A stretch of 64,000 bases of DNA from Bacteroidales bacterium. GTDB lineage: Bacteria > Bacteroidota > Bacteroidia > Bacteroidales > G3-4614. The stretch is taken from NCBI GenBank assembly GCA_015061035.1, contig SUXK01000003.1, forward strand, positions 218,700-282,699. The letters run 5' to 3'. The notes beneath the pieces are model-generated. The model had not been told where the DNA came from, searched no databases, and saw only the letters and a list, made by a program, of their open reading frames with translations. Both the position numbers and the translations under genes were made by a program. Of this stretch, positions 1 through 64,000 are shown piece after piece; the first letter of the stretch is position 1; each line of letters starts with the position of its first letter.

Positions 1-1
1 T

Positions 2-1126
2 GAAAAATCGTTGTTGGTAGGAGACTATTTGCTCGTAAGCAAATTAAGTTATGGTCCACGAGTACCCATGACACCCTTATCGTTTCCATTAGCACAACAC
101 ACCTTGCCAATATTAAATTGTAAATCATACATTGATAAACCACAATTAGACTATAAGCGATTAAAAGGAACAGGCAAGATAAAACGAGGCGATATAGTAG
201 TATTTAACTTTCCAGCAGGAGATACAGTATTAAGTAGAGTATCAAACCCTGATTACTATACCCTCTCTCACATATATGGCAAGGAGAATATCAAAAACAA
301 CCAACGAACATATGGCGAAGTAATCTATCGTCCAGTAGATAGAAGAGAAAATTACGTAAAGCGTTGCGTAGGAATGCCGGGCGACACCTTTGAGATACGT
401 AATAATCAGATATATATAAACTCTGTTGCCGCCAAAAATCCCAGATATTTACAATATAACTATTATGTAATGTTATCTGCCCCTGACAAACGATTATCAA
501 AAAAACATTTCGAAGATTTAGGAGTCTCTGAAGATGATCGTATTCTGATACAAAACTCATATCAGTATGGCGATTTACTTGCATTTTTAGGATTTAAAAC
601 AAACGAGCAAGGAACATATAATCCTGTATATCGAATGCCATTAACACAAGAGGCAAAGGCTAAATTAGAGACAATGCCAATAGTAACGCAAATAGTGCAA
701 GAGCCAGGCGAAATGATGGGAGGAGACGTATATCCATTAGGATATTACGGATGGACAAGAGAGAATTACGGACCATTATGGATACCGCAACGAGGCAAAA
801 CATTAGAACTAACCCTTGAGAACTGGCCTATATACGAAAGAGTAATACGCAACTATGAGGGAAATGATACAGAAGTAAAAGATGGCAAGATATATGTAAA
901 TGGCGAGGAGACAACACACTACACCTTCAAAATGGACTACTACTATATGTTAGGCGACAACAGAGACAACTCTGCCGATAGCCGATATTGGGGATTTGTA
1001 CCCGAAGATCACATAGTAGGAAAACCACTATTTGTATGGTTATCACTTGACCCAGACAAATCGCTGTTTAATGGAGGAATCCGTTTTAACAGGCTCTTCC
1101 GTTCCGTAGAGACCTTATCAGAATAG
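2..1126 (+). CDS. lepB: signal peptidase I (5' end outside window)
   Basis: Type I signal peptidase, the inner-membrane serine-lysine protease that removes signal peptides from exported proteins. The frame is already open at base 2 (E-K-S-LLVGDYL), the stretch that follows the catalytic serine in this family, so the nucleophile and N-terminal membrane anchor lie off the left edge; the TTG at 11 is not a real start. The catalytic lysine is in KRCVGMPGD (codon 359-361), and the conserved GDNRDNSADSR box is near 951-985. About 190 residues separate these boxes, much more than in E. coli-type enzymes but in keeping with the long Bacteroidetes forms. The stop is 2 nt from the next start, so the genes are probably co-transcribed. 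Family call is secure; the true length is unknown. Confidence 0.93.
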   Translation, partial: EKSLLVGDYLLVSKLSYGPRVPMTPLSFPLAQHTLPILNCKSYIDKPQLDYKRLKGTGKIKRGDIVVFNFPAGDTVLSRVSNPDYYTLSHIYGKENIKNNQRTYGEVIYRPVDRRENYVKRCVGMPGDTFEIRNNQIYINSVAAKNPRYLQYNYYVMLSAPDKRLSKKHFEDLGVSEDDRILIQNSYQYGDLLAFLGFKTNEQGTYNPVYRMPLTQEAKAKLETMPIVTQIVQEPGEMMGGDVYPLGYYGWTRENYGPLWIPQRGKTLELTLENWPIYERVIRNYEGNDTEVKDGKIYVNGEETTHYTFKMDYYYMLGDNRDNSADSRYWGFVPEDHIVGKPLFVWLSLDPDKSLFNGGIRFNRLFRSVETLSE

Positions 1127-1128
1127 AG

Positions 1129-1749
1129 ATGGTAATATTAACACCCTCATATTTAGCCCCCATATCATATTACAGGCAGTTAAACAATTCGCCTGTAATA
1201 GTTGAGGCGTGTTGCAATTATCAAAAGCAGAGTTATCGTAACAGATGCAAAATAGCAACAGAGGCAGGAGTTATGACCTTGTCAATACCCATTGATAAAC
1301 CATCGGGAAAAGTATTGACACGCGATGTTCGTATATCCTCTCACGACAATTGGCAACACTTGCATTGGACAGCAATCTTCTCGGCATACCAATCATCACC
1401 ATACTTTGAGTACTACTCTGATGAGTTACGCCCATTCTATGAGCCAAACCGATACAAATATCTATATGACTTCAATATTGAGTTACAAAACACCATCTGC
1501 TCACTATTGAATATAACTCCTAAAATAGAGTATAGCACAGAGTATATACAACCACAAGCAGGAGATACAGATTTACGAGAAAAGATACATCCCAAACAAC
1601 CTATCTTTGAGCAAGAGAAGTTATTACCATATTACCAAGTATTTTCAAAGCGACACGGATTTATCCCTGACCTTTCAATATTAGACCTTCTGTTCAACAT
1701 GGGTCCCGAGAGCATATTCCTATTGCTCCCTACCCCCAAAGAGATATAG
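1129..1749 (+). CDS. WbqC family protein
   Basis: A 206-residue WbqC-like protein. The family is found in O-antigen and surface-polysaccharide loci, but its reaction is not well defined. The N-terminal LTPSYLAPISYY segment, the IPIDKPSGK and W-x-x-LHW motifs and the YEYY/PF-Y aromatic cluster are typical. The start is the ATG 2 nt after the lepB stop, and the MFS gene follows 4 nt after its own stop. The lepB-wbqC pairing is common in Bacteroidales. No signal peptide is visible, so it is probably cytoplasmic. Function beyond the family name is not inferred. Confidence 0.85.
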   Translation: MVILTPSYLAPISYYRQLNNSPVIVEACCNYQKQSYRNRCKIATEAGVMTLSIPIDKPSGKVLTRDVRISSHDNWQHLHWTAIFSAYQSSPYFEYYSDELRPFYEPNRYKYLYDFNIELQNTICSLLNITPKIEYSTEYIQPQAGDTDLREKIHPKQPIFEQEKLLPYYQVFSKRHGFIPDLSILDLLFNMGPESIFLLLPTPKEI

Positions 1750-1753
1750 AGCG

Positions 1754-2941
1754 ATGGAAAAAGAGAGGCTTTTCAACAGAAATTTTTTATTAGTATTGGC
1801 AGGAAACTTTTTGTTGTTTTTTGCCTTTTTTACAATACTCCCAGTGTTGCCACTCTATATGCAGCAAGAGTACAATGCAACCCATACACAGATAGGAGTA
1901 GTGTTGTCGCTCTACACAATAACAGCATTAATAATACGACCCTTTGCAGGATTCATGTTAGACACGCTACCACGCCGACCAATGCAGTTAATATTTTATG
2001 GAGCATTTGCCCTACTGTTCTGTACCTATATAATACCCGGGAATATAATAACATTTGCGGTAATAAGGGCAATACATGGATTAATATTTGGATTTATAAC
2101 TGTTGCAAACAGTACCGTAGCAATAGACGTATTGCACACATCTCGGCGTAACGAGGGAATAGGATATTACGGAATAAGCAATAATCTTGGAATGGCATTA
2201 GGACCAACAATCTCATTTGCCACCTATAACTTCTTTGGGAGTTATGAGGCACTCTTCTTGTGTGCCTTTATAGCCTGTGCCGTAGGATTTGTTATGATAT
2301 TGATGGTGCAAATGCCAAAGAAGACAATCCCCCCAAAAGCCATAAGCACCTCACCCATATCACTCGATAGATTCTTTCTGATAAAAGGAACACACGAGAG
2401 CATAACCTTTATGCTTCTCTCGTTCAGTTATGGAATACTATCAACCTATTTAGCCGTTTATGCACGAGATGAAGTAGGAATAGAAAATAGCACAGGGCCA
2501 TTCTTTATGCTTATGGCATTAGGATTAATAAGTGCGCGTATAAGCAACGGGCCGCATTTGCGAAAAGGCAGAGTAATAGAACTAATCACAGCAGGAATGT
2601 TAGGACTATTCATAGGATATGCAATGTTTATATTCCTCACAGCCCCAATAGCCTTTTACGCTTCGGCATTTGTGTTAGGATTTTCGTATGGAATGATATG
2701 TCCGCCAGTACAAACAATGTTTGTAAACCTTGCACCTCATGAACGCCGAAGCACAGCAAACTCAACCTATCTAACCTCTTGGGATGTAGGAGTAGGGATA
2801 GGAGTAGTAGTAGGCGGAGCAATAGCCGATTTGCATAGTTACCGAGCAGCATATATGCTAGGAGTAGTATTAGTAGCCATTGCCCTTGTGCAGTTCCGCA
2901 AAGTAGCAGCACCATATTTTACAAATAACAGATTAAGATAA
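1754..2941 (+). CDS. MFS transporter
   Basis: A 395-residue major facilitator superfamily permease with about 12 hydrophobic segments. The N-terminal helix (NFLLVLAGNFLLFFAFF) is followed by the loop-2/3 signature around RPFAGFMLDTLPRRP. The N half carries NNLGMALGP, a motif-C-like stretch seen in drug/metabolite exporters. The substrate cannot be read from sequence. It starts 4 nt after wbqC, and its TAA stop directly abuts an ATG (2942) that would begin the following acyltransferase gene if the poly-C tract were in frame. Confidence 0.88.
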   Translation: MEKERLFNRNFLLVLAGNFLLFFAFFTILPVLPLYMQQEYNATHTQIGVVLSLYTITALIIRPFAGFMLDTLPRRPMQLIFYGAFALLFCTYIIPGNIITFAVIRAIHGLIFGFITVANSTVAIDVLHTSRRNEGIGYYGISNNLGMALGPTISFATYNFFGSYEALFLCAFIACAVGFVMILMVQMPKKTIPPKAISTSPISLDRFFLIKGTHESITFMLLSFSYGILSTYLAVYARDEVGIENSTGPFFMLMALGLISARISNGPHLRKGRVIELITAGMLGLFIGYAMFIFLTAPIAFYASAFVLGFSYGMICPPVQTMFVNLAPHERRSTANSTYLTSWDVGVGIGVVVGGAIADLHSYRAAYMLGVVLVAIALVQFRKVAAPYFTNNRLR

Positions 2942-2963
2942 ATGCTTGATAATGATAAACTTA

Positions 2964-2972
2964 CCCCCCCCC
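2964..2972 (+). repeat. C9 homopolymer tract near gene start
   Basis: Nine consecutive C residues in otherwise AT-rich DNA, 22 nt inside a reading frame that begins at ATG 2942 directly after the upstream stop codon. With 9 C the frame ends at a TGA at 3014-3016. With 10 or 7 C it would join the acyltransferase frame exactly. This is the layout of a slipped-strand phase-variation switch, though a homopolymer sequencing error would look the same. Confidence 0.6.
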
Positions 2973-3012
2973 TATCTCAAAATCTTTACAGCGGCTGCTG
3001 TGGATTGATTAT

Positions 3013-3960
3013 ATGAAGGCAATAGGAATGTATCTTATTGTTTTAGGCCATTTCTTCTCTATTGGACATAAATTAATATATGTTTTTAGTGTACCTCTTT
3101 TCTTTATTATATCAGGATTTTTAAGCAAACGAGTGAGTAATCAAAAAGAGTTCTGGAAAAAACTATGGTACAACCTTGCTTTGCCCATGATAATAATAAC
3201 ACTATTGGCATATAGTGTCAGAACATTAGGAGATATAGTTTTAGGACGTTACAATATAGGTGAATTAATAAAACTCCCAATAAATCTTGTATTGGGAATG
3301 TGGAATATATTCAAAGAGTGTTGGTTTATATATACTCTTATCTTAATTAAGATAGTTTTTCAGTACACTCGAGGATATATAATTGATTTAGTTTTAACAC
3401 TCCTTTTCCTATTAATATCGTGGATTATATATATAGAAGAATTTGTTATTTTAGGATATAACATACAACATAATCCCTCATCATTAATCAATCTGTTTTG
3501 TTGTTATCCGTTCTTTATGATAGGCTTTTATATGTCAAAATTCAAGATATATTTGAATTCTTATAAAGTCACACCAAAAACTATAATATATTTTTTATCA
3601 AGTTTAGTGTGTGTATATATTTGTTACTTATATAATGGTGATGTTAAAATGTACACAGCAGATTTTGGAGATAATATATTCTTATATCTTTTAGGAGGAG
3701 TAAGTGGAACAGCAATGATATTCTTTATATGTAAATACCTTGAAAGATACAATTTAGGATGGTTGAGAACGATTTCTGTAGGATCAATCCTAATATTAGG
3801 TTTTCATATATTTCTGGTACAAATCTTACGCAAAATATTCAATGAGCCATCGTTTCTCGATTATGTATGGTCGCTATTAATACTATTTATATTTATTCCA
3901 ATAATAACCTTTACTCAAAAATATTTGCCGCTGCTTATTGGAAAATATAGAACAAAATAA
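3013..3960 (+). CDS. acyltransferase family 3 membrane protein, N-terminus displaced by poly-C tract
   Basis: Integral membrane acyltransferase of the acyltransferase-3 family, which acetylates or otherwise acylates surface glycans and lipids. The domain begins at MKAIGMYLIVLGH with the family's histidine and continues through roughly ten hydrophobic segments to 3960. The coding frame is open upstream of ATG 3013 and encodes R-L-L-W-I-D-Y, which belongs to the family's usual N-terminus, but contains no ATG. The likely natural start, ATG 2942, immediately follows the MFS stop and is separated by a run of nine C residues (2964-2972) that puts it out of frame. As sequenced, only a shortened protein from 3013 can be made, or the gene is off. 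Family call is firm; expression state is uncertain. Confidence 0.8.
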   Translation: MKAIGMYLIVLGHFFSIGHKLIYVFSVPLFFIISGFLSKRVSNQKEFWKKLWYNLALPMIIITLLAYSVRTLGDIVLGRYNIGELIKLPINLVLGMWNIFKECWFIYTLILIKIVFQYTRGYIIDLVLTLLFLLISWIIYIEEFVILGYNIQHNPSSLINLFCCYPFFMIGFYMSKFKIYLNSYKVTPKTIIYFLSSLVCVYICYLYNGDVKMYTADFGDNIFLYLLGGVSGTAMIFFICKYLERYNLGWLRTISVGSILILGFHIFLVQILRKIFNEPSFLDYVWSLLILFIFIPIITFTQKYLPLLIGKYRTK

Positions 3961-4055
3961 GATATCTAAGATTGTTAAAGAAGTTGTCTCAAATAACAAA
4001 TAACAATTATTTTTAAAAATAGTTCAAAAAAATAGTTAATAACCAATAAAATAAA

Positions 4056-4063
4056 TACCTTTG
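4056..4063 (+). promoter_or_regulatory. Bacteroidetes -7 box upstream of nagA
   Basis: TACCTTTG matches the TAnnTTTG -7 consensus of the Bacteroidetes housekeeping sigma factor. It lies 83 nt before the nagA ATG in a 186-nt gap, giving a leader of roughly 75 nt. No clear TTTG -33 element is seen. Confidence 0.6.
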
Positions 4064-4146
4064 CAATTGAGGAATGTAATAATGGATACTTGTTGCACCA
4101 CTTTACTTGTATAAATAGTTAAAACACAATAACTAACATAAATATT

Positions 4147-5310
4147 ATGCTTAAGCAAATTATTAATGCTAAAATTCTAACACCCCAAGGATGGTTAAAA
4201 GATGGTTCAGTTATCATACGTGATAACAAAATTCTTGAGGTAACAAACTGCGACCTTGCTGTAATAGGAGCAGAAGTAATAGACGCAAAAGGTATGTATG
4301 TAGTACCAGGTGGTGTAGAGATTCACATTCATGGAGGTGGCGGTTGCGACTTTATGGAAGGGACAGAGGAGGCTTTCCGCGGAGCAATTCAGGCACATAT
4401 GAAACACGGAACAACAAGTATATTCCCCACTTTGTCATCATCAACAGTTCCAATGATTGAGGCTGCTGCTGAGACATGTACCAAACTTATGGCAGAGCCC
4501 AACAGTCCAGTGCTTGGACTTCACCTTGAAGGACACTACCTAAATATGGCAATGGCAGGAGGACAATTACCTGAGAATATCAAAAACCCTGATCCAAATG
4601 AGTACATTCCTCTTGTAGAAAAATGGCACTGTATCAAACGTTGGGACGCAGCACCAGAGTTACCAGGAGCAATGCAATTTGGTAAATATATCACATCAAA
4701 AGGTATACTTGCATCAGTAGCCCACACACAAGCGGAGTATGACGATATACATGCAGCACGCAAGAACGGATATACACACGCAACGCACTTCTATAATGCA
4801 ATGCCCGGATTTCACAAGCGCCGTGAGTATAAATACGAGGGAACAGTAGAGAGTATATACCTTCACGAAGATATGACAGTAGAGGTTGTTGCCGATGGTA
4901 TTCACGTACCCCCAACAATATTACGACTAATACACCATATCAAAGGAGTGGAGCGAGCATGTGTAATCACCGATGCCCTTGCATGTGCAGCAAGTGATAG
5001 CAAAACAGCATTTGATCCACGTGTAATCATTGAAGATGGCGTATGTAAACTTGCCGACCGTACAGCCCTTGCAGGATCAGTAGCAACAATGGACCGACTT
5101 ATCCGCACATTAGTTCAAAAAGCAGAGATACCATTAGATGATGCAATACGTATGGCATCAGAGACACCTGCAAAGATTATGAACGTATATGATCGCAAAG
5201 GCTCATTGCAAAAAGATAAAGATGCAGACATCATGATTCTTGACGATGATTTGAATATACGCGCAGTATGGGCAATGGGTAACCTTGTAGAAGGAACATA
5301 TAACCTATAA
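4147..5310 (+). CDS. nagA: N-acetylglucosamine-6-phosphate deacetylase
   Basis: Cytoplasmic amidohydrolase that converts GlcNAc-6-phosphate to glucosamine-6-phosphate and acetate, feeding amino sugars into glycolysis or cell-wall synthesis. The 387 residues match the family length. Metal and catalytic residues are visible: His60/His62 in EIHIHGG, Glu128 in GLHLEGH, His193 in SVAHTQ, His214 in HATHFYNAM and the catalytic Asp276 in VITDALA. The C-terminal MASETPAKIMN and KDADIMILD segments are typical. It is transcribed alone from the 4056 promoter and ends at the 5467-5499 hairpin. The GH84 and GH29 glycosidases in the same window suggest use of host glycan sugars. Confidence 0.95.
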   Translation: MLKQIINAKILTPQGWLKDGSVIIRDNKILEVTNCDLAVIGAEVIDAKGMYVVPGGVEIHIHGGGGCDFMEGTEEAFRGAIQAHMKHGTTSIFPTLSSSTVPMIEAAAETCTKLMAEPNSPVLGLHLEGHYLNMAMAGGQLPENIKNPDPNEYIPLVEKWHCIKRWDAAPELPGAMQFGKYITSKGILASVAHTQAEYDDIHAARKNGYTHATHFYNAMPGFHKRREYKYEGTVESIYLHEDMTVEVVADGIHVPPTILRLIHHIKGVERACVITDALACAASDSKTAFDPRVIIEDGVCKLADRTALAGSVATMDRLIRTLVQKAEIPLDDAIRMASETPAKIMNVYDRKGSLQKDKDADIMILDDDLNIRAVWAMGNLVEGTYNL

Positions 5311-5337
5311 TAGTGTTGAGGTAAGAACCACAACAAA

Positions 5338-5386
5338 TTGTTAGTTGTCGGCTTCGCCGCCCCTTCGGGGGTAGATATTAGTTTTT
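5338..5386 (-). repeat. intergenic hairpin repeat, family R2, copy 1 (inverted)
   Basis: Read on the minus strand this element starts AAAAACTA, carries a GC-rich hairpin (CCCCCGAAGGGG, then a GGC-GAA-GCC stem) and ends CCGACAACTAACAA. The same borders occur at 5509-5557, 15229-15280 and 49564-49608. It lies just after nagA. Confidence 0.55.
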
Positions 5387-5466
5387 CAGAAAAAAAGAGT
5401 GTGCATTAATAAACCTAATATTGCAACTTACAATATATAAATTTGTCACCTTTGATACACAAATTA

Positions 5467-5499
5467 TAATCCCTTTTGAAACTACTTCAAAAGGGATTA
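5467..5499. terminator. bidirectional terminator between nagA and the minus-strand gene
   Basis: Perfect 14-bp inverted repeat (TAATCCCTTTTGAA and its complement) around a 5-nt loop, with A/T-rich flanks on both sides. It sits between two convergent genes and could stop transcription from either side. Confidence 0.8.
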
Positions 5500-5508
5500 T
5501 TTATTTCT

Positions 5509-5557
5509 AACCACTAAAAACTACCCGTAGGGCAGTTGAGGTTACAAAACCGACAAC
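5509..5557 (+). repeat. intergenic repeat, family R2, copy 2
   Basis: Starts AACCACTAAAAACTA and ends AAAACCGACAAC. It is nearly identical over about 49 bp to the copy at 15229-15280 and has the same borders as those at 5338 and 49564. It lies between the terminator and the stop of the minus-strand gene. Confidence 0.6.
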
Positions 5558-5567
5558 AAACAACACT

Positions 5568-6194
5568 TTAAAGCATTCCGCTCTCAACCAGAATACAGAC
5601 GCGTTCAATAATGCGGTCTTTCTCTTTCTTATTAGGCTCGTAGTCATCTTTAAGGTTCAGACCAAACATGCGGCCAAATGTTTGCCAGAATCCAGCCCTG
5701 AAACCACCAAGAAAAGCCTTTAAAATATGGTGGGAGTTTTGATTGCACTCTCTGTCAATCAACAATATAAGCATCTTAGCCTGAGAGTAAGTAAACTCTT
5801 TTAGAACAGGTTTATATTCATTGAAAATATCTTTCTCCATCTGTTTAAAGTGAGCAGCACGTTCCTCCTCAGGAATAGTCTGCACATACTCGTATGTCTC
5901 AATAAGAGCCGCCCTGACCATCTTGGCATATGGTAAAGTCTTCTTCACATCCCTTACCGTTTTCCAATAGAACTTTTCATCCTTTTTGTTCTTGAACTTA
6001 TATTCAGGCATACAAAAAACAGGTCTTATGTTAATCATAATCACCGTGTCGCCTGTTTCAATAACAGCAAGATAGGGATCGCTAAAAATAGGGTACCTGT
6101 CGAGATAAGGGTTAGTGCTTCCATCGGCTTTTACATTAGTCGATAGAAGAAAAAAACCAATAATACCAATTATGTATGCAACGTACTTTCTCAT
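5568..6194 (-). CDS. exported protein of unknown function
   Basis: A 208-residue protein with a clear signal peptide (MRKYVAYIIGIIGFFLL, cleavage probably near VKA-DG). The mature part is mixed charge and predicted largely helical, with a conserved-looking tail (EKDRIIERVCILVESGML). No catalytic motif is recognised. It stands alone, divergent from the radical SAM gene and convergent with nagA. A TACCTTTA box (minus strand, 6203-6210) may be its promoter, leaving a very short leader. No function is proposed. Confidence 0.7.
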   Translation of the reverse strand: MRKYVAYIIGIIGFFLLSTNVKADGSTNPYLDRYPIFSDPYLAVIETGDTVIMINIRPVFCMPEYKFKNKKDEKFYWKTVRDVKKTLPYAKMVRAALIETYEYVQTIPEEERAAHFKQMEKDIFNEYKPVLKEFTYSQAKMLILLIDRECNQNSHHILKAFLGGFRAGFWQTFGRMFGLNLKDDYEPNKKEKDRIIERVCILVESGML

Positions 6195-6254
6195 TTGCGG
6201 TGTAAAGGTAATAGATATTTAGATATAAAAAGATACAAAATCCCAAATATTAGT

Positions 6255-6262
6255 TAATTTTG
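6255..6262 (+). promoter_or_regulatory. -7 box of the radical SAM gene
   Basis: TAATTTTG fits TAnnTTTG and lies 22 nt before ATG 6284. It overlaps an in-frame TTG at 6260, which rules that TTG out as the start. Confidence 0.6.
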
Positions 6263-6283
6263 CAACAAAATAACCATATAAGA

Positions 6284-7063
6284 ATGTCAACAAAACTATT
6301 TGAAGATATAATATTTGGCCCTGTTCGCAGTCGCCGCTTGGGAATATCGTTGGGAGTAAACCTTTTGCCCACATATGGGAAAGTATGCTCATTTGATTGC
6401 ATATATTGTGAGTGTGGATATAACAGCGAACGCAGAGGAGACAAAGCCCTTCACACACGCCCCCAAGTTCGTGAAGCACTACAACAACGCCTTTCGGCAA
6501 TGAAAGAGGCAGGAGAGGAGTTAAACGTAATAACCTTTGCAGGAAACGGAGAGCCAACCCTCAACCCTGAGTTCGAGGAGATAATATCTGACACAATAGA
6601 GTTACGCAACCAATACTACCCTGAAGTAAAAATATCGGTACTCTCAAACGGAACACGTGTTACTGATGATTCAGTATTTAGAGCATTGAACAGGGTAGAT
6701 AACAATATCCTCAAACTTGATTCGGCAATAGAGAAAACATTTAAAATCATAAATGCCCCAAATAATAGTACCCTTTCGGTACGCCAGCACATTGAGGGAT
6801 TGAAACGATTTAACGGAGACTTCATCTTGCAAACAATGTTCCTACGAGGCACTCACAACGGAGAGGAGATTGACAATACAACACCTGAGGAGTTATCGGC
6901 ATGGATTGAAGCAGTAAAAGAGGTAAACCCAAAAATGATAATGATATACACAATTGACCGCGACACTCCTGAAAAGAATCTACAAAAAATCTCTCCAGAA
7001 GAGATGAATAAAATAGCCAATAGATTAGAATCACTCGGCTATAAAGTATCAGTCTCTTGCTAA
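6284..7063 (+). CDS. radical SAM protein (COG0731-like)
   Basis: A 259-residue radical S-adenosylmethionine enzyme. The [4Fe-4S] cluster cysteines are Cys35, Cys39 and Cys42 (CSFDCIYC). The preceding PVRSRRLGISLGVNLLP segment and later FAGNGEPTLNPEF (GEP, SAM contact) and VLSNGT are typical of the COG0731-like Fe-S oxidoreductases. Substrate is unknown. ATG 6284 is chosen because the upstream TTG lies inside the -7 box. The acyltransferase starts 37 nt downstream and is probably co-transcribed, though no functional link is obvious. Confidence 0.87.
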   Translation: MSTKLFEDIIFGPVRSRRLGISLGVNLLPTYGKVCSFDCIYCECGYNSERRGDKALHTRPQVREALQQRLSAMKEAGEELNVITFAGNGEPTLNPEFEEIISDTIELRNQYYPEVKISVLSNGTRVTDDSVFRALNRVDNNILKLDSAIEKTFKIINAPNNSTLSVRQHIEGLKRFNGDFILQTMFLRGTHNGEEIDNTTPEELSAWIEAVKEVNPKMIMIYTIDRDTPEKNLQKISPEEMNKIANRLESLGYKVSVSC

Positions 7064-7100
7064 GGTAAATGTTATTAGGAATATATTAACAAGTTACAAA

Positions 7101-8210
7101 ATGTTGCTTAGAGAAGGGCAGGAATTAGAACTTATTAAAATCCTTCGTTTCCCGTTGATTGTAATGGTAGTAATGATTCATGCCGAATTTTCTACTATTT
7201 CAATGGGAGGAGAAAACTTTCAGTTTAATTTAGAAACATTCCCAATATACAGCAATTTATCATTTTTGATATCGCAACTTATATCCCATATAGCGGTACC
7301 AATTTTCTATATATTTTCGGGTTATCTCTTCTTTTATAATCTACAAGCATTTACAACAAAAGAGTATATAAGAAAAATAAGGAGCCGTGCTCAAACACTA
7401 CTAATCCCTTATGTTTTCTGGAATTTGGCAGTAATACTACTATTCTTCATGTTGCAAACATTTATACCTTCAATGGCATCGGGGGAAAACAAATTAATTG
7501 TAGATTACACCATAACCGACTGGATAAAGGCTTTTTGGAGTTATAAACTTGGAATGCCTATATGTTATCAACTTTGGTTTATAAGAGATTTGATGGTTGT
7601 TATATTGCTCTCTCCAATCATATATTACGCAATAAAAAAAACTAATATATATTGTGTTTTAGCATTAGGTATTTTATGGGCATTCAATATAAACATAGGA
7701 GTGCCAGGTTTCAAAACTGTTGCTTTCTTTTTCTTTGCTTTAGGGGCTATATTCTCAATAAAACCATATAGCCTTAATGTTATTAAGAAAATCAAAAATT
7801 TAAGTTATCTATTGAGCATATTACTATTGACATTTGAATTAATTATGCACAATATTGATGATGCCCGCAATCTGCCCAATGGAATAGTAGATGTAATATA
7901 TAATACATGTATATTTAGTATGATAATATCACTTTTTAATATCACCCTTAGTATATTACAAAAAAGACAAATAGAGCCTAACAGGTTGTTATACAACTCA
8001 AATTTCTTTATATATGCCTACCACGCAATGCCTTTAACACTATTTACAAAGGTGCTTATAAAATGTATAGAGCCTACAACAGAGATACAAACTATATTTA
8101 TATATGTTGCTGCACCAATGTTAACAATAGCAGTAGGCGTATTAATTTTTAATATTCTAAAAAAGATTCTTCCCCAATTTACCTCATTAATAACTGGAGG
8201 TAGGCTATAA
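7101..8210 (+). CDS. acyltransferase family 3 membrane protein
   Basis: A 369-residue integral membrane acyltransferase. The N-terminal LRFPLIVMVVMIHAEF carries the family's conserved histidine in the first helix, and roughly ten hydrophobic helices follow. The YLFFYNLQ and LWFIRDLMVV segments are typical of the O-acetyltransferase branch. It probably acylates an exported sugar or lipid at the inner membrane; the substrate is unknown. Unlike the 3013 gene its start is intact (ATG 7101, 37 nt after the radical SAM stop). Confidence 0.85.
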   Translation: MLLREGQELELIKILRFPLIVMVVMIHAEFSTISMGGENFQFNLETFPIYSNLSFLISQLISHIAVPIFYIFSGYLFFYNLQAFTTKEYIRKIRSRAQTLLIPYVFWNLAVILLFFMLQTFIPSMASGENKLIVDYTITDWIKAFWSYKLGMPICYQLWFIRDLMVVILLSPIIYYAIKKTNIYCVLALGILWAFNINIGVPGFKTVAFFFFALGAIFSIKPYSLNVIKKIKNLSYLLSILLLTFELIMHNIDDARNLPNGIVDVIYNTCIFSMIISLFNITLSILQKRQIEPNRLLYNSNFFIYAYHAMPLTLFTKVLIKCIEPTTEIQTIFIYVAAPMLTIAVGVLIFNILKKILPQFTSLITGGRL

Positions 8211-8253
8211 GTCAAATCTTGATAAACTACCCTAACGATTTACGAGGATTGAA

Positions 8254-8286
8254 TAAAAAACGGAGAAAGTTTTTCAACTCTCTCCG
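8254..8286 (-). terminator. terminator downstream of tRNA-Leu
   Basis: On the minus strand, CGGAGA and TCTCCG arms enclose a partly paired loop and are followed by a run of six T. It begins 3 nt after the tRNA 3' end. Confidence 0.75.
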
Positions 8287-8289
8287 TAG

Positions 8290-8373
8290 TACCCAGAGCC
8301 GGGGTCGAACCGGCATGGAAGTGAATCCACTGGTGTTTGAGACCAGCGCGTCTACCGATTCCGCCATCTGGGC
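8290..8373 (-). tRNA. tRNA-Leu (anticodon CAA)
   Basis: An 84-nt class II tRNA. The acceptor arm GCCCAGA pairs with TCTGGGT (G-U at the first pair), the anticodon stem CTGGT/ACCAG encloses loop CTCAAAC with anticodon CAA (complement of 8337-8339), and a long variable arm precedes the T arm GGTTCGACCC. Discriminator base is A. The 3' CCA is not encoded. It decodes UUG. Confidence 0.95.
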
Positions 8374-8387
8374 TTGGTAAACCGATG

Positions 8388-8395
8388 CAAAGGTA
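8388..8395 (-). promoter_or_regulatory. -7 box for tRNA-Leu
   Basis: TACCTTTG on the minus strand, 14 nt upstream of the tRNA 5' end. It matches the TAnnTTTG consensus exactly. Confidence 0.65.
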
Positions 8396-8502
8396 ATACT
8401 TTTTTATAAAACTGCAAATAGTAACTTAAAAAAATAACCTATTTTTGTTTTTAACCGAAAAAAATAGTTACTTTAGCAAATAATATATATTAGTTGCATA
8501 TT

Positions 8503-9378
8503 ATGGAAAACAGACGCATCCCCGAGTCGGAATTTATTATAAATGCCGATGGTACAGTATTTCATCTTCATCTTCTCCCAGAGCAGTTAGCAGATAAAAT
8601 AATTATGATGGGCGATCCTGCTCGAGTAGATATGGTAGCAGAGTTTTTTGATACAATTGAGTGTAATATCTCAAGCAGAGAGTTTCATACCATAACAGGC
8701 AGTTATAAGGGAAAGAGAATAACTGCAATGTCGCATGGTATAGGCGGAGACAATATAGATATTGTAATGAGTGAGTTGGATGCTTTGGTAAATGTTGATT
8801 TTGCTACACGTACTGTAAAGGAGGAGAAGAAGAGTCTTACCATTGTTCGTATAGGTACGTCAGGCGGATTACAACCCGATATTGAGTTAGGAACAAACCT
8901 AATCTCTGTCCGCTCTATGGGATTTGATGGAGTATTAAACTTTTATGCTGGTAGGGATAGTGTGTGCGACCTCGATTTTGAAGAAAAATTCTGTAAGGCT
9001 GTGGGGTGGAATCCTCAACACGCCACACCCTATATTGTTAGTGCCAACTCTGAACTTGTCTCTCGTCTAAACCAAGGCGATATGCAGGAGGGAGTAACCA
9101 TATCGGCAAATGGATTTTATGGTCCACAAGGCAGATATTTGCGTTTACCTCTTGCCGATGCTGAGTTAAACGCAAAGATTCAGAGTTTCCGTTATGGCAA
9201 TGAACGAATTACCAATTACGAAATGGAGGGTGCAGCACTTGCAGGATTAGCACTTTTGATGGGGCATAAAGCCGCAACAGTATGCAATATCATAGCAGGG
9301 CGAGCAACACACTCGGCAAACACCAACTACAAAAGCGGTATGCCTTCGCTAATTGAAAAGGTATTGGATAGAATCTAA
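8503..9378 (+). CDS. nucleoside phosphorylase (uridine phosphorylase-like)
   Basis: A 291-residue member of the PNP/UDP phosphorylase family, which splits nucleosides to free base and (deoxy)ribose-1-phosphate in the cytoplasm. Seen: the phosphate-binding MGDPARVDMVAEFF motif, IVRIGTSGGLQ, and NYEMEGAALAG with the family glutamate that contacts the ribose. The IIAGRATHSANTNYK tail resembles uridine phosphorylase-like proteins more than purine-specific trimers, but base preference is not certain. ATG 8503 is preferred to the TTG at 8494. A weak TACTTTAG box lies near 8470. It is a single-gene unit. Confidence 0.9.
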   Translation: MENRRIPESEFIINADGTVFHLHLLPEQLADKIIMMGDPARVDMVAEFFDTIECNISSREFHTITGSYKGKRITAMSHGIGGDNIDIVMSELDALVNVDFATRTVKEEKKSLTIVRIGTSGGLQPDIELGTNLISVRSMGFDGVLNFYAGRDSVCDLDFEEKFCKAVGWNPQHATPYIVSANSELVSRLNQGDMQEGVTISANGFYGPQGRYLRLPLADAELNAKIQSFRYGNERITNYEMEGAALAGLALLMGHKAATVCNIIAGRATHSANTNYKSGMPSLIEKVLDRI

Positions 9379-9431
9379 TACTCCCTGATACAGCACTACA
9401 AAGTATAAGCGAACAATAAATGCCATAAATA

Positions 9432-9454
9432 CTCTCCCCCTTGTCAGGGGAGAG
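9432..9454. repeat. CTCTCCCC/GGGGAGAG palindrome
   Basis: Perfect 8-bp inverted repeat with a 7-nt loop and no T-run, in the 138-nt gap between convergent genes. Its core resembles the palindromes inside the T9SS genes at 26638 and 28268 and those in the repeats flanking the DUF559 gene, so it may be a relic of the same kind of element. Confidence 0.5.
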
Positions 9455-9516
9455 ATACTCAAGAGTGTTATTATGTCGATAACTTAAATAATTGGCAAAA
9501 ATAGAGTTTCTATATT

Positions 9517-11385
9517 TTAACTCTCATCATCATCAACCAAAATTCTAACAGTCGATTTCTCTCCAATTGTTACACCTTTACCCGTTGCATTTGAGAGTTG
9601 TATAAAGAAATCTTTGTCGCCTTCATTATTTTGGTTGTTTATAATGTTTACTTTAAACTCCTGTTCGGTAACTCCTACTGGAAATATAAGAGTTGCAGTG
9701 CGGTCTTCATAAACCTTTCCCTGAACACCTGAACCTGGTAGCGTTGCAACATAAACCGAGCACTCTTGCTCCCCACCATTCAAAAGTTTAACTTTAACAG
9801 AAACTTCTCCATCGGTCTCTTTCACTGATATAAAGTCAGGTTCAATAATAAACTTGCCACTGCCATTATCTACCAATGAACTCTCCTCTCTTAAATCTTC
9901 GTGCGAAAGGAATACTCCAAACTCGTTTATTAGCGGAACAGCAAGAGAAGAGGTGATATTTAATCTTACAGCCTCTGCCTCAACCACACTACCCTGAACA
10001 ATTCGCTTATAACCTATGGTAGAGCCTTTGGCATACTCTTGCCAACCATCATTGGTTTTAACATCCACGCTCCACTCGGCAACACGTTGACCTAAAGGAA
10101 TATACTCCTGAAACTGCACAATATCAAATTTTACATACTCCCCAAAATCGAGAGTAATACTACCAGTGGTAGAACTGTCGTTCATTGTCCAATAGGTATC
10201 GTAATCATTATCAATACTCTTATTGGCTGCGTAGGTATTGCAGTTACCTCTCACTTCGGTAGCACTTGCGGTTGTATTTGAAGGAATAATATTATTATCA
10301 AAAGTGGTGTCGATATACTCCTTATATTTTTTCAGAATAGCAATGTACTCGTCAGTAATCCTTCCGTTTTTGTCTGGCGGAATATTTAATATAAGCGGAG
10401 TACCACGTCCAATAGATTTCATATAACGCTCCTTAAATAGGTCGGTAGCCGATTTCACACCTCCACCATCGCCATAAAACCACCCATTACGAATAGATAC
10501 ATCTGCCTCGAGCAGGAAGAAGAACTCCCCATTGGGGCGATTTTTACAATCATCAGTAGTAACACCACAAGTATCCATCTTGTGCCAGCAGGGGTCAGGA
10601 GCCTGTCCTTTTTCGTTCATAGCCCATGCTCCATCAACCTTACAGGTGTCGCCCATTGCACAACTTTTAAAGGCACGCAAGGCATCAATCCAAATATAGG
10701 CAGTAGGCTGATACTTTCGCATAACATCAACAAACCTGTTAAAATCATAAACAGGAGGATTATTAGAGCCAGTTGCTCCATCTAACCAAATTTCAACAAT
10801 CTCCCTGCGTCCAAGTTTCTCATTATATCTGCCATATTTACTTAAAACCTCGTTGAGTTGAGTAACATAAAAATCGTTGTATAACTCTGAAGTGTAGTTC
10901 CCACCCACGTGTTCTTCGTAGGCATCCCAAGGCGAAAGATAAACACCCATATCAATACCATATTTTGTACACGATTCAGATAGTTGCTCAAACAAATCCC
11001 CATTGCCATTAAGGTATGGCGATTGAGCAATAGTGTGCGGATTAACTTTGTTTGCTTTCGATGGCCATAAACAGAAACCATCGTGATGCTTACCCGTAAA
11101 AACAATACGGTCAAAACCACACTCCTTTAATACTCTTGCCCATTGGTCGGTATCAACAGTATCTGAAGGGTTAAACGATGTAACCTTCTCATGTCCATCG
11201 CCCCACTCCTTGTTAGTATAAGTATTCATACCATAGTGGATAAATGCCGCATGGGGGTTGTGCATATATGATAACTGTCTTTCGTTTGGGACAGGGTATA
11301 AGGGAGCAGGAGGTTGCACAGAACTTTTACACGATGACACTATAATTGCAGATACAATTGCTAAAAATGATATAAAAGATTTCAT
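9517..11385 (-). CDS. alpha-L-fucosidase (GH29) lipoprotein with discoidin and Calx-beta domains
   Basis: Glycoside hydrolase family 29 enzyme, which removes alpha-L-fucose from glycans by a retaining mechanism. It has 622 residues. The lipobox VSSC (Cys19) predicts outer-membrane or periplasmic anchoring. The catalytic domain spans about 30-345: FTGKHHDGFCLW is the fucose-binding loop and Asp202 in EIWLDGATG is the expected nucleophile. A discoidin/F5-8 type C-like module (about 355-490) and a Calx-beta module (about 505-620, ending LVDDDES) follow and probably aid glycan binding. It is alone on its strand. With the GH84 enzyme and nagA it suggests foraging on fucosylated, GlcNAc-rich host glycans. 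Confidence 0.93.
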   Translation of the reverse strand: MKSFISFLAIVSAIIVSSCKSSVQPPAPLYPVPNERQLSYMHNPHAAFIHYGMNTYTNKEWGDGHEKVTSFNPSDTVDTDQWARVLKECGFDRIVFTGKHHDGFCLWPSKANKVNPHTIAQSPYLNGNGDLFEQLSESCTKYGIDMGVYLSPWDAYEEHVGGNYTSELYNDFYVTQLNEVLSKYGRYNEKLGRREIVEIWLDGATGSNNPPVYDFNRFVDVMRKYQPTAYIWIDALRAFKSCAMGDTCKVDGAWAMNEKGQAPDPCWHKMDTCGVTTDDCKNRPNGEFFFLLEADVSIRNGWFYGDGGGVKSATDLFKERYMKSIGRGTPLILNIPPDKNGRITDEYIAILKKYKEYIDTTFDNNIIPSNTTASATEVRGNCNTYAANKSIDNDYDTYWTMNDSSTTGSITLDFGEYVKFDIVQFQEYIPLGQRVAEWSVDVKTNDGWQEYAKGSTIGYKRIVQGSVVEAEAVRLNITSSLAVPLINEFGVFLSHEDLREESSLVDNGSGKFIIEPDFISVKETDGEVSVKVKLLNGGEQECSVYVATLPGSGVQGKVYEDRTATLIFPVGVTEQEFKVNIINNQNNEGDKDFFIQLSNATGKGVTIGEKSTVRILVDDDES

Positions 11386-11459
11386 AATCTTGTTTTTTAA
11401 TATAACTCACAATATTGCGAAGATAAATAATTTTTTTTGAATAATAACGATGATGTAAT

Positions 11460-11467
11460 TATCTTTG
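11460..11467 (+). promoter_or_regulatory. -7 box upstream of small membrane protein gene
   Basis: TATCTTTG, an exact consensus match, 25 nt before ATG 11492. It overlaps the in-frame TTG at 11465. Confidence 0.6.
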
Positions 11468-11491
11468 CATATTTTCAGAGGTAAAGCAATA

Positions 11492-11785
11492 ATGATTAAA
11501 CGCATAAAGGAGAACATAAAAAAACTATTTTCAAGAGTAGTTGCCTACTTAAAAAGATTATCACCCAAAACAGGAATGATAATCTTATCATTGTGCATAC
11601 CTTTCTACATAATTTCGTTTGCTCAAATGGCACTTCCCATAAGTGCTGCTACCAAAGGAGTGCTATGGTTTATCTTCTTTGGATTGGCAAAAACAACACA
11701 ATATACAGGACTTACCATTCTTGGGGTATCAGGCATAAAAAATCTGAAGAATTATATCAGAGAACGAAAGAATTGTAAAAAATAG
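11492..11785 (+). CDS. small two-helix membrane protein
   Basis: A 97-residue protein: a basic amphipathic N-terminus (IKRIKENIKKLF), then two hydrophobic segments (about 36-52 and 60-82) and a basic tail. The spacing somewhat resembles 'transporter suffix domain' small proteins, but this is a weak resemblance. The start is the ATG at 11492 because the upstream TTG falls in the promoter. It lies 112 nt before the XRE-cupin gene, which has its own promoter. Function unknown. Confidence 0.65.
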   Translation: MIKRIKENIKKLFSRVVAYLKRLSPKTGMIILSLCIPFYIISFAQMALPISAATKGVLWFIFFGLAKTTQYTGLTILGVSGIKNLKNYIRERKNCKK

Positions 11786-11861
11786 AAAAATAAATTCTAA
11801 ATAATTAACAAAATTAAAATCTATGTAAAGAATAAAATGTAGCATTTTCGCTTATTTTTTA

Positions 11862-11869
11862 TAAATTTG
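11862..11869 (+). promoter_or_regulatory. -7 box of the XRE-cupin operon
   Basis: TAAATTTG fits TAnnTTTG and lies 28 nt before the regulator's ATG. It probably drives the regulator, acyl-CoA synthetase and proB together. Confidence 0.6.
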
Positions 11870-11897
11870 CGACTCTAAAACATAACAGTTTTATATT

Positions 11898-12452
11898 ATG
11901 AACGATCAATTAATACAAATAACCACAAGGTTAAAAGGTTTACGCGATGCCTTGGATATTACTCCAGCAGAAATGGCACAGATGAGTGGTATTGAAGAGA
12001 GTGAATATATTAACTACGAATCGGGTAGAGTAGATATTCCCGTAAGTGTATTACATAAAATCAGTCAAAGTTGTGGAGTTGATTTATCAGTTCTTATGTT
12101 TGGTGATGAGCCTCACATGAGCAGTTATTTTTTAACACGCAAAGGACAGGGAGCAGCAGTAGAGCGTACAAAAGCATATAAATATCAATCGTTGGGAGCA
12201 GGTTTCCGTAATCGTAAAGCCGATCCCTTTATTGTAACCGTTGAACCCAAAAGTGATGATACACCTATACATGAGAACACTCACTCAGGTCAAGAGTTCA
12301 ATATGGTAATTGAAGGTCGTTTAATGCTAAAGATAGCAGGTAAAGAGATAATTCTAAACGAGGGAGATAGCATATATTTTGATGCACAACGTCCACACGG
12401 AATGAAAGCATTGGACGGCAAACCTGTAAAATTTCTTGCAATAATAATGTAA
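11898..12452 (+). CDS. XRE-family regulator with C-terminal cupin
   Basis: A 184-residue transcription factor. Residues about 8-65 form an XRE-type helix-turn-helix (LRDALDITPAEMAQMSGI ... YINYESGR). Residues about 105-184 form a cupin barrel (HENTHSGQEFNMVIEGRLML ... LNEGDSIYFDAQRPHG), the usual small-ligand sensor of this architecture. It is followed after 24 nt by an acyl-CoA synthetase, so it most likely senses a carboxylate, CoA thioester or related metabolite and controls this operon; that link is inferred from position. Confidence 0.9.
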   Translation: MNDQLIQITTRLKGLRDALDITPAEMAQMSGIEESEYINYESGRVDIPVSVLHKISQSCGVDLSVLMFGDEPHMSSYFLTRKGQGAAVERTKAYKYQSLGAGFRNRKADPFIVTVEPKSDDTPIHENTHSGQEFNMVIEGRLMLKIAGKEIILNEGDSIYFDAQRPHGMKALDGKPVKFLAIIM

Positions 12453-12476
12453 AAAAGGGAGCATCCCACTTGAAAT

Positions 12477-14123
12477 ATGTTAGAAAGATTTTTAAAACAG
12501 ACATCGTTCTCTTCACAAGAGGACTTTATGAAAAATTACAAAGTTAATGTCCCTGAGAACTTTAACTTTGGATACGATATAGTAGATGCGTGGGCAGAGA
12601 AAGAGCCTGACAAAATAGCAATGACATGGGTAAGCAGCGAAGGCGAACATATTGATTTTACCTTTGCAGATATGAAACGTGAGAGCGACAAAACAGCATC
12701 ATATTTCAGTTCCTTAGGCATAGGTCATGGAGATATGGTAATGCTTATCTTAAAACGTAGATATGAGTTTTGGTTCTCAATAGTAGCACTTCACAAACTT
12801 GGAGCAGTAGTAATACCTGCAACACACCTATTAACCGAAAAAGATATAATATATCGTTGTAATGCTGCCGATATAAAAGCAATAGTAGCAGTGGGCGATG
12901 ATATAGTAATCAACCATATAAACAACTCTATCGAGAAATCTCCATCGTTAGAGAAATGTATCTCAATAGGGCCAAAAATCCCCGAAGGCTGGGAAGATTT
13001 CCACAAAGGAATTGAGGAGGCTGCACCATTTGTAAAACCTCAAAACCCCAATAAAAACGATGATATATCATTAATGTACTTTACCTCTGGAACAACAGGT
13101 AACCCAAAAATGGTTATCCACGACTTCACCTATCCATTGGCACACATAATAACAGGCTCATATTGGCACAACCTTAAAGAGGATAGCCTACACCTGACAC
13201 TTGCCGATACAGGCTGGGGAAAAGCCGTGTGGGGAAAACTATACGGACAATGGATTGCAGGAGCAACCGTATTTACATACGACTTTGAGAAGTTCGAAGG
13301 AGATGATGTGCTTAAGATGATAAGCAAATACAAAATCACCTCGTTCTGTGCCCCACCAACAGTATTCCGTTTCTTCATCAAAGAGGATCTTACAAAATAT
13401 GATATTTCATCATTGAAATATTGCACAATAGCAGGAGAGGCATTAAATCCCAAAGTTTATGATGAGTTTTACCGTTTAACAGGTATAAAACTTATGGAGG
13501 GATTTGGACAAACCGAAACAACCCTAACCGTTGCAACTTACCCTTGGATAACTCCAAAACCGGGTTCAATGGGAGTACGCAACCCACAATACGACATTGA
13601 CCTATTAACTTCTGACGGACGCTGGGCAGAGGACGGAGAGCAAGGACAACTTGTAATTCGTACCGACAAAGGCAAACCCCTTGGATTGTTTATGGGCTAC
13701 TATCGTAACCCCGAACTAACTGAAGAGGCTCACCACGATGGAATATACTATACAGGTGACGTTGCATGGCGTGATGAAGACGGATACTTCTGGTTTGTAG
13801 GACGTGCCGATGATGTAATCAAATCATCAGGTTACCGCATTGGACCCTTTGAGGTAGAGAGTGCCTTGATGACACACCCTGCTGTTGTAGAGTGTGCCAT
13901 AACAGGAGTACCCGATGAAGTTCGAGGACAAGTGGTTAAGGCAACAATAGTTCTATCAAAAGAGTACAAGAGCAAGGCAGGAGCAGAACTCGTAAAAGAG
14001 ATTCAAGACCACGTAAAACGAACCACAGCACCCTACAAATATCCTCGTGTGGTAGAGTTTGTAGAAGAGTTGCCCAAAACAATAAGCGGTAAGATTAAAC
14101 GCTACGAAATTCGTAAGAAATAG
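12477..14123 (+). CDS. AMP-forming acyl-CoA synthetase
   Basis: A 548-residue ANL-superfamily adenylate-forming enzyme that activates a carboxylate with ATP and transfers it to CoA. Seen: the P-loop-like YFTSGTTGNPKMV, the GFGQTETT adenine-binding motif, YYTGDVAWRDEDGYFWFVGR hinge region and C-terminal KTISGKIKRYEIR with the catalytic lysine. Database entries often call such proteins acetyl-CoA synthetase, but this one is shorter than canonical Acs (about 650 residues) and may prefer medium-chain, branched or aromatic acids. ATG 12477 lies 24 nt after the regulator stop; proB starts 15 nt after its end. Confidence 0.88.
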   Translation: MLERFLKQTSFSSQEDFMKNYKVNVPENFNFGYDIVDAWAEKEPDKIAMTWVSSEGEHIDFTFADMKRESDKTASYFSSLGIGHGDMVMLILKRRYEFWFSIVALHKLGAVVIPATHLLTEKDIIYRCNAADIKAIVAVGDDIVINHINNSIEKSPSLEKCISIGPKIPEGWEDFHKGIEEAAPFVKPQNPNKNDDISLMYFTSGTTGNPKMVIHDFTYPLAHIITGSYWHNLKEDSLHLTLADTGWGKAVWGKLYGQWIAGATVFTYDFEKFEGDDVLKMISKYKITSFCAPPTVFRFFIKEDLTKYDISSLKYCTIAGEALNPKVYDEFYRLTGIKLMEGFGQTETTLTVATYPWITPKPGSMGVRNPQYDIDLLTSDGRWAEDGEQGQLVIRTDKGKPLGLFMGYYRNPELTEEAHHDGIYYTGDVAWRDEDGYFWFVGRADDVIKSSGYRIGPFEVESALMTHPAVVECAITGVPDEVRGQVVKATIVLSKEYKSKAGAELVKEIQDHVKRTTAPYKYPRVVEFVEELPKTISGKIKRYEIRKK

Positions 14124-14138
14124 ATATAACATTGTGCG

Positions 14139-15221
14139 ATGTACCGATTTAAACGCATAGCAATAAAAATTGGCAGTAATGTGCTTACAGGCAAAGATGG
14201 TATGCTTGACAAAGAGCGTATGGCTTCGCTTGTGGCACAAATTGCGCAACTACACCACAATGGTGTTGAGGTAATACTTGTGTCATCGGGAGCAGTTGCT
14301 TCGGGACGAGGCGAGTTGCACCTCGACAAAAAAATTGATGCAGTAAAGTCGCGTCAGTTATTCTCGGCAGTGGGGCAAGTAAAACTCCTGAACAACTACT
14401 ACGAGTTGTTCAGCAAACATGGAATAAGTTGCGGACAGGTACTTACAATGAAGGAGTGTTTCTCAACACGCCGTCTATATCTAAACCAGAAGCAGTGTAT
14501 CGAGGTGATGCTTGAGAACAAGGTAATACCCATTGTAAACGAAAACGACACCGTTGCAGTAACCGAGTTGATGTTTACCGATAACGACGAACTCTCGGGA
14601 CTCATAGCCACAATGATGGATATGGAGGCACTCATAATATTGAGTAACATTGATGGCATATACAATGGAAACCCTGCCGATGAAGGTACTACCGTAATAA
14701 GAGAGATAACTGCTGCCGACAAAGACCTCTCAAAATTTATTCAAACAAAAAAATCATCGTTTGGGCGAGGAGGAATGATAACCAAAACCAACATTGCACG
14801 AAAGGTTGCAAAAGAGGGAATAACCGTTATTATTGCAAACGGTACACGTGAAAATATTTTGCCTGACCTTTTAAAACCCCAAAGTGATGTTATACACACA
14901 ACTTTTACCCCTTCAACAAAAGAGATCTCGAGTGTAAAAAAATGGATAGCCCACTCTGACGGTTATGCAAAAGGATCGTTGGTGATAAATGAAAAAGCAA
15001 AGGCAAAACTTTTATCAGAGGAGGCTGTGAGCCTATTGCCAATTGGAGTAGTATCGGTAGAGGGAGAGTTTGAAAAAGATGATATAGTAAAAATAGTAAC
15101 AACAGAGGGAGAGTCAATAGGAGTGGGGAAAGTATCGTGCGACAGCACAAAGGCCCGCACATTGGCAGGAAACAAAGGCGGACGTGCATTGATTCATTAC
15201 GACTATCTCTATTTGGAATAG
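14139..15221 (+). CDS. proB: glutamate 5-kinase
   Basis: First enzyme of proline synthesis: phosphorylates L-glutamate to gamma-glutamyl phosphate. It has 360 residues, close to E. coli ProB. The N-terminal amino-acid-kinase domain shows IAIKIGSNVLTG, VSSGAVASG, NENDTVAV and the GGMITKTNIA lysine region. A C-terminal PUA domain covers about 280-355 (KGSLVINEKAKAKL ... GVGKVSCDS). It sits last in the operon with the XRE-cupin regulator and acyl-CoA synthetase; proC is far away at 55.9 kb and proA is not in this window. Confidence 0.95.
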   Translation: MYRFKRIAIKIGSNVLTGKDGMLDKERMASLVAQIAQLHHNGVEVILVSSGAVASGRGELHLDKKIDAVKSRQLFSAVGQVKLLNNYYELFSKHGISCGQVLTMKECFSTRRLYLNQKQCIEVMLENKVIPIVNENDTVAVTELMFTDNDELSGLIATMMDMEALIILSNIDGIYNGNPADEGTTVIREITAADKDLSKFIQTKKSSFGRGGMITKTNIARKVAKEGITVIIANGTRENILPDLLKPQSDVIHTTFTPSTKEISSVKKWIAHSDGYAKGSLVINEKAKAKLLSEEAVSLLPIGVVSVEGEFEKDDIVKIVTTEGESIGVGKVSCDSTKARTLAGNKGGRALIHYDYLYLE

Positions 15222-15228
15222 TTTGTTA

Positions 15229-15280
15229 CTAACAACTAAAAACTATCCGTAGGGCGATTGAGGTTACGAAACCGACAACT
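15229..15280 (+). repeat. intergenic repeat, family R2, copy 3
   Basis: ACTAACAACTAAAAACTA ... ACCGACAACT, almost identical to 5509-5557. It lies 8 nt after the proB stop. Confidence 0.6.
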
Positions 15281-15324
15281 GATAATAAACATACAAAAAA
15301 CAGTATAATATTTAAAATATTTTT

Positions 15325-15332
15325 TACCTTTG
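15325..15332 (+). promoter_or_regulatory. -7 box of the GH84 gene
   Basis: TACCTTTG, 58 nt before ATG 15390. It overlaps the in-frame TTG at 15330, ruling that out as a start. Confidence 0.6.
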
Positions 15333-15389
15333 CGAAAGCAGAGGTATTTTTTTATCTCCCAAACAGTTAAAAACAAAAACACTTACAAT

Positions 15390-18300
15390 ATGAAAAAATT
15401 AATTACACTACTGTTTTTAGTATTTATAGTTACAAACACATTTGCGAATTATACAATCTATCCCAAACCCCAAAAAATTACAATGGGCAGTGGAGAGGTA
15501 ACACTTACAAACCGAGTAAATGTAGTTCTTGAAGAGGGAGTGCCTGAGAATGTAAAAACATATATATCTGAGGCTTTAAAAGCAAAAGGTATATCTCCTG
15601 CTTTTACACGCCCCTTGTCAACAAATAAATATCTTTATGTGGGAGTTAATGGTTCGGGAAAAGAGGCCGATGCCTATGCAACACAATGTGGTCTATCGCG
15701 TAGTGTGTTTTCAGCGGCATCAAACAAGTATGATCCATATCTATTGCATGTAACAAATGATGGAAATATTGTTATTCTTGGTGATGCAAATAATTCGGTA
15801 TTCTATGGAATATCAACACTGCGTCAAATGCTTGATAGTGACAAAACTCTAAACCCTGTTACAATAGAAGATTACGCATATACTCAATATCGTGGTTTGG
15901 TAGAAGGATTTTACGGAATGCCATTTACTGTTGATCAAATATTGTCGATGTTAGAATTCTTTAAGTTGTATAAACTCAATACATTCATCTACGGACCTAA
16001 AGCCGATCCATATCACGCAGGCTCTTGGTATGAAGATTATCCAACCACTCTTACTGACGAAGAACGAAAAAAAGGACTCCTTACACAACAAGACTTTGTT
16101 ACAATTACAACCAAAGCAAAAGAGTGTAATGTGGATTTTGTATGGGCTATTCACCCCGGATTACATGGAGGAATGGGATTTAATTCTCCGTCAGAGATGA
16201 ATCCAGGAATAGAGAAGATAATGGATAAATTTGATCGCATGTACCAACTTGGAGTAAGAGGATTTGGTGTCTTCATTGATGATATGACCTTTGTACCAAG
16301 TTCCGAAATGACAGCATATCTTCCTGCACAAGTACAAGCAAAACTTAAAGCAAAATACAATACAGCCACAGCAACACCTGAGCAAAAAGTTTCGCCCTTG
16401 TTTTTTGTCCCCACAGCGTACTCAATAGCCCATACCGTAGGCTCATTAATAGACCTCTATGATGTAGATCCAGATATAGTAGTAGCATTTACCGGAAGCG
16501 ATGTGTGGTCGAACATTACCGACTCAAATTGCAAAACTATGAAGCAGGTTATCAATCGTAATCCACTATTCTGGTGGAATAACAACTGTAATGATAATTA
16601 TGATGATAGAATATATATGAATCATATGAATTATAGATATACCGCTCAAAATGCACCAATGACAGCCTTAGGAGGAGTAGTATTCAATACCATGCAAGAG
16701 GCATCGGCATCAAAAGTATTTTTATTTGGTGGAGCAGACTACTGCTGGAACACTGCATCATTTAACTCTCAACAGAATTGGGAAGACTGTTTTGCGTATC
16801 TATTCCCCGATAAACCCGATTTGGCATCAGCCTTTAAAACATTCTGCGTGAATACTGATGCAACACAAGAGCCGGCCGAAATGGTAAATCTTTATAACTC
16901 ATTCAAAGATTCATATAGTAATAATAATTTACCATCATCAACAACCCAGTTGATAACAAAAACAAAAGAGATTTATGACGCTTGCAAAGCGTTGGAAGCA
17001 ATGGAAACAAGCGATGTAAAAGATGAGACTCTTATGTTTGAAGACATAAAATATTGGAGTAGAAAACTCGCATCAATGTCAAATATCATAAATGGAGCAT
17101 TAACATGGATGAAATCTCCCGGAGCATTAAGTCGTTGGACAGATTATGCAAACATAGCGGGAGAGTATTCAAAATTACATAAAGACTCAGCATTCATTGC
17201 ATACACAGTAGAGGGAACAGGCTCCGAGGCATCAGCCCGATACTTTGAAGTGCATCCAGCACAACAAAATATGGAACCTTTTGTAGATTTTATCATGACA
17301 AAATATCCCGATTATGCACCAACATTGCCTGAGCGTTCACGTATTCCAGAGATAATCCATAATCTAACATATTTACCCTATAATGTCAGTTTGTCAACAA
17401 CAACAGAGGCAATAACATTACAAAATTTAAGTAACGTAAGTTTAGCAACTGGCGAATATGTTGGAATAAATATGAACAAAAAGAACGAGGTAACAGTGTC
17501 GGTATCCTCAAACACACTCCCAAGCGAGTTCTATTACGAGTATTCGGTAAACGGAAAAGAGTGGTATGAATTTACCCCTAACGGAACAACACCAATAGAG
17601 TTGGCGTACATTAGAATACGCAATGTAAGCCGAGATGTAACAAAACCTATAGGCGTAAGTTCTATAACAATCAATATCCCCAAATCAGGAGTATTAACAC
17701 CAATTGGAGCAGAAACAAATATTCCACAATATGATAACAATGAAGTAGCAAATGTTGTAAATTATAGTAATGATAGTTTCTTCTGGAGTAACCGTGCACA
17801 ACAAGCAGGAGATTATATAAGAGTAGATTTAGGAGCATCAAAAGGAATATATAAAATAGAAGTTACGTTCGATAGCAACGACCAACCGTCAGGCGATTGC
17901 GTGTTGCAAATCTCTAACGATGGAGGACAATGGGTAAACTTGCAGACCTTCACATCTGCCGATATAGTAGATAAAACATTCTCTATAACAGGAAGCAATG
18001 TTGCACGATTTGTACAATTTAAATTAAACAGTGCAACCGGAAACAATTGGCTTAAAGTAGTAAAAATAAAGGTGTATGAAGGAAAAGAGATAGCCGTTGC
18101 AAAGGATAACAACAACGCCTATACAACAGCCCTTGACGACCGCTCTCTTGCAACATCATACCAAGCAATGGAGGAGGGATGGTTAGAGTATGAGTTTACT
18201 GAAAATCTTGATTTTGAGACAATAGAGATATATCACAACTCAAAATATGAGAGTAGCGAAGAGGAGTTACCCTCAATATCAATAAAAGCCAACGGTGAGT

Positions 18301-18677
18301 GGTATGATATGGGTTATTTGAGCCAACCTTTAACAGAGTTGAATGTAAAAGGATATAAAAATATTTCGCTCTTAAAGTTTGAGTGGAATGCAGTAAACAA
18401 ACCAGATATATACGATATTGTAGTAAAAGGAACACCATACGTTGGTGACCACGATTTAACAGGATTAGAGGATAATATCGCACCCACCACTGCAATATTC
18501 TTTGAAGGAGATAACCTACAAATAAACGGAGTAGAGGGAGCAGTAACAATCTACAACGCATCAGGTATAGCAGTATGGCAAGGCAACCTAAATGGCTCGT
18601 TATCACTACCTGTAAACAGCAACGGCGTATATTTGGTGGTAACTCCCGAAAAAGTTTATAAGGTTGTGAAGTATTAG
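15390..18677 (+). CDS. GH84 beta-N-acetylglucosaminidase with discoidin modules and T9SS tail
   Basis: Secreted hexosaminidase of family 84 (NagJ/hyaluronidase/O-GlcNAcase type), which removes terminal beta-GlcNAc by substrate-assisted catalysis. The 1095-residue protein has a signal peptide (LITLLFLVFIVTNTFA), an N-terminal GH20b-like domain (about 20-165), then the catalytic barrel beginning YRGLVEGFYGMPFT. The catalytic aspartate pair is Asp297-Asp298 in FGVFIDDM. A helical domain follows, then beta-rich and F5/8 type C modules (about 720-930), and a short C-terminal sorting domain (IYNASGIAVW ... GVYLVV ... YKVVKY) typical of T9SS cargo. ATG 15390 is used because upstream in-frame codons lie in the promoter. 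The gene is monocistronic and ends at the 18967-18999 hairpin. Confidence 0.93.
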   Translation: MKKLITLLFLVFIVTNTFANYTIYPKPQKITMGSGEVTLTNRVNVVLEEGVPENVKTYISEALKAKGISPAFTRPLSTNKYLYVGVNGSGKEADAYATQCGLSRSVFSAASNKYDPYLLHVTNDGNIVILGDANNSVFYGISTLRQMLDSDKTLNPVTIEDYAYTQYRGLVEGFYGMPFTVDQILSMLEFFKLYKLNTFIYGPKADPYHAGSWYEDYPTTLTDEERKKGLLTQQDFVTITTKAKECNVDFVWAIHPGLHGGMGFNSPSEMNPGIEKIMDKFDRMYQLGVRGFGVFIDDMTFVPSSEMTAYLPAQVQAKLKAKYNTATATPEQKVSPLFFVPTAYSIAHTVGSLIDLYDVDPDIVVAFTGSDVWSNITDSNCKTMKQVINRNPLFWWNNNCNDNYDDRIYMNHMNYRYTAQNAPMTALGGVVFNTMQEASASKVFLFGGADYCWNTASFNSQQNWEDCFAYLFPDKPDLASAFKTFCVNTDATQEPAEMVNLYNSFKDSYSNNNLPSSTTQLITKTKEIYDACKALEAMETSDVKDETLMFEDIKYWSRKLASMSNIINGALTWMKSPGALSRWTDYANIAGEYSKLHKDSAFIAYTVEGTGSEASARYFEVHPAQQNMEPFVDFIMTKYPDYAPTLPERSRIPEIIHNLTYLPYNVSLSTTTEAITLQNLSNVSLATGEYVGINMNKKNEVTVSVSSNTLPSEFYYEYSVNGKEWYEFTPNGTTPIELAYIRIRNVSRDVTKPIGVSSITINIPKSGVLTPIGAETNIPQYDNNEVANVVNYSNDSFFWSNRAQQAGDYIRVDLGASKGIYKIEVTFDSNDQPSGDCVLQISNDGGQWVNLQTFTSADIVDKTFSITGSNVARFVQFKLNSATGNNWLKVVKIKVYEGKEIAVAKDNNNAYTTALDDRSLATSYQAMEEGWLEYEFTENLDFETIEIYHNSKYESSEEELPSISIKANGEWYDMGYLSQPLTELNVKGYKNISLLKFEWNAVNKPDIYDIVVKGTPYVGDHDLTGLEDNIAPTTAIFFEGDNLQINGVEGAVTIYNASGIAVWQGNLNGSLSLPVNSNGVYLVVTPEKVYKVVKY

Positions 18678-18775
18678 TTAACAAACATTCGTTTGTTGAA
18701 TCTGCACACGTTCGGCAGAGTTCAAGTGAACTTGACTCTGCTCTTACTTACTCGCATATTTGTCATCTGTCAGTA
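18675..18775 (+). repeat. structured intergenic repeat, family R1, copy 1
   Basis: Begins on the GH84 stop codon (TAGTTAACAAAC). Contains hairpin AACAAAC-ATTC-GTTTGTT, then a long stem GCAGAGT/ACTCTGC around a TCAAGT/ACTTGA core. Aligns at high identity with 53888-53991, where the second stem is rewritten as GGCAAA/TTTGCC, i.e. paired positions change together. Confidence 0.6.
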
Positions 18776-18966
18776 GGTAGGGATGCAGACAAAGCATTTG
18801 CAACGCAAATAAAATTGACTAAATGTCAATTTGTGCTGTAGTCTGGAGAGCACAGTGCTCTGTGCGACGGAGTAGGCCTGCCACGTCCGCTGAAAAGTGT
18901 AACTTGAGCAAGTAGTGACGCATACAAAGCATTTGCTGTGACAAACTTCTTGCTAATCCACAAAAC
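18776..18966. other. non-coding spacer with small palindromes
   Basis: No open reading frame of note. It carries a GAGCACAGTGCTC palindrome (18848-18860) and two copies of the word ACAAAGCATTTGC (near 18791 and 18926). Denser in G/C than other spacers here. It looks like decayed repeat material; no RNA family is recognised. Confidence 0.35.
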
Positions 18967-18999
18967 AACCCCCAAAGTTTGGCAAAAACTTTGGGGGTT
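18967..18999. terminator. bidirectional terminator between GH84 gene and cobalamin operon
   Basis: Perfect 14-bp inverted repeat (AACCCCCAAAGTTT) with a 5-nt loop, placed between convergent genes. Confidence 0.8.
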
Positions 19000-19046
19000 C
19001 ACTTTAAATAGAGTTGCCTCTATTTTTTAACTACTATTTTAACATA

Positions 19047-20828
19047 TTATTTTGAGAACTTTATTGCTTTGGTGCCAACCTTTGCTATATATATTCCGTT
19101 AGGTAGAGAGGTGGTTGTGATTGTTGTTGTTCCCTCATTTACGGGTTGTGATAGTACCTCAACTCCGTTTACTGAATATACTTTTACAACTTCGGTTTTT
19201 GATACGGTTACACATATGCTGTTACCAGCGTAGTATATGGTTGCGTTGTTATCCTCAATTGTGGTATCTTCTATTCCGCTTGGCACAGGGTTTTTAACTG
19301 TAAAGCGGTCCATACAGAAGTATGCGGGGGTGTTCATTCCCCATTGTCCTACGTCAGTTGATTCCATTGTGAAATATACCTCTTTGACCGAGCCAAGTGA
19401 TGTGAGGTCAAACCAACACCACTCTGTTACTTGTGAAAGTGAGCCATTCTTGAACTCGGCAAGTGTGAACTCTGCTGTTGTTTCAGAGTTATCCTCTTTT
19501 ACTCCGTGTGCTATTAGTTTAAACCAATCACCTTCGTTAGTGAGTCCGTTTGCAAAGTCGTTACCATCTATGTTGGTGTAGTAAGGGTATGGCGAGTTTG
19601 TAACGTACATTCCTGCTGGGGTATAGTTGTTGCCATCGTTGAAGGTTATTGATAGACTATTTTCTGTCTCCCATGAACTGTAATTTGCTACTATGTATGG
19701 GCGTTCTGCATCTACATAAATTTCATTACTGTTTACTGCTGATATTCCTCCTTTTGCCATACATCCCCATTGGGTATCTAACAGGTAATCGTCTGATGCA
19801 TCACTTGCGTTTTGGCTTACTGTAAATCCATTCCAAGCCATTCCTCCGTATGATGTTCCTTCACCTCCTATCAGGTGTGAGAATCGGAATACTTGTGCTT
19901 CCCAGTGTGTGTAATCAACATCGTTGTAGGTCTCTGCCCACTCTCCTGTTGTATTGAATGTAAATTCTGAGGGGGTTGTTGGTTGTGTTAGGTCTAATAC
20001 AATTCCTTCAACCTCTTCGTCTTCAACTTCTGTTGATACGGTAAATTTATCCATACAGAAGTATCCTGGTGTATTCATTCCCCATGTTGGATCAGTGTCG
20101 GTTGATTCCATTGTGAAGTACACCTCTGTTACTTCGCCTAATGTTGAGAGGTCAAACCATGTCCATTCATCAATTGCTGAGAATGTTCCATCGTTATACT
20201 CGGCAAGGATTATTTCGGTTGTAGTTTCATCTCCGTTTGCTTTAACTCCGTGTGCAATAAGTTTAAGATAATCGCCCTCTTCGGTGAATGCTCGTGCTAC
20301 AAAATATCCATCTTTTGTGCTATAATATACGTATGGGGTGTTTGTTATATAGAATCCTTCTGGTGTATAACTATTGCCATCGTTAAATAGTATTGAGAGA
20401 TTGTGTTGTGTTGACATAAGGCTGTAATATCCTACAATATATGGGATATTGGCATCAATGGTAATGTTCTCTCCGTCAATAGCCGATATTCCTCCTTTTG
20501 CCATACAGCCCCATTGGGTAGAGGTAAGGTCTTCGGCTGAGGCATCACTTGCATTTTTACTTACTGTAAATCCGTCCCAAGCCAATCCGTCCCATGATGA
20601 GCCAGGTCCGTCAATTAGGTGAGAGAACATAAAGATTTGAGATTCCCAGTAGGTATAATCAACATCGTTGTAGGTCTCTGTCCATACACCATTATCATTA
20701 TATGTGAATGTTGTAGGGTTTGATGGTTGTGTTAGGTCTAATACAATACTCTTTTTTGCCGCATATAGCGGAGAGCATAACAATAGTGCAAAGGTTACAC
20801 AAATGATAGTTTTGTAAAGATGTTTCAT
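19047..20828 (-). CDS. secreted protein with two DUF4465 domains and T9SS tail
   Basis: A 593-residue exported protein (signal peptide to about residue 23). Two homologous domains of about 240 residues (about 25-270 and 275-515) each carry VDYT-x-WE-x-Q, FSHLI-G, W-GFTVS-NASD and YFTMESTD, matching DUF4465. A C-terminal sorting domain follows (VKVYSVNGVEVLSQP ... GIYIAKVG). DUF4465 proteins are often found beside TonB-dependent cobalamin uptake genes; here it is the last gene of the riboswitch-controlled operon, 24 nt after the lipoprotein gene. It may be a surface cobalamin-binding component, but this is inference. The tandem duplication plus T9SS signal is noteworthy. Confidence 0.82.
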   Translation of the reverse strand: MKHLYKTIICVTFALLLCSPLYAAKKSIVLDLTQPSNPTTFTYNDNGVWTETYNDVDYTYWESQIFMFSHLIDGPGSSWDGLAWDGFTVSKNASDASAEDLTSTQWGCMAKGGISAIDGENITIDANIPYIVGYYSLMSTQHNLSILFNDGNSYTPEGFYITNTPYVYYSTKDGYFVARAFTEEGDYLKLIAHGVKANGDETTTEIILAEYNDGTFSAIDEWTWFDLSTLGEVTEVYFTMESTDTDPTWGMNTPGYFCMDKFTVSTEVEDEEVEGIVLDLTQPTTPSEFTFNTTGEWAETYNDVDYTHWEAQVFRFSHLIGGEGTSYGGMAWNGFTVSQNASDASDDYLLDTQWGCMAKGGISAVNSNEIYVDAERPYIVANYSSWETENSLSITFNDGNNYTPAGMYVTNSPYPYYTNIDGNDFANGLTNEGDWFKLIAHGVKEDNSETTAEFTLAEFKNGSLSQVTEWCWFDLTSLGSVKEVYFTMESTDVGQWGMNTPAYFCMDRFTVKNPVPSGIEDTTIEDNNATIYYAGNSICVTVSKTEVVKVYSVNGVEVLSQPVNEGTTTITTTSLPNGIYIAKVGTKAIKFSK

Positions 20829-20852
20829 AATATTGTATTTTTAAGTTGTTTG

Positions 20853-22007
20853 TTACAAATTCAAGTCTTCTGCTCCTATAAATTCGGTTGAGCTTTCGCC
20901 TATCTGTCCGCAGTTTTGTAGTAGTCCTGTTGTTACTTTTATAAAGTCTATGCCTATAAGTTCTACTTTTTCACCGTTGCTGTTTACTGCCCAAGAGATA
21001 TCAAATGAGTTGTTCTCTTTGTCTCGGTTGGGATAGTTATCGGCATATCCCCATGCATATTTGTCAAGGAAGTATTGTCCGTTACTCTTTATGGTGTAGT
21101 TTTCAGGTAGTAGCGTGCTTGTGAATGTGAGTTCTTTGGCGTTGCTCCATTGTGGCCAATATTCGAGGGTGTGGTTTGTGAAATTGTTTTGTTCTATATA
21201 GCCCTCTCTCCCTAAATTGTCTATCCACTTTATATACTCTTTATCTATAACTCCGCTTCCGCCGGGGATAGGTGTCTTCCCCTCTTCTGGTCGGTAATAT
21301 GTTACTTGATAGTTTTTGATTGTTTGGGGATTGTTGTATTCGCTTCCTGCAATTTCGTACCACTCATCATCGGCAATGCCGTTGTTGTTGCGGTCTAACG
21401 AAACTGATACAATGCCACACTCTGAACTTCCTGTAAAGGCGTTACTACCTAAAAAGAAATCTTTTTCTCCTTTGCGGTTTATTATGGTGTGGTCAAACCC
21501 TACAACTATATATCCTCCAAATGAGCCGAGCGAAACCATACTACCATTTAATAGATATTGTTCTGTTTTTTGTCGGGTAATCTCTTTTGTGTCTCCCTCT
21601 TCATATTCGGGCAGGTCGTTTATGAATTGCCCCGGTGCAGGATTAAATTCTACTACTTTTGTCATTTTTGCTTTGTACTCAACCTCTTCGGGTAGAACCG
21701 CTATTGCAGAGGTTTGTATTATCTCTTCTCCACCGTCTTCTATTGTGAGGATTAGTGAGTAATTTCCGCTCTTCTCGGCAACAAATATGCACTCTCTATC
21801 CTCTGATAGTAGTGTTACCTCTCCGCTTTTAGATATTACTTCCCATTTGAAACTATCTCCTGCTGCTCCTGTTGCAAGTGCGAGTTTTTGTAGGCGAGGT
21901 ACTATATAGTTATCGTCAACGCCTATTGATGTTATATCGGGTTCGTTATGGCAACCTATCAGTAGTATTGCCGATAGGATTGTTGTTATCAAATGTATTC
22001 TTTTCAT
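20853..22007 (-). CDS. surface lipoprotein of the cobalamin operon
   Basis: A 384-residue lipoprotein (MKRIHLITTILSAILLIGC, Cys19). An Ig/PKD-like segment (about 40-125: FKWEVISKSGEVTLLSEDRE ... YSLILTIEDGG) precedes a beta-rich domain with GFDHTI and DRNNNGIADDEWYEI, calcium-loop-like acidic residues. Proteins of this make-up sit next to BtuB/BtuG in Bacteroidetes B12 loci. The start is set at 22007, 2 nt after the stop of the propeller gene; longer upstream starts would overlap that gene and lose the signal peptide position. Specific ligand role is inferred from the operon only. Confidence 0.75.
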   Translation of the reverse strand: MKRIHLITTILSAILLIGCHNEPDITSIGVDDNYIVPRLQKLALATGAAGDSFKWEVISKSGEVTLLSEDRECIFVAEKSGNYSLILTIEDGGEEIIQTSAIAVLPEEVEYKAKMTKVVEFNPAPGQFINDLPEYEEGDTKEITRQKTEQYLLNGSMVSLGSFGGYIVVGFDHTIINRKGEKDFFLGSNAFTGSSECGIVSVSLDRNNNGIADDEWYEIAGSEYNNPQTIKNYQVTYYRPEEGKTPIPGGSGVIDKEYIKWIDNLGREGYIEQNNFTNHTLEYWPQWSNAKELTFTSTLLPENYTIKSNGQYFLDKYAWGYADNYPNRDKENNSFDISWAVNSNGEKVELIGIDFIKVTTGLLQNCGQIGESSTEFIGAEDLNL

Positions 22008-22009
22008 AA

Positions 22010-23161
22010 TTACTTGTATATAAATTCTACCAATGAGGGTATATCTCCTGTAAACACGCTCCAACGCTTTGTGCCTTGTGGTGAGTAACAGGTTATTGTT
22101 CCCGATGATACATAGTTTTTGGCATCGCATATAAACACCTCTTTTGTTGAGGGATTTACCTTTATGGCGTATGGTACTTTAATTAAACTCTCTGTTCCGT
22201 CTTTTATAAAACGCTCTTCTTCTATCTCTGCTGTTTCAATATTGGCAATGGTGTATGTTATGTTTGTTGCCATTGAGTTTCCTTGATAAGGTGCGTTATA
22301 CATATATATTTTATCTTCGCAAATATCAAAGTTTGAACATAGCAGGTTTGTTGCTTCAACGCTTTTTATAGTTCCGTTGCTATTTGTCTCAAGCCTATAT
22401 AGTCGAGGAGGTAAGGTGTAGTAATCGCCACGAGAAAGCACCCATATTTTACCATTCTTATCAATCCTCATTCGGTGGAGATTTATTGCAATCTCTTTTT
22501 TCTCTATCTGTGTAAATGATGATAGGCGAATAACAGAAACAGTGTTGTCGTAATTATCGGAGTTATAACCACCTGAGTTTGCAACATACAGGTATCCGTT
22601 TTTTATAACCATCTCTTCGGGCTGGCGTCCAACTTTAACCTCCCCTACAATCTCATAAGTTTCAGTGTCAATTTTAAATACAGCACCCTCTTGTGCATTA
22701 ACATCGCCTATTATTGTTGTTACATACGATGAAACGTAGGCGTATTTACCATCAAACACAATATATCGGCAATTTGGCACATCAACTTGTGCTATGCGTT
22801 TTGCGTTTTTTGCCTCAACAATCTCAACTTTGTGCGATGCGTTTATAACCAACCAAAGTTTGTTGTCGTAAATTTTTGCATCGTTGCCAACATCCCCCAA
22901 CTCCTTTATTACATTGGGGTTGCTCTCGGCATATATGTTGTGATGATACACACCTGTGGTAAAATCCATAAAGTCGAGAGTAGCCTTGTTGCTTCCCATA
23001 TTACCTTCGTTTAACAGGTAAAAGCCGTAGGGGTTAGCGTTTGTGTCTATTGCCTTTTCTATGCTTTCGCTCTCTGAAAGGATGATTGTTTCATCTTCTC
23101 GGCACGATGACAAAAGTAACGAGGCAATAAGGGCTATATATGTTATATATCTACGTTTCAT
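22010..23161 (-). CDS. BtuG-like beta-propeller surface lipoprotein
   Basis: A 383-residue lipoprotein (MKRRYITYIALIASLLLSSC, Cys20) made of repeated propeller blades: YGFYLLNEGNMGSNKATLDF, DAKIYDNKLWLVIN, CRYIVFDGKYAYVSSY, VKVGRQPEEMVIKNGYLYVAN. This is the YncE/DUF5074-type propeller used by BtuG, the extracellular cobalamin-binding partner of BtuB in Bacteroides. It begins 1 nt after the receptor stop. Role in capturing B12 at the cell surface follows from fold, lipobox, operon partner and riboswitch. Confidence 0.82.
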   Translation of the reverse strand: MKRRYITYIALIASLLLSSCREDETIILSESESIEKAIDTNANPYGFYLLNEGNMGSNKATLDFMDFTTGVYHHNIYAESNPNVIKELGDVGNDAKIYDNKLWLVINASHKVEIVEAKNAKRIAQVDVPNCRYIVFDGKYAYVSSYVTTIIGDVNAQEGAVFKIDTETYEIVGEVKVGRQPEEMVIKNGYLYVANSGGYNSDNYDNTVSVIRLSSFTQIEKKEIAINLHRMRIDKNGKIWVLSRGDYYTLPPRLYRLETNSNGTIKSVEATNLLCSNFDICEDKIYMYNAPYQGNSMATNITYTIANIETAEIEEERFIKDGTESLIKVPYAIKVNPSTKEVFICDAKNYVSSGTITCYSPQGTKRWSVFTGDIPSLVEFIYK

Positions 23162-23162
23162 A

Positions 23163-25196
23163 TTAAATCTCAAATGATAGGGTAAAACGATAGTTTATTC
23201 CCGGCATTGGATAGTTTTGGATAACATCGTATGCCTGATTTAAAAAGTTGTTCACCTCAAATGTGCCTTTGAGTGCGCTACCTCGTTTAAGTTTAAACTC
23301 TTTTGTCAGTGATATGTCGTGGGTGTACCAAGGTTGCATGTGGTTTGCGGCAACGTTTTGTTGTCCAGAGTATCTCTCTCCTGCATATATGAAACTATAA
23401 TTAATGCACCATCCGTCATATACCCCTTGCACTGCTGCTGAACAACTGTGGCGAGGAACGTATGGGATTTGATCGCCATAGTAACTATCGTTCACATCGG
23501 TAACATCAATTGCGTGTTGGTAGGTATATTGTCCCTTTACAGTAAAGAATAGTTTGTTGGCAGGAGATATGGTAATCTCTGTTGCAACATCGCAGCCTTT
23601 AATCTCCACCTCTCCCAAGTTTAACATTGTCCAGCGGAACTGTTGTCCTTTGGGGTATGCAGTAATTTTATCGGTAACACGGTTGTAGTATCCGTCAGCC
23701 TGTATTCTGAACATTCTAACAAACTTTCTCTCCCACTGACGCATATAGGTTACTCCTCCGTCATATTGTGTTGCATACTCGGGTTTAAGTGATGCATTAC
23801 CCAAATCGGTGTAATATAAATCGTTAAATGTGGGCATTGTAAAACTGCGTTTTATAAATGCACGTAAGGTTAAATCTCCGTTCTTAAGTGGTTTAAGTGA
23901 GAACAATAGTGATGGAGAGAATGCCTTTTTCTTTCCTTTATTATCGCCTGTTGCTGTTTTATCTTTTATGAAAGTTGCCAAACAACTACCTTGTATCTTC
24001 ATTCTCCAAATCTGAAACGATGTAGCAAGAGCCAACATATTTGTATGGCGTTTTGGAAAGGCAAAGTTTGCCATGTCGCTGTTTAGTGCATTGAATTGGT
24101 AGTCGTATGCAACGGCTATATCCCAAAAGCGGAAAGGGGTAAAGGCGTGTGAGGTGGATAGATATATCTCTTTCTGTTTATATCGGTTATCTACCTCAAT
24201 AAGTTTTGCATCGTTGTTTACGTAGTGGGTGTTGTAGTAGGCATATTTTGCATTTACCATAGTGCGGTAATAGCGGTTAATATCTTTGCTGAATGTACCT
24301 TGAACAAAGGTGTTGTTATCCCAAAGACGTTCGCCACGCCGCCATACGTTGTTTACAATGGCTCCGGGTATTCCTCGCTCTGAATTATATGTATAAAGTT
24401 TAACCCTCCAATATCCATCGTTGATAGTGCCGAATACTCCACCCTCAACCCTTACGGCTCTTATATCTCCGTTTTGGCGTGTAGCAGTTGTATCGTATGC
24501 AACTGTTCCATTGGGGGTAACTCTGCGGTATCTGAAGTCATACTCTCCACTTGATGTCAGATACTCTGCCGATACCGACACAGATATACTATCATTAATC
24601 TTTGTCTCTAAAAGAAATGAGGGGTTGATTGTGGCAAACGAGCCAAATTTTGAAGCCACTTTAAGATGATAGTTCTTGCCACTCTCAAATTTTGGACGGC
24701 GTGAGCGAATATATAACATTCCTGCTGAACCAAAATCTTTTGCTGGTTGAAAAATCTCCCCTTTTTGCCCGTTATATACTGCCAATTCATCAATGTTATC
24801 GAGCGAGTACATTGAGAGGTCTATCTGTCCGTTTTGTGCATTACCGAGTTGTATGCCATCGTAAAAAACACCAACGTGGTTTGCCCCCATACTGCGGATG
24901 TCGATAGTTTTTATTCCTCCTACTCCTCCGTAATCTTTAAGTTGAACTCCTGTAAAGTGACGTAAAGCATCGGCAACAGAGTAACTGTTTAGTTTCTCTA
25001 ACTCCTTACCCGACAGGCGTTGAACGGGAGTCATCTCTCTAAAACGATTTGCTGTTATATTAACTTCTTCTAAGTTGAGTTGTAACAATATAGAGTCTAT
25101 TGCACTCTCTTCAACTTCAGAGGCAGCAATAGAAGTGGGAGCAATACCTAATAGTATTACTGCAATAATTGATTTTATGTGCTGTTGTAAAGTCAT
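23163..25196 (-). CDS. btuB: TonB-dependent cobalamin receptor (BtuB-like)
   Basis: Outer-membrane TonB-dependent receptor of 677 residues. After the signal peptide (about 1-25) comes a plug domain (about 45-165) with KELEKLNSYSVADALRHFTGVQLKDYGGVGGIKTIDIRSMG, then a 22-strand barrel ending in the aromatic strand INYRFTLSFEI. Lack of a carboxypeptidase-like N-terminal extension makes it a BtuB/FhuA-size receptor rather than SusC. Specificity for cobalamin rests on the riboswitch at 25319-25490 and on the following BtuG-like gene. ATG 25196 is chosen because it gives a normal signal peptide; the longer frame from 25241 would start inside the leader. Confidence 0.9.
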   Translation of the reverse strand: MTLQQHIKSIIAVILLGIAPTSIAASEVEESAIDSILLQLNLEEVNITANRFREMTPVQRLSGKELEKLNSYSVADALRHFTGVQLKDYGGVGGIKTIDIRSMGANHVGVFYDGIQLGNAQNGQIDLSMYSLDNIDELAVYNGQKGEIFQPAKDFGSAGMLYIRSRRPKFESGKNYHLKVASKFGSFATINPSFLLETKINDSISVSVSAEYLTSSGEYDFRYRRVTPNGTVAYDTTATRQNGDIRAVRVEGGVFGTINDGYWRVKLYTYNSERGIPGAIVNNVWRRGERLWDNNTFVQGTFSKDINRYYRTMVNAKYAYYNTHYVNNDAKLIEVDNRYKQKEIYLSTSHAFTPFRFWDIAVAYDYQFNALNSDMANFAFPKRHTNMLALATSFQIWRMKIQGSCLATFIKDKTATGDNKGKKKAFSPSLLFSLKPLKNGDLTLRAFIKRSFTMPTFNDLYYTDLGNASLKPEYATQYDGGVTYMRQWERKFVRMFRIQADGYYNRVTDKITAYPKGQQFRWTMLNLGEVEIKGCDVATEITISPANKLFFTVKGQYTYQHAIDVTDVNDSYYGDQIPYVPRHSCSAAVQGVYDGWCINYSFIYAGERYSGQQNVAANHMQPWYTHDISLTKEFKLKRGSALKGTFEVNNFLNQAYDVIQNYPMPGINYRFTLSFEI

Positions 25197-25318
25197 CCGC
25201 TTTAAAATTGTGCTTCTCAGGAGAAGTTGATGCGGATACAAGCCTATTAAGGCATTAGATAGGGAGAACTCCCCTTTTTTGTCACCACACGCTCTTTCCT
25301 CGAAAGCTGTTAGTAATA
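25197..25318 (-). other. btuB leader, expression platform
   Basis: Non-coding leader between the B12 box and the btuB start. It has a GGGGAG/CTCCC hairpin (around 25261-25274), short inverted repeats and no T-run on the minus strand, favouring translational rather than transcriptional control. No reading frame is supported here. Confidence 0.45.
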
Positions 25319-25490
25319 TGCATCGGCAGGTCTTCTGACTTGTTCCAGCCTTTTTAGGATTGCCTTCCCATTATGCTCCTCTCGCATAAAAGTGGCATAT
25401 CCTGGCCTTTATATGGAACTCACAGCAGCGGGACTGTCAGGGATTTTCACCCTATTCCCTTTTTAATCTTCGGTGAGAACCGATACGCTT
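25319..25490 (-). ncRNA. cobalamin riboswitch
   Basis: On the minus strand the leader holds the hallmark elements of the B12 aptamer: GGTGAAAATCCCTGACAG near the start, CCCGCTGCTGTGAG, GCCACTTTTATGCG, GGGAAGGC and, at the 3' end, the B12 box AAGTCAGAAGACCTGCC (complement of 25325-25341). About 120 nt separate it from the btuB start, enough for a ribosome-site-sequestering expression platform. High cobalamin should shut off the receptor operon. Confidence 0.95.
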
Positions 25491-25491
25491 G

Positions 25492-25499
25492 CAAAAGTA
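25492..25499 (-). promoter_or_regulatory. -7 box of the cobalamin operon
   Basis: TACTTTTG on the minus strand, directly upstream of the riboswitch 5' end. Fits TAnnTTTG. Confidence 0.6.
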
Positions 25500-25590
25500 T
25501 ATATATTTTTTTAATTACACAATATAGCCCTAAAAATTATTCTTATTTGCTCTTAAATAATTTGCTTAAATATTTTATATGTTCTTGTAT

Positions 25591-25707
25591 AATTTGTTTG
25601 TTTTTATAAAAAATATATCTATCTTGCAAAAGAAATTATTTTATCCAACAAAAAAAAGAGGCTGTTATGAGAAAAATTTTTACTCTATTAGCACTGCTAA
25701 TATCTCT
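25591..25707 (+). repeat. promoter/signal-peptide cassette, copy 1
   Basis: Includes TTTG (25597-25600), 19 nt, then TATCTTG (25620-25626) as a -33/-7 promoter pair, an A-rich leader with GAGGCTGTT, the ATG at 25667 and the first 13 codons of the signal peptide. Nearly identical blocks start at 26859 and 28495 although the proteins downstream are unrelated. Confidence 0.75.
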
Positions 25708-26743
25708 CGGATTAACATCAGTTCAAGCAAATGAAAATCAACCACAAGGTATTGACTTGGGAGAGTATGCCTTTGGAATACCTACAAATCAACTAAATTT
25801 TACAAATCAAACGCCATATACTTTTTCTTTTTGGGTAAATGTAAAAGAATATAACCATAATGAAGGAGGAACTCACTTTTTAAATGCTCGTACTCCTTTA
25901 GATGGTTGGCCTAGAAAAGATTGGGGGTACCTGTCATCAAGTATCTGTGATTCTCTGAATGTTATAAAATTTCAATGTTATGAAGCACCAGAGTCTGGTG
26001 CAACTCTATTTGAAAATGTAAAAGATTTATATTTAAATACAGAAGAATGGGCATTTTTTTCTTTAGTATTTTATACTGAAGATGTAGGAAAATTTCTTTT
26101 ATATAAGAATGGTGAGGTTTTTATGAAATGCCAAACTTCTCATATTAAATCACTGTATTGGCCAAAAAAAGAATTTATGTTTATGATAGGAGGTTATGCC
26201 TGGAAACGTTCACCATTAAATGCCTATGTTGATAAAGTTCAGTTTTATAACAGAGCATTAACACAAACAGAGGTGCAGGCAAGTATGTATGAGCCATTAC
26301 TAAATGATGAATCTCTTTTGGGGTACTGGGATTTTGAAAATGGTTGTACAACCGATTCTGAGGGGTATATGATGGCAGATAAAGGAACAATAAAAGCAAC
26401 AATGTATAATATATTGCAAACAGAAGATGGACTTTCGAATGGTACGGAAATAAAACCATTTACATTGAGAGAAGGTGTAAATCCCGAATCAGTTTTGCAA
26501 GGAGTGGAAGAGCATGTGGCAGAGGAGAGCAATATCAAAGCATACGTTTCAGATGGGGTGCTATATGTAAAAAGTAGGGAGGAGATAACAAACATAAGCA
26601 TATACGATTCTATGGGAAGAACGCTCCTCACCCCCAACCCCTCTCCTGTAGAGAGGGGAGAGATTGCAATCCCCTTAGATTTGAATGTTAAAGGTTTGTT
26701 GTTGGTTAAGGTTAACAATGATGTTGTGAAGATAATGATTTAA
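25667..26743 (+). CDS. secreted LamG-like protein with T9SS sorting domain
   Basis: A 358-residue exported protein. Signal peptide (FTLLALLISLGLTSVQA); a concanavalin-like/LamG jelly-roll domain (about 28-240) with FTFSFWVNVKEY, VYKNGE-type strand, YVDKVQFYNRALTQTEVQ and LLGYWDFENG, the signature of these domains; then a T9SS C-terminal sorting domain (about 280-358) ending VKGLLLVKVNNDVVKIMI. In the sorting domain the codons for LLTPNPSPVERGE come from a CCCCTCTC/GAGAGGGG palindrome, absent at the matching place in the paralogue at 31061. Likely a surface carbohydrate- or protein-binding protein. A terminator-like hairpin follows at 26780. Confidence 0.82.
   Translation: MRKIFTLLALLISLGLTSVQANENQPQGIDLGEYAFGIPTNQLNFTNQTPYTFSFWVNVKEYNHNEGGTHFLNARTPLDGWPRKDWGYLSSSICDSLNVIKFQCYEAPESGATLFENVKDLYLNTEEWAFFSLVFYTEDVGKFLLYKNGEVFMKCQTSHIKSLYWPKKEFMFMIGGYAWKRSPLNAYVDKVQFYNRALTQTEVQASMYEPLLNDESLLGYWDFENGCTTDSEGYMMADKGTIKATMYNILQTEDGLSNGTEIKPFTLREGVNPESVLQGVEEHVAEESNIKAYVSDGVLYVKSREEITNISIYDSMGRTLLTPNPSPVERGEIAIPLDLNVKGLLLVKVNNDVVKIMI
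26621..26660 (+). repeat. in-frame palindromic insertion in T9SS sorting domain, copy 1
   Basis: CCCCTCTC (26638-26645), 5-nt loop, GAGAGGGG (26651-26658), preceded by CTCCTCACCCCCAA. Translated as LLTPNPSPVERGE within the sorting domain. The near-identical sequence recurs at 28251-28290. Confidence 0.7.
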
Positions 26744-26779
26744 ACATCTATAAAAATAGTTTTATTTAGTCCCAGTTAT

Positions 26780-26820
26780 AGAGGCAGAACCATAGGCTTT
26801 TGCCTCTATTTTTGTTTTTT
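26780..26820 (+). terminator. terminator after the first LamG gene
   Basis: AGAGGCA ... TGCCTCT stem with a 14-nt loop followed by ATTTTTGTTTTTT. Confidence 0.7.
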
Positions 26821-26858
26821 GGGAGAACTTAAATTTAATAATTCAACAATTTTCTTAT

Positions 26859-26973
26859 AATTTGTTTGTTTTATAAAAAAATTCCCTATCTTGCGAAAGA
26901 AATTATACTAACCGATAAAAAAGGAGGCTGTTATGAGAAAATTTTTTACTCTATTAGCACTGCTAATATCTCT
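26859..26973 (+). repeat. promoter/signal-peptide cassette, copy 2
   Basis: Same promoter, leader and signal-peptide codons as 25591-25707, here with a true GGAGG (26923-26927) 5 nt before ATG 26933. It now drives only the collapsed pseudogene. Confidence 0.75.
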
Positions 26974-27099
26974 ATTGTCCCTGAAATAAGAGTACAAGCA
27001 GGAGAGTATGAACACTCAATAAATGTCCCAAATGGCAATTATGTTGTTCTATATTATTTAAATGGTAATATTAATAGTAAAAAAGTATCTGTTAAATAA
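26933..27099 (+). pseudogene. collapsed T9SS cargo gene (signal peptide joined to sorting-domain tail)
   Basis: ATG 26933 starts MRKFFTLLALLISLL but hits TAA at 26987-26989 after 18 codons. In the next frame the DNA encodes VPEIRVQAGEYEHSINVPNGN and ends NINSKKVSVK at 27099, closely like the C-terminus of the 28570 protein (NINAQKVIVK). The whole body has been deleted and the ends joined out of frame. If translated it yields only an 18-residue peptide. Downstream ATG 27108 lies 8 nt after its stop. Confidence 0.78.
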
Positions 27100-27107
27100 A
27101 AAACATT

Positions 27108-28379
27108 ATGAAACGATTATTAAAATATTTATTCATAACATTTGCAATATTGTTATTTACAATATCAAATGTATTTCCAATTCGGGGAGAAGGGTGGCAA
27201 TGGAAAAAAGAGTGGCATGATGACTATTATACTAATAGACTTACAAAAAATACCGATTATATTATTATTGCTGCAAGTAAGGGGGTTGTAAAACTTAACA
27301 AAACAGACAATACCTTTTATAATGCCTCAAATGAATATTTGATAGATGAAGAGTGTAGAATAACTGCTATTCTTGCTCAGGGCAATGACACACTCTATTA
27401 TTCAGATGGATACTATGGTCCAAGATTGTTTGATGGAAATACAACGAAGAATTATTATTCTCCTATTAATGAAAGAGGGGATAATTATTCTTATTCATTA
27501 GCATTAGATTCATCAAATGATATTTGGATTAATTTTAGAGGACGTTTTAGTAGGCCAACAGAGTTTAATATATTCCCAATAAATCAACCATATATAATAC
27601 ATGATGCTATATATGGAGCACCTACAGCAGTAATAATGGATATGGCTTTCGATAGCAAAGGAAATTTATGGATGGCAACTTATGGGCTTTTTTTTCAAGC
27701 AGTATATTTCCAAAGCCAACAAGAAAGTTCAACAACAACAGATGTGATAAGAGGAGGAGAAAAAGAGGCTACCTCTATTGTGGTTGATTTTGATGATAAT
27801 ATATGGCTTACCTCAGATGATGGTATTCATTATTACAATCAAGAAACAGGCAGAGATAGTATTTTAACAAATGCTACTAACCCCACTATTCCTGCTACCC
27901 AATTTTATGCTAACGACATTGATAATGAAGGTAATATATGGTTCTCATCGTCAACCACATTAATGAAGTACAACGGAGCAGAATTTACCACATATACTTG
28001 CGATGGTTACGAGGAGGCACGTGCAATACTTTGCGATGAAGATATTGTATGGGTATTGTTGAAGAGCGATAAGTTATTGAAATTCCAAAATAACGAATTT
28101 GAAACAATAGATTTATCTCCAGCCGTAACAGGTATTGAAGAGAGTACCGCAGATGTTTGCAATACCAAAGCATACGCTTCAAATGGAGTGTTATATATTG
28201 AGAACGCCGAAGGTATCAACTCAGTTACAGTTTATGATGCAATGGGAAGAACGCTCCTCACCCCTAACCCTTCTCTATTAGAGAGGGGAGTAACTAATGC
28301 TCAAATAGAGTTACCCACAGCCCTTAAAGGAGTAATATTGGTTAAGGTAAACAATGAGGTTGTAAAAGTAATGATTTAA
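27108..28379 (+). CDS. secreted beta-propeller protein with T9SS sorting domain
   Basis: A 423-residue exported protein. Signal peptide (LFITFAILLFTISNVFP); repeated propeller blades of the two-component-regulator/NHL type with the IW(I/F/L) pattern: SNDIWINFRG, KGNLWMATYG, DDNIWLTSDDGIHYY, EGNIWFSSSTTLMKY; and a sorting domain (about 345-423) ending LKGVILVKVNNEVVKVMI. The sorting domain carries the in-frame palindrome (LLTPNPSLLERGV). It has no cassette of its own and probably reads through from the promoter at 26859. Likely cell-surface or secreted; ligand unknown. Confidence 0.8.
   Translation: MKRLLKYLFITFAILLFTISNVFPIRGEGWQWKKEWHDDYYTNRLTKNTDYIIIAASKGVVKLNKTDNTFYNASNEYLIDEECRITAILAQGNDTLYYSDGYYGPRLFDGNTTKNYYSPINERGDNYSYSLALDSSNDIWINFRGRFSRPTEFNIFPINQPYIIHDAIYGAPTAVIMDMAFDSKGNLWMATYGLFFQAVYFQSQQESSTTTDVIRGGEKEATSIVVDFDDNIWLTSDDGIHYYNQETGRDSILTNATNPTIPATQFYANDIDNEGNIWFSSSTTLMKYNGAEFTTYTCDGYEEARAILCDEDIVWVLLKSDKLLKFQNNEFETIDLSPAVTGIEESTADVCNTKAYASNGVLYIENAEGINSVTVYDAMGRTLLTPNPSLLERGVTNAQIELPTALKGVILVKVNNEVVKVMI
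28251..28290 (+). repeat. in-frame palindromic insertion in T9SS sorting domain, copy 2
   Basis: CCCTTCTC (28268-28275), 5-nt loop, GAGAGGGG (28281-28288), preceded by CTCCTCACCCCTAA. Coding LLTPNPSLLERGV. Confidence 0.7.
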
Positions 28380-28413
28380 ACAACTGAAAAAATGTCTCAT
28401 TTCATTCGGTTAT

Positions 28414-28452
28414 AGGGGCAGAGCTATTGGCTTTTGCCTCTGTTTTTGTTTT
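28414..28452 (+). terminator. terminator after the propeller gene
   Basis: GGGGCA/TGCCTC stem (one G-T pair) plus an inner AGC/GCT stem, followed by TGTTTTTGTTTTT. It resembles the terminator at 26780. Confidence 0.6.
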
Positions 28453-28494
28453 TAAAGGATAGATTTGCTTAAATATTTTAGATATTTTCTTCCT

Positions 28495-28610
28495 AATTTA
28501 TTTGTTTTTATAAAAAATATATGTATCTTGCAAAAGGAAATGTATTAACCAATAAAAAAGGAGGCTGTTATGAAAAAGTTTTTTACTCTATTAGCACTGC
28601 TGATATCTCT
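28495..28610 (+). repeat. promoter/signal-peptide cassette, copy 3
   Basis: Matches 25591-25707, and the match extends about 30 nt further upstream (ATTTGCTTAAATATTTTA). GGAGG at 28560-28564 precedes ATG 28570. Confidence 0.75.
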
Positions 28611-31044
28611 ATTTACAACATCAGAGATAATAGCGTCAAACAATCAAGTAGTTGCAAAATCAACAGGTTGTACATCAATTGACGGCAAAGGAGTTGCCTC
28701 CTTTGTTGTAACATCACCCCAAGCACAAGTTTGCGATTTATCTTTTCTAATGATGCCTGGAGAGTACACTGATGGCTCATTCACTTCTGTTACACTTAAA
28801 GTAAATGGCATTACACTCCCAAATCCCATTACCTTCAGCACTTATGGTTGGCAGTCTGCTAATACAACAGGAAATGCTGTATCCCTCAACAAAGGAGATA
28901 ATACTGTTCAATTTATCTCTGGAAGGGATGATGTGCCTATGGTAAGAGAAGTGAAAATATTTGATATAAGGGTTAAATATACAGATTCAAATGTTTTGAC
29001 TTTTAAAAATGAGCCCTTATCACAACAATCTACAAGAAATGTAGAAATTTTGGACTATTATGGAACAAGACCTATGTATAGAAATGGGATGGAAATAGAT
29101 ACAACCTATTACAATACATTTATACTATCATTACAATATAATATGGGAGATAATGCAGTATTTTATGTTCAAAGTAATACTGCAACAGTAGATTTTAATA
29201 TGTATTTATTTCATCAAAATCCTAATATATATTCAGAATCTTCTACTTGTAATGAAAATAGGTATCTTTTCTTCGAAGATACAATAGATGTGCCTGGCTC
29301 CTATTATCTTTTATTAGAAGCTAAAAATGAAGGAGAATGTGGAGGCGTTACTATTATGGTAAACAATAACACTGTATATAGAAATGCATTTGTATCAAAT
29401 ACTTCATTTGATGTAGAAAAAGAAGATTCTATAACTCAAGTTACTAATAAAAATTTACCATATAATATATTTACAACAAATCTAAAGCCTTCAGATGAAT
29501 ATCATAATGCAGACTCTTATTTGTATCTTAAACAAGTAATTGATGATCAAGGAATGCAAAAAGTAATTGCTTATAATGATGATAATAATGTGCCTAGTGA
29601 TTTCAACTGGGGTAAAAATGCTCGAATAAGAACAACGTTAAGTGATACATGTATATATAAAGTGGGAGTTTGCTCTATGTATCCATATTCCTATTTTACA
29701 CCTGACAGATGTGATATCTATCATTCATTTTGGAGTACAGTAGATACAATGGCTACTCCTTATTGCAACATATTAACATATACTGATGCGGTTGATGATA
29801 CCTTGTATTATTTCCATGAATTTTATCCTAATTTAAAAATTGAAGATGTAATAGAATCTGATCTGACAGGACAATATAATTGTTATGCTTGGGCTGCGGG
29901 ATTGACATATACTGAAATATATCTTTATGCGGAGGATATAGAAAAAGGATTGAGATGGTTTGATGCATTGTTTAATAATGATACGGTAAGTAGTGCTCAC
30001 GGAATGACTGTTTGCAGACCTCCAAGAAGTATAAGATATATGAGGTGTTTGCCAGGAGACTCTAATGCTGTTGTTGATTTATGGGGTAATGTTGATAATG
30101 ATGGTAGACCTATAAATATAGGTCATGCTTCTATCCGAAATACACGTATTACCCCTAAGCATGGATATGATTGGGAAAGTAAAGATGGTAGTCAAGGTCC
30201 AAGATTCTTCCATCCTAGGAATTCTCTTGGAAGTGGTATGTATGACACAATCGTTGCATCATATAGAATTCATCCTAACGATTTGTTAAGGACGAATAAT
30301 ACACCAGAAATGCTTACGTATAAAGCGATCTCAGAGGGTTCCTTGATTATAGAAGATATAACCCTCACAGATGAAGATAAAATTTTATTAAATCAGAAGG
30401 ATCAAACTCAAACAGCATCATACTCAATAGATAGATTTGAGTTATTATATAATCAATGGATGGAATATGTTAAACCATATGAAAGGTATTATAATTTTGC
30501 ATTATTTAAGGATAGTATCTATTATCCTCAAATTAAAAATTATGTAATGTCTAATCCAGAGGTCGAATATAAAGTATATAAAAAATTTGCAGATGGAGAT
30601 GTCCCTGCAGTTGTATTGATGAAAGATATTGCATCAATAGAAGATTCAAGAGCGAAAGAGGTTTGGTCCGAGATAATTGATGCACCTCTTGATGAAGGAA
30701 TTATGAGGACGACATGGAGTAATGTAAACTTATTTATTAAAACTATGTTACAAGATGAAGAGTTAGAGATATTTCCTCAAACAGGGATAATTCGTAGTAA
30801 TGAAGATGATGTTGAAATAGAAACAATCCAAAGGGGAGTGAATATTACCATAAATTTGGGAAAACCAAGTATTTATAGCATAAAAGCAATAAATATACAA
30901 ACTTCACAAGAAGTTCTTTTGTTATCTGAATCGTTGCGTCAAGTAGGGGAAGAAATATATCAGTATTCTCTACCACCTGGGATATATGTAATTGCTGTAA
31001 TAATAAATGGGAATATAAATGCCCAGAAAGTAATTGTTAAATAA
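28570..31044 (+). CDS. large secreted protein with cysteine-peptidase-like motif and T9SS tail
   Basis: An 824-residue exported protein (signal peptide to about 24). The N-terminal third is beta-rich. In the middle, Cys438 in QYNCYAWAAG, followed about 80 residues later by His519 in IGHASIR and then by a DWESKDGS stretch, looks like the Cys...His arrangement of papain/NlpC-like folds and of DUF7689-type proteins. The C-terminal segment (about 740-824) is a T9SS-type sorting domain ending NINAQKVIVK. No full family assignment can be made. Candidate role: secreted cysteine peptidase, amidase or transglutaminase-like enzyme. It is expressed from cassette copy 3, and the next LamG gene starts 16 nt downstream. 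Confidence 0.65.
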   Translation: MKKFFTLLALLISLFTTSEIIASNNQVVAKSTGCTSIDGKGVASFVVTSPQAQVCDLSFLMMPGEYTDGSFTSVTLKVNGITLPNPITFSTYGWQSANTTGNAVSLNKGDNTVQFISGRDDVPMVREVKIFDIRVKYTDSNVLTFKNEPLSQQSTRNVEILDYYGTRPMYRNGMEIDTTYYNTFILSLQYNMGDNAVFYVQSNTATVDFNMYLFHQNPNIYSESSTCNENRYLFFEDTIDVPGSYYLLLEAKNEGECGGVTIMVNNNTVYRNAFVSNTSFDVEKEDSITQVTNKNLPYNIFTTNLKPSDEYHNADSYLYLKQVIDDQGMQKVIAYNDDNNVPSDFNWGKNARIRTTLSDTCIYKVGVCSMYPYSYFTPDRCDIYHSFWSTVDTMATPYCNILTYTDAVDDTLYYFHEFYPNLKIEDVIESDLTGQYNCYAWAAGLTYTEIYLYAEDIEKGLRWFDALFNNDTVSSAHGMTVCRPPRSIRYMRCLPGDSNAVVDLWGNVDNDGRPINIGHASIRNTRITPKHGYDWESKDGSQGPRFFHPRNSLGSGMYDTIVASYRIHPNDLLRTNNTPEMLTYKAISEGSLIIEDITLTDEDKILLNQKDQTQTASYSIDRFELLYNQWMEYVKPYERYYNFALFKDSIYYPQIKNYVMSNPEVEYKVYKKFADGDVPAVVLMKDIASIEDSRAKEVWSEIIDAPLDEGIMRTTWSNVNLFIKTMLQDEELEIFPQTGIIRSNEDDVEIETIQRGVNITINLGKPSIYSIKAINIQTSQEVLLLSESLRQVGEEIYQYSLPPGIYVIAVIINGNINAQKVIVK

Positions 31045-31060
31045 CTTAATATATATAACT

Positions 31061-32155
31061 ATGAAAACATTTAAATTATTTACATTTTTAATAATCTTAC
31101 TTGTATCATCAGTAGAATTTGTTAAGGCAAATAACGAACAACCTCGAGGAATTGATTTAGATAGTAATGCCTTTGGAATACCTGCCAAACAACTTGGTTT
31201 CAACAATCAATCGTGCTTTACCTTATTGTTTTGGATAAATATAAAAGAGTTTAATCATGCAAAGACTGGTACCCATTTTGTAAACATTAGAGATATATCT
31301 CAAGGACAACCAATGAGTGATTGGGGATATATGTGGTCAGATATTCGGTCAAATAATGGAGAGAATGAGTTTACGGTGGAGATTCGTGCAGGATCGAATG
31401 GATATATTTCAGAGGAACTGACATCTCCTTCTGTTAAAATTAATAGTCCTGAATGGAGACATATTTCCTTTGTTTTTGATATAAAGTCAAACTATGAGAA
31501 TAAACCAATTAGAGATATAACCCTATTTATAGATGGGATACCTTCATATAATGTAAATTCACACTATACCCTTTATAGTTGGTATAGCAATTATATTGTT
31601 ATGATAGGAGGTTATGCTTATAATTCTTCACCATTAAATGCCTATGTTGATAAAGTTCAGTTTTATAACAGAGCATTAACACAAACAGAGGTGCAGGCAA
31701 GTATGTATGAGCCATTACTAAATGATGAATCTCTTTTGGGGTACTGGGATTTTGAAAATGGTTGTACAACCGATACAGAGGGGTATATGATGGCAGATAA
31801 AGGAACAATAAAAGCAACAATGTATAATATATTGCAAACAGAAGAAGGCTTTTCAAATGGTACGGAAATAAAACCTTTTACATTTGCCGAAGGTGTAAAT
31901 CCCGAATCAGTTTTGCAAGGAGTGGAAGAGCATGTGGCTGAGGTTAGCAACACCAGAGCATACGCTTCAAATGGAGTGTTATATATTGAGAACGCTGAAG
32001 GTGTCAACACAGTTACAGTTTATGATGCTATGGGCAGGGTTATAACTTCAGGTACTTACAATAGTAGTTCAGTTCAAATACAACTGCCAGCAACACTTAA
32101 AGGAGTGGCAATGGTTAAGGTAAACAATGAGGTTGTAAAGGTTATTTGTGAATAG
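31061..32155 (+). CDS. secreted LamG-like protein with T9SS sorting domain (paralogue)
   Basis: A 364-residue paralogue of the 25667 gene. Signal peptide (FKLFTFLIILLVSSVEFVKA), LamG domain (about 28-245) and sorting domain ending LKGVAMVKVNNEVVKVICE. From about 31605 to 31935 it is almost identical at DNA level to 26190-26520, whereas the N-terminal half has diverged, suggesting gene conversion. Its sorting domain lacks the palindrome and reads VITSGTYNSSS at that point, giving the likely ancestral state. It follows the 28570 gene after 16 nt and probably shares its transcript. Confidence 0.82.
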   Translation: MKTFKLFTFLIILLVSSVEFVKANNEQPRGIDLDSNAFGIPAKQLGFNNQSCFTLLFWINIKEFNHAKTGTHFVNIRDISQGQPMSDWGYMWSDIRSNNGENEFTVEIRAGSNGYISEELTSPSVKINSPEWRHISFVFDIKSNYENKPIRDITLFIDGIPSYNVNSHYTLYSWYSNYIVMIGGYAYNSSPLNAYVDKVQFYNRALTQTEVQASMYEPLLNDESLLGYWDFENGCTTDTEGYMMADKGTIKATMYNILQTEEGFSNGTEIKPFTFAEGVNPESVLQGVEEHVAEVSNTRAYASNGVLYIENAEGVNTVTVYDAMGRVITSGTYNSSSVQIQLPATLKGVAMVKVNNEVVKVICE

Positions 32156-32197
32156 TTATTGAATATACTCTCAACTGAGAGTGTGTTTAAATGATAG

Positions 32198-32226
32198 AGA
32201 GCGAGAAGAGAAAATCTTTTCGCTCT
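32198..32226 (+). terminator. terminator closing the T9SS cargo array
   Basis: AGAGCG/CGCTCT arms with extra internal pairing, then TTTCTGTTTTTTT. Confidence 0.7.
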
Positions 32227-32333
32227 TTTCTGTTTTTTTGTATTTTACGTTATATCCCGTTTCATCTGCTTATCTGTAATAAGTTAAAAATAAAATTTAT
32301 GTCTAAATATTCCTATTAAAGGATAATTTTCTC

Positions 32334-32341
32334 TAATTTTG
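32334..32341 (+). promoter_or_regulatory. -7 box of the glycosyltransferase operon
   Basis: TAATTTTG, 27 nt before ATG 32368. Confidence 0.55.
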
Positions 32342-32367
32342 TAAATATATACAAGGATAATAGGATA

Positions 32368-33315
32368 ATGGGAATAGTATCAGATAACAGACCATTGGTA
32401 AGTGTGCTAACGTTAGCATATAATCATGCTCCATATATTAGAGAGTGTTTGGATGGAATTCTTATGCAAAAAACAGATTTTGCATTTGAGATTCTTATTC
32501 ATGATGATGCCTCAACCGATGGAACTGCTGATATAATTCGTGAGTATGAGAGCAAATATCCTGATATTATAAAACCAATATATCAGACCGAGAATCAATA
32601 TTCTAAGAGAGTTGGTATATCAACAACATATCAATACCCACGTGTTAAAGGCAAATATATTGCTTTTTGTGAAGGCGATGATTATTGGATTGATGCTTTA
32701 AAACTTCAAAAGCAAGTTGATTTTATGGAGGCAAATCCTCATGTACCTTGTTGCTTTCACACAGTAGATATTTATCAAGAGAACACCAAAAAGTACACAA
32801 AGGGCTTTATCCCATCTTTTCTAAAATATAGTTCTAAAGAGGGAGAGTTCTTTACAAATGAAGATAGGAACGAGGCATGGTTTGCATACATACTTGCAGT
32901 AATGTATCGTAGTGAAGATATTGAGTATCTGAATGAGCAAAGAGAAAAATATAAGTTTACATTTAATGATAACCACATTATTTACTATCTCATGAAAGAT
33001 AAACGAGCATACTTCTTTAGGGATAGTATGGCGGTTTACAGGAAAAATGACGGAGGTATTTTTGGCAATAAAAGTGAGGAGTATAAATTGAGTTGCACAT
33101 ATAATATCTCAAAAGAACTGTATATGAACGAACCTGATGTTTATACCAAGCATCAGTATCAGTGTCGCATTAAAGAGATATTGAAATTCTATATAAATAA
33201 CGGGGAGTATCAAAAGGCTTTTAAATGGAAGAAGAATCACTATAAGGATTTAAATAAAAGTTATCTTTACATCTGCTCCAAAATCTTGCTAAATCTTTTT
33301 AAGAAAAGAAAATAG
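32368..33315 (+). CDS. glycosyltransferase family 2
   Basis: A 315-residue GT-A glycosyltransferase. The N-terminal nucleotide-sugar binding region reads VLTLAYNHAPYIRECLDGIL, with HDDASTDGT and, at about 110, the acidic metal-binding CEGDDYW. This inverting family transfers one sugar onto a lipid-linked or glycan acceptor at the cytoplasmic face of the inner membrane. It is the first of three closely spaced genes (next start 4 nt away) of a surface polysaccharide locus. Donor and acceptor are not predictable. Confidence 0.9.
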   Translation: MGIVSDNRPLVSVLTLAYNHAPYIRECLDGILMQKTDFAFEILIHDDASTDGTADIIREYESKYPDIIKPIYQTENQYSKRVGISTTYQYPRVKGKYIAFCEGDDYWIDALKLQKQVDFMEANPHVPCCFHTVDIYQENTKKYTKGFIPSFLKYSSKEGEFFTNEDRNEAWFAYILAVMYRSEDIEYLNEQREKYKFTFNDNHIIYYLMKDKRAYFFRDSMAVYRKNDGGIFGNKSEEYKLSCTYNISKELYMNEPDVYTKHQYQCRIKEILKFYINNGEYQKAFKWKKNHYKDLNKSYLYICSKILLNLFKKRK

Positions 33316-33319
33316 ACGT

Positions 33320-34264
33320 ATGAAGATCTCTATAATTGTTCCAGTATATAATATAGAAAACTATCTGTCAAAGTGTATTGAGAGTGTCTTATCTCAAACA
33401 TACGCAAATTGGGAGGCTATACTTGTTGATGATGGGAGTAGCGATAACAGTGGAACAATATGTGATAAATATTCAAATTTAGATTCCCGAATTAAAGTTA
33501 TTCATAAGAATAACCAAGGAGTAGTTTCGGCTCGCATTGATGGCGTAAAATCTTCAGAAGGGGAATTTATATATTTCTTAGATGGTGATGATTATATTGC
33601 TCCAGATGCTTTATCGCTGTTAGTAACTAAACAAAAAGAGAGTGCGGCAGATATTGTTATAGGAGGTTTTAGAACAATAACTGATTCCTCAGATTGTGAT
33701 AACGATTTTATATTTCCACACTTTACCAACTCTTACGATTTATTGCAATTCCGATTTAAGACCTCTGTATGGGCAGTATGGAATATACTCTTTAAAAAGA
33801 ATATATTACTGAATAGTTTAACACAAAACAGAGAACTTGTTATTGGTGAGGATTTGGTTTTGAATTTGAAAATATCATTGATAACAAAGCAAATAGCATC
33901 TCTTCATGATATTACATATTTCTATCTTGTAAGAGAATCTTCCGCAACCCAAGTAACACAAAATAATTTAACTCTCAGGGCTTCAAGATACATTCCTATG
34001 ATAGAGGAGATGGATAAACTCCTTGATGTTTATAAAGAGCAAAATATCCCAAACTCTATAATTAAACTTATGGAGTTTAAGATTGTGAATATTTTATGTA
34101 AAGAGATAATACCCTATGAGGAGGTTTTCAAGAAGAATAAAGAGACACTTTTATTGCTATATAAAAAATATTTCTCTAAAAATTTTGGAATACAAATAAA
34201 GGTGTTTAAACGCTCCCCTCGTAGATATTTTAGATATTGGTCAATAATAAAAAATTTCAAATAA
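33320..34264 (+). CDS. glycosyltransferase family 2
   Basis: A 314-residue GT2 enzyme: SIIVPVYNIENYLSKCIESVLSQTY at the N-terminus, VDDGSSDNSG, and FLDGDDYIAPDAL as the DXD-like metal site (about residues 90-100). Cytoplasmic, without membrane helices. It follows the first GT2 by 4 nt and precedes the next gene by 7 nt, so the three form one transcript. Confidence 0.92.
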   Translation: MKISIIVPVYNIENYLSKCIESVLSQTYANWEAILVDDGSSDNSGTICDKYSNLDSRIKVIHKNNQGVVSARIDGVKSSEGEFIYFLDGDDYIAPDALSLLVTKQKESAADIVIGGFRTITDSSDCDNDFIFPHFTNSYDLLQFRFKTSVWAVWNILFKKNILLNSLTQNRELVIGEDLVLNLKISLITKQIASLHDITYFYLVRESSATQVTQNNLTLRASRYIPMIEEMDKLLDVYKEQNIPNSIIKLMEFKIVNILCKEIIPYEEVFKKNKETLLLLYKKYFSKNFGIQIKVFKRSPRRYFRYWSIIKNFK

Positions 34265-34271
34265 CATCCTA

Positions 34272-35246
34272 ATGTTTAAGATTTTATATAAAACACTAAA
34301 AAGATTTTTATCGCCCGATAAACGAAAACAGTTAGAGATTATATCTCTGTTGGGATATGGTTATAGGTGCAAAACCGAAGAGGTTAAACCTTTAATAATA
34401 TATTCATTGGATGGAAAACTATTTACGAACGGGTTAGTTGACAGATTAAGAGGAGTTGTAAATAGTTATGCATACGCAAAAGCAAATAATTTAGAGTTTA
34501 GAATTGAGCATAAATCTCCGTTTCCCTTAGAGGAGTTTTTGACTCCTAATACGTGTGATTGGATATTGCAACCTTTTGAGAAGAGTTATAACCTACGATA
34601 TGCCTCACCTGTTTGTATGCTTGATAATCCTAACGAAACGGGAGAGTCACTTCTTAAATTATCAAAAGAGCGCCAATACCATTTTTATACAAATAGTGGA
34701 AATCTTATAAGTTTTATAAATAAAACCAAAGGAACTTCATATACAATAGCAAGTTTGTATAATGAGTTGTTTACTCCCTCTCAAAAGTTAAAGGATGAGA
34801 TAGATAAACAAAAAAAGATATTGGGAGATAATTATATATCAATATCTTTTAGGTTTATGCAGTTGATGGGAGATTTAGTTGATATTCACGGAGAAACTTT
34901 AAGTGATGCTGAGCAAAAAAAATTGACTGAGGCATGTATTACTCAGATTGAAAGAGTAAAAGAGCAACACCCTTCGGTTGATAAAATACTGGTTACCTCA
35001 GATAGTCAGAAATTTATTGATTCTGTATCAAATATCCCATATGTATATGTTATACCGGGAGAGATAGGTCACATTGGACATATGGGAGGAGATATTTTTA
35101 TGAAAACATTTTTAGACTTCTACATGATTGCAGGTGCTAAGAAAGTATATCTTGGAGTAGGCAATAAAATGTATCGAAGTAATTTCTCTCACTTTGCTGC
35201 GCAGATACAAGGGAAGCCATTTGAACTTATAGAATTTAAACTTTAA
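34272..35246 (+). CDS. probable glycosyltransferase (O-fucosyltransferase-like)
   Basis: A 324-residue protein of a kind common in Bacteroidetes polysaccharide loci and usually labelled hypothetical. Features: LVDRLRGVVNSYAYAKANN near residue 57, an arginine-rich start like that of NodZ/POFUT-type GT-B enzymes; YISISFRFMQLMGD; KILVTSDSQKFIDSV; and a C-terminal GGDIFMKTFLDFYMIAGAKKVYL segment like the donor-site half of those families. The assignment is by pattern, not a firm match. Last gene of the three-gene unit. Confidence 0.6.
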   Translation: MFKILYKTLKRFLSPDKRKQLEIISLLGYGYRCKTEEVKPLIIYSLDGKLFTNGLVDRLRGVVNSYAYAKANNLEFRIEHKSPFPLEEFLTPNTCDWILQPFEKSYNLRYASPVCMLDNPNETGESLLKLSKERQYHFYTNSGNLISFINKTKGTSYTIASLYNELFTPSQKLKDEIDKQKKILGDNYISISFRFMQLMGDLVDIHGETLSDAEQKKLTEACITQIERVKEQHPSVDKILVTSDSQKFIDSVSNIPYVYVIPGEIGHIGHMGGDIFMKTFLDFYMIAGAKKVYLGVGNKMYRSNFSHFAAQIQGKPFELIEFKL

Positions 35247-35336
35247 GTATATCTATTTTGTGTGTGGTTTGTCTTTAAGTATGGTCTATTTTACGTGTTA
35301 GGCTGACAAATCACTCGCTATTTGAGAATAAAGAGT

Positions 35337-35344
35337 TATCTTTG
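35337..35344 (+). promoter_or_regulatory. -7 box of the ABC exporter gene
   Basis: TATCTTTG, 32 nt before ATG 35376. Confidence 0.6.
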
Positions 35345-35375
35345 CACGTTATTTGTTGATTAAAAAACAGAGATT

Positions 35376-37208
35376 ATGTTTAAGGAATTATTAAAACTGC
35401 TTGTAAGATTTGTACCCCCATATAAAAAGTATTTTTTATTAAATCTTTTTTTTAATATACTTTCAACTATTCTAACTCTATTCTCTTTTGCTACAATTAT
35501 CCCTATATTGGAGATATTGTTCAAAATTAATGAGACTTCGTATCAATGGATGGAGTGGGGAAGCGGTAGTGCGAAAGATGTTTTTATAAACAACTTCTAT
35601 TATATTATTAATGAACAGATAGCAGCCAGCGGGCAGTCGTGGGTGTTGTTTTTGATGGGAGTGTTGTTGGTTGTTATGACCTTCTTCAAAACAATGAGTG
35701 CCTATCTAAGCTCATATTTTATAATTCCTTTGCGAACAGGAGTTGTAAGGGATATTCGTAATTTCCTATACGATAAAGTAACCTCTTTGCCAATAGGATT
35801 TTTTACCTCTGAGCGTAAGGGTGATATTATGGCTCGTATGACAGGAGATGTTGGAGGAGTAGAAAACTCAATTATGGCATCACTGGAGATGATATCAAAA
35901 AACCCTATTATGATAGTTGTATATCTTACAACAATGTTCCTTATCAGTTGGCAACTAACACTATTTGTTTTGGTGTTATTGCCTATTGCCGGATATATAA
36001 TGGGTAAGGTCTCAAAAACATTGAAACGAGCATCAATGGATGCTCAAAAGCAATCGGGAGTATTATTCTCGGAGATTGACGAAACTCTCGGAGGATTGCG
36101 AATAATAAAGGCTTTTAATGCTGAGGATAAAATCAAAAATCGCTTCCATAAAACAAATAATCTGCTCTTCAAATTCAGTAACAGAATAGCACGCCGTCAA
36201 TCACTGGCTCACCCTATGAGCGAGTTCTTGGGTACATTAACAATTGCAATAGTTTTGTGGTTTGGAGGTACTCTAATTCTTGAAGGAAGCGGAATGATTA
36301 CAGCCCCTGAGTTTATATATTATCTTATCATATTTTACAGTATAATAAACCCTGCCAAGGATTTGACAAAAGGTTTTTATGCAATACAGCAAGGTTTGGC
36401 ATCTATGGAGCGTATCGATAAGATATTGAGTGCCAAGAATCCTATTCAGGCACCTGAAAATCCTAAACCACTTGTAAAACTTAACAACACTATTGAGTAT
36501 AAAGATGTATGGTTTAAGTATAAAGAGGATTATGTAATTAAAGGCGTTAATTTAGTTATCCCAAAAGGTAAAACAGTTGCTCTTGTAGGACAATCTGGCT
36601 CAGGTAAAACCACTATGGCCGATTTGATACCTCGCTTTTATGATGTAGAAAAAGGATCTATTTTAATTGACGGCGTTGATGTAAGAGACGTAACCCCATT
36701 CAGTTTACGTGCTTTGATGGGTAACGTAAATCAAGAGGCAATTCTGTTCAATGATACCTTCTACAACAATATAACTTTCGGTGTTGAGAGTGCTACAATG
36801 GAGCAGGTTATTGAGGCAGCAAAGATTGCAAATGCACATGACTTTATTATGGCAACGGAGAATGGTTATGATACCTACATCGGAGATAGAGGATGTCGCC
36901 TATCAGGAGGTCAACGCCAACGATTAAGTATTGCTCGTGCAATTATGAAAAATCCTCCAATTCTTATTCTTGACGAGGCAACTTCGGCACTTGACACTGA
37001 GAGTGAACGTTTAGTGCAGGAGGCTTTGGAGAATCTTATGCGTAACCGTACAACATTGGTTATTGCTCACCGCCTTTCAACAATTAAACACGCCGATCTG
37101 ATATGCGTAATGCACGAAGGTGAAATTGTAGAGCGAGGTAAACATGACGAGTTGATAGCACTTAATGGTTACTACAAGAAACTTGTTGATATGCAAAATG
37201 TTGCATAA
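35376..37208 (+). CDS. ABC exporter, fused permease-ATPase (MsbA-like)
   Basis: A 610-residue half-transporter. Six hydrophobic segments (about 15-310) form the type I exporter membrane domain. The C-terminal ATPase has Walker A GQSGSGKTT (about 405-413), ABC signature LSGGQRQR (about 509-516), Walker B ILILDEATSALD and the switch histidine in IAHRLS. It is homologous to MsbA, which flips lipid A-core or other lipid-linked cargo. Set among glycosyltransferase genes, it probably exports a lipid-linked glycan or lipopolysaccharide precursor. It has its own promoter and a strong terminator at 37238. Confidence 0.92.
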   Translation: MFKELLKLLVRFVPPYKKYFLLNLFFNILSTILTLFSFATIIPILEILFKINETSYQWMEWGSGSAKDVFINNFYYIINEQIAASGQSWVLFLMGVLLVVMTFFKTMSAYLSSYFIIPLRTGVVRDIRNFLYDKVTSLPIGFFTSERKGDIMARMTGDVGGVENSIMASLEMISKNPIMIVVYLTTMFLISWQLTLFVLVLLPIAGYIMGKVSKTLKRASMDAQKQSGVLFSEIDETLGGLRIIKAFNAEDKIKNRFHKTNNLLFKFSNRIARRQSLAHPMSEFLGTLTIAIVLWFGGTLILEGSGMITAPEFIYYLIIFYSIINPAKDLTKGFYAIQQGLASMERIDKILSAKNPIQAPENPKPLVKLNNTIEYKDVWFKYKEDYVIKGVNLVIPKGKTVALVGQSGSGKTTMADLIPRFYDVEKGSILIDGVDVRDVTPFSLRALMGNVNQEAILFNDTFYNNITFGVESATMEQVIEAAKIANAHDFIMATENGYDTYIGDRGCRLSGGQRQRLSIARAIMKNPPILILDEATSALDTESERLVQEALENLMRNRTTLVIAHRLSTIKHADLICVMHEGEIVERGKHDELIALNGYYKKLVDMQNVA

Positions 37209-37237
37209 TTCAGCAATTTGGAGTAATAAAAGATATT

Positions 37238-37270
37238 AAAAGAGCAGTAAATCTTGTTTACTGCTCTTTT
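37238..37270. terminator. bidirectional terminator
   Basis: Perfect 14-bp inverted repeat (AAAAGAGCAGTAAA) with a 5-nt loop and flanking A/T runs, between the convergent exporter and glycosyltransferase genes. Confidence 0.85.
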
Positions 37271-37272
37271 TC

Positions 37273-38769
37273 TTATTGAATATTTTTATGGCTAAATTTA
37301 TGCCATAGAAGTTTAAATGCTATTTTGTTGCGAAGTTTGCTTTGCGGATACCTCTTGCGGAATATTTTAATCTCGGATATAATCTCTTTAAAAGATAGGT
37401 TTTCGCTGGTGATTCTATCACGTAAGGTACGATACTCCTCTCTTCCCGATTTATCAATCTCAATACCCATAACAAAATCTTCCGCATTTTCGTAAAATGA
37501 GGAGTTGTTGCTATACACCCTTTCATCTTTAATTAACGAAGAATATAGAGAGTTGTACTTTTCGCACATTGATACAACTGTTGGCAGAGAGTTGTAGTTC
37601 TTATCAATATTCTCAATCTTTTCAAGATACTCACGGTAATTCTCCTTGCTTAACAACTTTACAGCCTTAAATAACTCTTTTGCATCTGTTTCAACGGGTA
37701 ATACCCATCCCGCATCAATTGCTTTAATTCGTTGTGCAATAGCCCCAATATTTAGACCTATAACAGGAACTCTGCATAACAGACTCTCAGATAGTGTGTA
37801 TGAAAAAGTTTCGGCACAGATTGAAGGTAAACATACAACGTCAATATTGTTTGAAATTAATAAACGTGGTAACTCTTCACGTTTGTAACTGCCATGGTTT
37901 ATAAAATTAACTCCGTCCGATTTTACCGCAACTTTATGAGTAGTACCAAACAAGTGAACTCTAATGTTTGAACCTTTGGTAATTTTTACAAAATCTAAGA
38001 AGAGGTCGAGTCCCTTTATTCTGGTTATACTACCAACAAAGGCAATATTAAACATATCTCCTCTCTTCTTTTCTCTTTGTATGCAAGGCTCAATATCGTA
38101 CCCATGCTCTATTACTGAAATATTGAGTGAGGGATAAACACTATTAAAAATCTCCTTTGTACTCTCAGCAGGAGCAATAACAGAATTTACACTACTCAAT
38201 GCTGTTCCAAACTCTTTTTGCCACTTGTTAATTGCAATTCCAAATTTCTTCTCAGCACAAGTTTTACACTCTCTGCAGTTTGGATTGTGACATGACACAT
38301 TGTCCCACCTCATTAGATTGATTGAGGGGCAAGCAGCATAAAAATCGTGGATTGTATATGTTATGGGTATGTTGCTCTTTTGGGCTACCTCAAAAATATC
38401 AAGAAACATATTTTTGAGGTGATGAACGTGAATGAGATCTATTTTGAGAGCCTCAATAGCGTTTGCAACTGCAACACTAAAATCATTACAGTATAGCCTC
38501 TTCCAAGGCTCTTTCCTATTAGGGGAGAAGTCTCCCAATATTTTGGTAACCACGTTCTGTTCAAAGAAAGAGGTAATGTGGTGTTTATGAGTATCGGCAC
38601 TCCAATAGAGAATATGAAAATTGTATCTCTCTTTAAGTCCCTCAATAATATCCATTAAGTGCAACGTAGTGCCACCTGTGCTACCTCCTTTTGTATATCT
38701 AAAGTCGTGGATAACGGCCAGAATATTAGGCCTTTTATCTATATCGTTATATAGTTCTTTAATACTCAT
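37273..38769 (-). CDS. glycosyltransferase family 4
   Basis: A 498-residue GT-B enzyme. The N-terminal half has ILAVIHDFRYTKGGSTGGTTLHLMDI (acceptor-side glycine-rich loop) and a cysteine cluster (ACPSINLMRWDNVSCHNPNCRECKTC) seen in some capsule GT4 proteins. The C-terminal donor domain has NIAFVGSITRIKGLDLFLDF and ETFSYTLSESLLCRVPVIGLNIGAI, with the E-x7-E motif. ATG 38769 is used because upstream codons would overlap the 38783 gene. Retaining transfer onto a lipid-linked sugar in the cytoplasm is expected. It is the last gene of a minus-strand unit. Confidence 0.88.
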   Translation of the reverse strand: MSIKELYNDIDKRPNILAVIHDFRYTKGGSTGGTTLHLMDIIEGLKERYNFHILYWSADTHKHHITSFFEQNVVTKILGDFSPNRKEPWKRLYCNDFSVAVANAIEALKIDLIHVHHLKNMFLDIFEVAQKSNIPITYTIHDFYAACPSINLMRWDNVSCHNPNCRECKTCAEKKFGIAINKWQKEFGTALSSVNSVIAPAESTKEIFNSVYPSLNISVIEHGYDIEPCIQREKKRGDMFNIAFVGSITRIKGLDLFLDFVKITKGSNIRVHLFGTTHKVAVKSDGVNFINHGSYKREELPRLLISNNIDVVCLPSICAETFSYTLSESLLCRVPVIGLNIGAIAQRIKAIDAGWVLPVETDAKELFKAVKLLSKENYREYLEKIENIDKNYNSLPTVVSMCEKYNSLYSSLIKDERVYSNNSSFYENAEDFVMGIEIDKSGREEYRTLRDRITSENLSFKEIISEIKIFRKRYPQSKLRNKIAFKLLWHKFSHKNIQ

Positions 38770-38782
38770 ACTTATTTTTGTA

Positions 38783-39568
38783 TTAGAACTTAATATAGTT
38801 TTTCCAGAATGAGAGCATCTTTGGTTTTGTCCAGCCATGGCAACAGAAAGGGAGTTGTCCATTGTTAAAGTCAAGACTCTCCTGAGGATTTTTATCAAAT
38901 GAAAATTTTAGTGCCTCATCCCATTTAGGAATCTTCATTACGCACTCTTTCTCATTTATGGTGATGCTCCAATAGACATCCTCATTATAAAAGTCTTTTG
39001 CTTTCTTCGACATTAATCGCTCAATTTCATCAACTCTTTTCTCTGCTTCTATGGCAAATTTTTGAGTCTTTCTTAATGACACACCACCATTGCCAACATT
39101 GAAGTATAGTTTGTTATAGTTTGGCTGAGAAAATAGTTTGCAGTATATTGTTTTTATGGCAACATAAAGTCTATAATAGTTTAGGGAATATTTCTTTTTA
39201 GGAATCCATGGCGCTCCTATATAATCATAATTTTTGTTGCACCACTCCTCAAGTTCATCGCAGAAAACCCACGCATCAGTTTGATATATAAATATATATT
39301 TCCACTCTTTAAAACGGTTGTAAAATTGCGATGAGAGCATCAATCTATTATATCCGCTAATACCTTTAAAAAAGTGGTCAGGGAACGACTCTATGATATT
39401 AGCCTCAAACTTCTCTGTTATAGGAGATATGTCTAAACTCTCAGGCTTTACATAGCATATAGTATAATTTTGCAATATCTTAAAACATTGCCTAATAGAA
39501 GCCCAATCTTGTTCCGACAGATGAGTTGTATATATTGGAATTGTAATTATAACGTTACCCTTTTTCAT
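38783..39568 (-). CDS. DUF5672 family protein (probable glycosyltransferase)
   Basis: A 261-residue protein with VIITIPIYTTHLSEQDWASIRQC, the acidic YIFIYQTDAWVFCDELEEWC centre, YDYIGAPW and GNGGVSLRKT segments, matching DUF5672. The family is linked to sugar transfer in capsule and LPS loci, with QTDAW likely serving as a DXD-type metal site. It lies 13 nt before the GT4 start and 20 nt after the next upstream gene. Confidence 0.82.
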   Translation of the reverse strand: MKKGNVIITIPIYTTHLSEQDWASIRQCFKILQNYTICYVKPESLDISPITEKFEANIIESFPDHFFKGISGYNRLMLSSQFYNRFKEWKYIFIYQTDAWVFCDELEEWCNKNYDYIGAPWIPKKKYSLNYYRLYVAIKTIYCKLFSQPNYNKLYFNVGNGGVSLRKTQKFAIEAEKRVDEIERLMSKKAKDFYNEDVYWSITINEKECVMKIPKWDEALKFSFDKNPQESLDFNNGQLPFCCHGWTKPKMLSFWKNYIKF

Positions 39569-39588
39569 GCTTGATCCCTTTCTTGGTT

Positions 39589-40710
39589 TTACAAACTTTT
39601 ATATACTTTCATTATCTCTTCGGCAATAGTGTCGGGATTGAATTTTAGAATATGCTCTTTGCCTTTGGTTATAAGTGATTGCTTATAATCGTTGTCGGTC
39701 AGCAGATGGTTTAGAGCAGTGACACACTCTTCAACAGAGTCGGGATTTACATAAACAATGCCATCTCCACCAGCCTCTTCAAGACATGATCCTGTTGCTG
39801 CAACCCCTGTTAACCCTGAACTTATTGCCTCCACAATGGGTATCCCAAAACCTTCAAATCTTGAAGGATAAGCAAAAAGTTCGGCAGCATGGTAAATTGA
39901 GGGAAGATATTTGAAAGGAACACCCTCAATGATTCTTACTCTCTCGGCCAATCCGTTTTTATTACAAAAATCTTCAACCTCCTTTGCGTATGCAGTTTTC
40001 CGTCCTACCGCAATCAAGTGAATATCTTTTGGTAGATATGCCATTGCTTTAGCAATCAATAGCAAGTTTTTACGCTCCTCAACTGTGCCAACACAAGCAA
40101 TATAGCGTTGGGGCAGATTGTATAAACTTTTAACCTCATCTATTAGTTCAGCATTTGGTTCTGCTTTAAAATTGGGGTGGCAACCTTGATAGATAGTAAC
40201 AATTTTATCTTCAGGTATGCCGTAAAAAGATATAATATCTCGTTTAGTACAATCACTTACAGCAATTACCATGTCTGCTTCGTGACATGCCCTGCGGAAC
40301 TTATAATCGTAAATAGTTCTATCAATTGGTTTGTAGTATTGGGGATAGTGCCTAAAGATAAGATCGTGAATAGTTACTACACTTTTAATCCCTGTTCTGG
40401 AGATGCCAAAAGGGAGTTCCCCGCTAAGGCCGTGAAAAATATTAACTTTCTCTCTCTTTAAATCATTTAAGATTAGTTTTGAACGCCACAATGCAGGCAG
40501 AAATTTTGCAATTTTACTTTGAGGATAGAGGTCAGAGGTGTTTGATTGTAAAAGAGATTTAAACTCTCTATTCTCCTTTTGTTTAGGAGCAAAAACCTTA
40601 TATTGCAAGTCATGGAACTTTCTGTTCAAAGCCCCAATAACAAATCTGCTGTAATTACCAAGTCCAGTGAAATTGGCAACAGCTCTTTTCCCGTCAAATC
40701 CAATTATCAT
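39589..40710 (-). CDS. glycosyltransferase family 4
   Basis: A 373-residue GT4 enzyme: FDGKRAVANFTGLGNYSRFV at the N-terminus, the middle HDLIFRHYPQYY, and the donor domain YIACVGTVEERKNLLLIAKAM, SRFEGFGIPIVEAISSGLTGVA with the two-glutamate motif. It resembles mannosyl/rhamnosyl-type transferases of O-antigen clusters, but the donor is not certain. First gene of the minus-strand polysaccharide unit. Confidence 0.92.
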   Translation of the reverse strand: MIIGFDGKRAVANFTGLGNYSRFVIGALNRKFHDLQYKVFAPKQKENREFKSLLQSNTSDLYPQSKIAKFLPALWRSKLILNDLKREKVNIFHGLSGELPFGISRTGIKSVVTIHDLIFRHYPQYYKPIDRTIYDYKFRRACHEADMVIAVSDCTKRDIISFYGIPEDKIVTIYQGCHPNFKAEPNAELIDEVKSLYNLPQRYIACVGTVEERKNLLLIAKAMAYLPKDIHLIAVGRKTAYAKEVEDFCNKNGLAERVRIIEGVPFKYLPSIYHAAELFAYPSRFEGFGIPIVEAISSGLTGVAATGSCLEEAGGDGIVYVNPDSVEECVTALNHLLTDNDYKQSLITKGKEHILKFNPDTIAEEIMKVYKSL

Positions 40711-40716
40711 TAATAT

Positions 40717-41337
40717 CTATTTCCTCCCAAAGTCAGCAGGAATCTCTCCCCAGGCCTTTGTGTCCCACTTAACAATCTTTGCTCTGAATGAGTGAGTGTT
40801 TAGCCATTTTTCAGCACGTTCAATCAACTCAAAAATAATATCGTTTCGCCCAGTACGTTCCAACTTTGTTTTGCATTTTTTGTTGGCAACCCATAGCATA
40901 GCATTTCTGCTATCTGAGTATATTGTATAGTTTACCCCATATTTCTCCATCCATGCAAGAGCATGAACAATGGCTAAAAACTCTCCAATATTATTTGTGC
41001 CGTCCTCAAATGGACCAATACGGAATATCAATCCTCCATCTGCTGCCCACACCCCCTGGTACTCCATTTTACCCGGATTTCCCATACATGAGGCATCAAC
41101 AGCAACGGCACAATTTATATCGGCAGGTAAAACCTTTGAAGGCTCCTCTTTTTTGAGTCTGGGAGAGTATGAGGGAGCACCTTCGCTGAATGCAGTCTCA
41201 GCCTCTTCTCTCGTCTCAAACCCTTTATATTTTGCTCCTTGAACTCCTTTTACTTGTAATAGACACTCCTCCCAAGAGCAATATATGCCTGGGTTTAAAC
41301 CTTGCCATACAACGTAAAATTTGTTTTTACCTGCCAT
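40717..41337 (-). CDS. ribonuclease H with N-terminal hybrid-binding domain
   Basis: A 206-residue RNase HI-type enzyme that cuts RNA in RNA-DNA hybrids. Residues 5-50 (FYVVWQGLNPGIYCSWEECLLQV ... GFETREEAETAF) are the viroplasmin/hybrid-binding domain; residues 74-205 are the catalytic fold with acidic residues Asp81 (VDASCMGNPG), Glu119 (NNIGEFLA), Asp142 (YSDSRNA) and Asp202 near the end. It lies 6 nt before the GT4 start, so it may be transcribed with the polysaccharide genes, without evident functional link. Confidence 0.92.
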   Translation of the reverse strand: MAGKNKFYVVWQGLNPGIYCSWEECLLQVKGVQGAKYKGFETREEAETAFSEGAPSYSPRLKKEEPSKVLPADINCAVAVDASCMGNPGKMEYQGVWAADGGLIFRIGPFEDGTNNIGEFLAIVHALAWMEKYGVNYTIYSDSRNAMLWVANKKCKTKLERTGRNDIIFELIERAEKWLNTHSFRAKIVKWDTKAWGEIPADFGRK

Positions 41338-41353
41338 TCAAATATTTATATTC

Positions 41354-41902
41354 TTATTTTCGCATCATGCCTTCAAGAATACGATGTGCTGTATCCTCGC
41401 CAAGACTTTTCTCAATAATAGCAGCAGCAAACATAATTGCTTGAGCGGGGCCATTACCTGTTACTATATTACCATCGCGTTCAACTTGTGAGGCGGTATA
41501 GTTTGCGCCTTTTAGATGGTCTTCAAATCCCGGGTAGCAAGTTGCGTTTTTACCCTCCAAAATACCATTCTCGCCCAATACCATTGGAGCAGCACAGATA
41601 GCAGCAATTTTACCATTTGCCTCGTTGTGTGCTTTTAAAAGATTTATAAGCGGAGTACATGCTGCAAGATTTGCAGATCCGGGCATACCTCCGGGAAGTA
41701 TTAGCCACTCGGCATTTGAGAAATCAGCCTCAGTAATTACTTCGTCTGCAACTATAGTAACACCATGAGCGCCTTCAACATCAAATTCATCCGATATAGA
41801 AACCATACTAACGGGCATAGCAGCACGTCTTAACATATCAACAACGGCAAGTGCTTCAATCTCTTCAAAGCCATCGGCCATAAATACAAAACTCTTTTTC
41901 AT
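41354..41902 (-). CDS. DJ-1/PfpI family protein
   Basis: A 182-residue DJ-1-type protein: MADGFEEIEALAVVDMLRRA with Glu15, and the nucleophile elbow AAICAAPMVLG with Cys103. LPGGMPGSANLA is also conserved. Such proteins act as glyoxalase III, deglycase-type or redox-stress proteins; the exact role is disputed across the family. ATG 41902 gives the normal DJ-1 N-terminus; the longer frame to 41968 runs into the promoter. Confidence 0.9.
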   Translation of the reverse strand: MKKSFVFMADGFEEIEALAVVDMLRRAAMPVSMVSISDEFDVEGAHGVTIVADEVITEADFSNAEWLILPGGMPGSANLAACTPLINLLKAHNEANGKIAAICAAPMVLGENGILEGKNATCYPGFEDHLKGANYTASQVERDGNIVTGNGPAQAIMFAAAIIEKSLGEDTAHRILEGMMRK

Positions 41903-41934
41903 GGTACAAAAATATTTCTCGTTATTTCTAAATT

Positions 41935-41942
41935 CAAAGATA
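41935..41942 (-). promoter_or_regulatory. -7 box of the DJ-1 gene
   Basis: TATCTTTG on the minus strand, 32 nt before ATG 41902. Confidence 0.6.
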
Positions 41943-41955
41943 GATAAATTTTTAT

Positions 41956-41963
41956 TATCTTCG
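41956..41963 (+). promoter_or_regulatory. possible -7 box of aroC
   Basis: TATCTTCG, one mismatch from TAnnTTTG, 24 nt before ATG 41988. Divergent from the DJ-1 promoter. Confidence 0.45.
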
Positions 41964-41987
41964 CACAATTATATAATGATAATTTAG

Positions 41988-43061
41988 ATGAATAAGTTCG
42001 GAACACTATTTACACTAACATCTTTTGGTGAGTCACATGGCGTTGCCATAGGTGGAGTTATTGACGGTATGCCAGCAGGAATAGCCGTTGATATGGATTT
42101 TATACAGAGAGAACTTGATAGACGTAAACCAGGTCAGTCATCTATTGTTACACAACGAAAGGAGAGTGATAAGGTTGAGATATTATCTGGAGTTTTTGAG
42201 GGTGTTACAACAGGAACTCCAATAGGCTTTGTTGTCTATAATACCAATCAGAAGAGTGGAGATTATGAGAATCTCCGCAACATTTATCGCCCCTCACATG
42301 CCGATTATACCTATTCGCAGCACTATGGAGTAAGAGATCATAGAGGAGGCGGTCGTTCTTCGGCTCGTGAAACAATTTCTCGAGTGGTTGCTGGTGCATT
42401 TGCCAAACTTGCATTAAAAGAGTTAGGGGTTAAGATTACAGCATACACATCACAAGTTGGAGATATAGAGTTAGATAGAGATTATAAAAAATATGATTTC
42501 TCTCTTATAGAGAGCAATGCGGTGCGATGCCCTGATGCAGATGTTGCACAAAAGATGGAGTCTTTAATTGCTGATGTTAAGAATTGTGGCGATACCATAG
42601 GAGGAGTAATAACATGTGTTGCAAGCGGAGTGCCTGTTGGTTTAGGAGAGCCTGTCTTTGATAAACTACATGCAAAACTCTCAAATGCTATGTTGAGCAT
42701 AAATGCTGTTAAAGGTTTTGAGTATGGAATGGGCTTTACCGGAGTTGGCAAAAGAGGCTCGGAGATGAACGATATATTTGTAAACCGAGAAGGAAAGATA
42801 ACAACTCTTACAAATAATTCAGGAGGTATTCAAGGAGGAATATCAAATGGAGAGGATATATACTTTAGAGTAGCATTTAAGCCTGTTGCAACTCTTTTGC
42901 AAGAGATTAATACAGTAGATTTAGAGGGCAACGAGGCGGTGGTTACAGCAAAAGGTCGTCACGACCCTTGTGTTTTGCCACGAGCAGTGCCTGTGGTAGA
43001 GGCAATGACTGCAATAGTCGTTTTGGATAGTTATCTACTCTCAAAAACAACAAGATTATAA
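41988..43061 (+). CDS. aroC: chorismate synthase
   Basis: Last enzyme of the shikimate pathway: converts 5-enolpyruvylshikimate-3-phosphate to chorismate using reduced FMN. It has 357 residues, full length. Signature stretches: [47 protein letters not shown], the [21 protein letters not shown] block, and C-terminal [19 protein letters not shown]. It starts a long plus-strand run; the next gene begins 11 nt after its stop. Confidence 0.97.
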
Positions 43062-43072
43062 TTAAATATACA

Positions 43073-43996
43073 ATGGCGATAGATACTCCATTTTACGATT
43101 TCAGCCAATATCTAAAAGCAAAGTTCCCCGACTTTAAAGTACAAAAAATATCGGTGAATGCAGGGTTTACATGCCCAAATCGCGATGGGAGCAAAGGGAG
43201 GGGAGGTTGTATCTATTGTAACAATGCCTCATTTACTCCAGGTTATTGCGATCAATATAGTTCAATAACAAACCAGATTGAGGAGGGTAAATGGTTCTTC
43301 TCTCGTAAATATCCTGAGATGCGATATTTGGCATACTTTCAATCATACACAAATAGTTATGCCGATGTTGATGTTGCTATATCTCGTTATCGAGAGGCAC
43401 TATCAATACCAGATATTGAGGGGCTTATAATAGCAACGCGTCCCGATTGTATGCCCGATGCAATATTGGGGTATCTGCAAGAGGTTGCAAAGGAGAAGTT
43501 TATATTTATTGAATACGGAGCAGAGAGTTGTAATAATGCTGTGTTGGAGAGGGTAAATCGTTGCCACACATGGCAGGATACAGTTGCAACAGTTGAACGT
43601 ACACACAAATATGGATTGGATTGCGGACTGCATATCATACTTGGTTTGCCCACTGAAGAGAGGGATTCAATGTTACACTCTGCAACAGAGATATCAAAAC
43701 TCCCAATCAAATCGTTAAAGTTACATCAATTACAGATAATACGAGCCACCCATTTGGCTAAAGAGTACAAAGAGAATCGTGACATAGTGCATCTTTTTGA
43801 CGTTGATGAGTATTTGATGCTTGTTTCAGATTTTATAGAGCGTTTACGCTCAGATATTGCCTTGGATCGTTTTGTATCCCAATGCCCTCCCGAATTCTTA
43901 ATTGCACCACGTTGGGGGTTAAAAAACTACGAGTTCACTGCAAAACTCATAAAGAGCATGAACGAGCGAGGAGTACGTCAAGGAGATAAGTTTTAG
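43073..43996 (+). CDS. radical SAM protein, TIGR01212 family
   Basis: A 307-residue radical SAM enzyme. The cluster cysteines Cys34, Cys46 and Cys49 (FTCPNRDGS-x5-GCIYC) show the unusually long first spacing of the TIGR01212/YhcC group. Further motifs: YFQSYTNSYAD, IATRPDC, EYGAES and HIILGLPTEERDSM. Substrate unknown. It starts 11 nt after aroC and is 11 nt from the binding-protein gene. Confidence 0.92.
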   Translation: MAIDTPFYDFSQYLKAKFPDFKVQKISVNAGFTCPNRDGSKGRGGCIYCNNASFTPGYCDQYSSITNQIEEGKWFFSRKYPEMRYLAYFQSYTNSYADVDVAISRYREALSIPDIEGLIIATRPDCMPDAILGYLQEVAKEKFIFIEYGAESCNNAVLERVNRCHTWQDTVATVERTHKYGLDCGLHIILGLPTEERDSMLHSATEISKLPIKSLKLHQLQIIRATHLAKEYKENRDIVHLFDVDEYLMLVSDFIERLRSDIALDRFVSQCPPEFLIAPRWGLKNYEFTAKLIKSMNERGVRQGDKF

Positions 43997-44007
43997 AGTA
44001 AGAGATA

Positions 44008-45126
44008 ATGAAAAGGGTATTGATATACATATTGCCAATCTTCATATTTCTTGCTTGTTCAAAAGTGGGAGATAATAATATAACCATACCCGCATCTAAC
44101 GATTATGCCCAAGGATTTGCTGTAGCAGAGTTTGATAATTATAAGGTTGTTGAAGTTCGCAATCCATGGGATACCCTAAAGATATTACAACGATATATAT
44201 TGGTACCAAAAGGATGTGAATTACCAGATAAAATACCACATGGAACAATAATTCGCACACCCATCAGTAGGGCAGTAGTATATGCTTCGTTGCATTGTGG
44301 AATGATAAAAGAGTTGCGTAAATCAGAAGCCATTGCAGGAATATGCGATGTGCATTATAATGCCGATAGTACTCTAAAAAATAGAGTCAAAAGAGGAGAG
44401 ATTGCTGATTTAGGAAGTTCATTTTTACCCGATATAGAGAAAATAATATCAGTATCTCCTGAGATAATAATTATATCTCCATACAAAGATAGAGATGAAG
44501 ATAAAATCTCACAACTTGGAATACCCATTGTAGAGATGGCAGATTATATGGAGAGTGTGCCTCTTGCCCGAACCGAGTGGTTAAAATTTATTTCAATGCT
44601 CTTTGATTGTGAAGAGGTAGCCGATTCAATATTTGAGACAACAAAAAAAGAGTATCTTCGATTGTCTGAAATTGGGCGAAGTGTTACACATAAACCAACT
44701 CTATTCTGTGAACTAAAAACAGGAGGAGTTTGGTATCAGCCGGGAGGAGAGAGTTATATGGCGCAGTTATATCGTGATGCAGGTATTGATTACCTATGGA
44801 GTGACAACAGCAATAAGGGGTCAATCTCTCTATCGTTTGAGGAGGTGTTTTCCCGAGCCTCTAACGCTGATTTATGGTTTATAAAATATGCCGATGAGAG
44901 CGATAAAACTTTAAAATCTTTGGCTAATGAATATGCTCTATATGATAAATTTAAACCATATAAAAATAAATCGGTATGGGGAGTAAATGCCCTTAAAGTA
45001 CCCTTTTATGAGGAGATGCCACTATATCCACACTATGTTTTACGTGATTTGATGATTGTGGCTCACCCTGAAATGTTTGACAAAAGCGAAACAATGCGAT
45101 ACTTTAAAAAACTTAGAAATGAGTAA
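44008..45126 (+). CDS. ABC importer substrate-binding lipoprotein (BtuF/FecB type)
   Basis: A 372-residue periplasmic binding protein anchored by a lipobox (IFLACSK, Cys17). The fold is that of class III metal-chelate/cobalamin binders: RAVVYASLHCGMIKELRKSEAIAGI in the N lobe, SPEIIIISPYKDRDE, and PTLFCELKTGGVWYQPGGESYMAQLYRDAGIDY in the C lobe. Its stop overlaps the permease start by 8 nt. Ligand may be heme, ferric siderophore or cobalamin; BtuB at 25 kb makes cobalamin plausible, but there is no riboswitch here. Confidence 0.88.
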   Translation: MKRVLIYILPIFIFLACSKVGDNNITIPASNDYAQGFAVAEFDNYKVVEVRNPWDTLKILQRYILVPKGCELPDKIPHGTIIRTPISRAVVYASLHCGMIKELRKSEAIAGICDVHYNADSTLKNRVKRGEIADLGSSFLPDIEKIISVSPEIIIISPYKDRDEDKISQLGIPIVEMADYMESVPLARTEWLKFISMLFDCEEVADSIFETTKKEYLRLSEIGRSVTHKPTLFCELKTGGVWYQPGGESYMAQLYRDAGIDYLWSDNSNKGSISLSFEEVFSRASNADLWFIKYADESDKTLKSLANEYALYDKFKPYKNKSVWGVNALKVPFYEEMPLYPHYVLRDLMIVAHPEMFDKSETMRYFKKLRNE

Positions 45127-46129
45127 GAAACCATTAATAATATTATCTGTATTGACGCTGTTGCTATTTATAGCAAACCTCTTTATGGGATCGGTGTATA
45201 TCCCATTTGCCGATGTGTTGGATATATTGATAGGAGGAGATATGAGCAACAAGATGGCAGAGAGTATTGTCATTCAATCGCGTTTGCCACAGGCTATAAC
45301 AGCACTACTTGCAGGAGCAAGTTTAGCGGCAGCAGGATTGTTATTACAAACAGCATTTTCAAATCCGTTAGCAGGGCCATCAATATTAGGAATAACATCA
45401 GGAGCATCGTTAGGAGTTGCGGTTGTTATGCTCATGGGAGGAGGAGCCTTGGGTGCAATATCAGGCTCTATTACCTCAGTACTTGGAGCATTTATAGGTT
45501 CAATATTAACACTTGGGGTAATAATACTCTTTTCAATGGTAGTACGCAGTAATGTAATGTTACTTATAGTAGGAATAATGGTGGGATATGTTGCAAACTC
45601 AGCAATAACGCTGCTTAACTTTTTTTCTTCGGAGCAAAACGTCTTCTCATATACTATATGGGGTATGGGCGATTTCTCAAGTGTTTCGCTCACAGATTTG
45701 CCACTTTTTGTAATTATATCTTTAATTGGAATAACCCTTTCGATACTACTTATAAAACCCCTTAATGCTCTATTATTGGGAGATAGATATGCAACAAATT
45801 TAGGAGTGAATATAAAACGCACACGAATACTCTTGCTATTATGCACAGGATTGCTAACAGCAATAGTCACTTCATATTGTGGACCAATATCGTTTTTAGG
45901 TTTGGCAGTACCACATGTGGCAAGGTTGATGACAAAATCATCAAATCATCACACCCTTTTGCCTGCTACTCTTTTGGCGGGAGCGGCAACAGCGCTATTG
46001 TGTACCCTCTTATGCTCAATGCCATGGCAAAGCGGGGTATTACCTTTAAATGCTATAACACCCATATTTGGAGCGCCAGTGATAATATATGTGATAGTTA
46101 ATCGTTCAAAAATAGAGTATTTCAACTGA
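45119..46129 (+). CDS. FecCD/BtuC-type ABC permease
   Basis: A 336-residue inner-membrane permease of the FecCD family with about ten helices. SRLPQAITALLAGASLAAAGLLLQTAFSNPLAGPSILGI is the classic family block, with GLAVPHVAR near the C-terminus as the coupling helix. ATG 45119 overlaps the preceding stop (ATGAGTAA) and gives a normal first helix. The stop overlaps the ATPase ATG (TGATG), indicating translational coupling. Confidence 0.93.
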   Translation: MSKKPLIILSVLTLLLFIANLFMGSVYIPFADVLDILIGGDMSNKMAESIVIQSRLPQAITALLAGASLAAAGLLLQTAFSNPLAGPSILGITSGASLGVAVVMLMGGGALGAISGSITSVLGAFIGSILTLGVIILFSMVVRSNVMLLIVGIMVGYVANSAITLLNFFSSEQNVFSYTIWGMGDFSSVSLTDLPLFVIISLIGITLSILLIKPLNALLLGDRYATNLGVNIKRTRILLLLCTGLLTAIVTSYCGPISFLGLAVPHVARLMTKSSNHHTLLPATLLAGAATALLCTLLCSMPWQSGVLPLNAITPIFGAPVIIYVIVNRSKIEYFN

Positions 46130-46920
46130 TGCAGGAGCGAGTTATATTAGAGGCAAGAAACCTAACAATAGGATATGGAAAAGGGAGTTCGGCAATAAAG
46201 GTTGCCGATAATATCTCTTTTGCTCTGAATTCTGGAGAACTTGTTTTGATGCTCGGGTGTAACGGAGTTGGTAAATCAACACTTTTGCGTACCCTTTCGG
46301 CAATACAACCCCCACTTGCAGGAGATGTTCTAATATGCGGAGAGTCACTTTATAAGATTAACCCTCGAGAATTGTCACAAAGAGTGTCGGCAGTATTTAC
46401 CGATAAGACTATGGCAGGAGGTCTTTTGGTTGAAGAGGTGGTAGCATTAGGTCGCTATCCCTATACAGGTTTCTTTGGGAAAATCACAGAAGAAGATAGC
46501 AGAGTAGTAGAATCGGCATTATCGTTAGTGGGAATGCAAGATAAATCAAAGAGGTACCTGTCCCAACTATCTGACGGAGAGCGACAAAAGGTAATGATAG
46601 CAAAGGCACTCGCCCAACAAACTCCACTAATAATACTTGATGAACCCACCGCATTTTTAGACCTCCCGAGTAGAATAGAGATTTTATATCTCCTAAAGCG
46701 ATTGGCAGAGAAAGAGAATAAAACAATAATACTATCAACTCACGATGTAGAGCAATCTCTCTCTGTTGCAGATAAATTATTGCTTTTCATTGATGATAAT
46801 ATAAAATTTGCCTCAATAAGCGAGGCTATTGAGAGAGGAGATGTTGCTCAATTATTTGAGTCGCGAGGAGTAGTATTTGACAAAGAAAGAGGAGTGTTTG
46901 TACCCAAACAAAATAGATAA
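46129..46920 (+). CDS. FecE/BtuD-type ABC ATPase
   Basis: A 263-residue ATPase: Walker A GCNGVGKST (about residue 43), signature LSDGERQKVMIAKAL (the first residues vary from LSGGQ as usual in this group), Walker B PLIILDEPTAFLDL and switch STHDVEQSL. It powers the permease encoded just upstream. lpxB starts 2 nt after its stop. Confidence 0.93.
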   Translation: MQERVILEARNLTIGYGKGSSAIKVADNISFALNSGELVLMLGCNGVGKSTLLRTLSAIQPPLAGDVLICGESLYKINPRELSQRVSAVFTDKTMAGGLLVEEVVALGRYPYTGFFGKITEEDSRVVESALSLVGMQDKSKRYLSQLSDGERQKVMIAKALAQQTPLIILDEPTAFLDLPSRIEILYLLKRLAEKENKTIILSTHDVEQSLSVADKLLLFIDDNIKFASISEAIERGDVAQLFESRGVVFDKERGVFVPKQNR

Positions 46921-46922
46921 TT

Positions 46923-48056
46923 ATGAAATATTACTTGATAGCAGGAGAGGCCTCGGGCGATTTACACGCATCGCACCTTATGGCAGAGATAAAAAAGAAC
47001 GATACCAATGCAGAGTTTCGTTTCTTTGGAGGCGACCTAATGGCGGCTCAAGGAGGAGTGTTGGTAAAACATTATCGCCAGATGGCATTTATGGGATTTA
47101 TTGCAGTAATAAAAAATCTCCGTACCGTATTGCGTAATATGCAAGAGTGTAAGAAGGATATAAAAAACTTTGCCCCTGATGCTGTAATATTGGTAGATTA
47201 TCCAGGGTTCAATATGCAGATAGCCAAATATGTTAAAACAAAACTGGGAATTCAGACTCACTATTATATAGCACCAAAGATTTGGGCATGGAAAGAGTAT
47301 CGTATAAAGAGCATACGAAAATATGTCGATTATATGTACTCCATTCTTCCATTCGAAGTTGAATATTTTGCAGGACTTAACTATAAGGTAGATTATGTAG
47401 GAAATCCAACAGTAGATGAGTTAGCGATACGTCCCGATGCAGAAGAGACCTTTGAAGAGTTCACTACCTCAAATGCGTTGAGTACAAAACCTATTATAGC
47501 CCTAATAGCAGGAAGTAGAGTTGGCGAAATAAAGAGTTCACTCCCTCGTATGATAGCAGCAGTTGAAGGAATGGATGAGTATCAATTTGTTGTAGCAGGA
47601 GCACCATCTATCCCCCCCCAACTATACGCTCAAATAATAGCGGACAAACCTATAAAGGTGGTTTATGAAAAGACCTATCGCCTTATGCAACAAGCAACGG
47701 CAGCACTTGTAACCTCGGGAACGGCAACACTTGAAACAGCACTAATGGGAGTGCCTCAGGTAGTATGTTATTATATGGCAGGAGGTAAGTTTACATATAA
47801 ACTGTTTGAGAAGATATTAAAGGTAAAATATGTATCGTTGGTAAACCTTATAGCAGGAAAAGAGGTGGTAAAAGAGTTGTTGGTAAACCATTTTACTCCC
47901 GAAAATACTCGAAGGGAGTTGGAAAAGATACTGCAACCAAATGAAAGAGAGAAAATATTGGAAGGGTATCAACTGATGCGAGCCAGACTTGGAGCAGTTG
48001 GGGCGCCACGTCACGCAGCAAAAGTTATATGCAAAAGAGTAGAGGAGAGTAAATAA
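46923..48056 (+). CDS. lpxB: lipid-A-disaccharide synthase
   Basis: Glycosyltransferase of family 19 that joins UDP-2,3-diacylglucosamine and lipid X to form the lipid A disaccharide, peripheral at the inner membrane. It has 377 residues. N-terminal YYLIAGEASGDLHASHLM, FFGGDLMAAQGG, DYPGFNM, YYIAPKIWAWKEYR, and donor-site ALIAGSRVGEIKSSLP and SGTATLETALMGVPQVV are diagnostic. Confirms an LPS-bearing Gram-negative. Neighbouring surE and the beta-helix lipoprotein are regular partners in Bacteroidetes. Confidence 0.96.
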   Translation: MKYYLIAGEASGDLHASHLMAEIKKNDTNAEFRFFGGDLMAAQGGVLVKHYRQMAFMGFIAVIKNLRTVLRNMQECKKDIKNFAPDAVILVDYPGFNMQIAKYVKTKLGIQTHYYIAPKIWAWKEYRIKSIRKYVDYMYSILPFEVEYFAGLNYKVDYVGNPTVDELAIRPDAEETFEEFTTSNALSTKPIIALIAGSRVGEIKSSLPRMIAAVEGMDEYQFVVAGAPSIPPQLYAQIIADKPIKVVYEKTYRLMQQATAALVTSGTATLETALMGVPQVVCYYMAGGKFTYKLFEKILKVKYVSLVNLIAGKEVVKELLVNHFTPENTRRELEKILQPNEREKILEGYQLMRARLGAVGAPRHAAKVICKRVEESK

Positions 48057-48107
48057 GTAATTGCTCATTAGTTACAATTTTATAAGAAAAATTCCGTTAT
48101 AGAGATA

Positions 48108-49559
48108 GTGAAAAAGAGTTGCAACATATTATATATGTTATTTATCTTGATAACTTCAAGTATGTTAACAGGTTGTTTTGATGATGAATTTACAACATCA
48201 TCGGAACACACTCTCACTTTCTCCACAGATAGTGTACGATTTGATACCATATTTACCGAGCAAGGAACAGCAACAGAGATATTCAAGGTATATAATAGAC
48301 ACGAGAAATCGCTATTGATAACATCCATTCTCTTGGCTGATGCCGAGAACTCAGGCTTCTTTATAAATGTTGACGGAACAAAGGGCCCCGATGTTTATAA
48401 CATTGAGGTCCCTGCACGAGATAGTATTTTTGTATTTGTGGAGATAACACCTAAAAAGACAAATATTAATACACCATTCTTAATAAAAGACTCAATTGTA
48501 TTCTTGACAAATGGAGTTCGCCAAGATGTAAAATTGGAGGCTTACGGACAAGATGCAACACGATTAAGAGGAGAGATAATAACCGCTGACACAGAATATA
48601 CATCTGAGAAACCATATATAATATATGATTCTTTGGTGGTAGAAGAGGGAGCAACACTCACCCTTATGCCAGGGACAAACCTCTGTATGCACGATAAAGC
48701 AAAAATAGTAGTACGAGGCAGACTATTATCCGAAGGAACACAATCACAACCCGTAACATTACGAGGCGACAGAACAGATAATATGTTCTCATATTTGCCA
48801 TACGACCGTTTACCCGGTCAATGGGATGGATTATATATCTCGCAAGATAGTTACAATAATAGTTTTGTGCATACCTTTATGCGAGGAACGGTAAACGGAA
48901 TGGTTCTTGACTCTTCAGATGTATCGCAAGAGAAGATAAAGATACATAACTCAATATTGCACAACTCAAAGGGAAATCTACTAACAATAAATCAAAGCAA
49001 GGTAAAAATTACAAACAGCGAAATATCAAACGGCTCAGGAGCATTGATAATGTGTAACGGAGGAGTTGTAAATGTGGTACAAAGTACGTTAGCAAACTAT
49101 TTTTCACTCTTTGATGTGATACGTGAACCAATGTTGGTGTTTAACAGATTTGATGATGAAACATTGCCAACAACGCCCTCTGCTCAATTTGATAATACAA
49201 TCATAGTAGGAACTTCACGAATACTATCCCCATCCGATATATCAACCTACACCAATATCTTGTTCCGTAATTGTCTTTTCACAGTATCGGGAAGTGATGA
49301 TGAGAACTTCATAAACACAATATGGGAAGGAGAGCCTATGTTTAATAGTGCAGGAGGAGATGAGTACTATTACGATTACCGAATTTCAACAACCGAATCG
49401 AGTGCCTATCAAATGGGTTCAGAGGCGTATCTTACTCCCGAACTTCGCACCGATATGTATGGAGTTGAGCGACCTTTAGGAGTTAATCCCGATGTAGGAG
49501 CATATCAGATAGTGGAAAAAGAGGATATGACAGAGGAAGATCATAAAGAAAATAACTAA
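48108..49559 (+). CDS. right-handed beta-helix lipoprotein
   Basis: A 483-residue protein starting at GTG 48108. Lipobox MLTGC gives Cys23. An N-terminal Ig-like domain (about 30-155, FDTIFTEQGTATEIFKVYN) precedes a parallel beta-helix region (about 170-440) with short repeating strands: VEEGATLTLMPGTNLCMHDKAKIVVRGRLLSEG, GQWDGLYI, KIHNSILHNSKGNLLTINQSKVKI. The C-terminus carries DVGAYQ. Such lipoproteins lie next to surE/lpxB in many Bacteroidales; role unknown, perhaps cell-surface. The alternative start is the ATG at residue 10, which would shorten the signal peptide. Confidence 0.78.
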   Translation: MKKSCNILYMLFILITSSMLTGCFDDEFTTSSEHTLTFSTDSVRFDTIFTEQGTATEIFKVYNRHEKSLLITSILLADAENSGFFINVDGTKGPDVYNIEVPARDSIFVFVEITPKKTNINTPFLIKDSIVFLTNGVRQDVKLEAYGQDATRLRGEIITADTEYTSEKPYIIYDSLVVEEGATLTLMPGTNLCMHDKAKIVVRGRLLSEGTQSQPVTLRGDRTDNMFSYLPYDRLPGQWDGLYISQDSYNNSFVHTFMRGTVNGMVLDSSDVSQEKIKIHNSILHNSKGNLLTINQSKVKITNSEISNGSGALIMCNGGVVNVVQSTLANYFSLFDVIREPMLVFNRFDDETLPTTPSAQFDNTIIVGTSRILSPSDISTYTNILFRNCLFTVSGSDDENFINTIWEGEPMFNSAGGDEYYYDYRISTTESSAYQMGSEAYLTPELRTDMYGVERPLGVNPDVGAYQIVEKEDMTEEDHKENN

Positions 49560-49563
49560 AAAT

Positions 49564-49608
49564 AAACAACTATCCCATGGGGGCGGCATAGCCGACAACT
49601 AACAACTG
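49564..49608 (+). repeat. intergenic repeat, family R2, copy 4
   Basis: AACAACTATCCCATGGGGGC ... GCCGACAACTAACAACT. It fills the 53-nt gap before surE, so the hairpin lies within about 5 nt of the surE start and might influence its translation. Confidence 0.5.
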
Positions 49609-49612
49609 AAAT

Positions 49613-50368
49613 ATGAAACCTTTAATACTAATAACAAACGACGACGGAATTGAGGCAAGAGGAATAGAGTTTTTAGCAAAACAGGTATCATCGTTAGGCG
49701 ATGTAGTGGTAGTAGCACCTGACTCACCACGATCAGGACAATCATGTGCCATAACAGTAACAAACCCATTGCGTCTGTTTAAGGTTAAAGAGGAGGGTAA
49801 TATAAAATATTATAAAACAACAGGAACCCCTGTTGATTGTATTAAGTTGGCAATTCACGGCGTATTGGAGCGGCGTCCAGATATACTCCTTTCAGGAATA
49901 AATCATGGCTCTAATAGTGGAGTTAGCACAATGTATTCAGGAACAATGGGAGCCGCATATGAAGGGGCAATAATAGGAATACCCTCAGTAGGATTCTCAT
50001 TGTGCGACCACTCTCCCGAGGCCGATTTTACACCCTGCATTGAAGTTATACAAAAAGTAACTAAGTCAGTTCTCGAAAAAGGGTTGCCACCATCTGTAAG
50101 CCTGAACGTAAATGTGCCAGCAGGCGTTGATATAAAAGGAATAAAGGTGTGTAAACAAGCAATGGGATATTGGACCGAAGAGTATGAAAAGCGAGTAGAT
50201 TCTCATGGTAGAGAATTCTATTGGCTAACAGGCTATTTTGTAAACACCTCACCCAAAGGAGAAGATACAGACGAGGAACTATTACAGCAAGGATACATAA
50301 CAATCGTTCCCACATCGTGCGATAGAACAGCAACAACCGCAATCCCTTTTGTTGAGAACATATTATAA
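49613..50368 (+). CDS. surE: 5'/3'-nucleotidase SurE
   Basis: Metal-dependent survival protein E, which removes phosphate from nucleoside monophosphates. It has 251 residues. ILITNDDGIEARGI with the paired aspartates Asp8-Asp9, VVAPDSPRSGQS, LSGINHGSNSG and GTMGAAYEGAIIGIPSVGFS are the family's metal and phosphate sites. Last gene of the run from aroC. Confidence 0.96.
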   Translation: MKPLILITNDDGIEARGIEFLAKQVSSLGDVVVVAPDSPRSGQSCAITVTNPLRLFKVKEEGNIKYYKTTGTPVDCIKLAIHGVLERRPDILLSGINHGSNSGVSTMYSGTMGAAYEGAIIGIPSVGFSLCDHSPEADFTPCIEVIQKVTKSVLEKGLPPSVSLNVNVPAGVDIKGIKVCKQAMGYWTEEYEKRVDSHGREFYWLTGYFVNTSPKGEDTDEELLQQGYITIVPTSCDRTATTAIPFVENIL

Positions 50369-50418
50369 TATTATATATCTATAACAACAAATCAACAACT
50401 GTTTTTGTATAAAAATAC

Positions 50419-50437
50419 GCATAAAAATATTTTATGC
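50419..50437. promoter_or_regulatory. putative ArgR operator (ARG-box-like palindrome)
   Basis: GCATAAAA-ATA-TTTTATGC, a perfect 8-bp inverted repeat with 3-nt spacer. Partial half-sites (GTATAAAAATAC, GCATAAAAAATAC) flank it on both sides. It lies about 70 nt upstream of the argR operon's -7 box. The AT-rich symmetric form resembles ArgR boxes, making feedback control by arginine plausible; this is inference. Confidence 0.5.
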
Positions 50438-50478
50438 ATAAAAAATACTATTTTTATTGAAAAAATAGAGGACTTTTT

Positions 50479-50512
50479 TTGCATATATATCCAATTTATT
50501 ATTTATCTTTGT
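50479..50512 (+). promoter_or_regulatory. promoter of the arginine operon
   Basis: TTTG (50479-50482) and TATCTTTG (50505-50512) spaced by 22 nt, close to the Bacteroidetes -33/-7 pattern. The leader to argR is about 97 nt. Confidence 0.6.
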
Positions 50513-50616
50513 CCCGTTTTTAACTCTATTTATGTGGTTATGTAACAATACACATCTGTATTAGATTGATTTACACATAATTACGTAATTGAAAAAATAT
50601 ACAATGTAAAATAATA

Positions 50617-51093
50617 ATGAAAAACAAGGGCGAGAGAATACAAAAAATAAAGGAGATTATCTCCTCAACAAAGATTGAGTCGCAAGGGCAACTGCTCGAT
50701 ATTTTGCTTGAAGAAGGATATGATTTAACTCAGGCAACTCTGTCTCGAGATTTAAAGCGTATGCGTATCGCAAAAGTAGGAGATGGATGTGGAGGATACT
50801 CATATATACTACCAGGACAAAATGTAGCAAAAACTCTTAATGTACCACACTCTGTTTCAAGTGTGCCATCATCAAATTGGTTTGTATCAATTGATTTTTC
50901 AGGGCAATTTTGTGTAATAAAAACTCGTCCGGGTTATGCAGGAGGAATTGCTCTTGATATTGATGCTAAGGAGGCAGAACAGGTAATGGGAACAATAGCA
51001 GGAGATGATACAATTCTTGTTATTTTGCGAGGAGGAGTACGAAAAAAAGAGTTAATAAATATATTGAGAGATATTATACCTATTATAGATTAA
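50617..51093 (+). CDS. argR: arginine repressor
   Basis: A 158-residue ArgR. The N-terminal winged helix (about 1-70) has IKEIISSTKIESQGQLLDILLEEGYDLTQATLSRDLKRM with the SR recognition residues. The C-terminal oligomerisation and arginine-binding domain (about 85-155) has GTIAGDDTILVILR. When arginine is abundant it should repress this operon through the palindrome upstream. First gene; a GNAT gene follows after 19 nt. Confidence 0.95.
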   Translation: MKNKGERIQKIKEIISSTKIESQGQLLDILLEEGYDLTQATLSRDLKRMRIAKVGDGCGGYSYILPGQNVAKTLNVPHSVSSVPSSNWFVSIDFSGQFCVIKTRPGYAGGIALDIDAKEAEQVMGTIAGDDTILVILRGGVRKKELINILRDIIPIID

Positions 51094-51112
51094 TAGAAAA
51101 ACGCATAAAAAG

Positions 51113-51679
51113 ATGGAGGTAAAAGATAACATTCAGATAATGGTCGCAGATGAGCGTCATGTACCGCTTGTTGAGACAATCCTTGACACAATTGAAAAGG
51201 CAGCAAAAATCAGAGGAACAGGAATTGCACGTCGTTCACCTGAGTATGTTAAGCAAAAAATGTTAGAGGGAAAAGTTATCATAGCCATGGATGGAGATGA
51301 GTTTGCAGGATTCTGTTACATTGAGAGTTGGAGCAACAAAAAATTTGTTGCAAATTCGGGATTGATAGTAGTGGAGAAGTATCGCGGACATGGATTGGCA
51401 AAACGAATTAAAACAAAATCTTTTGAGGTGTCACGAGAAAGATTTCCAGATGCCAAACTATTTGGTTTGACAACAGGATTGGCAGTGATGAAGATAAATT
51501 CTGAGTTAGGATACCGTCCTGTGCCATTCTCAGAACTTACCGATGATGACTCATTCTGGAAAGGATGTAGCACATGTGTAAATTATGATATACTGCAACG
51601 AACAAATCGCCGTATGTGCTTATGCACAGGAATGTTGTACGATCCAGAGGAACATAAAAACGATGAAGTAAAAAAATAA
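51113..51679 (+). CDS. GNAT acyltransferase of the arginine operon
   Basis: A 188-residue GCN5-type acyltransferase. The acetyl-CoA pyrophosphate loop is VEKYRGHGLAKRIK (about 86-99), with LFGLTTGLAVMKINSELGY as the later conserved strand and helix. A cysteine-bearing tail (GCSTCVNYD ... MCLCTGM) is unusual for GNATs. Its fixed place between argR and argG suggests it catalyses the first step, acylation of glutamate, in arginine synthesis; in Bacteroidetes this step may use succinyl-CoA because the pathway runs through N-succinylornithine. The role is inferred from position. Confidence 0.8.
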   Translation: MEVKDNIQIMVADERHVPLVETILDTIEKAAKIRGTGIARRSPEYVKQKMLEGKVIIAMDGDEFAGFCYIESWSNKKFVANSGLIVVEKYRGHGLAKRIKTKSFEVSRERFPDAKLFGLTTGLAVMKINSELGYRPVPFSELTDDDSFWKGCSTCVNYDILQRTNRRMCLCTGMLYDPEEHKNDEVKK

Positions 51680-51692
51680 AACATTATATATT

Positions 51693-52901
51693 ATGAAAAA
51701 AGAAAAAGTAGTTTTGGCGTTTAGCGGAGGATTAGACACTTCGTTTTGTGCAAAATATTTAACAGAAGAGTGCGGATATGAGTTATATACTGCAATTGCC
51801 AATACCGGAGGTTTTAATGCAGAGGAGTTGGCAAAAATTGAGGAGAAAGCCTATAAATTAGGAGCAGTTCAACACGCATCACTCGATATTACACAAGAGT
51901 ACTACGAGAAGAGTATTAAATATATGATATTTGGTAACGTATTACGTAACGGAACATACCCTATTTCGGTAAGTTCTGAGCGTATCTTCCAAGCCATAGC
52001 AATTATTAACTATGCAAAAGAGGTTGGAGCACAATATGTTGCACACGGAAGTACAGGAGCAGGAAACGACCAAGTACGTTTTGACCTTACATTCCAAATA
52101 CTTGCCCCAGAAATAAAGATACTTACCCCCACACGCGATATGACACTAACTCGAGAATATGAGATAGATTATCTTCGCAAACATGGAATTGAGGATGACT
52201 TCAAAAAAATGGAGTACTCAATCAACAAAGGACTATGGGGAACAAGTATCGGTGGAAAAGAGACATTAAAGAGCGAACTGACTCTACCCGAAGAGGCATA
52301 CCCTTCACAAATGGTAGCAGAGGGAGAGGAACAATTGGTACTCGATTTTGTTGACGGAGAGATTTCGGCAGTAAACGGAAAAGCATACACTAATAAAGTT
52401 GAGGCTATCCAAGCAGTTGAGGCTATAGCATCGCGTTATGCAATAGGCAGGGATATGCACATAGGTGATACAATCATAGGAATAAAAGGCCGAGTAGGAT
52501 TTGAGGCCGCAGCACCTATAATTTTGATTGCCGCACACAAAATGTTGGAGAAACACACATTAACCAAATGGCAACAATATTGGAAAGACCAAATAGGAAC
52601 ATGGTACGGAATGTTCTTGCACGAGGCACAATATCTTGAGCCAGTAATGCGTGATATGGAGTCGTTCTTGCAAAGTTCGCAACGTAATGTAACAGGTAAA
52701 GTATATGTTGATTTGAAACCTTATCACTATGTTTTGGTAGGAGTTGAGAGCAACTTTGACTTAATGAAGTCAGACTTTGGTGAGTATGGCGAGGTAAACA
52801 AAGCATGGGATGCAGATGATGTAAAAGGATTTACAAAAATTCTTGGCAATCAAATGAAAATATATCACGCAGTACAAACTAAGAATGGTAAAAACGAATA
52901 A
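51693..52901 (+). CDS. argG: argininosuccinate synthase
   Basis: Joins citrulline and aspartate with ATP to form argininosuccinate. A 402-residue cytoplasmic enzyme. The N-terminal PP-loop ATPase motif is LAFSGGLDTSFC; YVAHGSTGAGNDQVRF and the EYSINKGLWGTSIGGKE block (citrulline/aspartate sites) follow. It starts 13 nt after the GNAT gene and precedes argC by 9 nt. Confidence 0.97.
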   Translation: MKKEKVVLAFSGGLDTSFCAKYLTEECGYELYTAIANTGGFNAEELAKIEEKAYKLGAVQHASLDITQEYYEKSIKYMIFGNVLRNGTYPISVSSERIFQAIAIINYAKEVGAQYVAHGSTGAGNDQVRFDLTFQILAPEIKILTPTRDMTLTREYEIDYLRKHGIEDDFKKMEYSINKGLWGTSIGGKETLKSELTLPEEAYPSQMVAEGEEQLVLDFVDGEISAVNGKAYTNKVEAIQAVEAIASRYAIGRDMHIGDTIIGIKGRVGFEAAAPIILIAAHKMLEKHTLTKWQQYWKDQIGTWYGMFLHEAQYLEPVMRDMESFLQSSQRNVTGKVYVDLKPYHYVLVGVESNFDLMKSDFGEYGEVNKAWDADDVKGFTKILGNQMKIYHAVQTKNGKNE

Positions 52902-52910
52902 TATAGACTT

Positions 52911-53879
52911 ATGATAAAAGTAGGAATAGTCGGAGGAGCAGGATATACCGCAGGAGAGTTGATTAGACTGTTAATCAATCACCCCGATGTTGAGATAGTA
53001 TTTATCAATAGTAACAGTAATGCAGGAAACCCTATAACCGATGTTCATTCAGGATTATATGGCGAAACCGATTTGAAGTTTACTGATGAGTTGCCATTTG
53101 AGGCGATTGATGTATTGTTCTTCTGTACCGCTCATGGAGATACAAAAAAATTCATGGAGTCGCACACATTGCCTGAGGAGTTGAAGATAATAGACCTCTC
53201 AATGGATTATCGATTGGCAGATGAGTCGCACGATTTTGTATATGGATTACCAGAGGTAAATCGTAAAAAACTGATACGTTGCAAACACGTTGCAAACCCG
53301 GGATGCTTTGCAACAGCAATACAGTTGGCACTATTGCCATTAGCAAAAAATCTTTTGCTAAACAACCCTGTGCATATTAATGCCATAACAGGAAGTACAG
53401 GAGCAGGACAAAAGCCATCGGCAACATCGCATTTCAGTTGGCGTAACGATAACATATCAATATACAAACCCTTTACACACCAGCACTTGGCAGAGATAGG
53501 TGAAACATTACACATGTTACAATCAACAGCAACCGATGAACTCTATTTTATCCCTGTTCGCGGATGTTTCTCTCGTGGAATATTTGTAACACTATATACC
53601 GACTGTTCAGTATCAGAGGAGGAGTTGTATAAGATTTATAACGAATATTACGATGACCACTCGTTTACCCATATAAGCACAAAACCAATTGATTTGAAAC
53701 AAGTTGTAAACACCAACAAATGTTTAATACATATCGAGAAGAAAGGTAACAAAGTGCTTATCACTTCGGCAATAGATAATCTGTTGAAGGGAGCATCGGG
53801 TACAGCGGTACACAATATGAATTTACTATTTGGTTTAAAAGAGACAGTAGGTTTAATGCTTAAACCATCGGCGTTCTAA
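52911..53879 (+). CDS. argC: N-acyl-gamma-glutamyl-phosphate reductase
   Basis: NADPH-dependent reduction of N-acylglutamyl phosphate to the semialdehyde. A 322-residue type. The N-terminal Rossmann motif is VGIVGGAGYTAGEL, the catalytic Cys132 is in NPGCFATAIQLAL, and the histidine region is around PFTHQHLAEI. The acyl group may be succinyl in this phylum. The operon is interrupted straight after its stop by the R1 repeat and the DUF559 unit, separating it from argD by 859 nt. Confidence 0.95.
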   Translation: MIKVGIVGGAGYTAGELIRLLINHPDVEIVFINSNSNAGNPITDVHSGLYGETDLKFTDELPFEAIDVLFFCTAHGDTKKFMESHTLPEELKIIDLSMDYRLADESHDFVYGLPEVNRKKLIRCKHVANPGCFATAIQLALLPLAKNLLLNNPVHINAITGSTGAGQKPSATSHFSWRNDNISIYKPFTHQHLAEIGETLHMLQSTATDELYFIPVRGCFSRGIFVTLYTDCSVSEEELYKIYNEYYDDHSFTHISTKPIDLKQVVNTNKCLIHIEKKGNKVLITSAIDNLLKGASGTAVHNMNLLFGLKETVGLMLKPSAF

Positions 53880-53887
53880 ATAGTTGT

Positions 53888-53991
53888 TAGTTAACAAACA
53901 TTCGTTTGTTGAATCTGCTCACGCTTGGCAAAGTTTAAGTAAACTTATTTTGCCCTCGCTTACTCGCAGATTTGTTAGTTTTTAGTTGTTA
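53888..53991 (+). repeat. structured intergenic repeat, family R1, copy 2
   Basis: TAGTTAACAAAC-ATTC-GTTTGTT hairpin, AATCTGC ... GCAGATT outer arms, inner GGCAAA/TTTGCC stem around GTTTAAGTAAAC, ending GTTTTTAGTTGTTAG. Matches 18675-18775 with compensating base changes in the stem. Confidence 0.6.
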
Positions 53992-53992
53992 G

Positions 53993-54035
53993 AGATGAAA
54001 CTATTTGATGTATATCCACTCTTTGATATAGAGAT
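53993..54035 (+). repeat. duplicated argD 5' end, copy 1 (truncated)
   Basis: G plus the first 14 codons of argD (ATG 53994), identical to 54738-54780 except one base (54017 A versus 54762 G). After 54035 it passes into sequence resembling the 3' end of the DUF559 gene, giving only a 25-codon frame. Confidence 0.85.
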
Positions 54036-54050
54036 AGTTTTATCAAAAGC

Positions 54051-54169
54051 AGAAATAAAAACATGATAAACTAACCCCTCCGACTTACAGCCACCTCCCC
54101 TAATTCAGGGGAGGAGTTAAAAAACTGCTCACCTATTTTAGGGGAGCTGTCCATAGGACTGAGGGGTAA
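54051..54169 (+). repeat. DUF559-flanking direct repeat, left copy
   Basis: About 119 bp, nearly identical to 54577-54694. Holds an internal perfect palindrome CCTCCCCT-AATTC-AGGGGAGG (54094-54114) and imperfect terminal inverted repeats (TAACCCCTC / GAGGGGTAA). Its first bases correspond to the last codons of the DUF559 gene, so this copy includes a remnant of another DUF559 3' end. Confidence 0.85.
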
Positions 54170-54195
54170 AACTTAATTTATCTCATAAACCAAAC

Positions 54196-54591
54196 ATGGT
54201 TAAAAAGAATAATTATTCTCAAGTAAATAATAGACAGGAACTGATAGAAGAGAGAAAAAGTTTAAGAACTTTTGGAACGTCAGCAGAAGCAATGTTGTGG
54301 TTGCATCTTAAAAATAAACAGCTTGATGGTTGGAGATGGCGACGTCAATTTTCGGTTGGACCTTACATTATAGATTTCTATTGTCCTAAGGCAAAATTAG
54401 GGATAGAATTGGATGGTAACAATCACTATTCCTTGTCGGGTATGGAATATGATGATTTTAGGACTATTCAGTTGTATAATATTTATGGGGTAAAATTGTT
54501 GCGTTTTGAGAATAATATGATATGGAAAGATATAGATTCGGTATTGTATGAGATAAAAAGAGTTTTGCAAGAAACCGAAATAAAAACATGA
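54196..54591 (+). CDS. DUF559 (Vsr-like endonuclease fold) protein
   Basis: A 131-residue protein of the DUF559 family, which shares the very-short-patch-repair/PD-(D/E)XK-like nuclease fold. Motifs: LRTFGTSAEAMLWLHLKN, W-RRQFSVGPYIIDFYCPKAKL with Asp60, and GIELDGNNHY with Glu71, Asp73 and His77 as the likely metal-binding residues, then LLRFENN. No methylase or mismatch-repair partner is adjacent. The gene is bracketed by 119/118-bp direct repeats; the right copy overlaps its last codons. It is inserted between argC and argD together with a duplicated argD 5' end, which suggests a mobile or recently duplicated unit. DNA cleavage is expected from fold only. Confidence 0.82.
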   Translation: MVKKNNYSQVNNRQELIEERKSLRTFGTSAEAMLWLHLKNKQLDGWRWRRQFSVGPYIIDFYCPKAKLGIELDGNNHYSLSGMEYDDFRTIQLYNIYGVKLLRFENNMIWKDIDSVLYEIKRVLQETEIKT

Positions 54592-54694
54592 TAAACTAAC
54601 CCCTCCGACTTACAGCCACCTCCCCTAATTCAGGGGAGGAGTTAAAAATTTGCTCACCTATTTTAGGGGAGCTGTCCATAGGACTGAGGGGTAA
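54577..54694 (+). repeat. DUF559-flanking direct repeat, right copy
   Basis: About 118 bp, differing from 54051-54169 at only a few positions, including one A fewer in an A-run. Begins inside the DUF559 gene at GAAATAAAAACATGA and contains the palindrome at 54619-54639. Confidence 0.85.
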
Positions 54695-54700
54695 GTATAT

Positions 54701-54708
54701 TAATATTG
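54701..54708 (+). promoter_or_regulatory. possible weak -7 box ahead of argD
   Basis: TAATATTG, one mismatch from TAnnTTTG, 30 nt before the argD ATG. It may give argD and proC their own transcription now that the DUF559 unit separates them from the arg promoter. Confidence 0.3.
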
Positions 54709-54738
54709 TTAGAAAAATAAATAACAATTTAAATAAAG

Positions 54739-55866
54739 ATGAAACTATTTGATGTATATCCGCTCTTTGATATAGAGATAAAAGAGGGAAAAGGATGCAA
54801 AGTATATGACGAGAAAGGGGATGAATACCTTGACCTTTACGGCGGACACGCTGTAATATCGGTAGGACATTCGCACCCTCATTATGTTCAAGCAATAAAG
54901 AATCAAGCAGAGAAGTTGGTATTTTACTCAAACTCTGTAAAAAACAGTTTGCAGGTTGAGTTGGCAGAGAAGATGGGTAAAATTTCGGGATATGAAGATT
55001 ACTCATTGTTCCTTATCAATTCAGGAGCAGAGGCAAACGAGAATGCACTAAAACTTGCATCATTTCACACAGGATGTAAGAGAGTTATCTCATTTAAAAA
55101 GTCGTTTCACGGACGCACATCGGCAGCCGTAAAAATAACCGACAATCCAAAAATTGTAGCACCAATAAACGACAATATAGATGTAACATTCTTGGCTCTT
55201 GGCGATATTGAAGGAGTTGAAAGAGAGTTGCAAAAAGGCGATGTTTGTGCTGTAATTATAGAGGGAATACAAGGTATTGGCGGTATAAAAGTACCTTCGG
55301 ATGAATTTATGCAACAGTTGCGTCAAATAACCGAGCAATATAATGTAGTTCTTATACTCGATGAAATACAATCGGGATATGGACGTAGCGGAAAATTCTT
55401 TGCACACCAATATACAGGCATCAAACCCGATGTAATAACTTCGGCAAAAGGAATAGCAAATGGTTATCCATTTGGAGCCGTGTTGATTAGCCCTAAATTT
55501 ACAGCAACATACGGAATGTTGGGAACAACCTTTGGCGGAAACCATTTAGGATGTGCAGCAGCCATTGCAGTATTGGATATAATAAAAGAGGAGAATTTGG
55601 TAGAGAACTCGGCAAAAGTGGGAGAATACCTAATTGAAGAGTTAAAGAAATTCCCACAAATAAAAGAGGTTCGCGGACGTGGATTGATGATAGGGCTTGA
55701 ATTTGAAGAGCCTGTAAAAGAGATACGTACAAAACTATTGTTTGAACAGAAAGTATTTACAGGAGTATCAGGAACAAACGTAATACGCCTGTTGCCACCT
55801 TTATGCTTAACAAAAGAGTTGGCAGATGAGTTTTTAACTCGCTTTAAAAAAGTTCTTGAATCTTAA
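54739..55866 (+). CDS. argD: acylornithine aminotransferase
   Basis: PLP-dependent class III aminotransferase that makes N-acylornithine from the semialdehyde produced by ArgC. It has 375 residues. Seen: NSGAEANENALKLA (phosphate-binding), FHGRT, ILDEIQSGYGRSG and the PLP lysine Lys237 in SAKGIANGYPFGA. In this phylum the acyl group may be succinyl. The gene is intact; its first 43 bp are duplicated 745 bp upstream. proC follows 11 nt after the stop. Confidence 0.94.
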   Translation: MKLFDVYPLFDIEIKEGKGCKVYDEKGDEYLDLYGGHAVISVGHSHPHYVQAIKNQAEKLVFYSNSVKNSLQVELAEKMGKISGYEDYSLFLINSGAEANENALKLASFHTGCKRVISFKKSFHGRTSAAVKITDNPKIVAPINDNIDVTFLALGDIEGVERELQKGDVCAVIIEGIQGIGGIKVPSDEFMQQLRQITEQYNVVLILDEIQSGYGRSGKFFAHQYTGIKPDVITSAKGIANGYPFGAVLISPKFTATYGMLGTTFGGNHLGCAAAIAVLDIIKEENLVENSAKVGEYLIEELKKFPQIKEVRGRGLMIGLEFEEPVKEIRTKLLFEQKVFTGVSGTNVIRLLPPLCLTKELADEFLTRFKKVLES

Positions 55867-55877
55867 TTTTATAGATT

Positions 55878-56648
55878 ATGAAAATAGCAATAATAGGAGC
55901 AGGAAATATAGGAGGAGCAATAGCATCAGGGTTGATGCAGTCAAAAAAATCGGCTGATTACTCAATAGTAATATCTGATCCCGATAGTGCAAAAACAATG
56001 CAACTATCACAATGCTATGCAGGAATTACTGCTGAAGTTGATAATCAAAAGGCTATTGCCAATGCACAAATAGTGTTGTTGGCAGTAAAACCATGGTTAG
56101 TTGAAAAGGTATTAACAAATATCACCTTACAACCCACTCAAATATTGGCTTCAGTAGCAGCAGGAGTAACATTTGAGCAACTAAAAGGTTATACAAATGT
56201 TGAGTTACCAATGTTCCGAATAATACCCAACACTGCAATAAGTTTGCAAGCAAGTATGAATATAATATCATCACACAATGCAACAGAGGAACAAGAGCAG
56301 ATGATTATGCAGATGTTCAACGAATTGGGATTGTCAATGATGGTTACCGAGCAACAAATGTCAGCGGGAACAGCACTTGCATCATGCGGAATTGCTTATG
56401 TATTAAAATATATACAGGCAGGAATGCAGGCAGGAGTTGAGATGGGACTATATCCTCACGATGCAATGATGATGGTAGCACAATCGGTAAAAGGGGCGGC
56501 AGAACTTATTTTGCAAGGTAATACACACCCCTCAACCGAGATTGACAAAGTAACAACTCCGGGAGGTATCACCATAAAGGGAATAAATGCTCTTGAAGAG
56601 GCAGGATTTTCATCGGCAATCATACAAGCAATGAAATCATCAAAATAA
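55878..56648 (+). CDS. proC: pyrroline-5-carboxylate reductase
   Basis: Final step of proline synthesis, reducing pyrroline-5-carboxylate with NAD(P)H. A 256-residue enzyme. N-terminal IAIIGAGNIGGAIASGLM dinucleotide fold, VLLAVKPW, and the C-terminal VTTPGGITIKGINALEEAGFSSAI block. Pairing with arginine genes reflects shared glutamate-semialdehyde chemistry. Operon ends at the 56688 terminator. Confidence 0.96.
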   Translation: MKIAIIGAGNIGGAIASGLMQSKKSADYSIVISDPDSAKTMQLSQCYAGITAEVDNQKAIANAQIVLLAVKPWLVEKVLTNITLQPTQILASVAAGVTFEQLKGYTNVELPMFRIIPNTAISLQASMNIISSHNATEEQEQMIMQMFNELGLSMMVTEQQMSAGTALASCGIAYVLKYIQAGMQAGVEMGLYPHDAMMMVAQSVKGAAELILQGNTHPSTEIDKVTTPGGITIKGINALEEAGFSSAIIQAMKSSK

Positions 56649-56687
56649 TTAATCCATAACTTTTTTTTAAATTTTACAAAAAAAAAT

Positions 56688-56720
56688 GGCAGAACAAAAA
56701 AGTAGTTCTGTCGTTTTTTT
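56688..56720 (+). terminator. terminator of the arginine/proline operon
   Basis: GGCAGAAC/GTTCTGTC stem (7 of 8 paired) and a 9-nt A-rich loop, followed by GTTTTTTT. Confidence 0.8.
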
Positions 56721-56996
56721 ATACATATTTGTCTATAAAAAATATCTTTTAATATTCTTTGAATGTTAACAAATATGTTGAAAATCAAAAAAATATGAGA
56801 AAATCTCATTATGTTTCTAAAAAAATGTTATACATTTGCTTGCTTATTTGCATATAAGCAATTTTATATCCTTATTTTAAGGGTGTTAGATAAATTGAAA
56901 ATTATACAATATAGGTTTTAATTATTTGGCAATCACGAATATGCTAAAAAAAATAAAATATAAATAAAAATAAATTATTAACAAATTAACAGAATT
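56721..56996. other. long AT-rich spacer with promoter for the giant secreted protein
   Basis: Very AT-rich, with no supported frame. It contains the TACATTTG -7 box at 56831-56838 and a GCTTATTTGCATATAAGC imperfect palindrome around 56844-56862, leaving a leader of about 150 nt before ATG 56997. Nothing else is recognised. Confidence 0.5.
56831..56838 (+). promoter_or_regulatory. -7 box for the 56997 gene
   Basis: TACATTTG matches TAnnTTTG; it gives a leader of about 150 nt. Confidence 0.5.
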
Positions 56997-57692
56997 ATGA
57001 AAAACATTTTAAGGTTTTTGGCATTTGTATTGTTGGCACTATTCCCAACGTATAATGCTTTTGCTTTATCGTATTGTGATCCTACGGGAACAACTTCAAG
57101 TTATGGGGGGCATTATTACGGAATAGCTTCTTGTAACATAAGTGTAAATGGTGTGTCAGCTTTGTCGTTTACAGTAGATGCTGATGTATGTAATTGGTAT
57201 GATACGAAGTCATTTGAACTTAATGCTTCGGATGTATTAAATTTTGATTTTACTTTTGTCGATACATCAAAGGCACAATGGGAAGCATTAGCCATCTTCA
57301 TTGATTGGAATCAAGATGGAGAGTTTGATAACAGCGATACTTCAACAGAGAAGTATGTTGTTATGGACAATCCTGGCACAAGTTACCCTACTTCGTATGA
57401 AATTTCAGTCCCAGATGATTTTGCATGGATAGATGGAAACAGTGAATTGGGTATTCGTTTTGTATCAGGAGAGGCGTATACTCACAAAAAAATTGCAGAT
57501 ATAGCACCCTGCACACGTTTGGTATATGGCTCAATTGTAACTGTTAAAGGTGTAGAACCAGTTTCAATAGGAGAAAGAACAATTCATTTTCGGTACAGCC
57601 AGCTGGAACAGGAACCCTTTCAAACTATAGTGAGACATCAACTTTTGCTATATCATGTGTTGCAACAGCAAATCCAGGATACAAATTTGTAA
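56997..57692 (+). CDS. N-terminal part of frameshifted giant secreted protein (GEVED-like domain)
   Basis: A 231-codon frame: signal peptide (FLAFVLLALFPTYNAFA), then a GEVED-type beta domain (about 25-185) with AIFIDWNQDGEFDNSD calcium-loop-like residues. The family-like sequence stops making sense after GERTIHF (about 57588), and from there the +2 frame continues as S-V-Q-P-A-G-T-G-T-L, the start of an InlB-type repeat. One extra T in the TTTT run at 57587-57590 would restore a single frame to 62179. So this is the 5' piece of a split gene, or the split is an assembly error. The last 30 or so residues here are out-of-frame read-through. Confidence 0.75.
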   Translation: MKNILRFLAFVLLALFPTYNAFALSYCDPTGTTSSYGGHYYGIASCNISVNGVSALSFTVDADVCNWYDTKSFELNASDVLNFDFTFVDTSKAQWEALAIFIDWNQDGEFDNSDTSTEKYVVMDNPGTSYPTSYEISVPDDFAWIDGNSELGIRFVSGEAYTHKKIADIAPCTRLVYGSIVTVKGVEPVSIGERTIHFRYSQLEQEPFQTIVRHQLLLYHVLQQQIQDTNL

Positions 57693-60600
57693 ACTGGACA
57701 GTTGGAGGAGTTGAGGTTTCAACATCGCCATCATTAGTAGATGAAACAGAGGGAGATAAAGAGTATGTTGCAAACTTTGAATTAGACCCCACTCTTGACC
57801 GTTCAGCGTGGACTGCAACGGCTTCTTCATATGAGGAAGATGGAGAGGGTGCTGGCGGAGGTTGGCCAAAACATACAATAGACGGTAATACAGGAACATT
57901 CTGGCACTCTGATTATAGTGCAAGCACAGTTCCTACTGTACCTCACTGGTTGCAATACAATTTAGGTTCGGTACAAAAATTCACATCTTTCAACTATGTT
58001 TCTCGAAATGAAGCCTCTGAGAATATCGAATGTAATGGTAATGTAAAAACATACAAGTTGTATGTAAGTAACAGTGATATATCTGCAAACTTGGGAGCAG
58101 GTTATGTTCCAAATGATTTGACAGCGATAAGCGAAGGAGATTTTGTATATGACGGGACATCAGCAGAGCATATAGTTGATTTAGGTGCTGAGTATGAAGG
58201 ACAATATGTCTTCTTATTGATTACAGATTCATGGAATTCTCATGCATCTATAAAATTTGGTAACTGCTCAGAGTTCTACCTATACTATGAGCCTATAGCA
58301 GTGGCTCCAACTCGCGTAATTACAGTTGAAGCAAATCCTGCCGAAGGTGGAACAGTAACTGGTGGCGGAGAGTCTGATGGTGCAATTGCTATTTCAGCAA
58401 CAGCAAACGAGGGTTATCGTTTTGTAAATTGGACATGTAATGGAGAAGAAATTTCTTCTTCCACATATACCGATAACAGCGAAGGAGATAAAACTTATAC
58501 CGCAAACTTTGTAAAAATATATAATGTAACAGCAACCGCAGAGAACGGAAATGTAACCATTTCTGGTCAAAATGCAGAGGGGACATTTGATGAGAATACA
58601 ACTGCAACATTAACAGCAACTCCAAATGGTGCCTATATATTTAAAAATTGGACTTTGAACGATGAGGTTGTTGGAAATGCTACTACATTGGAGATAACAG
58701 TAACTGCTGATGCCGAGTATGTGGCAAACTTTGAGAAAACATATTTCACAGACTTTGGAACATCTACGCGAACTTTGAACGATAGATGTCTAAATTCAAT
58801 AACATTAAATGAGCAGACAATAGAAGTAAATCAACCTTCAACAACGGGAGCCCAAATCTATTTTGACAAGACAAGTAATGTAATTACTCTTACAAAAGGA
58901 GCAGATATAACTCCAGTAATAGATTGGTCAGGATGGAAGATGCACGGATATTTATATGTGGATTTCGACGGGGATAAAACCTTTACCCCCAATTTAGGAG
59001 CAAACGGAATACCTGCAGAAGATAGCGAATTGATAGCATATACATACTATAATGGATATGATCATACAGGAACATCCACAACTACAGATGCTGATCCAAA
59101 ACCAGGAACAATGAAAGTATTTACAATACCTGAATCGGTAGAGGATGGAGAATATGTAGCAAGATATACCGTAATGTGGGATAAAATAGACGCCGATGCA
59201 ACCTCAGATAAAGGAAACGGAATGTGTGTTGTTGATTTTATAATTAAGGTTGTATCACCCATTGTACCCACTTATAATGTAACCGCAGTAGCAAACGATG
59301 CTACAATGGGTAGCGTAACATCAGCGATGACAGAGCAAGATGTTTATACAATGGAAGCAACAGCAAACGAGGGTTACGAGTTTGTAAACTGGACAGTAGC
59401 AGGAGAAGAGGTTTCATCCACCGCAACATTTACATATACTGCAACAGCAGATGCCGAAGTTGTGGCAAACTTCCAAATCATAGCAGAGTGGCCAGCAACA
59501 GTAGAGGCACTTGCAACAGCAGAGGGACTTATAGCCCAAACAGGAGTAGGCTTCCCAACAACAACATCAGCATCTTACACAGCATTACAATCAGCAATAG
59601 AAGCAGCAACAGCAACTAAAACAATCGAGCAATTGTCAGCTTTAGAGACAGCAATATCAGCATACTATGCTGAGACAGATGTTGCAATGCCTGAGGAAGG
59701 AAAAGCATATGCAATGGTTGTAGCAGTAACTCCTTCTCAACAATTCTACATCTATAATAATAGCGATGTATTGGCATTAGCAGACTATACAGGATCAGAC
59801 TTTGCAGATGAGGCTAAATTCCTTTGTACAATTGTTGATGGTAAATATGTATTCCAAAACGTAACAAACAACAAATATTTTGCATATCCAACAAAAACAT
59901 CAGTAGATTGGATGACAGGAGTAAGTAACTCAGGTCTTGAGGCAGAGTTGCAAGATATCTCAAAATTTGAGATAATAAAATTGGTTGCAGGAGCAAATAC
60001 AAATGTAACAGCAACAGCAGAGCAACTATTAGGAATGGTTTATATGTATGGTCTTCGTGGATACAAAGAGGGAGTAGAACAGAAAGGAGCTATAGTTGTT
60101 AAAAACGATAAAACATTTGACGGTGCAGGAGAACCATTCTGTAACGGAACATATACTTCTGCAATCCGCGTAGTAGAGGTTGACTATACTCCAGTATATT
60201 CCGTATCAGCAGAGGCATTACCAGCAGAGGGCGGTCAAGTAGTAATCTCAGCAAATGAGGTAGAAGAGGGGCAAACAGTAGAGTTGACAGCCACAGCAAA
60301 CGAAGGTTACGAGTTTGTAAACTGGACAGTAGCAGGCTCAGAGGTGTCAACAGAAAACCCATATACTGCTACAATAACATCAGAGACAGCGTTTGTAGCA
60401 AACTTCCAAGTAAAAGAGTATGATGTGATATACAAAGTAGATGGAGAAGTATATACAACAGAGACATACGCATTTGGAGCAGACGTAACAGCGATAGCAG
60501 AGCCAGAGAAAGAGGGCTACACCTTCAGTGGTTGGAGCGAAGTACCTGCAACAATGCCAGCAAACGATGTAGAGGTAACAGGAACATTTACAGTAAACAG

Positions 60601-62179
60601 TTACACAATCACATACAAAGTAGACGGTGAAGAGTATGCAACAGAGACATACGATTTTGGAGCAGTAGTAACACCTATCGCAGCACCAGTAAAAGTAGGC
60701 TACACCTTCAGTGGCTGGAGCGAGATACCCGCAACAATGCCAGCAAGCGATGTAGAGGTAACAGGAACATTCATTGTAACACCAAACTTGGACGTTACAG
60801 CAGAGAACAAAGAAGAGACTACAGATGCTACATACTCAATTGTAACAGTAGGCAATGAAAAAGTATGGGATGTTAAAGCCAATACAATATCAGCCGATAA
60901 ATTATCAGTATCAGTAGATGCAGACGGAGTAGCATCAGAAGTTAAGATAGCAAACGGCGGACAAATAACAACAGTATTGGAAGTAACCCGTACAATAGAA
61001 AAAGGCAAATGGGCCTTGATGTCGTTACCATTTGCAGTAGATTTAGCAAACGTAACAGTAGATGGTGCGGCAGCAGTAAACAACAGCAACATCAAAGTAA
61101 TGGTCTATGATGCAGCCTACCGAGCAGCAAACAGCATAGAGTTGTTTACAAAATCAGGCTGGAAAGAGTTAACAGGCACCACCATTGCCGCAAATCAAGG
61201 ATTTGCAGTAGCAATCAATGCAAACAATGGCGATGAACAAAAAGTAACATTCACTGCTCCATCACAAATTTACGATGGATCAGACAAACAAATATCGTTG
61301 AGCCGTTACGCATCAACAGTGAACGAAGGAGCCGATGCCGATTGGAACTTCTACGGAAACCCAACATTGGCAAAAGCCCAAAAAGGAACAGGCTATGCAC
61401 TATATGTATATAACGCAGAAGATGACAGTTATGATGAGTACGCATCAAGTGATGTAGCAACATACCAACCCTACGCAGCATGGTTTGTACAAAGTGCCGA
61501 TGATTTCAACGCCATGAGTTTCTCAGCAGGCGTAGCAGGAGCATTGGCCGAAGCAGACGGAGTATTTGGAGAATTACAATTCACATTGAACGATGATGAT
61601 GAAGCACGTATAGTATTGGTAGAAGAGTCAAGCGAAGAGTATGTACGCAACGAAGACGCCCTATACTTCCCAGCAATAAACGCAAACCTATCACAACTAT
61701 ACTTGGTAAAAGGCAACATAAAGATGGCTGTAAGTGAGCAACCCTCATTAACAAGCATGGCAATGGGCTACAAAGCCGTAAAATCAGGCGAGCAAACATT
61801 GACATTAACATCAGTGCCAGAAAACACAAGTGTAGTATTGGTTGATAACGTAGCAGGCACAGAGACAGCAATGACACTTGGCGACACATACACCTTCCAA
61901 AGCGAGGCAGGAACATACAATAACCGTTTCGTGATAGAGACAACAGACCTAACAGGAATTTCGCAAGCAGTAGCAGACGGAGAGGTTAAAGTATTAGTAA
62001 ACGGAACAGAAATAAAAGTTTACGGAGCAGAGGCAGGAACAGAGGTAGTGGCATACACAACTAATGGAACAGTAGTAGCAAGTGCAGTAGCCGTTGACGG
62101 AGTAACAACACTATCAACTTCTGCCACAGGAGTAATAGTAGTAAAAGTTGCCAATACAGCAGTTAAAGTTATTAAGTAA
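57590..62179 (+). CDS. C-terminal part of frameshifted giant secreted multidomain protein, T9SS tail
   Basis: About 1530 codons continuing the 56997 gene in another frame; no credible start lies at its 5' end, since the only early candidate is TTG 57950. By base position: InlB-type repeat (57590-57785), F5/8 type C module (57810-58290), two more InlB-type repeats (58318-58735), a second GEVED-like domain (58740-59250), repeat (59270-59485), a FIVAR-like helical segment (59490-59690), a beta domain, repeat (60195-60410), two tandem Listeria-Bacteroides repeats (60418-60780), a large beta region and a T9SS sorting domain (61950-62179, ending VKVANTAVKVIK). The whole protein would be about 1727 residues. 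Adhesin or glycan-binding role is inferred from its modules. Confidence 0.75.
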   Translation, partial: SVQPAGTGTLSNYSETSTFAISCVATANPGYKFVNWTVGGVEVSTSPSLVDETEGDKEYVANFELDPTLDRSAWTATASSYEEDGEGAGGGWPKHTIDGNTGTFWHSDYSASTVPTVPHWLQYNLGSVQKFTSFNYVSRNEASENIECNGNVKTYKLYVSNSDISANLGAGYVPNDLTAISEGDFVYDGTSAEHIVDLGAEYEGQYVFLLITDSWNSHASIKFGNCSEFYLYYEPIAVAPTRVITVEANPAEGGTVTGGGESDGAIAISATANEGYRFVNWTCNGEEISSSTYTDNSEGDKTYTANFVKIYNVTATAENGNVTISGQNAEGTFDENTTATLTATPNGAYIFKNWTLNDEVVGNATTLEITVTADAEYVANFEKTYFTDFGTSTRTLNDRCLNSITLNEQTIEVNQPSTTGAQIYFDKTSNVITLTKGADITPVIDWSGWKMHGYLYVDFDGDKTFTPNLGANGIPAEDSELIAYTYYNGYDHTGTSTTTDADPKPGTMKVFTIPESVEDGEYVARYTVMWDKIDADATSDKGNGMCVVDFIIKVVSPIVPTYNVTAVANDATMGSVTSAMTEQDVYTMEATANEGYEFVNWTVAGEEVSSTATFTYTATADAEVVANFQIIAEWPATVEALATAEGLIAQTGVGFPTTTSASYTALQSAIEAATATKTIEQLSALETAISAYYAETDVAMPEEGKAYAMVVAVTPSQQFYIYNNSDVLALADYTGSDFADEAKFLCTIVDGKYVFQNVTNNKYFAYPTKTSVDWMTGVSNSGLEAELQDISKFEIIKLVAGANTNVTATAEQLLGMVYMYGLRGYKEGVEQKGAIVVKNDKTFDGAGEPFCNGTYTSAIRVVEVDYTPVYSVSAEALPAEGGQVVISANEVEEGQTVELTATANEGYEFVNWTVAGSEVSTENPYTATITSETAFVANFQVKEYDVIYKVDGEVYTTETYAFGADVTAIAEPEKEGYTFSGWSEVPATMPANDVEVTGTFTVNSYTITYKVDGEEYATETYDFGAVVTPIAAPVKVGYTFSGWSEIPATMPASDVEVTGTFIVTPNLDVTAENKEETTDATYSIVTVGNEKVWDVKANTISADKLSVSVDADGVASEVKIANGGQITTVLEVTRTIEKGKWALMSLPFAVDLANVTVDGAAAVNNSNIKVMVYDAAYRAANSIELFTKSGWKELTGTTIAANQGFAVAINANNGDEQKVTFTAPSQIYDGSDKQISLSRYASTVNEGADADWNFYGNPTLAKAQKGTGYALYVYNAEDDSYDEYASSDVATYQPYAAWFVQSADDFNAMSFSAGVAGALAEADGVFGELQFTLNDDDEARIVLVEESSEEYVRNEDALYFPAINANLSQLYLVKGNIKMAVSEQPSLTSMAMGYKAVKSGEQTLTLTSVPENTSVVLVDNVAGTETAMTLGDTYTFQSEAGTYNNRFVIETTDLTGISQAVADGEVKVLVNGTEIKVYGAEAGTEVVAYTTNGTVVASAVAVDGVTTLSTSATGVIVVKVANTAVKVIK
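60418..60780 (+). repeat. two tandem coding repeats (Listeria-Bacteroides type)
   Basis: Two units of about 180 bp in a row, each encoding Y-x-I-x-YKVDGE-YTETY-FGA-VTPI-P-K-GYTFSGWSE-PATMPA-DVEVTGTF. High DNA identity makes the pair prone to unit gain or loss. Confidence 0.8.
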
Positions 62180-62180
62180 A

Positions 62181-62221
62181 TTCAATCTTCCCAACCCTCC
62201 TTCGGGAGGGATTGGGTTGAA
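62181..62221 (+). terminator. terminator-like hairpin after the giant gene
   Basis: TTCAA ... CCCAACCCTCC-TTCG-GGAGGGATTGGG ... TTGAA; a strong stem with a UUCG tetraloop but no T-run. Confidence 0.6.
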
Positions 62222-62279
62222 TATACCAGATAAATATTTTATAAAACAATTTAACGTACAAAGAATTAATAAACAAATA

Positions 62280-62310
62280 TTTGTGAATTAGTAAATTATT
62301 TGTATCTTTG
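62280..62310 (+). promoter_or_regulatory. promoter of the 62348 small gene
   Basis: TTTG (62280-62283), 19 nt, TATCTTTG (62303-62310). Near-ideal Bacteroidetes promoter; leader about 30 nt. Confidence 0.7.
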
Positions 62311-62347
62311 CAGTCGCAAAATCAGAAAAAAGTTAAAATAATATAAC

Positions 62348-62533
62348 ATGAAAAAATTTGCATTAATTGTAGCAACTGTTATGATAACAGTATCGGCTAT
62401 GGCTCAAGAAGGATTTCCAAATCCTCCAGCAGATCCGGGAGCAGTGCCTATTGTAGAGAGTATACTTGGATTACTTGGTTTAGGTGGTGTTTATGCATAC
62501 CGCTTATTCAAGAAAGGTAAAAAAGAGGATTAA
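62348..62533 (+). CDS. 61-residue exported protein with sorting-signal-like tail
   Basis: Signal peptide (KKFALIVATVMITVSAMAQ), then about 14 proline-rich residues (GFPNPPADPGA), then a tripartite end: VPIVES, a hydrophobic span (ILGLLGLGGVYAYRLF) and a basic tail (KKGKKED). Motif, transmembrane helix and positive cluster is the layout of exosortase/sortase-type C-terminal signals, and P-I-V/P-I-D motifs of this sort occur in Bacteroidetes. It has its own near-consensus promoter and terminator, so it is a real gene. Function unknown; the mature chain is almost nothing but the anchor. Confidence 0.75.
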   Translation: MKKFALIVATVMITVSAMAQEGFPNPPADPGAVPIVESILGLLGLGGVYAYRLFKKGKKED

Positions 62534-62557
62534 TAATTTAGTCTTTTTGGATTTTAG

Positions 62558-62589
62558 AAGTGGAGCAAAAAGAATGTCTCCACTTTTTT
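62558..62589 (+). terminator. terminator of the small gene
   Basis: AAGTGGAG/CTCCACTT stem of 8 bp with a 12-nt loop and then a T-run. Confidence 0.8.
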
Positions 62590-62606
62590 GTTTTATTAAA
62601 AATTAG

Positions 62607-62638
62607 TTTGTATTTTTAATAAAATTATTATATATTTG
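62607..62638 (+). promoter_or_regulatory. promoter of the 62673 gene
   Basis: TTTG (62607-62610), 20 nt, TATATTTG (62631-62638); consensus spacing. Leader about 27 nt. Confidence 0.7.
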
Positions 62639-62672
62639 GAGCGTTAATTTCATCAAATAAAATATAAGTATT

Positions 62673-64000
62673 ATGAATAATTTCAAAAAATTACATTTAG
62701 GTATTATTGTAGTTTTTATGGCTATTATCTCTATTCAGAGTTTGAATGCAGCTACTAAATTATCAGGGACGTTGACTTCTTCATTAGGTGCTTATGGAAC
62801 AACTACCGAAAGTTATCCTTTGACAAATGCAAACGATGGAGATTTGACATCATACTTTTGGTCTAATGCAACACCTGTGGCAAATGATTATCTGTTGTTT
62901 ACTTTGAATGCGTCAGCCCAAATCGGAGATATAAAGTTTGTCTTTGCGAATAACGACCAACCAAATGGTGTGGTAGTTGAGGTATCGGAAGATAATAGTG
63001 TTTGGGAGGAGGTTGCAACCTTCGGAAATAGCGACATCAGTGCTTCGCCATACACTTATGTATGTAATGCTGAAGCAAAGGTTGCCAAATATGTACGTTT
63101 GAGATTTACTGAGTCGGCTACAGGTTGGGTTAAGGTTACTGAATTTCAAGTTTATGAATATTCTTCAACTCCAACTCTCTCTTTAACTGCCGAAACAGAG
63201 ATTCCTGCTTATTGGACTCCACAAAATTTTGTAGTAGATTATGTAGTGGATGGCGATGTGGATTCTTATTTCTTTAGTAGTAGAAATCTTGCGACAGGCG
63301 ATTATATTACATTGACTCTTGCTCAAGAATCTACCATTTCAGAAATTAAACTGACATTTATGAACGGAGACCAACCTAATGGTTCCGTAATTGAAATATC
63401 AAATGATAAATCAGATTGGACTCAAGTTGCATCTTTTAATAAAAGCGACATATCTACAACTGATTATACATATAGTTGTTCTCTGTCAGGTCAAACTGCC
63501 AAATATGTACGTTTGAGATTTACTGAGGCTTCGGACGGATGGTTTAAACTTGCAGAATTTGAGGTAATACCCGGCGAAACTGCACCTATACCCTCTCGTA
63601 CAATAACAGTAACATCATCTCCTGCCGAAGGAGGAACTGTAACAGCAAACAATGTAGCAGGTGGTGTTACCGCAGAAGGTGCAATTACTTTGAAAGCAGT
63701 GGCAAACGAAGGATATAAATTTGTTCGCTGGACATTGGAAGGAGAGACCGTATCTTCTTCTACTACATATACTAATAGAGAGGAAGGAGACAAGGAGTAT
63801 ATTGCTGAGTTTGCCGCTCTTACTACAGAAGAGAAATATGCACTACTTTGTACTCCTGAAATAAGTGCTGCAGGAAATACCACTTATGTAAATGCTGCTA
63901 CAATAACAAATGGAGTAAATATAGAGAACAGTACTATAGAACTTGGTAGTTTGGCTGTTAAAGGACAACAAGGTGTTACTTCTAAAATATCTGCAAATGT
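62673..64000 (+). CDS. secreted discoidin/InlB-repeat protein (3' end outside window)
   Basis: Open from ATG 62673 to the window edge (442 codons, no stop). Signal peptide (LGIIVVFMAIISIQSLNA). Two F5/8 type C-like modules follow (about 30-168 and 172-300), each with DGD-x-x-SYF, NDQPNG or GDQPNG, and AKYVRLRFTE. Then an InlB-type divergent repeat (ITVTSSPAEGGTVTA ... FVRWTLEG) like those in the 57-62 kb protein. It is probably another surface or secreted glycan-binding protein and may end in a T9SS sorting domain, which cannot be seen here. Confidence 0.82.
   Translation, partial: MNNFKKLHLGIIVVFMAIISIQSLNAATKLSGTLTSSLGAYGTTTESYPLTNANDGDLTSYFWSNATPVANDYLLFTLNASAQIGDIKFVFANNDQPNGVVVEVSEDNSVWEEVATFGNSDISASPYTYVCNAEAKVAKYVRLRFTESATGWVKVTEFQVYEYSSTPTLSLTAETEIPAYWTPQNFVVDYVVDGDVDSYFFSSRNLATGDYITLTLAQESTISEIKLTFMNGDQPNGSVIEISNDKSDWTQVASFNKSDISTTDYTYSCSLSGQTAKYVRLRFTEASDGWFKLAEFEVIPGETAPIPSRTITVTSSPAEGGTVTANNVAGGVTAEGAITLKAVANEGYKFVRWTLEGETVSSSTTYTNREEGDKEYIAEFAALTTEEKYALLCTPEISAAGNTTYVNAATITNGVNIENSTIELGSLAVKGQQGVTSKISAN

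Follow-up and report, generated by a model that had tools for sequence, protein, structure and literature searches.

The window, a stretch of 64,000 nucleotides, lies on a contig labelled C8 of a gut Bacteroidales genome (1.92 Mb, 85.7% complete). Its local gene order is signal peptidase I, a WbqC-like gene, an MFS transporter, an acyltransferase and nagA (Table 1). The genus and family are represented by eight genomes among those compared, including the sister species G002, a goat-caecum MAG; a scan of the genome contigs matched this sister species alone. The MFS gene was found in 8/8 genus genomes. According to synteny, nagA lies directly 3′ of the MFS gene in G004, G005, and G006, with no acyltransferase gene between the two, and the acyltransferase gene is therefore regarded as accessory. 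Its neighborhood is no glycan locus. A second acyltransferase-3 gene is located 3 kb downstream (window 7101-8210; PF01757, 86.8 bits), and no homopolymer was noted at its start.

Table 1. Features of the acyltransferase locus, in window coordinates.
Feature	Position	Strand	Remarks
MFS transporter gene, upstream	1754..2941	+	PF07690, 170 bits; stop TAA 2939-2941
Short out-of-phase frame from ATG2942, 24 codons	2942..3016	+	stop TGA 3014-3016; joins acyltransferase frame at 7 or 10 C
Second ATG, likely true start	2952..2954	+	third frame; in frame at 8 or 11 C; position matches start in both orthologues
C9 homopolymer run	2964-2972	+	from sequence; C8 in sister species G002, CCCACCC in G003
Acyltransferase-3 coding frame past the run	2974..3960	+	328 codons plus stop
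First in-frame ATG of acyltransferase at nine C	3013..3015	+	overlaps TGA 3014-3016 as ATGA; start here drops conserved Asp
nagA, downstream neighbor	4147..5310	+	TIGR00221, 259.8 bits

The protein encoded past the run matches the acyltransferase-3 family (PF01757) over nearly its full length, with 60.8 bits against a curated cut-off of 31. It contains VPLFFIISGF, which corresponds to the family motif V-x-x-F-F-x-(I/V/L)-S-G-(F/W/Y) (PMC9558356), and its His26 is present in 22/22 aligned sequences; a conserved Asp is found in 19 of the 22 aligned family members. Members of this family have about ten transmembrane helices, and the acyltransferase has many hydrophobic stretches, of which the structure model (mean pLDDT 44.6) is too poor to give a helix count. 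A PDB search with the acyltransferase found no relative, and an NCBIfam search matched no family. Judged by its enzyme family alone, the protein may acylate an envelope glycan.

As described in the original prediction, the MFS stop (TAA 2939-2941) is directly abutted by an ATG (2942-2944), the run at 2964-2972 consists of exactly nine C, and the frame opened by ATG2942 stops at TGA 3014-3016 after 24 codons. The bases flanking the run are ATGCTTGATAATGATAAACTTA and TATCTCAAAATCTTTACAGCGG. The acyltransferase frame is open across this region, extending 333 codons from stop to stop and encoding ...QRLLWIDYMKAIG, and to this extent the prediction stood; the accompanying statement that this frame has no ATG did not, as there is an in-frame ATG downstream at 3013. 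Similarly, the claim that the frames join at 7 or 10 C is correct for ATG2942 but not for ATG2952, which had been overlooked and joins at 8 or 11 C. With the nine C of the window, ATG2952 is out of frame and its frame ends at TGA 3006-3008. A tract of 7 C is thus open from ATG2942 and one of 8 C from ATG2952, 9 C is closed from both, and the longer tracts of 10 and 11 C are again open from ATG2942 and ATG2952, respectively. Simple-repeat phase-variable genes carry at their 5′ end a repeat whose length alters the reading frame, and the C run is a repeat of this kind. Taken at face value, the window copy, with its nine C, reads as off for the full-length protein. A rare start codon (CTG or ATT) in the C9 frame would be possible in principle but is unsupported, and the orthologues have an ATG equivalent to 2952.

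Within the genus, acyltransferase orthologues were found only in G002 (93% identity) and G003 (81% identity), and among 149 Bacteroidales genomes just two more distant relatives pass 1e-15. Alignment of the N-terminus to homologues, which had been proposed as a check, places the start of both G002 and G003 at the ATG equivalent to 2952. In G002 the run is C8, its flanks are identical to those in the window, and the gene is in frame from this ATG. In G003, ACATTACCCACCCTTTCC replaces the run and the corresponding ATG is in frame; an uninterrupted run was either lost in G003 or never there. In both distant relatives, a Met precedes Q-R-x-x-W-x-D by a few residues (MAEQRINWVDWAK and MQQRITWIDYTK), and a start just there therefore looks normal for the subgroup. 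Length polymorphism, a further mark of phase-variable genes, is thus present at this locus between two sister species (C9 vs. C8); the tract lengths known are two, from two species. C8 and C9 stand between unchanged flanks and leave the gene in different frames, so that tract length differs at this locus and sets the frame.

The run was originally described as striking in AT-rich DNA, and this argument proved weak, as C9 runs occur in the genome at the rate expected by chance. The window has one C9 match against 0.10 expected, and at least one C9 was seen in 8 of 100 dinucleotide shuffles. Genome-wide pattern searches gave 2 C9 runs where a first-order Markov model expects about 2.7, so that the run does not have the excess over chance length that characterizes phase-variable genes. 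The run alone is unremarkable, and what is informative is its position together with the length difference in the sister species. In other genus members there are C13 and C14 runs above chance for a window-like composition (C14: about 0.001 expected per genome), some of which fall in the GC-richer G007, for which more such runs are expected. For 3 of 3 intergenic C runs with an identifiable counterpart in another species, the two lengths are one base apart (C8/C7, C9/C10, and C8/C9), which indicates that C runs of this genus do change length. A coding C8 in an lpxB-like gene (window 47612-47619; assigned by eye as lipid-A-disaccharide synthase) is in frame and is unchanged in G003, in a stretch that is almost identical between the two genomes.

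From the conserved tryptophan to the end, 319 codons are without a stop in the window, G002, and G003. When G003 is taken as the outgroup, 17 private amino-acid changes fall on the window lineage and 3 on that of the sister, and private silent changes number 10 and 15, respectively. Compared with four neighboring genes, this ratio is out of line on the window branch (17:10 vs. 13:83; Fisher p = 9e-7) and in line on the sister branch (3:15 vs. 25:118; p = 1); the pooled test excludes g5568, g6260, g7101, and g8494, for which the G002 contig offers no proper orthologue. Under a three-taxon codon model, omega is 0.34 for the window branch vs. 0.10 elsewhere (p = 0.0057), and the MFS gene shows no such difference on that branch. 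The data weakly reject an omega of 1 for the window branch (p = 0.033), in what is a modest test of three sequences. None of the 43 positions identical in four relatives is changed in the window protein, and in simulated neutral drift of 0.05 per site a stop appears in 94% of runs. These modest tests on three sequences suggest that constraint on the window protein is weaker but not absent. Relaxed yet persisting constraint argues against both an assembly slip and long-dead DNA. The closed state is probably genuine and not entirely new, and the protein was probably not free of selection over the whole branch. Such a pattern fits a gene that is silent part of the time, and it also fits a recent frameshift or loss.

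The explanation favored here, which is given an even chance, is that slippage of the C run sets the acyltransferase frame as an on/off site. The run, located near codons 5-7 from ATG2952, would slip in length, and the tract length would choose among the frames: the gene would be open from ATG2952 with 8 or 11 C, open from ATG2942 with 7 or 10 C, and closed from both with 9 C. Since each of the two open classes is served by one ATG, two lengths in three would permit a full-length protein. The sister species would have been caught open (C8) and the window species closed (C9). We infer slippage as the cause of this C8/C9 difference, and frequent change in both directions with it. Reversible phase variation is therefore plausible and unproven; according to published criteria, reversal and rate must be shown before phase variation is named (PMC11868660). 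The proposal that the gene is an on/off switch sequenced in its off state holds in that the run lies inside the coding start, differs in length, and moves the gene in or out of frame, and in that acyltransferase-3 enzymes have phase-variable kin; its 7 and 10 C, on the other hand, do not use the start shared by the orthologues. Evidence against a switch consists of the chance-rate C9 runs, the two tract lengths only, the interrupted run of G003, and the lack of a glycan locus. The interpretation is partly supported, and the relaxed evolution of the window copy also permits a plain recent frameshift.

In that case, a chance C run would have slipped once and left the gene recently and permanently off in the window lineage, as an early pseudogene with no evolved switch. 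This is rather unlikely, though recent loss of the acyltransferase is possible. It agrees with the chance rate of C9 runs and with the excess of private amino-acid changes (17 vs. 3), which is out of line with the four neighbors on the window branch only, and short C runs such as the C7 of meningococcal siaD are treated as accidental (PMC11868660). The weak rejection of neutrality over the whole branch speaks against it, as do 319 codons with neither a stop nor a further frameshift, where most neutral simulations acquired a stop, and the absence of any lost conserved position. The persisting constraint is also compatible with a third account, in which ribosomes on the nine-C message end the ATG2942 frame at TGA 3014 and re-initiate at ATG 3013, such that tract length tunes a shortened protein instead of turning it off. 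ATGA is the commonest layout of coupled start and stop codons (PMC12548453), and the shortened protein would retain the invariant His and the F-F-x-x-S-G motif. However, it would be without the Asp that most aligned family members share (19/22) and without the R-x-x-W-x-D segment common to both orthologues and the two distant relatives, and the ATGA may be a coincidence, because the TGA is simply read across TATATGAAG; re-initiation is accordingly considered improbable. A ninth C introduced by sequencing or assembly, with the gene simply open in the window species, is more doubtful still. Homopolymers are the usual site of such errors and the window genome is incomplete (85.7%), but the other coding runs in the assembly are in frame (the C8 in lpxB and a G8 in hsdS), and an excess of replacements on the window lineage alone is not expected of an always-open gene.

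Slippage-set switching of the acyltransferase frame would have several counterparts among known systems. Some acyltransferase-3 genes are phase-variable (PMC9558356; PMC6479036). For instance, oafA of Haemophilus influenzae belongs to the same family and is switched by a repeat within the gene (PMC9558356; PMC6479036); it differs in that its repeat is the tetranucleotide GCAA, its product acts on LOS, and its switching is demonstrated, whereas that of the window gene is proposed. As in the window gene, ATGs in more than one frame lie before or around the repeat of H. influenzae lic2A, and this layout is common around meningococcal variable repeats (PMC5084427). For lic2A and the meningococcal repeats, variation between strains or in expression is shown, and here there is one comparison between sister species. 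Short coding C runs that set the frame, like that of the window, are present in mga of group A Streptococcus (C8/C7) and siaD of N. meningitidis (C7), but neither is accepted as evolved phase variation, as rate and reversal are low or unproven (PMC11868660). The same caution therefore applies to the window run. Within the Bacteroidales, an acetyltransferase of the PSI/9 locus of Bacteroides fragilis 638R is broken by the insertion of a C into a C run, for which slippage was proposed (PMC3090145). That run has only 4 C and lies inside a polysaccharide locus, and a second start codon was not described. Reviews of phase variation in the Bacteroidales describe it as acting by DNA inversion (PMC12632263). 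The invertible promoters of capsule loci in gut members of this order exert stochastic on/off control of surface functions (PMC12632263), through inversion by recombinases in contrast to replication slippage. If the run switches, replication slippage would join the known DNA inversions as a source of surface diversity in gut Bacteroidales, here in a gut lineage for which no cultured model was found, and the state of the run could be scored directly in metagenome reads. If the difference is a plain frameshift, it represents ordinary gene loss at a mutation-prone run.

Other homopolymer runs of the genus fall into several contexts. Intergenic C runs flanked 5′ by TTA occur at L049, L080, L085, L088, L090, L091, L096, L104, and L108 of the genus genomes, and TTA-C7 is found 40 times in the genus vs. 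11 for the mirrored control. On the G strand, 9 of 29 TTA-C-run sites have the Bacteroidetes -7 box TANNTTTG 19-20 bases past the G run (shuffles: mean 0.16, maximum 3). By their sequence, these sites look like a promoter class in which the G run takes the place of the -33 element, and the length of the G run possibly tunes such promoters. The acyltransferase run was considered as an antisense promoter of this type and rejected: the reverse strand lacks a TANNTTTG box at the customary spacing of 19 bases, and the one gene lying there is the MFS gene, in the opposite sense. That homopolymer slippage is a working route of phase variation in this uncultured genus, toggling the acyltransferase by frame and tuning promoters elsewhere through a G run 19 bases before the -7 box, is a tentative proposal and would seem unlikely at present.

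Within the window genome, a G8 run (L004:1501-1508, contig C6) lies in frame in a type I hsdS gene (Methylase_S), between its two specificity domains, where a slip would truncate the protein or change its specificity. Phase-variable hsdS genes are known. A second intergenic context is the near-palindrome TAAATCAGTAATTTA directly before a C run, found at L055, L060, L064, L065, L084, L092, L098, and L107; several of these runs sit upstream of genes for likely secreted proteins. Finally, the runs at L061:380-393 (C14) and L059:1184-1193 (C10) lie within a hairpin-like repeat of the form CTCCG-Cn-GCGAGCGTAAGCTCGTAAAAGCGGAG or close to it, a short way past genes whose products end in SVRPVCE or SVRAVCE.
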